A stretch of DNA of 34,323 nt from Chloroflexota bacterium (GTDB lineage Bacteria > Chloroflexota > Limnocylindria > P2-11E), in the NCBI GenBank assembly GCA_005889405.1, contig VBFY01000073.1, positions 1-34,323 on the forward strand. The letters are read 5' to 3'. Every line of letters starts with the position of its first letter. Position 1 is the first letter of the stretch. The notes under the pieces are model-generated. The model saw nothing but the letters and a program-made list of their open reading frames with translations, was not told the DNA's origin and did not search any database. Positions 1-34,323 of this stretch are shown in pieces. The position numbers were made by a program, and so were the translations under genes.

Positions 1-305
1 GCCACGTTGCAGGGAGTCCCCGGAACGAAGACCGCGGCGATCGCGGGATTCGCCGCTGTCCGCGCCACGGTCGTTTCGAGCTGCGTCAACGCCGCGGCGA
101 CCTCGGAGCCGGCGAGATCGGCGCCGAACTGTGTCTCACCGCGCGTGGTGTCCTCGGCGTCCTGTTGCGCCTGGGCGCGTACCACCAGCGCAGCGCCGGC
201 GGCGGTGACCACGAACAGGACTAGGAGCCCGACTAAATAGACGCTGAGTGGAATCCTGCGGCGCCGTCCACTGAGCGCATCCCTAGCGGTCCCGACCAGC
301 CGCAC
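1..305 (-). CDS. Membrane sensor protein, N-terminal part only (runs off the window)
   Basis: The reverse strand reads from a GTG at 305 to the window edge without a stop; an in-frame TAA at 315-317 limits the start. The visible ~101 residues show a basic N-terminus with RRRR near residue 14, one hydrophobic membrane helix at about residues 20-44 (SVYLVGLLVLFVVTAAGAAL), then an Ala/Thr-rich, probably helical extracytoplasmic stretch. This layout (short cytoplasmic tail, one helix, PDC/Cache-like sensor region containing a phrase like ARTAANPAIAAVF) is typical of histidine kinases, chemoreceptors and diguanylate cyclases. The output domain lies outside the window, so the class cannot be named. 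The only Shine-Dalgarno-like string, AGAAG, abuts the GTG, so the start is somewhat uncertain. Confidence 0.6.
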   Translation of the reverse strand, partial: MRLVGTARDALSGRRRRIPLSVYLVGLLVLFVVTAAGAALVVRAQAQQDAEDTTRGETQFGADLAGSEVAAALTQLETTVARTAANPAIAAVFVPGTPCNV

Positions 306-375
306 CTTCTGACGTTAACGGGCCAGTCAAGCGAGCCTTAGCCCGTGTAACAGCCTGCTGCGCCGACGCGCGTGG

Positions 376-1845
376 CTAGTTCTTGCTGTCGGCCTCCATG
401 GCCTTGGCGATCGAGGCGAGGAACTCCTTGTTCGTCTTGGTCTTGCCAAGACGCTGCAGCAGGAGCTCGGTGCCTTCGATCTGACCGACGGCGGAGAGCA
501 TCTTGCGCAGCAGGATCACCTGCTTCATGACCTCGGGCGAGAGGAGCATCTCCTCGCGGCGCGTGCCCGAAGCGGGGATGTTGATCGCGGGGAAGGTGCG
601 CCGCTCCTGCAGCTTGCGGTCGAGGATCATCTCGGAGTTTCCGGTGCCCTTGAACTCCTCGTAGATGACGTCGTCCATCCGGCTGCCCGTGTCGACGAGA
701 CACGTCGCGAAGATCGAGAGCGAACCGGCCGCCTGGCCGTTCGCGCCTTCGATGTTTCGCGCGGCTCCGAAGAAGCGCTTCGGCGGATAGAGCGCGACCG
801 GGTCCATACCACCTGACAGCGTGCGGCCCGACGGCGGCACGGCGAGGTTGTACGCGCGGGCGAGACGCGTGACCGAGTCGAGCAGGATCGCGACGTCGCG
901 TCCGGTCTCGACCAGTCGCTTGGCACGCTCGAGCGCGAGCTCGGCGACGCGCGTGTGGTTCTCGGTCGGCTCGTCAAAGGTGGACGAGAAGACCTCGCCC
1001 TTGATCGAGCGGCGGATGTCGGTCACTTCCTCAGGACGCTCGCCCACGAGCACGACCATGATGTGGACGTCGGGGTGGTTGCCCGCGATGCCGTTCGCGA
1101 TGTCCTTGAGCAGGGTCGTCTTACCTGCCTTCGGCGGCGACACGATGAGCGCGCGCTGGCCGAAGCCGAGGGGATTCACGAGGTTGATGAGCCGCTGGCT
1201 GAGGTTCGCGCCCTCGATCTCGAGGTCGAACATCTCGTCGGGGAAGACGGGCGTGAGCGCTTCGAAGTTCGGTCGGCGCTTCGCGACCTCCGGGTCGACG
1301 CCGTTGACGGCCTCGACGCGCAGGAGGCTGAAGTACTTCTCGTTGTCCTTCGGTGGCCGTGTCTGCCCCGTGACGTAATCGCCGGTGCGGAGCCCGAGGC
1401 GGCGCACCTGGCTCGAGCCGACGTACACGTCGTCGGGCGATGGGAGGAGGCTGCGGCGCCTGAGGAAGCCGAAGCCGTCCTCGACGATCTCGAGGATGCC
1501 CTGCGCGAAGATGTTGCCCTGCGCCTCGGTCTGCGCTTGCAGGATGCGCGTGATTAGCTCCGGTTTGGCGGTCGCGGCCGTGATGTCGGTGACGCCGAAC
1601 TCTTTGGCGATCGCCAGCATGTCTTTCGGCTTCGCCTCGTTCAGCTCGGTGATCGTGTAGTACTTCCGGCTCGCCGCGGGTGGTGTCGCATCGCGGCGCG
1701 TGGCCGGCGCGGCGGGCCCGTTCGTCGGGCCGTTGGTGGCGGTGTTCGTCGCGTTCGAGCCGCTGGGTTCGCTCGTCGCGGCGGACGTCGCGGTGGTGGC
1801 GTTCGGTTCGGTTGCTTGTGGCTGGGTTGGTTCTGGGGTGTCCAA
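376..1845 (-). CDS. rho: Transcription termination factor Rho
   Basis: This encodes the hexameric RNA-dependent ATPase that terminates transcription. The 489-residue product begins with a ~58-residue low-complexity Ala/Thr/Pro/Asn tail absent from the shorter proteobacterial Rho (about 419 residues). A Rho-N helical region follows (about 62-105), then the cold-shock-like RNA-binding domain with DGFGFLR (123-129), the Walker A loop PPKAGKTT (237-244) and Walker B ILLDSVTRLARAYN (320-333). The arginine-rich GERPEEVTDIRRSI segment is also present. The start appears to be TTG at 1845, with AAGGAG at 1856-1861, a rather long 10-nt spacing. It is divergent from the M20 genes. N-terminal extensions of this kind are known in high-GC Rho proteins and often add RNA binding; that role is inferred here. 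Confidence 0.97.
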   Translation of the reverse strand: MDTPEPTQPQATEPNATTATSAATSEPSGSNATNTATNGPTNGPAAPATRRDATPPAASRKYYTITELNEAKPKDMLAIAKEFGVTDITAATAKPELITRILQAQTEAQGNIFAQGILEIVEDGFGFLRRRSLLPSPDDVYVGSSQVRRLGLRTGDYVTGQTRPPKDNEKYFSLLRVEAVNGVDPEVAKRRPNFEALTPVFPDEMFDLEIEGANLSQRLINLVNPLGFGQRALIVSPPKAGKTTLLKDIANGIAGNHPDVHIMVVLVGERPEEVTDIRRSIKGEVFSSTFDEPTENHTRVAELALERAKRLVETGRDVAILLDSVTRLARAYNLAVPPSGRTLSGGMDPVALYPPKRFFGAARNIEGANGQAAGSLSIFATCLVDTGSRMDDVIYEEFKGTGNSEMILDRKLQERRTFPAINIPASGTRREEMLLSPEVMKQVILLRKMLSAVGQIEGTELLLQRLGKTKTNKEFLASIAKAMEADSKN

Positions 1846-1982
1846 GCGCTGTGTGCTCCTTGCTGGTGTGTGCTTGCGCTACTGCTTTACGTCCTGTGGG
1901 GACCGGGGGGCGCATCCGAGGTGCGCGCGCGCCCGGCAGAAGCCAATAGGGGAAATGTCGCTATAGGACAGTATACAGCGTC

Positions 1983-3125
1983 GTGAAGCCAGTCTCCTCC
2001 TCCCTCGCCGACGAGCTGGTCCGACTCTCCCGCGAGATCCACGCCGATCCGGAGCTCGCCTATCAGGAACGTCGCGCCGCCGCGCGGATCGCGTCGGTGA
2101 TCGAGCGTCATGGCGTGCCAGTGCAAATGGGTATCGGTGGCCTGGAGACGGCGTTTCGTGCCCGTGTCGGCCCGCCCGGGCCCTCGATCGCGCTCCTCGC
2201 GGAGTATGACGCGCTCGCCGGCGTCGGTCACGCCTGCGGTCACAACCTCATCGCCATGACGAACGTCGGCGCCTTCTTGCACGCCGCCGCGGAGAAGGAT
2301 CTTGGGATGGCGATCGAGCTCATCGGGACGCCGGCGGAGGAGGACGGCGGGGGGAAGATCGACCTGCTCGGCGCGGGTGTCTTCGACGATGTCGCCTTCG
2401 CGCTTTCGACGCATCCCGCGGCGCAGGGGAGCTGGGGCGTGAGCGGCACGGGCCTCGGGATCGTCGGCAAACGCGTCATCTACCGCGGTGCCGCGTCGCA
2501 CGCGGGCTCGTCCCCCGAGCGCGGCCGCAACGCGCTGAACGGCGTCATCCGTCTCTTCGTCGGCATCGACGCGTGGCGGCAGCACCTGCCGAAGGACAGT
2601 CGCGTACACGGCATCATCACGCACGGCGGCGACGCGGTGAATGTCATCCCCGCGCGCGCCGAGGCGAAGTTCGGGATCCGCGCGAAGGACCTCGCGACGC
2701 TCGATACGATGGTCGCCACCTTCACCGACGTCGCGCAGGGCGCGGCGCTCGAGACAGGCACGACCGTGGAGATCACGGACTACCTCCCGCTGTACGCACC
2801 GGTCGCGGCGAACACGAAGCTCGGCGACGTGCTCGCCGACGAGCTACGGCGACGCGGTGTCGATGCCAAGCGCGGCGTCCTCGTAACCGCTTCGACGGAT
2901 CTCGGCAACGTCTCGCAGCGGGTGCCGACCGACTGGGTTCGCTTTCCGGTGAGCGAACGGCCGATCGCGGGGCACTCCGACGCGATGCGCGACGCGAGCG
3001 CGAGCGACCTCGCGCATCGGAACGCGCTTCTCGTGGTCGAAGCGCTCGGCGCCGCGGCGCACCGCGTCGCATCTGACGCGTCGCTCCGCCGGTCGATCCA
3101 AAATGGCGCGAAGGTGACGGCATGA
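1983..3125 (+). CDS. M20 family metallo-amidohydrolase (first of two tandem copies)
   Basis: This is a 380-residue zinc/manganese-dependent amidohydrolase of the M20D type (AbgB/aminoacylase-like), which cleaves an amide bond of a small N-acyl or peptide substrate. Visible features are the metal-binding HACGHN at residues 83-88, the general-base glutamates in GTPAEE (115-120), a later His in the STHP context and GHSDAMRD near the C-terminus; the lid domain sits in the middle. There is no signal peptide, so it is cytoplasmic. The start is GTG at 1983; no Shine-Dalgarno is visible, and a TATACA hexamer ends 5 nt upstream, suggesting a near-leaderless mRNA. The stop overlaps the next ATG (ATGA). 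The downstream paralogue is similar throughout, so this is a tandem duplication. The exact substrate cannot be read from sequence. Confidence 0.9.
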   Translation: MKPVSSSLADELVRLSREIHADPELAYQERRAAARIASVIERHGVPVQMGIGGLETAFRARVGPPGPSIALLAEYDALAGVGHACGHNLIAMTNVGAFLHAAAEKDLGMAIELIGTPAEEDGGGKIDLLGAGVFDDVAFALSTHPAAQGSWGVSGTGLGIVGKRVIYRGAASHAGSSPERGRNALNGVIRLFVGIDAWRQHLPKDSRVHGIITHGGDAVNVIPARAEAKFGIRAKDLATLDTMVATFTDVAQGAALETGTTVEITDYLPLYAPVAANTKLGDVLADELRRRGVDAKRGVLVTASTDLGNVSQRVPTDWVRFPVSERPIAGHSDAMRDASASDLAHRNALLVVEALGAAAHRVASDASLRRSIQNGAKVTA

Positions 3126-4243
3126 CCGCGGACACGCTGCGCTCCGAGCTCGTCGCGCTGTCGCGCGCGATCCACGGCACGCCCGAGCTCGCGTACCAGG
3201 AACGGACCGCGGTGAAGAACATCGCCGCGCTCCTCCAGAAGCACGGCCATACCGTCGAGCTGAAGCTCGGCGGCGTGGAGACCGCGTTCCGCGCGCGGGT
3301 CGGTCCGCCGGGTCCGGCCGTCGCCTTGCTCGCCGAATACGACGCGCTGCCGGAGATCGGTCACGCCTGCGGCCACAACCTGATCGCGATGTCGAACGTC
3401 GGTGCCTTCCTGCTCGCCGCCGAGCGCGCGAAGGACCTGGGGATCGGCATCGCGCTGGTGGGCACACCGGCCGAGGAGAGCGGCGGCGGGAAGATCGACC
3501 TGATCGACGCCGGCGTGTTCCGCGACTCCGTCGCCGTGCTGTCGTCGCACCCCTCGGGGGACCCCGATTGGGAGTTCGGCGGCAGCTCGCTCGGCGTGGT
3601 GACGAAGCGCGTGATCTTCCACGGCGTCGCGGCGCACGCCGCGTTCTCGCCCGAGCGCGGTCGCAATGCCCTCTCCGCGGCGATCCGGCTGTTCGTCGCG
3701 ATCGACGGATGGCGACAGCACCTGCCTGCGGACACGCGCGTGCACGGGATCATCACGAAAGGCGGCGCCGCGCAGAACATCATTCCCGAGCTCGCCGAAT
3801 GCGACATCGGACTGCGCGCCGCGACCGCCGAGACGCTCGATGAGATGCAGCGCACGTTCGCGCAGATGGTCGAGGGCGCGGCGATGCAGACAGGTACGCG
3901 GGCGGAGATCGTGGACGACATGCGCCTCTACGCGCCGGTGAAACCAGATGCGCGCGTCGGCGACCTCCTCGCCGAGGAGCTGAAGCGACGTGGACTGCAG
4001 ATGGTCCGCGGCAAGTTCGTACTCGCATCGACGGACTTCGGAAACGTGTCGCAGGTCGCGCCGGCGGACTACATCGGGTTCCCAGTGAGCGAGAAGTCGA
4101 TCCCGGGGCACTCGCACGTCATGCGCGAGTCGTCGGCGACCGACCTCGCGCACCGCAACGCGGCGATCACCGCGGAGATCCTCGCCGCTGCGGCCGTGCG
4201 GATCGCGACCGACGCCGGTCTGCGCGCGACGCTGCGTGCGTGA
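3122..4243 (+). CDS. M20 family metallo-amidohydrolase (second tandem copy)
   Basis: This 373-residue paralogue of the upstream gene has the same architecture: HACGHN at residues 81-86, GTPAEE, and GHSHVMRE near the end. Long shared phrases such as ETAFRARVGPPGP, EYDAL and SPERGRNAL show common origin, whereas the segments around the SSHP motif differ, which may mean different substrates. The ATG lies inside the previous stop (ATGA overlap), so translation is probably coupled. It may form hetero-oligomers with the first copy, as AbgA and AbgB do in p-aminobenzoyl-glutamate hydrolase; that comparison is inference. The next gene again overlaps by 4 nt (GTGA). Confidence 0.9.
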   Translation: MTADTLRSELVALSRAIHGTPELAYQERTAVKNIAALLQKHGHTVELKLGGVETAFRARVGPPGPAVALLAEYDALPEIGHACGHNLIAMSNVGAFLLAAERAKDLGIGIALVGTPAEESGGGKIDLIDAGVFRDSVAVLSSHPSGDPDWEFGGSSLGVVTKRVIFHGVAAHAAFSPERGRNALSAAIRLFVAIDGWRQHLPADTRVHGIITKGGAAQNIIPELAECDIGLRAATAETLDEMQRTFAQMVEGAAMQTGTRAEIVDDMRLYAPVKPDARVGDLLAEELKRRGLQMVRGKFVLASTDFGNVSQVAPADYIGFPVSEKSIPGHSHVMRESSATDLAHRNAAITAEILAAAAVRIATDAGLRATLRA

Positions 4244-4668
4244 AGCGGCTGCGCTGGGCAGTGCTTCTCGCGGCAGGCATCGTCGCCGGCGCAGCATGCG
4301 TCGCCGATAACCGCGAGCCCTGGATGACGCTCGAGATCGACGGCCACGAGTACCAGGGATTGCTGATCAGCTATTGCTGGCGGTCGTTCGCGGCGGGCGT
4401 CTGCGGCGACGGCATCATCCGGGAACCACCGATGAACGTGGTCCGCACCGCGACGCCCGCCGTCGTCCATGCTCGAACGCGGGCTGGCGTCCGCGACCTG
4501 ACCCTGGCGGTGTCACCGAGCCTCTCGGCGCTGCGGCCCGCGAGGGTGGATCCGACTATGGCCGGGCCCCTCGTTCTCGAGGAGGGAACGCACTACGTCG
4601 CCGTCGGCGCGTGGTGGGATCGGGGCGACGGGCTGTTCCTGTTCGGTCTGCGGATCGAGAGACCGTGA
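4240..4668 (+). CDS. Small exported (probable lipoprotein) protein of unknown function
   Basis: This 142-residue protein has a classical export signal: positive MKRLRW, a hydrophobic core, and GAAC at about residues 17-20 that could act as a weak lipobox. The mature part is short and beta-rich in appearance, with two further cysteines (SYCWRSFAAGVCGDG) that could form a disulfide, and several Trp/Tyr. I recognise no family. The GTG start overlaps the upstream stop (GTGA), so it belongs to the same operon as the M20 hydrolases. Its place beside peptidase and hydrolase genes gives no clear functional clue beyond an extracytoplasmic location. Confidence 0.75.
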   Translation: MKRLRWAVLLAAGIVAGAACVADNREPWMTLEIDGHEYQGLLISYCWRSFAAGVCGDGIIREPPMNVVRTATPAVVHARTRAGVRDLTLAVSPSLSALRPARVDPTMAGPLVLEEGTHYVAVGAWWDRGDGLFLFGLRIERP

Positions 4669-4675
4669 GAGTGCG

Positions 4676-5620
4676 TTGATCAGCAACGATCAGCTCCATC
4701 CCGTGCCGCGCACCGACGTCGGCGCGAAGCGCGTGCTCGAGTTCGACTTCCCAGGTCTCGAGATCGGTGTCGCCGAATACGCCGAAGGCCCAACGGGCTG
4801 CACCGTGTTCCACTTCCCGCGCGACGCATCGATGCAAATCGATGTGCGCGGTGGCTCTCCGGGCATCGATGGGGAGTACCTCACGGTCGCGAACGCGATC
4901 TGTTTTGCGGGCGGATCGCTGTACGGGCTCGAGGCATCGACCGGTGTGGCGGCGGAGTTGTTCGCGAAGCGCGGGTACTCCACGAAATGGAACGAGATCG
5001 CGCTCGTCTCCGGCGCGATCATCTTCGACTACGGCCGCCGCCAGAACGCGATATATCCGGACAAACAGCTCGGCCGCGCCGCGGTCCGAGCTCTGCGGCC
5101 CGGCGTGTTCCCGCTGGGCGCACACGGCGCGGGCCGCTCCGCGACCGCGGGGCACGGCGAATCGGCTGAGCTCGCGGGACAGGGCGCCGCGTTCCGCGTC
5201 ATCGGCAAGACACGCGTGGCGGTCTTCACCGTCGTGAACGCGTACGGCGGGATCGTCGATCGTGCCGGGAAGGTCGTGCGCGGCAACCGCGATGCGCAGG
5301 GCCGGAGGCAACACGCCGCGGAGATCGTCACCGCGACAGGCGCGTACTACCCACCGACCGAGCCCCGTGCGCGGAACACGACGCTCACGCTCGTCGTGAC
5401 GGACCAGCATCTCGATCCGCTGCAGCTGCGTTCGATCGCACGGCAGGTGCACGCGTCGATGGCGCGAGCGATCCAACCGTTCCATTCACGCTGGGACGGC
5501 GACATCCTGTACGCGTGCTCGACGCGGTCCGTCGACGATCCCGCGCTCGACGAGGTCAGCCTCGGCGTCGTCGCCTCCGAGCTGGCGTGGGACGCGGTGC
5601 TCGCGTGCTACGACGAATAA
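4676..5620 (+). CDS. P1 family peptidase (DmpA/BapA-type Ntn hydrolase)
   Basis: This 314-residue protein is a member of the P1 (S58) family: self-cleaving N-terminal-nucleophile hydrolases that act as aminopeptidases, amidases or beta-peptidases. The conserved GGSLYGLEASTGVAAEL segment and the junction ARNTTLTLVVTD are visible; in the family the second chain begins at a Ser/Thr in this junction, so the Thr after Asn is the probable nucleophile. The C-terminal part has the usual HASMARAIQPFHSRWDGD block. It lacks a signal peptide. The start is TTG at 4676, 8 nt after the preceding stop, with no strong ribosome-binding site. Its position after two M20 amidohydrolases suggests a scavenging or processing operon for peptides or N-acyl amino acids. 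Substrate specificity is unknown. Confidence 0.88.
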   Translation: MISNDQLHPVPRTDVGAKRVLEFDFPGLEIGVAEYAEGPTGCTVFHFPRDASMQIDVRGGSPGIDGEYLTVANAICFAGGSLYGLEASTGVAAELFAKRGYSTKWNEIALVSGAIIFDYGRRQNAIYPDKQLGRAAVRALRPGVFPLGAHGAGRSATAGHGESAELAGQGAAFRVIGKTRVAVFTVVNAYGGIVDRAGKVVRGNRDAQGRRQHAAEIVTATGAYYPPTEPRARNTTLTLVVTDQHLDPLQLRSIARQVHASMARAIQPFHSRWDGDILYACSTRSVDDPALDEVSLGVVASELAWDAVLACYDE

Positions 5621-6078
5621 CCCTGGTCCTGGCCGTGGCGGCGGCGGCGACCGCATGTCAGCAGGTGCAGCTCCCGTCGCCGTTCGCGTCGCAGCCGCCA
5701 CCGCAGCTGCCGCTGCAGCTCGAGATCCCCGACGGGTATCGCGGCTACGTCGTGCTCCAGTACGCCCTCGCGTCGTGCGCGGTCCTGCCGCGACGCGCTG
5801 GTTACACGGTGATCCGCTTCGCTGACGACGGCCGTGCGTGCACGTCGGAGACGCAGGTGGAGACGACACTCAAGGACACGGCGTTCTATATCTCGCCGAA
5901 CGGCGAGCACAGCGGCGAGCTCCTCGGCTTCGACGTGGATTTCGAGCAGCGGCAGGAAGCCACGCACCGGATCATCGGGACGGTCTTCGCGGTCGCCCCG
6001 GATCCGCTCGTGATCCAGGCGATCGATCAGTGCCGCTGGGAGGACGCACAGTGCTGGGAGGGACTGCGCTCGCGTTAG
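5605..6078 (+). CDS. Putative lipoprotein of unknown function
   Basis: The chosen start is GTG at 5605, which overlaps the 3' end of the peptidase gene. It gives VLRRITLVLAVAAAATACQQ: a short basic head, a hydrophobic core and a cysteine at residue 18 that looks like a weak lipobox. The mature ~140 residues begin with a Pro/Gln-rich linker (QPPPQLPLQLEIPDGYRGY) and contain several cysteines. The phrase PDGYRGYVVLQY resembles the opening of a small beta-sandwich domain, but I cannot name the family. It is the last gene of the tightly packed 1983-6078 run. Confidence 0.7.
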   Translation: MLRRITLVLAVAAAATACQQVQLPSPFASQPPPQLPLQLEIPDGYRGYVVLQYALASCAVLPRRAGYTVIRFADDGRACTSETQVETTLKDTAFYISPNGEHSGELLGFDVDFEQRQEATHRIIGTVFAVAPDPLVIQAIDQCRWEDAQCWEGLRSR

Positions 6079-6115
6079 ACACAACTCTGATGCGCGTTCG
6101 ACCGGCGTGTACGTT

Positions 6116-6121
6116 GATATA
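6116..6121 (+). promoter_or_regulatory. -10-like hexamer GATATA for a leaderless start
   Basis: GATATA ends 6 nt before the ATG at 6128, and there is no Shine-Dalgarno. The 14-nt string ATATAGGTGTGATG (6117-6130) recurs exactly at 24698-24711 before another gene. No clear -35 box is seen. Confidence 0.5.
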
Positions 6122-6127
6122 GGTGTG

Positions 6128-7813
6128 ATGCGCATCGCCCGGGTCCTCGCAGCGCTGGCCGTGCTCGTGCTCTCGTGCACGTCCGAGCCCCTTCGCCCGA
6201 GCGAAACGCCCGCGTCCGGGGCGGCGCGTCCGGTGCTGGGACCCGTGCTCGTGAAGTACCCCGTCGCGGCGAAGTTCGGCGAGCAAGGCATTCGCGTCTC
6301 CCCGAACGGTGAGATGGTGCTCGTCATCGAACGCGAGGGCTTCGTGCAGACGATCTACGACATCGGCGGCCGCAGCCTCGCCTCCGCGAAGTTCGGCGAG
6401 ATCGGCATGAATCCGTTCTGGCTCCCGGATTCAACGGGCGTGCTGATCGGGCGACGCCTCCAGCGGGAAGCGGGCGGCCCGCAGCTGCTCGACGTCTCGA
6501 TCCTCGAGCCCGACGGCAGCGTTCGCGCCATCGCGCAGCGTGTCGGCTATCCGCGCGCCGAAGGGCAGCTTGTGTCACCCGATGGTCTGCTCCTCGCCTT
6601 CGACACGCCATGCTGTCCGTCGCGTGTCGTCGTCGTTCCGCGCGCGGGGGGCCCGGCTCGCGAGGTCGCGACGGCGCCGACGCAGCTTCATGTGCTCAGC
6701 TGGGACGCCGATGGCCACGTCGTGTACTGGGCCGGCGGCGACGCCATCGACGCCGCGGGTCTCGACGGGACGCGGTATCGCGTCGCGCTGGGCTTGCCGA
6801 GCGGCGTGAAGCCGATCGACATCGCCCCTGGCGCGCGCACCACCGACGCCGCCGCGACCGTGCTGTCGATCCAAGCCGACGGGCCGTTCCCCGGCACGAC
6901 ACGCGGCAACACCGCCGAGCGCACGCTGGTGGCCCGCGAGCTGCGCGCGTACGAAAGCGACGTGCCGCTGTTCACGCGGCTCACTGCGCACGAGGCACTG
7001 ACCTACGCGCTCGGCGGCGCGCTCGGCGCGTACGACATCACGACCGGGGTCACGCGGCCGCTCACGACGATCAAGGACGATCTCGGCTTTTCAGTGACGG
7101 CGATGTCCGCCGGCACGCTCATCTCGAGTCCGGGCCGCACCTGGATCCGCGTCCTCGATATCGATCATGACGATCAGTGGCACGACACCGAGGTTGGTCG
7201 GATCCTGCAGACCGCCGGTTACGCGCTCTCGCGCGGTCGCTTCCTGCTCTTCGACGAGGATGGAGTGCCGTACGTGCTGGACGGCGTCTCCGCGCGCGCC
7301 GCTCCCGCTCGCGCAGTGGCCGCGGCGAGCTCGCCGAACACGGCCGCGGGGACCGTCCGCGTCGCGCGGAACGGCACCGTCGGAAGGAAGATGGAGCTCG
7401 CGTGGCGCATGAGCGACGGTGCGCCGCAGTCGCTGGATTACTTCGGCGCCAGTCTCGTCGTGATCACGCTGTGGAAGCGGTCCTGCGTCATCTGCACGCA
7501 GCAGCTCGGGCTGCTGTCCGACGTCACGATCGGCGCGAGGGTCGAGATCATCGCGATCGGCATCGACGAGACCGAGGCCTCGGCGCTCGACGCAGCGAAG
7601 GATTTCCGGCGGTTGCGGCCGCTCGTCGGCAGCAGCGACGTTCTGAGGGATATCGGCGCGAACCTTCTGCCGCAGACCTGGATCCTCGACAGCGATCACG
7701 TCGTCCGGCAGGTGATCTTCGGAACGCTCACCTGGGACGCGATGGTGCGCGCGCTCACCGCCGCGTCGAAGAGCCGGTTAGCGCTCCGCGAGCGGGATGT
7801 AGCGCTTTCCTAG
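6128..7813 (+). CDS. Lipoprotein with thioredoxin-like (TlpA/ResA-type) C-terminal domain
   Basis: The 561-residue product starts at ATG 6128, chosen because it opens a clean lipoprotein signal MRIARVLAALAVLVLSC with a good lipobox (VLSC). Residues ~40-400 read like beta-propeller or WD40-like blades (repeats of the type VSPNGEMVLVI, VSPDGLLLAF, LSWDADGHVVYW). Residues ~425-550 form a thioredoxin-like domain with the redox pair C453-V-I-C456 after a tryptophan and lysine (WKRSCVIC) and the later IGIDETEAS and PQTWILDSD segments typical of TlpA/ResA proteins. It is likely membrane-anchored outside the cytoplasm and could reduce disulfides or apocytochromes there. The fusion of propeller and thioredoxin fold is unusual. 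Its 3' end overlaps the citrate synthase gene by 36 nt, tail to tail. Confidence 0.8.
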   Translation: MRIARVLAALAVLVLSCTSEPLRPSETPASGAARPVLGPVLVKYPVAAKFGEQGIRVSPNGEMVLVIEREGFVQTIYDIGGRSLASAKFGEIGMNPFWLPDSTGVLIGRRLQREAGGPQLLDVSILEPDGSVRAIAQRVGYPRAEGQLVSPDGLLLAFDTPCCPSRVVVVPRAGGPAREVATAPTQLHVLSWDADGHVVYWAGGDAIDAAGLDGTRYRVALGLPSGVKPIDIAPGARTTDAAATVLSIQADGPFPGTTRGNTAERTLVARELRAYESDVPLFTRLTAHEALTYALGGALGAYDITTGVTRPLTTIKDDLGFSVTAMSAGTLISSPGRTWIRVLDIDHDDQWHDTEVGRILQTAGYALSRGRFLLFDEDGVPYVLDGVSARAAPARAVAAASSPNTAAGTVRVARNGTVGRKMELAWRMSDGAPQSLDYFGASLVVITLWKRSCVICTQQLGLLSDVTIGARVEIIAIGIDETEASALDAAKDFRRLRPLVGSSDVLRDIGANLLPQTWILDSDHVVRQVIFGTLTWDAMVRALTAASKSRLALRERDVALS

Positions 7814-8941
7814 CGGCCCGGTGTACTCGGACTCGGGTCGGATGAGCCGATTGTCGCCGTGCTGCTCCATGATGTGCGCGCTCCAGCCGGCGATGCGTCC
7901 GAGCGCGAAGATCGAGGTGCCGAGGTCGGCGGGGATGCCGAGGAATGTGTAGGTCGTCGCGGCGTAGTAATCGACGTTGACGACGTTGACCTTCGCGGCG
8001 GCGGCCGGCGACATCTTCGGACGGCGCTCCGCGATCGCCTTCGCCAGCCGCTCCTGGATCTCGAAGTAGGGCTTGCCCTTCGAGTCTTTCGCGAGCTCCA
8101 TCGCGAACCTGCGGAGGTACTTGCCGCGCGGGTCCTCGGTGAGGTACACGCGGTGGCCGAAGCCCGAGAACTTGTATTTCGTGGCGATCGCTTTGTCGAC
8201 GAAAGTCTCGACGTGGTCGATCGATCCGATCTCGTCGAGCATCTTCATGGTGCCGTCGGTGGCGCCGCCGTGGAGTGGTCCTTTGAGCGCGCCGAACGCC
8301 GCGGTGACCGCGGCGTGCATGTCCGCGTTCGTGCCCGCGACGACGCGGGCCGTGAACGTGGAGGCGTTGAGGCCATGCTCGGCCTGCAGGATGAAGCACG
8401 TGTTCAGGATCTCGGCGGCGCGCGGATGGCCTTCGTCGACGCCGGCCATGCGCGCGAAGTTCGCGGCGTGATCGAGGGATGGCTCGGGCGGGATCGGCTG
8501 CTCGCCCCGCCGGCGCCGCATATACGTGGCGAGGATCGTCGGCAGCTTCGCGGTGAGACGGATGGCCTTGCGGTACTCGGCCTCCGGTGAGTTGTCGCCC
8601 TCGGCCGGGTCTTCGACCGCCGACGCTGACGCTACCGTCCGGAGAACGTCCATCGCCGTACCGCTCTCGGACATCTCTTGCAGGATCTTCCGTAGGAACG
8701 GTGACAGCGTGCGGTGCTTCACCAGCTCTGCCTTGAAATCCCGGAGCTGTTCCTTCGTCGGCAGGTCGCCGTTCAGCAGCAGATACGCGACTTCCTCGTA
8801 TTCGGCCTTCGTGGCCAGCTCGTCGATGGAGTACCCGCGGTAGACGAGGCTGTTGTCCTCGACCTTGCAGATCGCGGTGGTCGTCGCCACGACGCCTTCG
8901 AGTCCGCGTGTGGCGACCTTCCCACGGGTCTCGTCGGTCAC
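7778..8941 (-). CDS. gltA: Citrate synthase (Gram-positive/archaeal short type)
   Basis: This enzyme condenses acetyl-CoA and oxaloacetate to citrate, the entry of the TCA cycle. The 387-residue product has the short-type architecture without the N-terminal beta region of E. coli GltA. The active-site residues are present: H189 (AEHGLNAST), H224 (LHGGATDGTMKML), H263 (FGHRVY) and D324 (VNVDYY). The start was set at GTG 8941 because homologues begin T(D/E)xTRGxVxxGLEGVVATTT; an upstream in-frame start at 8995 would add 18 unrelated residues. A GACACT hexamer lies 6 nt before this GTG, matching the leaderless pattern of the window. Some family members are 2-methylcitrate synthases, which cannot be excluded. 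sucCD are encoded 14 kb away on the same strand. Confidence 0.94.
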   Translation of the reverse strand: MTDETRGKVATRGLEGVVATTTAICKVEDNSLVYRGYSIDELATKAEYEEVAYLLLNGDLPTKEQLRDFKAELVKHRTLSPFLRKILQEMSESGTAMDVLRTVASASAVEDPAEGDNSPEAEYRKAIRLTAKLPTILATYMRRRRGEQPIPPEPSLDHAANFARMAGVDEGHPRAAEILNTCFILQAEHGLNASTFTARVVAGTNADMHAAVTAAFGALKGPLHGGATDGTMKMLDEIGSIDHVETFVDKAIATKYKFSGFGHRVYLTEDPRGKYLRRFAMELAKDSKGKPYFEIQERLAKAIAERRPKMSPAAAAKVNVVNVDYYAATTYTFLGIPADLGTSIFALGRIAGWSAHIMEQHGDNRLIRPESEYTGPLGKRYIPLAER

Positions 8942-9217
8942 GTTCCGAGTGTCGCATAAAGGTGTCGGTCGGCTGCCGGACGCTTTCTCGCCCACGGTGC
9001 CCTATTGCTTAGCCGGAGAACCGGGAGTACAGTCGCGGCCGCAGGGTCAGTCGTGACTAAACCCTGTGGGGAGGACGAAACGGACGCGGCCGGGCCGCGT
9101 TAGGCACCTTGGGTGCCCGCTAGAACTGAATGCCCCTCATCCCACCCACCAGCGGAGGGCGGCGGCCATCGGGCCGGCGCCCTTTCGCTATCTTGAGCCC
9201 CGGCGAACGGAGGCGTG
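8942..9217. other. Non-coding divergent intergenic region, 276 bp
   Basis: No plausible ORF fits here. The region carries a row of hairpins (see the ncRNA candidate) and possible start signals for both neighbours. On the plus side there is TATCTT at 9189-9194 and GGAGG at 9209-9213. I see no tRNA or known riboswitch core. Confidence 0.6.
9013..9117 (+). ncRNA. Candidate structured RNA / leader with four consecutive hairpins
   Basis: Four stems follow one another. The first is CCGG-agaa-CCGG (9013-9024). The second is a two-part stem, CAGGGT c AGTC gt GACT aa ACCCTG (9042-9066). The third is CGCGGCC g GGCCGCG (9085-9099) and the fourth is GGCACC-TTG-GGTGCC (9103-9117). Strand is assigned plus because the array would lie in the 5' leader of the gene at 9218, ending 100 nt before it. 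I could not match it to a named riboswitch family. The last two stems could also be terminators in either direction, though they lack U-tracts. Confidence 0.3.
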
Positions 9218-10309
9218 GTGAAGGCAGGAGCTGCAGTTCCAGGGCGTCGTCCCCGCGTCCGGCGCGACACCTATCGGGCGACCGCGCGCTCGGTCGGGAT
9301 CGCGCCACGCCTGCGACGCCGCACCGTGATCCTGGACGCCGCGATCCTCGCCGTCGCCGGCGCCTTCCTCGTTCTCACCGGTCCAGTCATCGGCTCCGCC
9401 GTGAGCGACGGCGTTCGGCAGATCACTGAAGGCGTGACCCAGTCGCTCGGGGGCCAGCTCGGCAACGCTCAGATCGAGCTGCCGAGCAGTGGCGGCAACA
9501 GCGTCGGCGGCGCCGAGCCGGTGGTCAACGGCCTGCCCGACTTCACGCGCGACACCGAGCTCCAACTCTCAGGGCGCGTTCCCTCGTTCGCGCTGGCGCC
9601 GGGACGCAGCGTTGAGATCGTGCTCAACGCCGCCGTCATCGCGAACGCGACGCTCGACGACGCCGGCACATTCGCGGCGTCGCTCGCGCTCCGGGACGGC
9701 GCGAACGCGATCGGGCTGACGCTGCTCTCCGGGAAGGATGTGATCGCGCGCTCGGCCTACACCGTGATCCTCGACCGACAGCCCCCGACGCTCGACATGA
9801 TCGGACCGGTCGACGGCGCCACCGTCGATGGACCGAACGTCATCGTGCAGGGGAAGGCCGAGATCGGTGCGACCGTCACCGTGAACGGACGCACGATCGT
9901 GCCCGGCCAGGACGGCTCCTTCAGCGAATCGTTCACACCGCCGGTCGGCCCGGTCGCGATCACCGTCGTCGCACGTGACCGCGCGGGGAACGAGACGACC
10001 AAGAAGTCGAGCGTGACGCTGCGCGCTCCGATCGCCGCGGCGACCCTGGTCACGGTCACACTCGATCGTGCGAAGGTGCGCCCGGGCGAGATCGTGAGCG
10101 CGCAGATCCGCGTGACCGAGAACGGGATCCCCAAGGTCGGCACGCTCGCGACGCTGTCAGTCGGCGTCATCACGATCGGCAGCGCCGCGACGGACGTGTT
10201 CGGCAACACACGAATCGCGTTCGCCGCGCCGCCCAACGAGGGCGACGCGACAGTGGTCGTGTTCGCGGCCGGGGCGTCAGGAAGGACCGTGCTCACCGTC
10301 GCACGCTGA
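9218..10309 (+). CDS. Membrane-anchored extracellular protein with Ig-like/beta-sandwich repeats
   Basis: The start is GTG at 9218, chosen over the adjacent GTG at 9215 because GGAGG (9209-9213) then has a workable 4-nt spacing. The ~363-residue product has a basic cytoplasmic head (RRPRVRRDTYR), one transmembrane helix at ~42-62 (ILDAAILAVAGAFLVLTGPV), then an extracellular part. That part contains at least two beta-sandwich units: one around ~160-265 reading like a bacterial Ig or glucodextranase-B domain (TVILDRQPPTLDMIGPVDG, then VARDRAGNET), and a C-terminal one with Big_1/invasin flavour (VRPGEIVSAQIRVTENGIP, DVFGNTRIAF). Binding or structural roles at the cell surface are likely; no catalytic motif is visible. 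It is followed by the Na/Pi cotransporter gene, which has its own predicted promoter. Confidence 0.75.
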   Translation: MKAGAAVPGRRPRVRRDTYRATARSVGIAPRLRRRTVILDAAILAVAGAFLVLTGPVIGSAVSDGVRQITEGVTQSLGGQLGNAQIELPSSGGNSVGGAEPVVNGLPDFTRDTELQLSGRVPSFALAPGRSVEIVLNAAVIANATLDDAGTFAASLALRDGANAIGLTLLSGKDVIARSAYTVILDRQPPTLDMIGPVDGATVDGPNVIVQGKAEIGATVTVNGRTIVPGQDGSFSESFTPPVGPVAITVVARDRAGNETTKKSSVTLRAPIAAATLVTVTLDRAKVRPGEIVSAQIRVTENGIPKVGTLATLSVGVITIGSAATDVFGNTRIAFAAPPNEGDATVVVFAAGASGRTVLTVAR

Positions 10310-10331
10310 GCGCCGGGTCTGGGTGCCCGGC

Positions 10332-10337
10332 GATACT
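10332..10337 (+). promoter_or_regulatory. -10-like hexamer GATACT for a leaderless start
   Basis: GATACT lies exactly 6 nt upstream of the GTG at 10344, with no Shine-Dalgarno between them. An earlier in-frame GTG at 10323 would put this AT-rich box inside the coding region, so the downstream GTG is preferred. Confidence 0.45.
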
Positions 10338-10343
10338 GCCCCG

Positions 10344-11975
10344 GTGACTTCGGCCGATCTCGTCCTCTTCTCCCTTCTCGGTGGCACGGCACTACTTCTG
10401 TACGGCGTGCGTCTGGTCGGCGAGGGCCTGCAGCGCGCCGCGGGCACGCGCCTGCGGCACGTCCTGTCAACGCTCACCGGGAACCGACTCAAAGCGCTCG
10501 CAGTCGGCGCCGGCGTGACCGCCGTCCTGCAGTCATCGAGCGCGACGACGGTGATGCTGGTCGGATTCGCGTCGGCCGGCCTGCTCTCGCTGCGACAAAC
10601 GATCGGCGTGATCCTCGGCGCCGACGTCGGCACGACCGTCACGGTGCAACTGCTTGCGTTCGACCTCCTCGCCCTCTCACCGCTCGTCGTGTTCGTTGGA
10701 TGGGCGACATGGGCCATCGGACGCGGCACGGTCCGCTACATCGGTCAGGCGGTGCTCGGCTTCGGTTTCCTCTTCCTCGGCATGAAGCTGGTCTCCGACG
10801 GCACCGCGCCGCTCGCGACCAGCGGACTGTTCCGCGACATGCTCACCGCCCTCACCGGCCAACCGCTCATCCTGTTGCTCGTCGCGGCGGTGTTCACCGC
10901 GCTGGTCAGGTCGAGCGCGGCGGTGATCGGGCTCGCACTGTCGCTCGCGGCCAGTGGTCTCATGCCGCTCTCGAGTGCGATCCCGATCATCTTCGGCGCG
11001 AACATCGGCACCGCGGCGACCGCGCTCTTCGCCGCGATCGGCCAGAACGCCGAAGCGCTGCGCGTCGCGGCCGCGCACGCCGCCTTCAAGGTCGTCGGAG
11101 TGATCCTGTTCGTGCCCTTCGCGGGGCTCTTCACCGATCTTGTCGCGCATACCGCGCCCGACGTGCCGCGACAGATCGCGAACGCTCACACGCTCTTTAA
11201 TGTCATCCTCGCCGCCGTCTTCTTGCCATTCACGAACGTGGCGGCGGATCTCTTCACGCGTCTCGTGCCGGATCGGACGACGACCTCGACCGGCGCGATC
11301 TATCTGAACCCGCAGACCATCGACACGCCGGCCGTCGCGCTCGGTCAGGCCCTCCGCGAGACGCTGCGCATGGGTGACGTCGTCCTCCAGTCGCTGCGCG
11401 ACTCGCTCACCGTGCTCGAACACAACGACGAGCGGCTCCTGCGCGAAGTCATCGCACGCGACGACCTTATCGACCGCCTCGAGGAGGACATCAAGCAGTT
11501 CCTCATCGGTGTCGGTCAACAGCAGCTCACGGAGGAGCAGGCGGAGCGCGAGACCGCACTGATCTTCGTGATCGCCAACCTCGAGGAGATCGGCGACGTG
11601 ATCGAGAAGAACCTTATGGAGCTCGCCGCGAAGAAGATCGCCGGGCACCACGTCTTCAGTCAGCAGGGCTGGTCCGAGATCCGGGAGCTCCACGCCAAGG
11701 TGCTCGAGAACCTCGAGCTCGCGTTGTCGGCGCTCGCGGCGAACGATGCGACGATCGCGGAGAAGATCATCCGCCACAAGAGCGTGGTCAACGTTCTCGA
11801 GCGTCAGCTCCGTCAAACGCACATCCGGCGACTGCACGAAGGGCTGCGCGAGACGATCGATACCTCCTCGATCCACCTCGACCTGCTCGCGAATCTGAAG
11901 CGCGCGAACTCGCTCGTCGCGGGCATTGCGTACGCGGTCCTCGGGCGGCACAAGGTGACGGACACCGAGGAATGA
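10344..11975 (+). CDS. Na/Pi-cotransporter family protein with PhoU-like C-terminal domain
   Basis: This 543-residue membrane protein belongs to the NptA/PNaS family, which couples Na+ to inorganic phosphate movement. The first ~340 residues hold about eight to nine membrane helices with the two family repeats: GVTAVLQSSSATTVMLVGF and its second-half counterpart LVRSSAAVIGLALSLAASG. These QSSS and RSS motifs are the hallmark of the inverted repeat that forms the substrate site. Residues ~350-540 are cytoplasmic helices with PhoU-like composition (LRMGDVVLQSLRDSL, ERETALIFVIANLEEIGDVIEKNL), as in YjbB-type proteins. Direction of transport (uptake or export) is not decidable. The DUF72 gene follows after 7 nt. 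Confidence 0.93.
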   Translation: MTSADLVLFSLLGGTALLLYGVRLVGEGLQRAAGTRLRHVLSTLTGNRLKALAVGAGVTAVLQSSSATTVMLVGFASAGLLSLRQTIGVILGADVGTTVTVQLLAFDLLALSPLVVFVGWATWAIGRGTVRYIGQAVLGFGFLFLGMKLVSDGTAPLATSGLFRDMLTALTGQPLILLLVAAVFTALVRSSAAVIGLALSLAASGLMPLSSAIPIIFGANIGTAATALFAAIGQNAEALRVAAAHAAFKVVGVILFVPFAGLFTDLVAHTAPDVPRQIANAHTLFNVILAAVFLPFTNVAADLFTRLVPDRTTTSTGAIYLNPQTIDTPAVALGQALRETLRMGDVVLQSLRDSLTVLEHNDERLLREVIARDDLIDRLEEDIKQFLIGVGQQQLTEEQAERETALIFVIANLEEIGDVIEKNLMELAAKKIAGHHVFSQQGWSEIRELHAKVLENLELALSALAANDATIAEKIIRHKSVVNVLERQLRQTHIRRLHEGLRETIDTSSIHLDLLANLKRANSLVAGIAYAVLGRHKVTDTEE

Positions 11976-11982
11976 GTCGGCG

Positions 11983-12702
11983 GTGAGCGGCCGCGCGTAT
12001 GTCGGCACGTCAGGCTGGTCGTACACGTCGTGGCGGCCGAAGTTCTACCCCGAGGGCACGAAGAGCGCGGATTTCCTTCGCTACTACGCCACGCGCTTCT
12101 CCACCATCGAGATCAACTACACCTTTAACCACCTGCCGACCGAGAAGAACGTCGCCCAGTGGACGGAGGCGACGGCCGACGATTTCGTCTTCGGGCTGAA
12201 GGCGTCACAACAGATCACGCATCGCATGCAGCTGCGCGAGCCCGCCGAAACGCTGCCGATCTTCTTCGAACGTGCGCGCCTGCTCGGGAGGCGGCTCGGG
12301 CCGATCCTCTTCCAGACGCCACCGTGGGTGAAACGTGACGACGATCGACTCGCGATGTTCCTCGCGGCGCTGCCCCGCGACGTGAGGTGCGTTCTTGAGG
12401 TGCGCGACACCTCCTGGTACGCCGCCGACGTCTACGAGCTGCTCCGCACGGCGAATGTCGCGCTCGTGCACGCGGAGGGGGAGAAGGCGCCGTCGCCGGT
12501 CGAAACGCTCAGCACGACGGCGAACTTCGCGTACGCGCGTCTCCGGAACCGCAGCGGCTACACCGACGACGAGGTCGACGCCTGGGCGGCGCGGATGCGC
12601 GAGATCCTTGACTCGGGCAAGGACGTGTACGCCTACTTCCGCCACGACGAGGACGGATCGAACGCCCTGTCGGCGGAGCGCTTGCGACGCGCGATCTCAT
12701 AA
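11983..12702 (+). CDS. DUF72 family protein (TIM-barrel-like)
   Basis: This 239-residue cytoplasmic protein shows the family's clear signature: YVGTSGWSYTSWRPKFYPEG at residues 6-25, the FSTIEINYTFNHLP segment, FGLKASQQITH, GPILFQTPP, and FRHDEDGSNA near the C-terminus. DUF72 (YecE-like) proteins adopt a TIM-barrel fold; a biochemical role is not established, though a nuclease-like or metal-dependent function has been suggested. Length matches the family (about 230-260). The start is GTG at 11983, 7 nt after the transporter stop. The TAA stop overlaps an ATA codon that may be the start of the next gene. Confidence 0.93.
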   Translation: MSGRAYVGTSGWSYTSWRPKFYPEGTKSADFLRYYATRFSTIEINYTFNHLPTEKNVAQWTEATADDFVFGLKASQQITHRMQLREPAETLPIFFERARLLGRRLGPILFQTPPWVKRDDDRLAMFLAALPRDVRCVLEVRDTSWYAADVYELLRTANVALVHAEGEKAPSPVETLSTTANFAYARLRNRSGYTDDEVDAWAARMREILDSGKDVYAYFRHDEDGSNALSAERLRRAIS

Positions 12703-12737
12703 CCGCGGTCGCGGTCGGCGGCGGCGTCCTCTTCATC

Positions 12738-13247
12738 GTGTCCGCACAGCTGGCGCAGCGCCGCGCGCTGGGGCGGCGCGGTGCGACGATCCAGACTGCG
12801 GGCGGCCTTGCTTCGCTCGTCCCGTATTTCTTCCCCGTCCCGTATGTCGTCATTGCTCTGCGACCGGGTCCCGAGGTCGTCGTGCCGGAGGCGCTCCAGT
12901 GGCTCGGGATCGTGCTCTCGGCTCTCGGCGTCGTCTTCTCCCTGTGGTCGATCGCCACGCTCGGACGCCATTACGACCTCGTGCTCGAGGTGCACGAGGG
13001 TCATGAGCTGGTGCGCCGAGGGCCATATGGACTGGTCCGCCACCCCGTGTACACCGGGCTCGGGTTGCATTTCGCGGGCGTCTGTCTCTCCACCGGCAAC
13101 CTGCTCCTCATCGCCGGGACACTGCTCGTCTCGTATCCGGCCTTCTACCTGCGTGCCCGTGCCGAGGAGCGACTGTTACGCCGGCAATTCGGCGCCGAGT
13201 ACGAGGATTACGCACGCGAGGTGCCAATGCTTGTGCCGCTGCCTTAG
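12738..13247 (+). CDS. Isoprenylcysteine carboxyl methyltransferase (ICMT) family membrane protein
   Basis: This is a member of the ICMT/phospholipid methyltransferase superfamily: SAM-dependent, polytopic, methylating a small lipophilic thiol, amine or carboxylate. The C-terminal hallmark GPYGLVRHPVYTGLGLH (about residues 94-110) and the later EERLLRRQFGAEYEDYAREVP block are intact; helices before them span the membrane. The earliest canonical start is GTG 12738, giving 169 residues. However, the frame stays open upstream to a TGA at 12609, and the preceding codons (12699-12737) encode a hydrophobic stretch ITAVAVGGGVLFI that would complete a first membrane helix. No ATG, GTG, TTG or CTG exists there, only an ATA at 12699 overlapping the DUF72 stop. 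The bacterial substrates of this family are mostly unknown. Confidence 0.82.
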   Translation: MSAQLAQRRALGRRGATIQTAGGLASLVPYFFPVPYVVIALRPGPEVVVPEALQWLGIVLSALGVVFSLWSIATLGRHYDLVLEVHEGHELVRRGPYGLVRHPVYTGLGLHFAGVCLSTGNLLLIAGTLLVSYPAFYLRARAEERLLRRQFGAEYEDYAREVPMLVPLP

Positions 13248-13275
13248 CCTTGCCGCGGGGGAGCAGGTCACGCTT

Positions 13276-13281
13276 AGGAGG
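13276..13281 (+). promoter_or_regulatory. Perfect Shine-Dalgarno AGGAGG before the DUF1761 gene
   Basis: AGGAGG is followed by a 5-nt spacer and then GTG at 13287. It fixes that start and shows that the organism also uses classical leadered initiation, in contrast to the many leaderless-looking genes here. Confidence 0.8.
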
Positions 13282-13286
13282 GAAAG

Positions 13287-13676
13287 GTGAACTGGCTCGC
13301 CATCATCATCGCGGCCATCGCGAACATGGTCATCGGGACCCTTTGGTATGGAACCTGGGCTTTCGGCAAGAGCTGGATGACGCTCTCCGGTCACACCATG
13401 GGTGAGGGCATGCAGGCAGGGCCGCTCTACGCGATGACCGCGGTCGCCGCGGTCGTGCAAGCGATCACGATGTCCTGGTTCGTCAGCCAAACCGGCGCCG
13501 CAAGCGGCGCGGCTGGCGCGATCGTCGGTCTCTACGTCGGTCTCGGCTTCGTCGCCACGGCGATGTTCGCTGAGGTGCTTTTCGCCGGACGACACCCGCG
13601 CCTCTACGCCATCACCGCCGGCTATTCCGTCGTCGCGGCGATCGCCCAGGGCGCGATCATCGGATTCCTCGGGTAA
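13287..13676 (+). CDS. DUF1761 family membrane protein
   Basis: This 129-residue protein has four predicted membrane helices (about 3-22, 46-66, 71-95, 105-127). It opens with NWLAIIIAAIANMVIGTLWYG, the pattern of DUF1761 proteins, which carry a conserved WYG/WYxxxFGKxW near the first helix; GTWAFGKSWM follows directly here. The function of the family is unknown. A perfect Shine-Dalgarno sequence fixes the GTG start. A decayed gene follows immediately downstream. Confidence 0.85.
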   Translation: MNWLAIIIAAIANMVIGTLWYGTWAFGKSWMTLSGHTMGEGMQAGPLYAMTAVAAVVQAITMSWFVSQTGAASGAAGAIVGLYVGLGFVATAMFAEVLFAGRHPRLYAITAGYSVVAAIAQGAIIGFLG

Positions 13677-13680
13677 CTCG

Positions 13681-14011
13681 CTGGACTACCCGCTCGATCT
13701 CCGGTTCCGGCTCATCTCGCTGGGGCCACAGATCACCGTCCTCGACGCCGGCGCCCGATCGGTCGCGTACGTCAAGCAGTAGGCGTTCCGTCTGAAGCAG
13801 GACGTCGAGGTCCAGCCGATCGGCGACATCCACCAAAAGGAGCTACCTCGTCAGTCGCGGCGGCGAGTCGATCCTCGAGGTCCGCAAGCGTCCTGCGCTC
13901 TTTGAGGGACGGTTCTCGATCGAGCAGATCGGCACCGTCGATCCGCGTAGCGAGGCGCTATTCCTGGCGAGCGTGCCGATGATGGTCCTGCTCGAGCGCG
14001 GGAGAGGCTAA
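13681..14011 (+). pseudogene. Decayed LURP-one-related/Tubby C-terminal-like gene
   Basis: Reading from CTG 13681 gives LDYPLDLRFRLISLGPQI and then TVLDAGARSVAYVKQ, followed by an in-frame TAG (13780-13782) where the family has Lys, then AFRLKQDVEV. The reading frame is lost around 13831-13841. A second frame beginning near 13841 gives SYLVSRGGESILEVRKRPAL and ends EALFLASVPMMVLLERGRG with a TAA at 14009. Both ends match the start and finish of LURP-one/Tubby-like proteins of roughly 160-200 residues, so the middle has been deleted as well. No ATG opens the gene. The stop overlaps the antiporter stop on the other strand (shared CTAA). Loss by stop codon, frameshift and internal deletion points to genuine decay rather than one sequencing error. 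Confidence 0.75.
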
Positions 14012-15141
14012 GCGGCTTTCGGGAAGAGACGCGCGCCGACCGCGGATGCGGCGATCGTGATCGCCGCGGCGGCGAGAACGGCGCTGAACTGACCGGCTGA
14101 GACGACGCCCGCAGCGAGGCCCAGGCCCATGACGACGAAGCTGAACTCGCCGATCTGGCCCAGGCCGACGCCGAGCTGCGCGCGCCGCGCCGGTACCGAG
14201 AACACCGCGGCGAGCCCGGTGATCGTCACGATCTTCAACATGACGAGCAGGAGGACCAGGCCGAGCACGCCCGCCTCGCTGACCACCGTCGCCGGCTCGA
14301 CCAGCGTTCCGATCGCGACGAAGAACATGACCGCGAAGAGATCGCGGAACGGCAGCACCTCGCGCCGCGCCTCCTGCGCCTCAGGTCGAATGGATAGGAG
14401 GAGTCCCGCGACGAACGCGGCGAGCGCGACGGGGACGCCGAACACCACGGCTCCGATGCCGGCGTTCGCGAGAGCCACTGAGACGGCGACGATGAGGAAG
14501 ATGTCCGGCTGCTCGCGCACGCGCGCCAGCAGCCAGGGCATGACCACGAGCTGCGCGACCGCGGCAAAGCCGACGAACGCGAACGCTTTGCCGAACGCGA
14601 ACGCCGGAGCATCGCCGCTCGGTGCGAGGAGCACGGCAAGGATCGTGGCCGCGACGAGCGTGACCGCGTCCTGAAGGATCGCCCACACCACGAGCGCGCG
14701 ATCGGTCACGGCGTCCGTGGTCCGCCTGCGGCTGCGGGTGATGTTCACTACGACGACGGAGCTGGAGAGCGCGACCGCGAGGCCCAGCGTGACCGCTCCG
14801 AGTGGGCCGGTGCCCAGCCAGGTGAAGGCGACCGCGCCGGCGAGGGTGCCGATCGCGATCTGTAGCGGGACGGCGAGCAGGATGCCGCGCGGCTCGCGCC
14901 GCAGCGCGCGCAGGTCGAGTTCGATGCCGACCTCGAATAGGAGCAAGACGACGCCGACGTCGGCCAGCACCTGGATCTGGTGACGGTCGGCGACGTATCC
15001 CGGCGTGAACGGTCCGACGAAGAGGCCGACCACCAGGTAGCCGAGGACCGCGGGAAGGCCGAGCCGCCGGCTGACCGCGCCCACGAGCGCGGCTGCTAAC
15101 AAGACGACTCCGATCTCGAGGACTGGGACTGCCTGAGGCAC
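14008..15141 (-). CDS. CPA2-type cation:proton antiporter (membrane domain only)
   Basis: This 377-residue polytopic protein of the KefB/GerN/NapA (Na_H_Exchanger) family exchanges Na+ or K+ for H+. About 11-13 helices are visible; typical phrases are LGLPAVLGYLVVGLFVGPF, LLLFEVGIELDL and ALSSSVVVVNI near the front and LGQIGEFSFVVMGLGLAAGV near the end. The protein stops after the membrane domain: the TrkA-N/RCK nucleotide-binding domain found in KefB/KefC is missing, and no separate TrkA gene is nearby. The GTG start at 15141 has a TAGCCT hexamer 6 nt upstream and no Shine-Dalgarno. Confidence 0.92.
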   Translation of the reverse strand: MPQAVPVLEIGVVLLAAALVGAVSRRLGLPAVLGYLVVGLFVGPFTPGYVADRHQIQVLADVGVVLLLFEVGIELDLRALRREPRGILLAVPLQIAIGTLAGAVAFTWLGTGPLGAVTLGLAVALSSSVVVVNITRSRRRTTDAVTDRALVVWAILQDAVTLVAATILAVLLAPSGDAPAFAFGKAFAFVGFAAVAQLVVMPWLLARVREQPDIFLIVAVSVALANAGIGAVVFGVPVALAAFVAGLLLSIRPEAQEARREVLPFRDLFAVMFFVAIGTLVEPATVVSEAGVLGLVLLLVMLKIVTITGLAAVFSVPARRAQLGVGLGQIGEFSFVVMGLGLAAGVVSAGQFSAVLAAAAITIAASAVGARLFPKAA

Positions 15142-15147
15142 AGACGG

Positions 15148-15153
15148 AGGCTA
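15148..15153 (-). promoter_or_regulatory. -10-like hexamer TAGCCT for a leaderless start
   Basis: On the minus strand TAGCCT ends 6 nt before the GTG at 15141. The intervening CCGTCT is not a ribosome-binding site. No convincing -35 box was found. Confidence 0.35.
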
Positions 15154-15224
15154 GAGGCTCGGCGGATACAGCGGCGTCGAACAGGGCGACGCGGCGGCGA
15201 GGGCGGCGGAGAAGCTCACGGCGA

Positions 15225-15320
15225 GGAGGTGGGCTCGCGAGCGAAGTCGAGACCGCGGGATTGCGAGAACGCAGCGAGCGGACTCGGAGCGGGCCTGTAT
15301 GAGCGAGCGAGCCCACCTCC
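15225..15320. repeat. Long-range 14-bp inverted repeat in an intergenic region
   Basis: GGAGGTGGGCTCGC (15225-15238) is perfectly complementary to GCGAGCCCACCTCC (15307-15320), with 68 nt between them that are rich in GAGCG/GCGAG motifs. It lies between the antiporter promoter and the DUF3048 gene terminus. It resembles the palindromic element at 31970-32073 in having GAGGTG-type outer arms next to GCGAGCGAG strings. Confidence 0.6.
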
Positions 15321-15344
15321 GTCAGCCGCGAGCGTCATTCATAA

Positions 15345-15362
15345 GCCCAGGCGCGTCTGGGC
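15345..15362 (-). terminator. Weak intrinsic-terminator-like hairpin
   Basis: GCCCAG-gcgcgt-CTGGGC forms a 6-bp stem 13 nt beyond the stop of the DUF3048 fusion gene. On the minus strand it is followed by TTATGAATG rather than a strong U-tract, so termination would be inefficient or Rho-assisted. Confidence 0.4.
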
Positions 15363-15375
15363 CGGCGACGCGCGT

Positions 15376-17508
15376 CTAGCTGGAGGGCACGTCCCAGTCC
15401 GCTGGGAGGATGTGTATCCAGGTCTGGCCAGGCGACAGATAGATCTTCTGGTTGTAGAAGTTCGTGAAGACGAACGGGTCGGTGTACGACGCGCGGGACC
15501 AGGTGCCGTCCTGCCGGTGGCCGTCCCGGAAGATGCTCGCCTTGCCGACGCCGGTGAGTCGCATATCGAGGCTCGGCGCGCCGCCCGCGTCGTCGACCAC
15601 GTCGGTGACCCAGATGTCGGTGTTGATGATCACGACGTTCCGCGCGGCGATCGCCTGCCCGTTCATGCCATCGACCTCGGGGACGTAGTTCAGCGCGGAG
15701 CTCGCACTCTGCAGGCGAGAGTACGTGCGTGACCCGGCGTCGTAGTGATACAGGACGCGCGCGTCCAGCCGATAGGGGATGAGTATGTTGCTCGCAGGGA
15801 TGCTGCCGACAAGTCCGCCGGCCGTATCCGCGTGGTTGGCGGAAGCGAGGAAGTCCCAGCGCGGAACGTCGACCGGGCCGCCGCCACCGACGGATGCGGT
15901 GGCCTCGCGGAGCGCCTGCGATGACGTGAAGAGGTTGTGCGGGGCGACCTTTCCGTCGACGTTGGTGCGATAGAAGGTGCTGCCCTGGCCGAGCTGCGGC
16001 GAGACGCCAACGTACGCGCCGCGCTCGATATCACCGCGCACCAAACCCTCCATGAGCTGTGACGCGCCCGAGAACACGAGCGACCCGCGCACCATCGGTG
16101 TGGTGTAACGGTCCGAGAAGCGGACGCTTCGGACCGCCCCGATCGTGTCCGGATCCTGCGAGTGGAAGTACGCCGCGAGGCGCGTGATGAAGCCCTCAAC
16201 GAGGAGCTCGATGACCATGTCCGCCTGGCTGATCCCGTAGTGGGGGCGCGCGGTCGGCGCGTTGTCGATCTTCACCGCGAGCGGCCGGCGCAGCGGGCTC
16301 GGGCCTCCGGGGACCACCGGCATCCCATTCAGCGGCCAGCACGAAACGCACGCGAGCTTCTGCACCTCGCCCGGCGGCGTGATCCAGGTGTCGGGCTGGA
16401 ACGTGAACGCCGCGGTGCCGGTGTTGCTCAGGGCGCCGACGTGTGTCGTGCCGTCGCCGAGCGCGGAGATCGTCGCGGCGTCCCCCTTGCCGTCCTTGTT
16501 CCAGTCGCCAGCGACGATGCCGGTGTTGCTCCAGGCGAGCACCCCGGGTCCGAACGTGGCGATGCCGCTGACGTCGCGCAGCGCGAAGCGCGACGCGGCC
16601 GACAGCAGATGGACACGCGTGCTTCCATCGCCGTACGAATACATCGTGAGGATGTCCGTCATGCCGTCGCCGTCGACGTCCGCCGCGGCCCACTTCGCCT
16701 TCGTCATGTCGAAGAAGCCCGTGGGCGATGACCACATGCCCGTCCATCCGCCGATCGGCTGAAGTCCGCGCGGCGACGGATCGAAGATGTGGATCTTGAT
16801 CTGGAAGTTCGGGTACTGGTAGATCATCGCGACCTGGTCGACGCCGTCGGTGCGTGTGAAATGTCCGGTGAGGAAGCGCGCCTTCGACGAATCGATCTGA
16901 CCGGGACCGGAGTCGTACGCGCCACCGTCGCCGGCGTAGAAGAGACCAGATCCCGTGGCGATCAGGTAGAGGAACTTGAGCTGGAAGTTGTCGAGCTGAT
17001 ACGGGATGAGGAGACCGGTCTTCGGGGTGCCGTCCCAAACGCCCGCGAGGAGGCCCTGGGCGCGGTTCCAGTCGAAGTTCGTGTGTCGCCACCACCCGGC
17101 GTTCCCGGTGTAGGCGAAGGTCGTGCCGGTCGAGAGCCACACGACGATGTGAACGGTGACGCCGCCGTCGTTGTAGAGGACCGCGATGTCGGTCTTCTTG
17201 TCGCCGTTGAGGTCGACGGCGACCGGCTTCATGCGCGAGACGTCGAAGTGGTTCGCGCCCTCGAGGAACCACTCGGTGTGCGTGAACTTGCCGTCGGCGC
17301 CGCGGTCGAGCACGACGATCCGCAGACCGAAGTCGTCGTTCGGATCGTAGATGGAGGCGATCTGCTGCGTTCCGTTCCCCCGGAAGTCGCCGACGAGGCT
17401 GAAACCGTTGGCGAGGGTCTGCGCCGCGGCGCCGCCTCCGCCGGGCTCGAAAGCCGGGATGAGGCTGAGCGAGAGCACGAAGGTCAGGAAAAGCGTGAGG
17501 AGCCTCAC
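15376..17508 (-). CDS. Secreted FG-GAP/VCBS repeat protein fused to a DUF3048 (YerB-like) domain
   Basis: This 710-residue exported protein has a signal peptide at ~1-29 (MRLLTLFLTFVLSLSLIPAF, then a Gly/Ala-rich stretch ending AAAQ). Residues ~35-370 hold FG-GAP/VCBS-like blades with calcium-binding loops: DLNGDKKTD (99-107), DVDGDGMTD (278-286) and DWNKDGKGD (335-343). A two-cysteine linker (CVSC, 387-390) leads to a DUF3048 domain (~405-705) recognisable by RPLAVKIDNAPTARPHYGIS and by IGAVRSVRFSDRY. DUF3048 proteins (B. subtilis YerB) are usually lipoproteins of ~330 residues with poorly known roles in the cell envelope. The fusion to a propeller is unusual. The GTG start is supported by the signal peptide; no Shine-Dalgarno is evident, and the gene lies 54 nt downstream of the FAD oxidoreductase. 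Confidence 0.85.
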   Translation of the reverse strand: MRLLTLFLTFVLSLSLIPAFEPGGGGAAAQTLANGFSLVGDFRGNGTQQIASIYDPNDDFGLRIVVLDRGADGKFTHTEWFLEGANHFDVSRMKPVAVDLNGDKKTDIAVLYNDGGVTVHIVVWLSTGTTFAYTGNAGWWRHTNFDWNRAQGLLAGVWDGTPKTGLLIPYQLDNFQLKFLYLIATGSGLFYAGDGGAYDSGPGQIDSSKARFLTGHFTRTDGVDQVAMIYQYPNFQIKIHIFDPSPRGLQPIGGWTGMWSSPTGFFDMTKAKWAAADVDGDGMTDILTMYSYGDGSTRVHLLSAASRFALRDVSGIATFGPGVLAWSNTGIVAGDWNKDGKGDAATISALGDGTTHVGALSNTGTAAFTFQPDTWITPPGEVQKLACVSCWPLNGMPVVPGGPSPLRRPLAVKIDNAPTARPHYGISQADMVIELLVEGFITRLAAYFHSQDPDTIGAVRSVRFSDRYTTPMVRGSLVFSGASQLMEGLVRGDIERGAYVGVSPQLGQGSTFYRTNVDGKVAPHNLFTSSQALREATASVGGGGPVDVPRWDFLASANHADTAGGLVGSIPASNILIPYRLDARVLYHYDAGSRTYSRLQSASSALNYVPEVDGMNGQAIAARNVVIINTDIWVTDVVDDAGGAPSLDMRLTGVGKASIFRDGHRQDGTWSRASYTDPFVFTNFYNQKIYLSPGQTWIHILPADWDVPSS

Positions 17509-17562
17509 AAGCGCCAGAACGTGCGATGCGACCGTTTTGTGACGGCCTGGGCGCGCCGTGGA

Positions 17563-19071
17563 CTAGCCGAAGAGACGGTCCTCGTACGGGACGGCGCCGA
17601 TCGCTTCGCGCTTCGTCCGTCCCGAAAGCAGATGCTCGGCCATCGTGATCCCCATCTCCGAGGCGATATCCATGTCGACGTACTTGTAGAGGCCCTGCCG
17701 GCCGCCGGTCACGAGATCGTCGAAGCGCATCAGCTCGTCGACGAGAGTCTGCATCACCGCCTCGAAGCCGACGAGATAGACCGGGTAGCCGGTCGTCGAG
17801 CGCAGGACGACGCACTCGGCGACGTCCTCCTCGCGGCAGAAGCCCTCCGCCGCGAGCTCCCGCGCGCAGCGCCGGCCGAGGTCCGCGGCGGTCGCCGTCC
17901 AGATCGCGTCGCCCGTCTCGCAGGTGATGTCGCACAGCACGACCGTCTCGTCCGGCGGACAGATCTCCGTGCCGCCGTAGTTCCGCGTCTCCGACACGCG
18001 GTTGAAGGTCTTGTCTTGGAAGTACACGGACTGCGCCGGCAGCACCTTCGGCTTCCGGAAGCGCAGACCGACGATCGTGAGCGCGCGGAAGCGGAGCTCG
18101 CGCGCCGCCCGTTGCGCGGCGGGCGACACGCCGTCGCCGAGGAGCGCGAAGAGCGCCGGCAGCGGCAGCGTATTCACCACGCGGTCGCACTCGATCCGCT
18201 CCTCGGCGCCCTCGAAGCGGTACGTCTCGAGCCCCGGCTCCGTTCCGGTGGCGATGAGACAGAGCTGCCCGTCCTGCGCCGTCGACGCGACGCGCCGATA
18301 GCGAACGGCGCTGACGCGGTCGCCGGTGAGCTCGAGCCCCGTGACGAGAGCGCGCGTGATGACGCGGTTGTCCGGCGATGCCGCGCGGATGCGGTCGGCC
18401 ATGCGCTGCGAGACGAGCCCGGCGCCTTTGGGCGGGTAGTACAGCTGCACGACGAGCGGTGCGTACTTGTGCTCGCCTTCGGTGATCTTGTCGAGGCCCT
18501 GACGGAACGAGCTCACCGCGACCTTCCACAGATTGATCTGCGGGATGCGGTGCTGCGCGAAGGACGCCGCGAGCTGCGAGGGCGGGATCCCCCAGACCTT
18601 CGTCGTATACGGACCGAAGAACATCCCGTAGAGGGTCTTGCCCATCCCCTGGATGACCCAGTCTTCGGCCGAGACCATCTTCCGCGGCCGCACGCGCTTG
18701 CGCACGACCTCGATGAAGTAGTCGAAGAACGCGCGCGCCGCGAGGAGCGGCGACATGCTCCGCGCGATGTCCATCGCCTCGAGCGGGTATTTGTAGTACT
18801 TGCCGCGGAACTTGATGCGCACGTTCTTCGCCCGCGCGGGAAAGCCGTCCGACGCGATCTCCTTGAACATGTCGAGCACGCGCTGATTCCGCGCGTGATA
18901 CGCGTGCGGTCCGAAGTCGTAGCCGGCGTTCGTCGCGCCGCGCAGCGTGGTCGCGAGACCGCCGAGGAAATCCTGCGCCTCGAGCAGCGTGACGCGCTCG
19001 CCGTGCTCGGCCAGCGTGAAGCCGGCGGCGAGCCCGCAGATGCCGCCGCCGAGCACGACCGTATGGCTCAG
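17563..19071 (-). CDS. FAD-dependent oxidoreductase, UDP-galactopyranose mutase/amine-oxidase-like
   Basis: This 502-residue flavoprotein has an N-terminal Rossmann dinucleotide-binding motif (SHTVVLGGGICGLAAGF, GGGICG) and a following acidic residue in TLLEAQDFLGG. Next come the FGPHAYH segment and a C-terminal FAD contact region (TGGRQGLYKYVDMDIASEMG) that resembles glycan-related FAD proteins. It is close to UDP-galactopyranose mutases and protoporphyrinogen-oxidase-like NAD(P)/FAD enzymes, so the reaction is uncertain; location beside sugar acylation genes favours a sugar substrate. The start is put at CTG 19071: AGGAGG (19077-19082) sits 5 nt before it, and the residues it adds complete the first beta strand. 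The next canonical start, GTG 19056, would lie 20 nt from that ribosome-binding site and cut into the strand. Confidence 0.82.
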   Translation of the reverse strand: MSHTVVLGGGICGLAAGFTLAEHGERVTLLEAQDFLGGLATTLRGATNAGYDFGPHAYHARNQRVLDMFKEIASDGFPARAKNVRIKFRGKYYKYPLEAMDIARSMSPLLAARAFFDYFIEVVRKRVRPRKMVSAEDWVIQGMGKTLYGMFFGPYTTKVWGIPPSQLAASFAQHRIPQINLWKVAVSSFRQGLDKITEGEHKYAPLVVQLYYPPKGAGLVSQRMADRIRAASPDNRVITRALVTGLELTGDRVSAVRYRRVASTAQDGQLCLIATGTEPGLETYRFEGAEERIECDRVVNTLPLPALFALLGDGVSPAAQRAARELRFRALTIVGLRFRKPKVLPAQSVYFQDKTFNRVSETRNYGGTEICPPDETVVLCDITCETGDAIWTATAADLGRRCARELAAEGFCREEDVAECVVLRSTTGYPVYLVGFEAVMQTLVDELMRFDDLVTGGRQGLYKYVDMDIASEMGITMAEHLLSGRTKREAIGAVPYEDRLFG

Positions 19072-19076
19072 GGAGA

Positions 19077-19082
19077 CCTCCT
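19077..19082 (-). promoter_or_regulatory. Shine-Dalgarno AGGAGG that decides a CTG start
   Basis: On the minus strand AGGAGG is followed by TCTCC and then CTG (19071). This is ideal spacing for CTG and poor spacing for the downstream GTG at 19056. Confidence 0.7.
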
Positions 19083-19102
19083 GGAAGTGGCCTGGGTGCG
19101 GC

Positions 19103-20005
19103 TCAGGGTAAGCGGTAGACGTGCAGGTCGCTGGCCACGCGCTCGCCGGGCGCGACGTCCTTGGTGATCGTCGCGCCGATGACGATCGCCGAACGATCGC
19201 CGAGCCGGACGCCGCTCGATATCACCACCTGCGGACCGATCCACACCTCGTCGCCGACGACGACGCTCCCGGAGAGCGTGGCTCCCGCGGCGACGAGGCA
19301 CCGCGCACCGATACGCACCGAGTGCGCGACGTGAACGAGGTTATCGATCTTCGTGTCGTCGCCGATGCGCGTCGCGACGCGGAACAGACTACGGTCGACC
19401 GTCGAGTTCGCCTGCACCTCGACGCGCGCGCCGAGCTCGACCGACCCGGCGTGAGGGACGGCGACGTTCGTCGTGCCGTAGTCCCACTCCGCGCGCGACT
19501 TGCGGCCCTGACGCATCGCCGGGCCCTTGAACTCGAAGCCCTCGGAGCCGAGGACCGCGCCGGCGCGGACGATCGTGTCGTCGCCGATCGCGACGCGCTC
19601 GAGGATCGTCGCGTTCGGCTCGACGACCACACGCGCGCCGATGCGCACGTTCCGCGGTGCGACGTACGCGCGCTCGTGCACGCGCGCGCTCGGGTCGATC
19701 GTCGTCGCGAAGTCGCGCCAGTAGAAGTCGCTCGAGCGGTGCAGCCAGCGGTGCAGGTCGTAGAACGCGGACTCGGGATGGTCAGCGGTCGCCAGGCCCA
19801 GAGACGACGGCACGCCGCCGGCGAGCTCGGCCGTCGTGACGACCGCGACCGCGGCGCTCGTCTTGCCGAGGCGCTCCAGCGAGCGCGCGTCGCCGGCGTA
19901 GACCAGCACGCGACCGTCGTTCGCGCCGAGGAGCGCGAGGTCGTCGAATGCCGCGTCGCGTACGACGCGAAACGGAGAGTGCTTCGCGGCGTCGCTGAGC
20001 TTCAT
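19103..20005 (-). CDS. LpxD-like N-acyltransferase (left-handed beta-helix)
   Basis: This 300-residue protein resembles UDP-3-O-acylglucosamine N-acyltransferase (LpxD), which transfers an acyl chain from acyl-ACP to the 2-amine of a sugar nucleotide. Residues 1-100 form the mixed N-terminal domain that in LpxD binds uridine. From ~102 hexapeptide repeats build a left-handed beta-helix (IDPSARVHERAYVAPRNV onwards). The LpxD landmark LGSEGFEF (152-159) and the catalytic-histidine region DNLVHVAHSVRIG with H228 are kept. A short C-terminus replaces the long ACP-binding helix of E. coli LpxD (341 residues). No other lipid A gene is in the window. The start at ATG 20005 was chosen because TAGAGT lies 7 nt upstream; an upstream start would overlap the divergent gene. 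Confidence 0.85.
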   Translation of the reverse strand: MKLSDAAKHSPFRVVRDAAFDDLALLGANDGRVLVYAGDARSLERLGKTSAAVAVVTTAELAGGVPSSLGLATADHPESAFYDLHRWLHRSSDFYWRDFATTIDPSARVHERAYVAPRNVRIGARVVVEPNATILERVAIGDDTIVRAGAVLGSEGFEFKGPAMRQGRKSRAEWDYGTTNVAVPHAGSVELGARVEVQANSTVDRSLFRVATRIGDDTKIDNLVHVAHSVRIGARCLVAAGATLSGSVVVGDEVWIGPQVVISSGVRLGDRSAIVIGATITKDVAPGERVASDLHVYRLP

Positions 20006-20012
20006 CGCGCGC

Positions 20013-20018
20013 ACTCTA
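20013..20018 (-). promoter_or_regulatory. -10-like hexamer TAGAGT (leaderless, minus strand)
   Basis: TAGAGT ends 7 nt before the ATG at 20005 on the minus strand. Together with TAGGAT on the plus strand it packs two divergent start signals into a 29-bp gap. Confidence 0.5.
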
Positions 20019-20022
20019 CCCG

Positions 20023-20028
20023 TAGGAT
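20023..20028 (+). promoter_or_regulatory. -10-like hexamer TAGGAT (leaderless, plus strand)
   Basis: TAGGAT ends 6 nt before the GTG at 20035, with only CG-rich sequence between and no Shine-Dalgarno. Confidence 0.5.
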
Positions 20029-20034
20029 TCGCGC

Positions 20035-20826
20035 GTGTTCGAACCGACATCGCTCGAGGCGGTGCGTCCCTACACGCGCGAGACCTCGCCGCTCTGCTTC
20101 ACGACCGACATCGAGTGGGCACCCGACTGGGCCATCCGTGACCTCTTCGAGCTCGCGGATGAGTACGGCGTGCCGCTCGTTCCGTTCCTCACGCATCGTT
20201 CGGACTACCTCGATCGTCGTCTGCGCGACGGCTCACCGGACGTCGGGCTCCATCCGAACTTCTTGCCCGGCAGCACGCACGGCGCAACGGTCGACGAGGT
20301 CATCGCGACGACGAGGGCGCTCTGGCCGGACGCGGTCTCGTTCCGTTCGCATTGTTTCTCCGACGACACGCGGATGCTGCGGAGGATGGCCGACGCGGGC
20401 TTCCGCTACGACTCGAACGTGTTCGCGTTCCTGCAGCCGATGCTCGCGCCGTTTCGCTCTGTTGCCGGGACGGTGCGTCTGCCGGTGTTCTGGGAGGACG
20501 ACGTGCACTCCGGCAACCAACTTCCGTGGGATGCCGGTGCACTGCGCCCTGCGTTCGACGCGCCGGGTCTGAAGATCGTGAACGTCCATCCCGTTCGTGT
20601 GGCGCTCAACGTCCCGGACGAGGTCTTCGCCGAGTCGCACAGGCGGATCGGTTCGGCCGTCGATGTCGACCCGCGTGCCGAGGCGCACCCGGGAAGGGGC
20701 ACGCGGACATTCCTGGAGCAACTGTTCGCGCACGCCACACGCGGCGACCGGCGGCCGGTGCGGCTTCGCGACCTGTACGAACAAGCGGTCGACCGAGGCA
20801 TCGGCGCGCGCGACGGACGGGCCTAA
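20035..20826 (+). CDS. Polysaccharide deacetylase-like protein (NodB-related)
   Basis: The 263-residue product has the layout of carbohydrate esterase family 4: an early acidic metal/catalytic motif (CFTTDIEWAPDW, residues ~22-33), a mid-protein HPN motif in VGLHPNFLPGSTHG (~69-82), and FRSHCFSDDTRMLRRM (~103-118) that resembles the catalytic R-x-P/H region. IVNVHPVRVALN near the C-terminal third supplies the usual late histidine. Such enzymes remove N-acetyl groups from amino sugars in nucleotide- or polymer-linked form. It lacks a signal peptide, which suggests a cytoplasmic substrate, consistent with a sugar nucleotide or lipid-linked sugar. The divergent neighbour is the LpxD-like acyltransferase; the next gene is a ketoacyl synthase 10 nt downstream. 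Confidence 0.72.
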   Translation: MFEPTSLEAVRPYTRETSPLCFTTDIEWAPDWAIRDLFELADEYGVPLVPFLTHRSDYLDRRLRDGSPDVGLHPNFLPGSTHGATVDEVIATTRALWPDAVSFRSHCFSDDTRMLRRMADAGFRYDSNVFAFLQPMLAPFRSVAGTVRLPVFWEDDVHSGNQLPWDAGALRPAFDAPGLKIVNVHPVRVALNVPDEVFAESHRRIGSAVDVDPRAEAHPGRGTRTFLEQLFAHATRGDRRPVRLRDLYEQAVDRGIGARDGRA

Positions 20827-20829
20827 ACT
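20824..20829 (+). promoter_or_regulatory. -10-like hexamer TAAACT overlapping the preceding stop codon
   Basis: The TAA of TAAACT is also the stop of the deacetylase gene. It ends 7 nt before the GTG at 20837. Confidence 0.4.
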
Positions 20830-20836
20830 CGGGGCC

Positions 20837-21865
20837 GTGCGCGTCGCAGCGATACAGGCGCTCGAGCACCATCTCCCCGAGCGCCGTCTCAAGAACGATG
20901 AGCTCGCGAAGCTCTATCCGGACTGGTCGGCCCAGAAGATCTTCGACAAGACCGGTATCCGGGAGCGTCGCGTCGTGGCTCCGGACGAGTTCGCGTCGGA
21001 CCTCGGTGCAGCCGCTGCGGAGAAGCTGTTCGCCCGCACCGGGATCGACCGCGCCACGGTCGACCTCCTCGTGTACTGCACGCAGAGCCCCGACTACTTC
21101 CTACCCACCACGGCGTGCATCCTTCAGGAGCGGCTCGGTCTTCCGACCACGACCGCGGCGTTCGACTACAACCTCGGCTGCTCGGCCTTCCCGTACGGGC
21201 TGGCGATGATCCGCGGCCTCATCGAGACCGGCGCCGCGTCAACGGCGCTCCTCGTCATGGCCGAGACCTATTCGCGCTTCATCCATCCGATGGACAGGAG
21301 CGTTCGCACGCTGTTCGGCGACGCCGCAAGCGCGGTGCTCGTTACCGCGACGGAGCGCGAGGCGCCGACGCTCGGGCCGTTCGTTCTCGGCACCGACGGG
21401 AAGGGTGCGAACAACCTCATCGTGAAGCGCGGCGGGATCCGCCAGCCGATCGGCACGGAGCCGCTCGTCGAGACCACGGACAACAGCGGCAACGTGCGCA
21501 CCGAAGCGAACCTCTACATGAACGGCCCGGCGATCCTCGAGTTCACGATCCGGCGCATCCCTGCCGTGTTCAAGGAGCTGCTCGCGCGCGCGGAGGTGAC
21601 GCTGAGCGACGTGCGGTGGGTGATCATGCATCAGGCTAATGAATACATGCTCCGCTACCTGCAGAAGAAGATCGGGATCCCCGACGAGAAGTTCGCGGTG
21701 CATCTCGAGCACTGCGGCAACACTGTGTCGTCGACGATCCCCATCGTGCTCCAGCACCTGGTGAAAGAGGGGCAGGTCAAGCGCGACGACCTTCTTCTCA
21801 CCCTGGGCTTCGGTGTCGGGTACTCGTGGGGCGCGAACCTCATCCGCTGGAGCCCCGACCGCTGA
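20837..21865 (+). CDS. 3-oxoacyl-ACP synthase III (FabH/KAS III-like)
   Basis: This 342-residue thiolase-fold condensing enzyme starts acyl chains by joining an acyl-CoA primer to malonyl-ACP. The catalytic triad is complete: C115 in FDYNLGCSAFPYGL, H265 in VIMHQANEYML and N295 in HCGNTVSSTIP. The C-terminal glycine motif GFGVGYSWGANLIRW is present. KAS III relatives also include HMG-CoA-synthase-like and alkyl-quinolone-type enzymes, so the primer is uncertain. The GTG start is placed by homology (VRVAAIQALEHHLPERRL) and by the TAAACT box 7 nt upstream. It is followed 25 nt later by a dedicated ACP, indicating a local acyl-ACP supply for the neighbouring acyltransferase. Confidence 0.92.
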   Translation: MRVAAIQALEHHLPERRLKNDELAKLYPDWSAQKIFDKTGIRERRVVAPDEFASDLGAAAAEKLFARTGIDRATVDLLVYCTQSPDYFLPTTACILQERLGLPTTTAAFDYNLGCSAFPYGLAMIRGLIETGAASTALLVMAETYSRFIHPMDRSVRTLFGDAASAVLVTATEREAPTLGPFVLGTDGKGANNLIVKRGGIRQPIGTEPLVETTDNSGNVRTEANLYMNGPAILEFTIRRIPAVFKELLARAEVTLSDVRWVIMHQANEYMLRYLQKKIGIPDEKFAVHLEHCGNTVSSTIPIVLQHLVKEGQVKRDDLLLTLGFGVGYSWGANLIRWSPDR

Positions 21866-21890
21866 ACGATCCGCTGCCGCCGCGGCGCGC

Positions 21891-22115
21891 GTGAACGAAC
21901 AGGAGTTCCTGCGGGGTCTACGCGACCGACTCGCCTGGCCCGACCTCGGACCTGACACCCGGCTCTCCGGCGACGAGCGTTGGGACTCGCTCGCCCAGGT
22001 CGATGTCGTGATGTACGTACAGGACGAGCTGGGACACACGCTTCCGGCGGATGAGCTGCAGAACGTCACGCAGGCGCGCGACCTCGTGGGACTGGTAAGA
22101 GACAGGCTCGCCTAG
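21891..22115 (+). CDS. Acyl carrier protein-like protein
   Basis: This 74-residue helical acidic protein carries the phosphopantetheine attachment serine S33 in the context ERWDSLAQVDVVMYVQDELG, the expected position and length for a stand-alone ACP. The Trp in WDSL is common in discrete ACPs of secondary or glycolipid pathways, whereas canonical fatty-acid ACPs have the DSLD/V motif. The start at GTG 21891 avoids a 26-residue unrelated extension overlapping the synthase. The gene probably receives acyl chains from the adjacent KAS III. Its stop overlaps the sucD stop on the opposite strand (shared CTAG). Confidence 0.88.
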   Translation: MNEQEFLRGLRDRLAWPDLGPDTRLSGDERWDSLAQVDVVMYVQDELGHTLPADELQNVTQARDLVGLVRDRLA

Positions 22116-22981
22116 CTGCGCAGTGCCTCTTTCACGAGGCGCGGGATCTCGCTCGGCGCATTCGCGACGGGGATTCCGGCGGCCTCGAACGCCTTCACCT
22201 TCGATTCCGCGGTGCCCTGATTGCCGGAGACGATCGCGCCTGCGTGCCCCATCCGCTTTCCGGGCGGCGCGGAGCGGCCGGCGATGAACGCGACCGTCGG
22301 CTTCTTGCTGTTCGCGCGTAAGTACTCGGCGGCGCTCTCCTCGGAGCTGCCGCCGATCTCGCCGACGATCACGATCACTTCGGTCGCGGGATCCTCGTTG
22401 AGCAGCCGTACCGCCGCCGGGGTCGGCAGGCCGATCACGGGATCTCCGCCGATGCCCAGGCACGTCGACTGACCGAGGCCCGCGCGGCTCAGGAGATCGG
22501 CGATCTCGTAGGTGAGCGTGCCGCTGCGCGAGACGAACCCTACCGGTCCCGGCTTGAAGTTCTCCGCCGGCATGATCCCGATCTTGCATTCGCCGGGTGT
22601 GATGGCGCCGGGACAGTTAGGGCCGATGAGCGTCGTCGCGGCGCGATCGAGCACCGACGCGACCTTGAGCATGTCCTGCACCGGCGTGCCCTCGGTGATC
22701 GCGATCACGAGATCGAGCTCGGCGTCAAGGGCCTCGAGCATCGCGTCCATCGCCCCGGATGCGGGCACGAAGATGATCGAAGCGTTCGCGCCGGTCTCGA
22801 CCGTCGCGCGCGAGACCGTGTCGAAGATCGGGAAGCCTTCGCGCGTCGTGCCGCCCGCACCGGGCACGACACCGCCGACGACCTTCGTGCCGTACTCGCG
22901 CATGCGCGTCGCGTGGAACGTGCCCTCGCGCCCCATGCCCTGCACCAGGACGCGCGTGTCGCGACCAAGGAGGACGCTCAT
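22112..22981 (-). CDS. sucD: Succinate-CoA ligase, alpha subunit
   Basis: This is the alpha subunit of succinyl-CoA synthetase, which makes ATP or GTP in the TCA cycle. The 289-residue product matches the family length. It shows the CoA-binding N-terminal Rossmann domain ([15 protein letters not shown]), [21 protein letters not shown] in the middle, and the phosphohistidine loop GHAGAIV near residue 250. The ATG at 22981 overlaps the TGA of sucC (ATGA), so the two subunits are translationally coupled. It converges on the ACP gene with a 4-nt overlap of stop codons. Confidence 0.97.
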
Positions 22982-24114
22982 GCCCTCCCTGCCAGCACGA
23001 CAGCTTCTGCGGCTGCGTCGTCCATCGTCGCCTTCGAGACGAGCTTCGCCCCTTCGAGTAGCCGTCGCCCTGCCTCGGCCTCGGTGCCCGACAGCCGGAT
23101 GACGAGCGGCACGCTCGGCGGATGCGTCGTGATCACCGAGAGGATCCCTCTCGCGACCTCGTCGCCACGCGTGATACCGCCGAAGATGTTGACTAGAACG
23201 CTCTTCACCTTCGGGTTCGCGAGCACGATCTCGAGCGCCGACCGCACCACGGATTCCTTCGCTCCACCGCCGACGTCGAGAAAATTCGCGGCGTTCCCGC
23301 CGGCATTGCGTACCGCGTCGAGCGTCGCCATTACCAGGCCGGCCCCATTCCCGATGACGCCGACGTTCCCGTCGAGCTGCACGTAGCTGAAACCGAGCGC
23401 GCGAGCGCGCTCCTCGACCTCCTCGTCGGGCGAGATCTCCTTCCAATCGCGCAGCTCGGTCTGGCGGAAGAGCGCGTTGTCGTCCATGTCGAGCTTCGCG
23501 TCACCTGCGAGCACGCTGCCATCGGTCTGGATGAACAGCGGATTGACCTCGACGAGCATCGCGTCGGTCCGCGCATACACGCCGTAGAGATTGATCGCGA
23601 TGTCCGCGATCGCGTTTCGTTGCGCCGCGGGAATGCCTGCGTCGAAGCACAGCGCCCTCGCCTGATAGGGGAGGAGTCCCACGAGCGGATCCGGCCAGCC
23701 ACGCGCGATCTTCTCGGGATCGTTCTCGGCGACCTCTTCGATGTCCATCCCGCCGACGGTCGACAACATCACCACCGGGCGCCGGCGATCCCGGTCGAGC
23801 GTGATACCTAGGTACAGCTCGCTCGCGATCTGCGCGCCGCGCTCGACCAGGACCTTGCGCACCCGCAGTCCTTTTATCTGCATGTGCAGGATCGTCGAGG
23901 CGTGCTCGCGCGCCTCGGCCGGTGTCTTCGCCACCTTGATGCCGCCGGCCTTCCCCCGTCCGCCGGCGTGCACCTGCGCTTTCACCACGACGGTGCCGCC
24001 GAGTGCCCGCGCCGCTGCCTCCGCCTCCTCATGCGTCGTCGCGAGACGACCCTCGGGGATGGGGATGCCGGCGCGCGCGAGCAGCTGCTTCGCCTGGTAC
24101 TCGTGGAGCTTCAC
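22978..24114 (-). CDS. sucC: Succinate-CoA ligase, beta subunit
   Basis: This is the ATP-grasp subunit of succinyl-CoA synthetase and gives nucleotide and succinate specificity. The 378-residue product begins VKLHEYQAKQLLARAGIP, the near-invariant start of SucC. It contains VVVKAQVHAGGRGKAGGIK (ATP-grasp), EVNPLFI and GNGAGLVMATLD, then NIFGGITRGDEVARG near the C-terminus. The GTG at 24114 is chosen by that homology; upstream in-frame ATG codons would add up to 77 unrelated residues. It is divergent from the P-loop gene by 31 nt containing a shared GATATC that may serve both -10 regions. sucC precedes sucD with a 4-nt overlap. Confidence 0.97.
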   Translation of the reverse strand: MKLHEYQAKQLLARAGIPIPEGRLATTHEEAEAAARALGGTVVVKAQVHAGGRGKAGGIKVAKTPAEAREHASTILHMQIKGLRVRKVLVERGAQIASELYLGITLDRDRRRPVVMLSTVGGMDIEEVAENDPEKIARGWPDPLVGLLPYQARALCFDAGIPAAQRNAIADIAINLYGVYARTDAMLVEVNPLFIQTDGSVLAGDAKLDMDDNALFRQTELRDWKEISPDEEVEERARALGFSYVQLDGNVGVIGNGAGLVMATLDAVRNAGGNAANFLDVGGGAKESVVRSALEIVLANPKVKSVLVNIFGGITRGDEVARGILSVITTHPPSVPLVIRLSGTEAEAGRRLLEGAKLVSKATMDDAAAEAVVLAGRA

Positions 24115-24145
24115 GGGGGCGTGACCGAGGATATCGTCGCGCCCC

Positions 24146-24703
24146 GTGAAGCGCGTTTCGGTCATCGGCACAACGGGCAGCGGCAAGACCACGTTCGCGC
24201 GCGCGCTGGGCGCGGTCATCACCGCTCGCCACGTCGAGCTCGACGCGCTGTTCTGGGAGCCTGGCTGGAAGACGGCCGAGCTCGAGACATTCCGTTCGCG
24301 AATCCGGTCCGCGATCTCAGGCGAGGAGTGGGTCGTGGACGGCAACTATCGCGCGGCGGGCGCGCTCGAGCTCGTGTGGTCGCGGGCGGACACGGTCGTC
24401 TGGCTCGACTACCCGCTTCCGCTCGTTCTGTCGCGGCTCTTGCGCCGGATCGTCGCGCGGATCCGCGACCGTGCGGAGCTCTGGCCGGGCACCGGCAATC
24501 GTGAGACGGTGCGCAACGCGTTCTTCACCCGAGATCCGTTGCTGTGGTTCGCGGTCCGGACGCATCGCGGACGCCGCCGGCGCTTGGCCGAAGCGCTGGC
24601 GCGACCGGAGTTCGCCCATCTCGCCGTCCATCGCTTTCGGGAGCCGCGCGAGGCCACGCGCTGGCTCGAGTCGCAACGCGCGCTGGTAGCGACGCGTATA
24701 TAG
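24146..24703 (+). CDS. Small P-loop NTPase / adenylate-kinase-like (FlaR-type) protein
   Basis: This 185-residue soluble protein has Walker A GTTGSGKTT at residues 8-16 right after the first strand (KRVSVIG), a DGNYR segment after a WVV strand (about 63-69), and VVWLDYPLPLVLSRLLRR typical of the adenylate-kinase-like topology-modulation (FlaR) family. Basic residues follow (RRIVARIRDRAELW). Members phosphorylate small molecules or act as P-loop ATPases of unknown substrate. The GTG start at 24146 has TATCGT 8 nt upstream and no Shine-Dalgarno. The stop TAG lies within the -10-like box of the next gene. Confidence 0.85.
   Translation: MKRVSVIGTTGSGKTTFARALGAVITARHVELDALFWEPGWKTAELETFRSRIRSAISGEEWVVDGNYRAAGALELVWSRADTVVWLDYPLPLVLSRLLRRIVARIRDRAELWPGTGNRETVRNAFFTRDPLLWFAVRTHRGRRRRLAEALARPEFAHLAVHRFREPREATRWLESQRALVATRI
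24697..24702 (+). promoter_or_regulatory. -10-like hexamer TATATA for a leaderless start
   Basis: TATATA ends 6 nt before the ATG at 24709. The flanking ATATAGGTGTGATG is identical over 14 nt to 6117-6130. Confidence 0.55.
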
Positions 24704-24708
24704 GTGTG

Positions 24709-25731
24709 ATGGCGACCGTCACCGCCGCGCGCCCTGCCGCCGTGCTGAGCGTGGCCGAGCTCGGTGTGAAGTTCGACTGGCTCGTGGTCGCGGCGTCGGC
24801 GTGGCTCGGCGCCGGCTTGTACTGGGATGGCTGGGCGCACGGCTACGGCCTTCCCGACTCGTTCTGGACGATCTGGCACGCTGCGTTCTACTCGGGCTTT
24901 GCCGCGTGCGCGGCGGTGATCCTCGGCGCTGTCGCGCGCAACCGACCGAACGCGGCGACCTGGCGAGCCGCGATCCCGGCCGGCTACCAGTGGGCGGTGC
25001 TCGGCGTGTTCGTGTTCGGCGTGGCGGGCGTGTTCGATATGGTCTGGCACACGATCTTCGGTATCGAGCTCAGCACCGATGCCCTGCTCAGCCCGAGCCA
25101 TCTCGCGCTCGGGACCGGTGCCGCGCTGATGGTGAGCGGTCCGTTCGTCGCTGCGACGCGCCGTGCCGGAAGCGGTCTGCTCGCGCAGCTTCCCGCCGTC
25201 ATCTCGCTCACGTTCCTGCTCGGGACGTTCACGTTCTTTTCGCTCTTCGCGGGTCCGTACTCGAGCGTGATCGGCACCGGCCCGCGTCCGAACGACGCGA
25301 CGCTCGTCCGCGCGCTTCTCGGCATGTACCTGTTCAGCGCGCTTCTGGTCGGCTGCGCGCTCGTCGCGCTGCGTCGCGGCACGCTTCCTGTTGGCGCGCT
25401 CACGGTGGTGCTCGGCCTCAATGCCGTCGCGATGATCCTGATGCGTGGTCACGCGCCACTCGACGTGCAGGTGACGTTCATGCTCGTCGCGATCGCCGCG
25501 GGGGCGGTCGGTGACCTCCTGCTGTGGCGGCTCCGGCCGTCGGACGCGCGACTGTTACAGCTGCACGTCTTCGCGTTCGCGCTACCGGCCGCGTACCTCG
25601 CGATCTATCTGGCCGTCGTGGTCCTGCGTGTCGGCAGCGGCTGGACTGTGCATGAGCTGACCGGCATGGTGACGCTCTGCGGGATCGTGGGTCTGCTGGT
25701 CAGCCTCGGCGCCGCGCCGCGTCGCGCGTAA
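24709..25731 (+). CDS. Polytopic membrane protein of unknown function
   Basis: This 340-residue protein has about nine hydrophobic helices starting at residue ~24. The first third carries aromatic and histidine-rich inter-helix motifs (YWDGWAHGYGLPDSFWTIWHAAFYSG, of which the WAHG and WHAAFYSG parts stand out, and FDMVWHTIFG) that could bind a metal or heme. A cytoplasmic or periplasmic loop has LSPSHLALGTGAALM, and MRGHAPLDVQ sits further on. I do not recognise a named family. The conserved-looking His/Trp pattern resembles oxidase-assembly or copper-handling membrane proteins, but this is only a resemblance. The start at ATG 24709 is supported by the TATATA box. Confidence 0.8.
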   Translation: MATVTAARPAAVLSVAELGVKFDWLVVAASAWLGAGLYWDGWAHGYGLPDSFWTIWHAAFYSGFAACAAVILGAVARNRPNAATWRAAIPAGYQWAVLGVFVFGVAGVFDMVWHTIFGIELSTDALLSPSHLALGTGAALMVSGPFVAATRRAGSGLLAQLPAVISLTFLLGTFTFFSLFAGPYSSVIGTGPRPNDATLVRALLGMYLFSALLVGCALVALRRGTLPVGALTVVLGLNAVAMILMRGHAPLDVQVTFMLVAIAAGAVGDLLLWRLRPSDARLLQLHVFAFALPAAYLAIYLAVVVLRVGSGWTVHELTGMVTLCGIVGLLVSLGAAPRRA

Positions 25732-25837
25732 CCCAGCGCGCCCTGTGTCGAGCCTGCCCTTGGTCGCCCGGCCGCGCACATTATCGGCACGCCTATGCTC
25801 GCGCCCGCAGAACGAACGAGTGATGGAGGACAGCAGC

Positions 25838-26095
25838 ATGCGTCAGCTCAGACGTTTCGTCGTCGCGACCTTCGCCAGCGCCGCGTTGATGGTGGCAACA
25901 GCCGCGGTCGCGCTCGCGGATCCGGGCGCCCCGGGGAGCACGTTCCCTGAGCAACCTGGAACGCATCCGGCGACCGCCTGCGCGAGCGTCGTCTCGAATC
26001 CCGGCACCGGCGTCGGTGGTGCCGCGGCACACTTCTCGTCGACTGCCCAAGCCATTACCAATGGTCTCGTGACGGACGCGTGCTTTGGCGGATAA
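25838..26095 (+). CDS. Small secreted protein of unknown function
   Basis: This 85-residue protein is encoded from ATG 25838 with GGAGGA (25825-25830) 7 nt upstream. A clear signal peptide spans ~1-33 (MRQLRRFVVATFASAALMVA, then TAAVALA) with likely cleavage after ALA before DPGAPG. The mature ~52 residues are Gly/Pro/Thr-rich and contain two cysteines (TACASVV and TDACFGG), which could form a disulfide. A weak TATGCT (25794-25799) could be a -10. No family is recognised; homologues may exist as small high-GC secreted proteins. Confidence 0.7.
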   Translation: MRQLRRFVVATFASAALMVATAAVALADPGAPGSTFPEQPGTHPATACASVVSNPGTGVGGAAAHFSSTAQAITNGLVTDACFGG

Positions 26096-26114
26096 GTGAT
26101 CACGGAACAGCGCA

Positions 26115-26162
26115 CGACGCCGCCCGACGCCGCCCGACGCCGCCCGACGCCGCCCGACGCCC
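26115..26162. repeat. Tandem decamer repeat CGACGCCGCC, about 4.8 copies
   Basis: Four perfect 10-bp units (26115-26154) and a partial fifth lie between the converging 3' ends of two genes. They cannot encode protein in the neighbouring frames and show no hairpin. This is a typical slippage-prone minisatellite. Confidence 0.9.
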
Positions 26163-26165
26163 TTC

Positions 26166-27647
26166 TTAGTCGGTGACGTCCGCGGCGACGGCGAGGATGC
26201 CGCGCCGCGTAAGAGCCAGGCGGACACCATGCTCGACGTCGGCTGGAACGCGTCCGCCAAGCGAGCGGAGCACGTCTTCTGGAACCGCGCTGCTCTCCGA
26301 CGCGAGCATGTCGGCCGCGTTACGCCGTAGGTCGGGATCGGGCGACGTCAGGTTCTGCGCTATCCGACGGCCGAACAGCCGGCGGGTGTGCCACGCGTTG
26401 TACAGGTACACGAGGGAGAGACCGGTGCCGGTGGCGAGGAGCGTCTGCACGTCGGAGTAACGCAGGCCGACGATGAGAGCGACCGCCGCCACCATGTTCC
26501 CGAACGCGTTCACGCCGCCCGAGAGGAACGCGCGTGCGCGCGGGCGGATCGCCGCGGAGACCTGGCTGTACACGAGCTCACTGGCCGGTCGATGCAAAGC
26601 GGGGATCCAGATGCGCTCGCCGAGCTGGAGCGCGACGCCCGTCACGAGGTTCAGGTTGAACCACGCCGCGGCGGCGTAGGTGCCGACGAACCAGAGCGGC
26701 AGGAAGAAGAGCACCCAGGCGATCCCGATGCGCCGCAGGAGTCCACTGGTGATGAAGCTCTGGATCGCGAGCGCGACGAGCGACGAGCTCGTGTAGACCG
26801 AGGCGTAGAGCTGCGCGAAGAAGTCCTCACGCCCCACGCTCGTCGGGACCAGAACCGAGCTCTGGTCGAGGCCAAGCAGGTACAGGAAGTTCGCGAACTG
26901 CATCAGGAAGTACCAGAAGAAGACACCGACGCCGAAGGTGCGGAGCAGGGAGTCGGACGTGACGGCGCGATAGCCATCGACCGACTCGCGGAACGTCGCG
27001 CGCACCCCCTGCGGCCGATCCTTGATCTCGACATGACCGGAGCGGCCCTCCGGCAGTCCGCGGTACAGCACGAGCGCGACGAAACAGACGAAGAAGCCGA
27101 CCGCCTGCGCGCCGATGAAGTTCTCAGCGTGGATGAGCGGCGCGATCGCCGCGCCGACGAATCCGCCGATGATCTTTCCCACGAGCACCGACCCGGCGAA
27201 GAACGGAAAGAGACGCCTCGACTGTTCTGAGTCGTACAGGTTCCCGGCGTAGACCCAGAACAGGATGTAGATCGTCTCTTTGACGCCGTGCGCGAAGACG
27301 TAGGAGATGGGCTGGACGATGTTCCCGATCGCGTCGGTGGTGATCGCGTACTGGATCGCGACCGACGCCAGCGTGACCGCGAGGACGTACACGAGGAGCA
27401 TCGTGCGGCGCCGCATGCGGTCGATGAAGAAGAAGATGAGCGCGGAGACCGCGAGCATCGCGATCGGCGTGATGACGTACATGAACGGCACGTTCTGGAC
27501 GCCGTAGCGCTTCACGAAGAGCGCGTCGGCTCCGAGCTTTCCCACCCAGTCCGCGCCGACCATGACGGTGAGCAGGAAGTAGAGGAACAGCGCCAGGCCC
27601 CATTCGCCGCGGCGCAGAGGCATCGCGTCCCGGAGCAGTCGTCTCAT
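26166..27647 (-). CDS. Npt1/Npt2-like (ADP/ATP translocase family) membrane protein with HEAT-like tail
   Basis: This 493-residue protein has about 12 membrane helices (residues ~15-425). It resembles the non-mitochondrial nucleotide transporter (TlcA/Npt) superfamily found in Chlamydiae, Rickettsiae and plastids: an early RRGEWGLALFLYFLLTVMVG, LFPFFAGSVLVGKIIGGFVGAA after helix 4-5, and LVYLYNAWHTRRLFG at the end of the membrane part. In free-living bacteria such proteins have uncertain substrates. A C-terminal cytoplasmic tail (~445-490) looks like one or two HEAT-type helical pairs (SPDPDLRRNAADMLA). The ATG at 27647 has CATACT 6 nt upstream. A general MFS-like identity cannot be excluded. 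Confidence 0.7.
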   Translation of the reverse strand: MRRLLRDAMPLRRGEWGLALFLYFLLTVMVGADWVGKLGADALFVKRYGVQNVPFMYVITPIAMLAVSALIFFFIDRMRRRTMLLVYVLAVTLASVAIQYAITTDAIGNIVQPISYVFAHGVKETIYILFWVYAGNLYDSEQSRRLFPFFAGSVLVGKIIGGFVGAAIAPLIHAENFIGAQAVGFFVCFVALVLYRGLPEGRSGHVEIKDRPQGVRATFRESVDGYRAVTSDSLLRTFGVGVFFWYFLMQFANFLYLLGLDQSSVLVPTSVGREDFFAQLYASVYTSSSLVALAIQSFITSGLLRRIGIAWVLFFLPLWFVGTYAAAAWFNLNLVTGVALQLGERIWIPALHRPASELVYSQVSAAIRPRARAFLSGGVNAFGNMVAAVALIVGLRYSDVQTLLATGTGLSLVYLYNAWHTRRLFGRRIAQNLTSPDPDLRRNAADMLASESSAVPEDVLRSLGGRVPADVEHGVRLALTRRGILAVAADVTD

Positions 27648-27653
27648 CGTCGA

Positions 27654-27659
27654 AGTATG
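27654..27659 (-). promoter_or_regulatory. -10-like hexamer CATACT for a leaderless start
   Basis: On the minus strand CATACT ends 6 nt before the ATG at 27647, with TCGACG between and no Shine-Dalgarno. Confidence 0.4.
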
Positions 27660-27686
27660 GAGGCCCTTGGACGCGAGTCGGGGCTG

Positions 27687-28604
27687 TTAGGAGGCCGCGC
27701 TCTTCGAGCGCGTGCGGCCGAGGCGGCACCCCGTGTCGACGAGATCGAGCGAGAACCATTCGTCGCCGACCTTCGCCTGGAATCCGTAGGGCGCGGGCTG
27801 GCCCGCGTCGATCGCGGCGACGACTTCGTTCGGGATACCGACGACGACCCAGGCCACACCGGGCATCGTCCTCTCAACGGACGGCGCGTGTCCCTTCTCG
27901 CCCGGCGCGAGTGGAATGCAGAGACGTGTTTCGATGATGTTGTCGTCGGCCCCGATGACGCGCACCGCGACCGGTACCAGGTCGGCGGTGCCGCCTTCGA
28001 GCTGCATCCAGTGGCGATCCTCGTCGGCATGCACGCAGAAGCGGAAGGGGACCTTCGGCAGAAGACGCGGCGTCGGCAGCGGGGCCGCGACGGCGATGTC
28101 GACCGGCGCGCGCGCCGGCGTGACCGGTCGCACCTGCGGAAACGGCGTGATGACCGGCACGGACGCTGTGAGGGCCGCACCGGCGGGCGGCACGATCGAA
28201 CGCACCGACGTCACGATCTTCTCCGCCGCTTCGTGCAGCGCCGGGTGACTGCCGATCATGCTGGCTCCGTACGACAGCTCGAGGGTCGCGCGGCCGACCT
28301 CGCCGAGGGGAAGCATGAACTCGATGTAGCGCGCGAATTCATCCGCGGCGCCGTCGATATCGCCGCCGTTTGCGAGCGTCGCGGCGAGACGGCGGTGCGA
28401 GGCGAGATCGGTGGGATCGATCGCCACGGCCGACCAGAGAAGGGCCATCGCGGCGACGCGGTTGCCCGCCTGGATCATCATCGCCGCGCCGTCCTTCAGA
28501 GCTCCGAGGTCGCTGCGATTCGGACCCCCCTGCGACGAGCCCGGCTCGACCTCGGCCAGGGGGTCGGTCGCGCCACGATTCGCGAGGCGGGAGTCATCGT
28601 CCAT
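27687..28604 (-). CDS. TPR-like protein with an uncharacterised C-terminal domain
   Basis: This 305-residue soluble protein starts at ATG 28604, chosen because CAGACT lies 7 nt upstream; an earlier start would add nine unrelated residues. Residues ~40-115 read as TPR-type helices (ALKDGAAMMIQAGNRVAAMA, then SAVAIDPTDLASHRRLA). A proline-rich linker (~145-180) leads to a compact C-terminal domain (~185-290) with FRFCVHADEDRHWMQLEGG and YGFQAKVGDEWFSLDLVDTG. I recognise no catalytic motif. It lies 40 bp upstream of the transporter gene on the same strand, so the two may be co-expressed. Confidence 0.72.
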   Translation of the reverse strand: MDDDSRLANRGATDPLAEVEPGSSQGGPNRSDLGALKDGAAMMIQAGNRVAAMALLWSAVAIDPTDLASHRRLAATLANGGDIDGAADEFARYIEFMLPLGEVGRATLELSYGASMIGSHPALHEAAEKIVTSVRSIVPPAGAALTASVPVITPFPQVRPVTPARAPVDIAVAAPLPTPRLLPKVPFRFCVHADEDRHWMQLEGGTADLVPVAVRVIGADDNIIETRLCIPLAPGEKGHAPSVERTMPGVAWVVVGIPNEVVAAIDAGQPAPYGFQAKVGDEWFSLDLVDTGCRLGRTRSKSAAS

Positions 28605-28673
28605 TCGCGGAAGTCTGTTCCTGCTAAACACGAGCGGCGACCCCCGGTCGGGGGAGGACCCCGCCTGCGGTGG

Positions 28674-29171
28674 TCAAGCGCCGAGCGCCGCGCGTGTCTC
28701 GCGCTCGATCTCGGCGACAAGTCGCCGTGGGCCGGAGGCGATCGTTTCGAGTCCACGCGCGATGTGGATACGCAGGGCCGGCGCGAGGTCGGGCGGCAAC
28801 TCCTCCTCATCGAGGACGACCGTCTCCCCCGAGGGTCGAAGAAGCACATCGACCACCAGGTCGGTGTAGCCGACGAGATCCTCGCGGATGATCGTGTCGC
28901 TCGCGATGTTGCAGTAGTAAGCGATGGTGCGCGCTCCATCGAGCCAGTGATAGACGTTGTACGGACGGTCGTTCCAGTAGTGCGCGACCGTGATCTGACC
29001 CGGACGCAGCACCACGCCGGTGTCGCCGATGACCCATTCGCGGTCCATGACGTAGCGCAAGATCGCGCGACGGCCGACTTCGAGCGATAGCCGCTCGCAG
29101 CGGTACTCGCTCACCCTTCCGTCGAGGCGGGTCTTACGTTCTGTGACGGCTGCGCTCGTTTGACGCGCCAT
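28674..29171 (-). CDS. DUF402 family protein (Ntdp/FomD-like)
   Basis: This 165-residue protein is shaped like DUF402 proteins, some of which are nucleoside di/triphosphatases (S. aureus Ntdp) or hydrolyse cytidylyl intermediates (FomD). Family landmarks are YNVYHWLDG (71-79), AYYCNIASDT (84-93), the acidic DLVVDVLLRPSG (104-115) and DEEEL (121-125); the aspartates coordinate metal in known structures. The start at ATG 29171 avoids overlap with the divergent flavoprotein gene and its promoter. Length agrees with the family. It is divergent from the electron-transport locus; whether it is functionally linked is unknown. Confidence 0.85.
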   Translation of the reverse strand: MARQTSAAVTERKTRLDGRVSEYRCERLSLEVGRRAILRYVMDREWVIGDTGVVLRPGQITVAHYWNDRPYNVYHWLDGARTIAYYCNIASDTIIREDLVGYTDLVVDVLLRPSGETVVLDEEELPPDLAPALRIHIARGLETIASGPRRLVAEIERETRAALGA

Positions 29172-29187
29172 GTGCCGTCGGTAGCAT
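29160..29187 (+). promoter_or_regulatory. Promoter (-35 TTGACG, -10 TAGCAT) of the cytochrome b6/Rieske locus
   Basis: TTGACG (29160-29165) and TAGCAT (29182-29187) are separated by 16 bp. The GTG of the flavoprotein gene begins 9 nt after the -10, so the mRNA would be leaderless or nearly so. The -35 element lies inside the first codons of the divergent DUF402 gene. Confidence 0.7.
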
Positions 29188-29196
29188 GAGCCACGA

Positions 29197-31206
29197 GTGA
29201 GAGAGCTGTACCAGGTGGTGGAGGTCGGGCCGTCCTGGTACCAGGACAACATCCCTTGCCAGGAAGCCTGTCCGGTGAAGACCAACTGCCGCGGCTATCT
29301 CAATCTCGCGGCCGCCGGCGAGTTCGAAAAAGCGTGGGAGCTCGCCCTCGATCCGAATCCGATGGCATCCATCTGCGGTTCGGTCTGCGCGGCGCCCTGC
29401 GAGACCGCCTGCCGTCGCAAAGAGGTCGACAAACCGCTATCGATCCGGTACGTGAAGAAATTCCTGTCCGATTGGACGCACGCGAGCGTGCGCGTCGACG
29501 GCCATTCGTACACGCAGCCGCCGCCACCCGTGATCGGCCCGCCACGCGGGCGCGTCGCGGTCGTCGGCGCGGGGTGCGCGGGGCTCTCCGCCGCAAGCGA
29601 CCTCGCGAAGCTCGGCTTCGGTGTCAGCGTCTTCGATGCGCTCGATCAGGCAGGCGGCACGGCGCTCGCGGGTGTGCCACCGTTCCGTCTGCCGCGCGAG
29701 GTCATCGACCGCGACATCAACGGGATCATCAACGAGAACGTCGAGCTGCGACTATCGACGTACGTCGGTCGCGATGTGACGCTGAAGCAGCTCCACGACG
29801 AATACGACGCGGTGCTCGTCACCGCCGGCTGCTTCGAGCCCAACTATCCGGCGGAGATCAAGAACCTCGACGCCGACGGCGTGATGGCAGGCATCGTGTT
29901 CCTCGAACGCGCGTATCGCGGCCGCCCGGTCGAGGTGGGGAAGAACGTCGTGGTACTGGGCGGTGGCTACACCGCGATGGACTGCGCGTCGACCTCGTGG
30001 CGACTCGGCGCGGACAACGTGTCGATCGTCTATCGCCGCGGCCGAGACGAGATGGTCGTCGACGAGGAGGAGCTCACCGAGACCGAGCGTGAGGGCATCC
30101 ACTTCGTCTACCTCGCGTCACCGGTCGAGGTCCTCACGACGGAGTGGGGCCACGCGCGCGGCGTGCGTTTCATCCGGAACAAGCTCGGCGAGCCGGACAA
30201 GAGCGGACGGCGCAGCCCTGAACCGATCGCCGGTTCCGAGTTCGACGTCCCGTGCGAGACGGTGCTGCTCGCACTGAGCCAGAACCCCGACACCACCTGG
30301 CTCGCCGACATACCCGAGTTCCGCGTGAAGCGCTACCGCGACCTGAAGGTGGACCCGGACACCTATCAGACGTCGGTCCCGAAGATCTTCATGGCCGGCG
30401 ACTACCGCGAGGGACCGTCGACGATCATCGCCGCCGTGGCGGACGGCCGGTCGGCGGCCCAACAGGTCGCGCGGTTCCTCGACCCGATCGCGTCCGCGGT
30501 GAACGTGCCCGAATACCACGAGATCGTGACGCTGCGACGCTCCAGCACGCCGGACAACATCGGACAGATCGCGGGTGAGGCCGAGCTTGCGCGCGTCTAC
30601 CACAACATGTCGGTCGACTACGACCGCATCCCTCGGCAGGAGATGCCGAAGCTCGCAAAGAGGGAGCGCCGCGGTCTGTTCCTCGAGGTGAATCAAGGCT
30701 ACGACCAGGCGCAGGCCATCGCCGAGTCCGACCGTTGCCTCAAGTGCAACTTCAACATCGAGATCATCGGTGAGCTTTGCATCATCTGCGGCGGCTGTGT
30801 CGACGTCTGTCCGATGGACGTCATCCACATGGTCGACATGTCGGACGTCGTCGATGACGGCGCGATCCCCGCCGTCGGCGAGGCGAAGAAGTGGGGGCAG
30901 GGCGTCGCGTTCTTCCTCGACGAGACCGCGTGCATCCGCTGCGCGCTGTGCGTCATCCGCTGCCCGACCGACGCGATCACGATGAACCGGTACGGCGCGG
31001 TCATGCCCGCGATGGGCAAGACCCTCCCCAAAGAGTCGATCGACGACGAGGTGCATCTCGATCTCACGGTCGGCGGGGGACGGGCGATACGCCCGCTCCC
31101 TATGTACGATCCCGCCCGCGCATCCGGCTACAAGAACGGGCACAACGGTCACGTCGGCGAGAACGGACATGCGGCGCCAGAACGATCGAAGGAGCACGTT
31201 CACTAG
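29197..31206 (+). CDS. GltD-like FAD/NAD(P) oxidoreductase with N- and C-terminal iron-sulfur modules
   Basis: This 669-residue flavoprotein probably passes electrons between NAD(P)H, ferredoxin and the adjacent quinol complex. Residues 21-72 hold a GltD-type iron-sulfur region (Cys21, 25, 31 and 60, 64, 68, 72). An FAD motif GAGCAG (124-129) and an NAD(P) motif GGGYTA (255-260) follow; arginines in YRRGRDEM (279-286) suit NADPH, as in glutamate synthase small subunit. The C-terminal part has a CLKC pair (514-517) and a 2[4Fe-4S] ferredoxin (Cys528, 531, 534, 538; Cys579, 582, 585, 589). The tail carries five histidines (649-669). There is no glutamate synthase large subunit, and the gene directly precedes cytochrome b6, so a role in glutamate synthesis is unlikely. 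The start is GTG 29197 after a clear promoter. Confidence 0.93.
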   Translation: MRELYQVVEVGPSWYQDNIPCQEACPVKTNCRGYLNLAAAGEFEKAWELALDPNPMASICGSVCAAPCETACRRKEVDKPLSIRYVKKFLSDWTHASVRVDGHSYTQPPPPVIGPPRGRVAVVGAGCAGLSAASDLAKLGFGVSVFDALDQAGGTALAGVPPFRLPREVIDRDINGIINENVELRLSTYVGRDVTLKQLHDEYDAVLVTAGCFEPNYPAEIKNLDADGVMAGIVFLERAYRGRPVEVGKNVVVLGGGYTAMDCASTSWRLGADNVSIVYRRGRDEMVVDEEELTETEREGIHFVYLASPVEVLTTEWGHARGVRFIRNKLGEPDKSGRRSPEPIAGSEFDVPCETVLLALSQNPDTTWLADIPEFRVKRYRDLKVDPDTYQTSVPKIFMAGDYREGPSTIIAAVADGRSAAQQVARFLDPIASAVNVPEYHEIVTLRRSSTPDNIGQIAGEAELARVYHNMSVDYDRIPRQEMPKLAKRERRGLFLEVNQGYDQAQAIAESDRCLKCNFNIEIIGELCIICGGCVDVCPMDVIHMVDMSDVVDDGAIPAVGEAKKWGQGVAFFLDETACIRCALCVIRCPTDAITMNRYGAVMPAMGKTLPKESIDDEVHLDLTVGGGRAIRPLPMYDPARASGYKNGHNGHVGENGHAAPERSKEHVH

Positions 31207-31938
31207 ATGCTCGACATACCGCTGCAAGTCTGGGAGCGGGTGAAGGCCGGTGTGCTGTGGAAGTCGCTCTTCCGCCACGGCTATCCGGACTCGCGCAAGA
31301 ACCAGTCGCTCGCCGTGTTCACGAACGTGTTCCTCCACCTGCACCCGGTCAAGGTGCGGCGTCACGCGCTCGCGATCCCCTACACGTGGTGCATGGGTGG
31401 GCTCTCGTTCTTCCTGTTCCTGGTTCTGACGCTGACGGGAACGCTGCTGATGTTCTATTACCGACCGACGACCGAGTGGGCGTATTCGGACATCAAGGAC
31501 CTCGAGACGGTCGTCATCTTCGGCCAGCTGCTGCGCAACATGCATCGCTGGGCGGCGCACGGCATGGTGATCACCGTGTTCCTGCACATGATCCGCGTCT
31601 TCTACACCGGCTCGTACAAGCCCCCGCGTGAATTCAACTGGGTCGTGGGCACGCTCCTGTTCTTCTTCACGATCCTCCTCTCATACACGGGCTACCTGCT
31701 CCCATGGGATCAGCTGGCGCTTTGGGCGGTCACGGTGGGTTACGAGATCGCACGAGCGACACCCGCCGTCGGCGACGAAGTCTCGTTCCTGCTCTTCGGC
31801 GGCTACCAGCTCGGTCCGAATGCGCTGCTGCGCTTCTACGTGCTGCACGTCGTAGCCCTGCCGCTCGCAACGGGATTCCTGATCGCGATTCACTTCTGGC
31901 GAATACGGAAAGACGGCGGGATCAGCGGGCCCTTATGA
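31207..31938 (+). CDS. Cytochrome b6 (diheme b, N-terminal half of a split cytochrome b)
   Basis: This 243-residue four-helix membrane protein carries the two b hemes of a quinol:acceptor complex. Heme ligands are H113/H127 (NMHRW...FLH, 13 residues between) and H214/H229 (VLH...AIH, 14 residues between). The 14-residue spacing in helix D is the b6f type; bc1 has 13. Phrases such as FYYRPTTEWAYSDIK, LLPWDQLALWAV and the ending RKDGGISGPL also follow plastid b6. Cys62 in YTWCMGG aligns with the cysteine that binds the extra c-type heme in b6f. The ATG immediately follows the flavoprotein stop (AAGGAG 12 nt upstream); the stop overlaps the ATG of a small ORF. Confidence 0.95.
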   Translation: MLDIPLQVWERVKAGVLWKSLFRHGYPDSRKNQSLAVFTNVFLHLHPVKVRRHALAIPYTWCMGGLSFFLFLVLTLTGTLLMFYYRPTTEWAYSDIKDLETVVIFGQLLRNMHRWAAHGMVITVFLHMIRVFYTGSYKPPREFNWVVGTLLFFFTILLSYTGYLLPWDQLALWAVTVGYEIARATPAVGDEVSFLLFGGYQLGPNALLRFYVLHVVALPLATGFLIAIHFWRIRKDGGISGPL

Positions 31939-32114
31939 GCGACCTCAAGAGGAGCGCGAGCGCGCGGGGAGCGGCACACCTCGAGCGAGCATCTGCGCCC
32001 AGCCGGCCCGCACGCCAGACGCGCGGTGAACGGCGGGCCGGCGTAGCCAGCCGCGAGCGAGAGGTGTGGCGCTACGCCGAGCTCGCGCACTTCGCTGACG
32101 TGACGCGCTCATGA
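31935..32114 (+). CDS. 59-codon ORF linking cytochrome b6 and subunit IV
   Basis: It begins in the ATGA that ends cytochrome b6 and ends in the ATGA that opens the subunit IV gene, so it would translationally couple the two. The 59-residue product (MSDLKRSASARGAAHLERAS, later [15 protein letters not shown]) is arginine- and alanine-rich, without a membrane helix or known motif. The DNA contains strong inverted repeats, so it may be a palindromic element that happens to preserve the frame, or a coupling leader rather than a functional peptide. Codon composition is dominated by Arg/Ala/Ser, unlike its neighbours. Confidence 0.45.
   Translation: MSDLKRSASARGAAHLERASAPSRPARQTRGERRAGVASREREVWRYAELAHFADVTRS
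31970..32073. repeat. Nested inverted repeat inside the b6-subunit IV junction
   Basis: Outer arms AGCGGCACACCTC (31970-31982) and GAGGTGTGGCGCT (32061-32073) match at 12 of 13 positions. Inner arms GCCGGCCCGC (32002-32011) and GCGGGCCGGC (32033-32042) are perfect over 10 bp with a 21-nt loop. The transcript would fold into a long hairpin just before the subunit IV start, well placed to affect its translation or to mark mRNA processing. Confidence 0.7.
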
Positions 32115-32920
32115 CAGCTCCGCGCGGACCACAGCCCTTTCCAGGACAAGAGAAGCGTCTAAGGCTCCTCGCGTTCGTGCGGCAGGACTCCGTCGTGCGA
32201 GTGGACAAGCGCGTCGAGGACACCGCGATGGTGTGGCCGCATCTGCTGGTGATCGAGTTCATCGCGGCGATGATCTGGTCACTCGGACTCTTCGTGATAT
32301 CGGCGCTGTTCAACGCGCCGCTGCAGGACCACTCGACGGTCGACTGCACGCCGAACCCATCCAAGGCGCCGTGGTACCTGCTGAATCTCCAGGAGCTGCT
32401 GCTCCACATGGACAAAGGTCTCGCGGGCGTCGTCGTGCCGACCGTATGGCTCGTGTTCATGGCGGCGATCCCGTACATCGACCGCGACCGCTCCGGCATC
32501 GGCCACTGGTTCACCAACGAGATCGGTAGGCGCGTCACGATCTTCTCCACCATCTTCACCGGCGTCATCGTCTCCGGACTGATCGCATTCGACGCGGTGA
32601 TCAAGCAGAAGTACCCGGCGATCGGCTGGCCGGGGTACGCCGAGTTCGCGAGCCAGTACTTTCCCGGCGGGCGCGAGCTCATCCCGAACTACGTCATCCC
32701 GATCTTCCTGATGCTCGCGCTCCCGTTCGTGCTCGTGCAGCTCGTCAAACGTTTATTCGGCGGCGGCACGCGTGAATGGATGATCGCGATCTTCACTGGC
32801 TTCGTCGTGACATACGTCGTCCTCACCGTCGTCGGTACCTCGCTGCGCGGTCCGGGTATGGACCTCTACGCGCCGTGGTCCCTCCCCGAGACCCACCAGT
32901 GCTTCGCGCCGAGGCCTTAG
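32111..32920 (+). CDS. Cytochrome b C-terminal / subunit IV-like membrane protein
   Basis: This 269-residue protein supplies the second half of cytochrome b: about five membrane helices (~42-67, 105-122, 138-158, 193-215, 223-246), longer than plant subunit IV (~160 residues, three helices). The Qo-site region reads [20 protein letters not shown] (82-101), where A86-P87-W88-Y89 takes the place of the PEWY motif. Its family context (KAPWY followed by LQELL) is known from non-photosynthetic bacterial cytochrome bc proteins. The C-terminus ends in a [14 protein letters not shown] segment. The ATG overlaps the small linking ORF; no Shine-Dalgarno is present. The Rieske gene follows after 1 nt. 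Confidence 0.9.
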
Positions 32921-32921
32921 G

Positions 32922-33473
32922 GTGATCCGCCCGCACGACGACACCTCCGTCGCGGCCGGCGGCCTGTTGTCGCGTGTGAAGCGGCGGCAGCTGCTCCGCA
33001 TCGGCTTCCTGACCGCCACCCTTCTCGCGGTGACCGAGTTCAGCGCGGCGCTTCTGCCGTTCTTGTGGGTCCTCAAGATCGAGGGTCTCGGCGCCAAGAT
33101 CCCCGCCGGCAAGAAAGCCGACATCCTCACGAAGTTCCAGGCATCGAAGGACGAGCCCATCCTGAACACCGAGGGCCGCTTCTTCCTGATCCACGCGCCC
33201 GGCGCGATCGCGGCCGCGTACCGGAAGTGCACGCATCTCGGTTGCACCGTGCCGTGGAACAAGACCGAGGACCAGTTCCACTGCCCATGTCACGGCTCGC
33301 TGTACGACAAGCACACCGCCGTGGTCATCGGCGGTCCCGCGCCGCGCGGCCTGGATCTCTTCCACGTCACTGATGTGAACGGTGCGATCGTCGTCGACAC
33401 GAACCCGCTCAACGTGCTGAAGCGCGAGAACAACAAGTGGAATCCCGCTCACGTCGAGGTCCCGGACGCGTAG
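32922..33473 (+). CDS. Rieske [2Fe-2S] protein of the b6/bc complex
   Basis: This 183-residue iron-sulfur subunit takes electrons from quinol. An N-terminal membrane anchor spans ~27-50 after a twin-basic stretch ([11 protein letters not shown]). The globular domain holds both cluster boxes: C103-T-H105-L-G-C108 and C121-P-C123-H124-G-S126; Cys108 and Cys123 are the disulfide pair. [12 protein letters not shown] (138-149) is the proline-loop region. The GTG start has GAGG 7 nt upstream and lies 1 nt after the subunit IV stop. The TAG stop shares its G with the GTG of the cytochrome c gene. Confidence 0.96.
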
Positions 33474-34323
33474 TGGACATCAACATCATCCTGGCCGCGG
33501 CCAGTCTGTTGCTCTTCGTCGCGCTGCTCGCGTACTTCGGCTTCGTCGCCTACCACCAGCAGCAGATCGAGCCGGACGAGAAGCCTGCGACCGGTGTGGA
33601 GCTCCTGCGTCAGCACTACGGTCCCGGCGACACCGTCGAGCAGCCCACGCCGTACTGGGTCGCGCCGATCCCGGCGGCCCCGGATCCGCTCGAGATCTCC
33701 GGCAATCTCGATCGCAAGATCGTCGCCGGTGGCGTCATGCTGTTCGCGCTCTTCGGGCTCGTGGGTGGCTACCTCCTGCTCGAGATCATCCCGAGCGGTC
33801 CGCTGTCGCTGCGCGCCGCGGCGGCCGATAAGCAGATGGAGACATCGATCCAACGCGGCAAGAACCTGTTCGCGAACTTCTGCTATCCGTGTCACGGCAA
33901 GTTGGGACTCGGCAACGGCGAGAACGATGTGACCGGCAAGCCGCTGCCGGGCAAGCCGCTCAACGTCGCGGCCAACAAGTACGACACCCTCAAGGAGGAT
34001 CCGTCGGCGCTCAAGACGCGGGAGGACTTCCTCCGGCTGACGATCACGCGCGGCAAGGCGAACCCGGCGCCGAGCTACTCGATGCCCGCGTGGGGCGCGT
34101 CCGAGGGCGGCCCCTTCAACCCCGAGCAGGTCGGCCAGCTCGTCACGTTCATCATGCATGGCACCGAGCAGGACTGGGCCGACATCGTGAACATCCGAAC
34201 GCATCTCGACGGTGTCGACAACGCCGACGTCGTGCCACCGGCACCGCCGGCGAAGCCAACGGGAGCCGACGCGGCGCAGTTGTACTGCACGACCTGCCAC
34301 AGCTTCGACGCCAACAAGCCCAG
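33473..34323 (+). CDS. Membrane-anchored cytochrome c with at least two heme sites (3' end beyond the window)
   Basis: An open frame begins at GTG 33473, 1 nt overlapping the Rieske stop, and runs off the window after 283 codons. It has two membrane helices (~5-27 and ~82-105) joined by a Tyr/Pro-rich segment. A c-type heme site C137-Y-P-C140-H141 follows, with the likely axial methionine M204 in SYSMPAWG. A second heme site C272-T-T-C275-H276 lies just before the edge, so the protein is at least diheme. It would accept electrons from the Rieske protein. Two-helix anchored diheme cytochromes occur with bc complexes of Gram-positive bacteria and Chloroflexota. Confidence 0.92.
   Translation, partial: MDINIILAAASLLLFVALLAYFGFVAYHQQQIEPDEKPATGVELLRQHYGPGDTVEQPTPYWVAPIPAAPDPLEISGNLDRKIVAGGVMLFALFGLVGGYLLLEIIPSGPLSLRAAAADKQMETSIQRGKNLFANFCYPCHGKLGLGNGENDVTGKPLPGKPLNVAANKYDTLKEDPSALKTREDFLRLTITRGKANPAPSYSMPAWGASEGGPFNPEQVGQLVTFIMHGTEQDWADIVNIRTHLDGVDNADVVPPAPPAKPTGADAAQLYCTTCHSFDANKP

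Follow-up and report, generated by a model that had tools for sequence, protein, structure and literature searches.

One gene in the 34,323-nucleotide stretch of Chloroflexota DNA analysed here (the window) raises the question of what DUF3048, a domain of unknown function also present in YerB of Bacillus subtilis, is doing behind a large FG-GAP propeller. The features of the gene and of its neighbours are collected in Table 1. The open reading frame starts with GTG, and by eye it encodes a signal peptide with the stretch GGAAA-Q. By eye there is no lipobox, and a similar N-terminus is found in the other members of its lineage (lineage A, described below) whose N-terminus is visible. DUF3048 and DUF3048_C are matched with 111.3 and 76.2 bits against a curated Pfam cut-off of 25 each, and the FG-GAP families are matched modestly but above their curated cut-offs (FG-GAP_3, 33.4 bits over three stretches; FG-GAP, 29.1 bits). 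The pattern of the calcium-type loop occurs 3 times in the protein, compared with a mean of 0.0075 and a maximum of 1 in 2000 shuffles of it, so that the three loops lie far above chance level. Two of them are 58 residues apart, the length of one blade, and the third is 178 residues (three blades) off; full loops are thus present in three of the six predicted blades. The preliminary description of this DNA had recognised FG-GAP loops and a complete DUF3048 in a single exported polypeptide, which the reading frame, the Pfam matches and the orthologues bear out, export being judged by eye.

Table 1. Positions in the window of the propeller-DUF3048 gene, its parts and neighbouring genes.
Feature	Position	Strand	Basis
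Propeller-DUF3048 protein, 710 aa, lineage A	15376..17508	minus	ORF, Pfam, orthologues
Signal peptide, residues 1-29, AxA-Q type, without lipobox	17422..17508	minus	translation, by eye
Six-bladed FG-GAP propeller (predicted), residues 35-376	16381..17406	minus	predicted models, Pfam, 9oee match
Ca-type loop DLNGDKKTD, residues 99-107, blade 2	17188..17214	minus	pattern count
Ca-type loop DVDGDGMTD, residues 277-285, blade 5	16654..16680	minus	pattern count
Ca-type loop DWNKDGKGD, residues 335-343, blade 6	16480..16506	minus	pattern count
CVSC at joint, residues 387-390, ahead of WPL	16339..16350	minus	cysteine count, row comparison
DUF3048 N-terminal domain, residues 407-539	15892..16290	minus	Pfam, 2psb match
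DUF3048 C-terminal domain (DUF3048_C), residues 578-698	15415..15777	minus	Pfam, 2psb match
Neighbour: FAD amine-oxidoreductase-like gene	17563..19056	minus	Pfam Amino_oxidase above cut-off; closest NCBIfam models PRK07208, below cut-off
Neighbour: Na_H_Exchanger family antiporter, CPA2-like	14008..15141	minus	Pfam; NCBIfam below cut-off
Syntenic marker: CoA-ligase (succinyl-CoA-ligase-like) gene	22112..23446	minus	locus comparison
Syntenic marker: DUF72 gene	11983..12702	plus	Pfam, locus comparison

The fold was approached with two structure predictions. The first model covered all 710 residues and was built from an alignment of five rows; its propeller is usable, with four strands listed in each of six repeats, and its DUF3048 half (pLDDT mostly 20-39) is too poor for use. 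The second, an AlphaFold2 model of residues 31-386 from a four-row alignment (pLDDT 73.7, pTM 0.79), likewise has six repeats, with four listed strands per repeat and three in the fifth. A propeller had been expected from structure prediction of both halves, and six blades are predicted in both models; for the other half the prediction yielded nothing usable, and the fold of DUF3048 therefore rests on sequence similarity to B. subtilis YerB (2psb; phmmer E 1e-20, about residues 406-706).

Among solved structures, the propeller model is matched best by 9oee, UmbA4, a six-bladed lectin of Streptomyces umbrella particles (Foldseek E 1.4e-17, TMq 0.83), which is also the best PDB match by sequence (phmmer E 4.1e-17). 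Comparison of the model with 9oee by VIA gave a Z of 34.1 over 337 aligned residues (rmsd 2.6, 25% identity), the next row having a Z of 19.5; Kelch proteins occupy rows 2 and 3, and lectins make up 15 of the 19 entries in rows 2-20. The molecule in 9oee is named 'Secreted esterase', and the entry title gives UmbA4 with S. griseus TUA. According to PMC13274773, the structure is that of UmbA4 from S. coelicolor in complex with a teichuronic-acid-like polymer from S. griseus; the propeller binds this teichuronic-acid-like wall polymer, the sugar contacts Tyr551, Trp668 and Asn633 were probed by mutation, and the pocket positions differ from blade to blade (PMC13274773). The two propellers are alike in their FG-GAP/Ca-loop repeats and in having six blades, as predicted for the window protein. 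They differ in that the window propeller is attached to DUF3048 and has no known place in a toxin particle. No trypsin family corresponding to the N-terminal trypsin-like domain of the UmbA type appeared among Pfam matches up to E 1, and the propeller already begins at residue 35. Elsewhere, Streptomyces clavuligerus has a distant relative of the propeller fused to a transglycosylase domain. In a plasmid collection 31 records match the window protein, none over 80% of the query, and the 30 matches listed each fall within one half except for an unannotated Embleya match to residues 30-428.

Homology to UmbA4, from which we infer sugar binding, supports glycan binding by the window propeller well. 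The contacts were compared at a fixed offset, using a numbering offset of 31 that was deduced from the letters. The equivalents of Tyr551/Trp668 in the six blades are I, V, L, I, H and G, and those of Asn633 are A, H, F, Q, F and V, the first of which precedes the propeller. None of the three contact residues is conserved at this fixed offset in the six blades, which suggests that the ligand of the window protein is probably a different one. Shifts of one residue would supply H in blade 4 and, in blade 3, N as well as F or Y, which gives the alignment some latitude. The earlier proposal that the propeller may provide ligand or glycan binding is supported in that a propeller is predicted and its closest solved relative is a wall-glycopolymer lectin.

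Both Pfam halves of YerB (PF11258 and PF17479) are present above cut-off in the window protein, which differs from 2psb in having no visible lipobox, a large N-terminal propeller and a CxxC ahead of WPL. Of the 177 class genomes searched, 122 contain PF11258, and B. subtilis scored positive as a control. Residues E438, R443, R460, S461, R463, R514 and N525 are conserved in at least 95% of 58 rows and could serve structure or binding; we know of no catalytic residue in DUF3048. One article reports that the function of DUF3048 could not be assigned (PMC13068155). YerB is named in sporulation gene lists (PMC3416734, PMC4433262), and in a figure legend cell adhesion and biofilm formation are assigned to a 'yerB (COG1470)', which need not be a DUF3048 gene (PMC10849945). 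The preliminary description held that DUF3048 proteins normally stand alone as lipoproteins. Many do, with a lipobox recognisable by eye (L001, L066, L067 and others), but in the phylum DUF3048 is also fused to other N-terminal domains, at 9 of 16 loci (PEGA at 6, Big_2 at 1, Big_5 at 2); the 16 loci were chosen for long frames and 9 of them were scanned, so that the proportion does not measure how common such fusions are. Such proteins resemble the window protein in placing DUF3048 after an N-terminal beta-rich module and differ from it in the modules used and in coming from other families of the phylum. In one genome (G192) two Big_5-DUF3048 genes stand side by side in tandem (L145:983-4182, minus strand), and adjoining DUF3048 pairs were likewise seen in G006, G009, G011, G012, G015, G019 and G025.

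Of the 28 genomes sampled from one uncultured family, f1, 19 carry the fusion, which forms two paralogous lineages, A and B. Across the class, 31 of 177 genomes have propeller matches; 19 of these are strong and all in f1, where they fall in reading frames that encode DUF3048, and the remaining 12, in other families, are short and weak (E 5e-6 to 8e-4). No strong propeller match was found in the 149 class genomes outside f1. Matches to the whole protein occur in as many as 239 of the 400 genomes searched in the phylum, most of them via DUF3048 among the matches listed; in that listing, matches that cover the greater part of both halves are confined to f1 (8 genomes). No more than two candidates were scored in each genome and the strongest rows alone were listed, so that rare fusions may have been missed. 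A match in G034, of family f3, spans residues 295-702 and so starts ahead of the joint, with no propeller match in its frame. G001, a genus-mate of the window genome that is 97% complete, has a DUF3048 match and no propeller match. Among the f1 copies, that in G023 (C21) is frameshifted and those in G018, G021 and G024 are cut by contig ends. The closest named records are Chloroflexi metagenome genomes, from soil to judge by their depth-labelled sample names. The pairing was thus seen in f1 only, within the sampled class and among the phylum matches listed, and we found no description of it in the literature. The propeller-DUF3048 protein is a new architecture built of known domains.

The two lineages are marked by their N-termini and joints. 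Lineage A, to which the window gene belongs, has no visible lipobox and a CxxC or CxxxC joint; lineage B, which includes a paralogue from the same genome (L003, C51) and others, has a lipobox by eye and a single joint cysteine. Since all 14 rows with the single-cysteine joint have a second cysteine 52-54 residues upstream, in or beside the last blade, a disulfide staple between the halves is possible in lineage B. One of these rows, L020, has a propeller that branches beside lineage A. Lipobox and propeller coexist in lineage B, and the propeller is therefore not simply a substitute anchor. For the window protein itself, the earlier suggestion that CVSC cross-links the propeller to DUF3048 is ruled out, because Cys387 and Cys390 are its sole cysteines; moreover, the same CxxC-WPL is present in stand-alone lipoproteins that have no propeller. 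CxxC or CxxxC precedes WPL (WAL in L018) in 18 of 32 propeller rows and in all 5 rows that carry the other module described below; of 22 rows that have neither module, 9 show the motif, and several of the 13 that lack it are distant or truncated. This distribution indicates that the joint motif accompanies DUF3048 in this order, and not the fusion. No further cysteine occurs in the propeller of 17 of the 18 CxxC/CxxxC propeller rows, the exception being L010; L019 is a fragment (by eye).

In two genomes, G009 and G019, DUF3048 carries a module of about 160 residues instead of the propeller. The gene lies beside a stand-alone DUF3048, between the CoA-ligase gene and a DUF72-Na/Pi pair. At that position G015, which belongs to the same genus as G019 (G009 represents another), has the propeller, as does G011, whose contig covers one side only. 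The DUF3048 parts of G015 and G011 branch with those of G009 and G019 (support 98/96), and their propellers group with lineage A (support 100/100). A single clade of all 32 propeller-bearing DUF3048 rows was rejected (p-AU 5.7e-5), as was a clade of lineage A with the DUF3048 parts of G015 and G011 (p-AU 1.6e-4), a group that was named after the tree had been seen. The conflict between the trees means that the N-terminal part was exchanged, in either direction, or that the DUF3048 part recombined with a paralogue; on trees and synteny, modules have been exchanged at this locus.

The alternative module, exemplified at L023:1015-1500 (plus strand), belongs to an exported protein and bears the motif WYGQSGY..LCPGDT..ATVAYYNSGS.GW. 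It has matches in all 28 f1 genomes, 2 to 27 in each and 15 in that of the window. Five of nine carriers scanned with Pfam have a partner domain: a NAGPA phosphodiester glycosidase, a DPBB lytic transglycosylase, a polysaccharide deacetylase, GHL10 (with the module at the C-terminus) or GSDH. The GSDH carrier, L163, has a diverged double copy of the module, one copy of which matches N_BRCA1_IG. The other four carriers scanned have no partner above the Pfam cut-off, and in two of them, L146 and L154, a metallopeptidase-like HExxH stretch can be seen by eye. The module itself had no Pfam match in three DUF3048-borne copies and no NCBIfam match in two copies, and a PDB search with one copy returned chance-level rows only (E 0.57 and 0.86). 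DUF3048 thus occupies the place that enzymes take in its sister proteins, and the module has the appearance of a house-style address module for the surface. In G017, a gene for a protein with this module and a polysaccharide deacetylase (L063:7087-8445, plus strand) adjoins the propeller-DUF3048 gene.

The explanation that we favour, with modest confidence, is an exported two-part envelope protein in which a lectin-type, glycan-holding propeller is joined to a DUF3048 effector and the address module is exchangeable. The signal peptide would export the protein, which in lineage A has no visible lipid anchor. The propeller would serve as an address module of the lectin type and keep the protein attached to a glycan of the surface, probably a wall glycopolymer; in lineage A it would provide retention. 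DUF3048/YerB would be the effector part, whose target is probably an envelope polymer. The address module would be exchangeable, given that the same-locus DUF3048 of related genomes bears another one, and this swap among relatives suggests that DUF3048 works on the cell envelope. A bolder version, plausible although we rate it somewhat short of an even chance, makes DUF3048 an envelope-polymer enzyme addressed by plug-in modules, either the UmbA4-like propeller or a possibly Nbr1-Ig-like module that is reused on many wall enzymes. Were this true, it would offer a first way into the function of DUF3048. DUF3048 is widespread, and both its fusion to a relative of a wall-glycopolymer lectin and the swap with a wall-enzyme module indicate where to look.

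PEGA and Big domains are common in surface proteins, and their presence on other DUF3048 proteins of the phylum would also suit a structural component of the envelope or S-layer, with the propeller as a calcium-dependent, integrin-like scaffold for protein-protein contacts and DUF3048 as a non-catalytic binder. The three calcium-type loops, the integrin alpha chains among the Foldseek rows and the high VIA ranks of the Kelch proteins point the same way. Propellers of the integrin type, which are treated for bacteria in PMC3192720, share FG-GAP repeats with Ca-type loops with the window protein, but they have seven blades, whereas six are predicted here in both models, and the fold match is weaker, the integrin rows reaching a TMq of about 0.5 compared with 0.83 for UmbA4. 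Together with the preponderance of lectins in the VIA ranking, this leaves the scaffold an unlikely reading. That the fusion arose by chance or in assembly, two adjacent genes being read as one, is scarcely credible: the assembly is fragmented (114 contigs), but each half has its own Pfam and PDB matches, and full-length orthologues (97, 90 and 66% identity), present in many assemblies, speak against a chimera.

DUF3048 might instead be a partner of LCP proteins, with ligase or hydrolase activity on a wall polymer. In the sister family f4, of which 7 of 16 genomes were compared, DUF3048 lies less than 1 kb from an LCP gene in five of the seven (G027:C6, G029:C7, G031:C9, G037:C192 and G039:C66), the distance in the other two being 2.7 kb and 17.9 kb. 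However, the f4 cases may represent one inherited arrangement, and by eye none of the listed DUF3048 matches in 35 other phylum genomes has an LCP gene within 3 kb. Among the genomes compared, the neighbourhood is thus confined to f4, and it was rejected as a general link, and we consider a partnership with LCP proteins quite improbable. Kinship of DUF3048 with the LCP family was rejected as well: an hhalign comparison with 12 LCP proteins from related genomes gave a probability of 0.1%, and the positive control gave 99.9%.

Returning to the window, the stretch from the CoA-ligase genes to the propeller gene (17563-21865) contains genes for the FAD enzyme, a hexapeptide acyltransferase-like protein, a WbmS-like polysaccharide deacetylase and a KAS III-like protein, which possibly form a small surface-glycan or lipid cluster.
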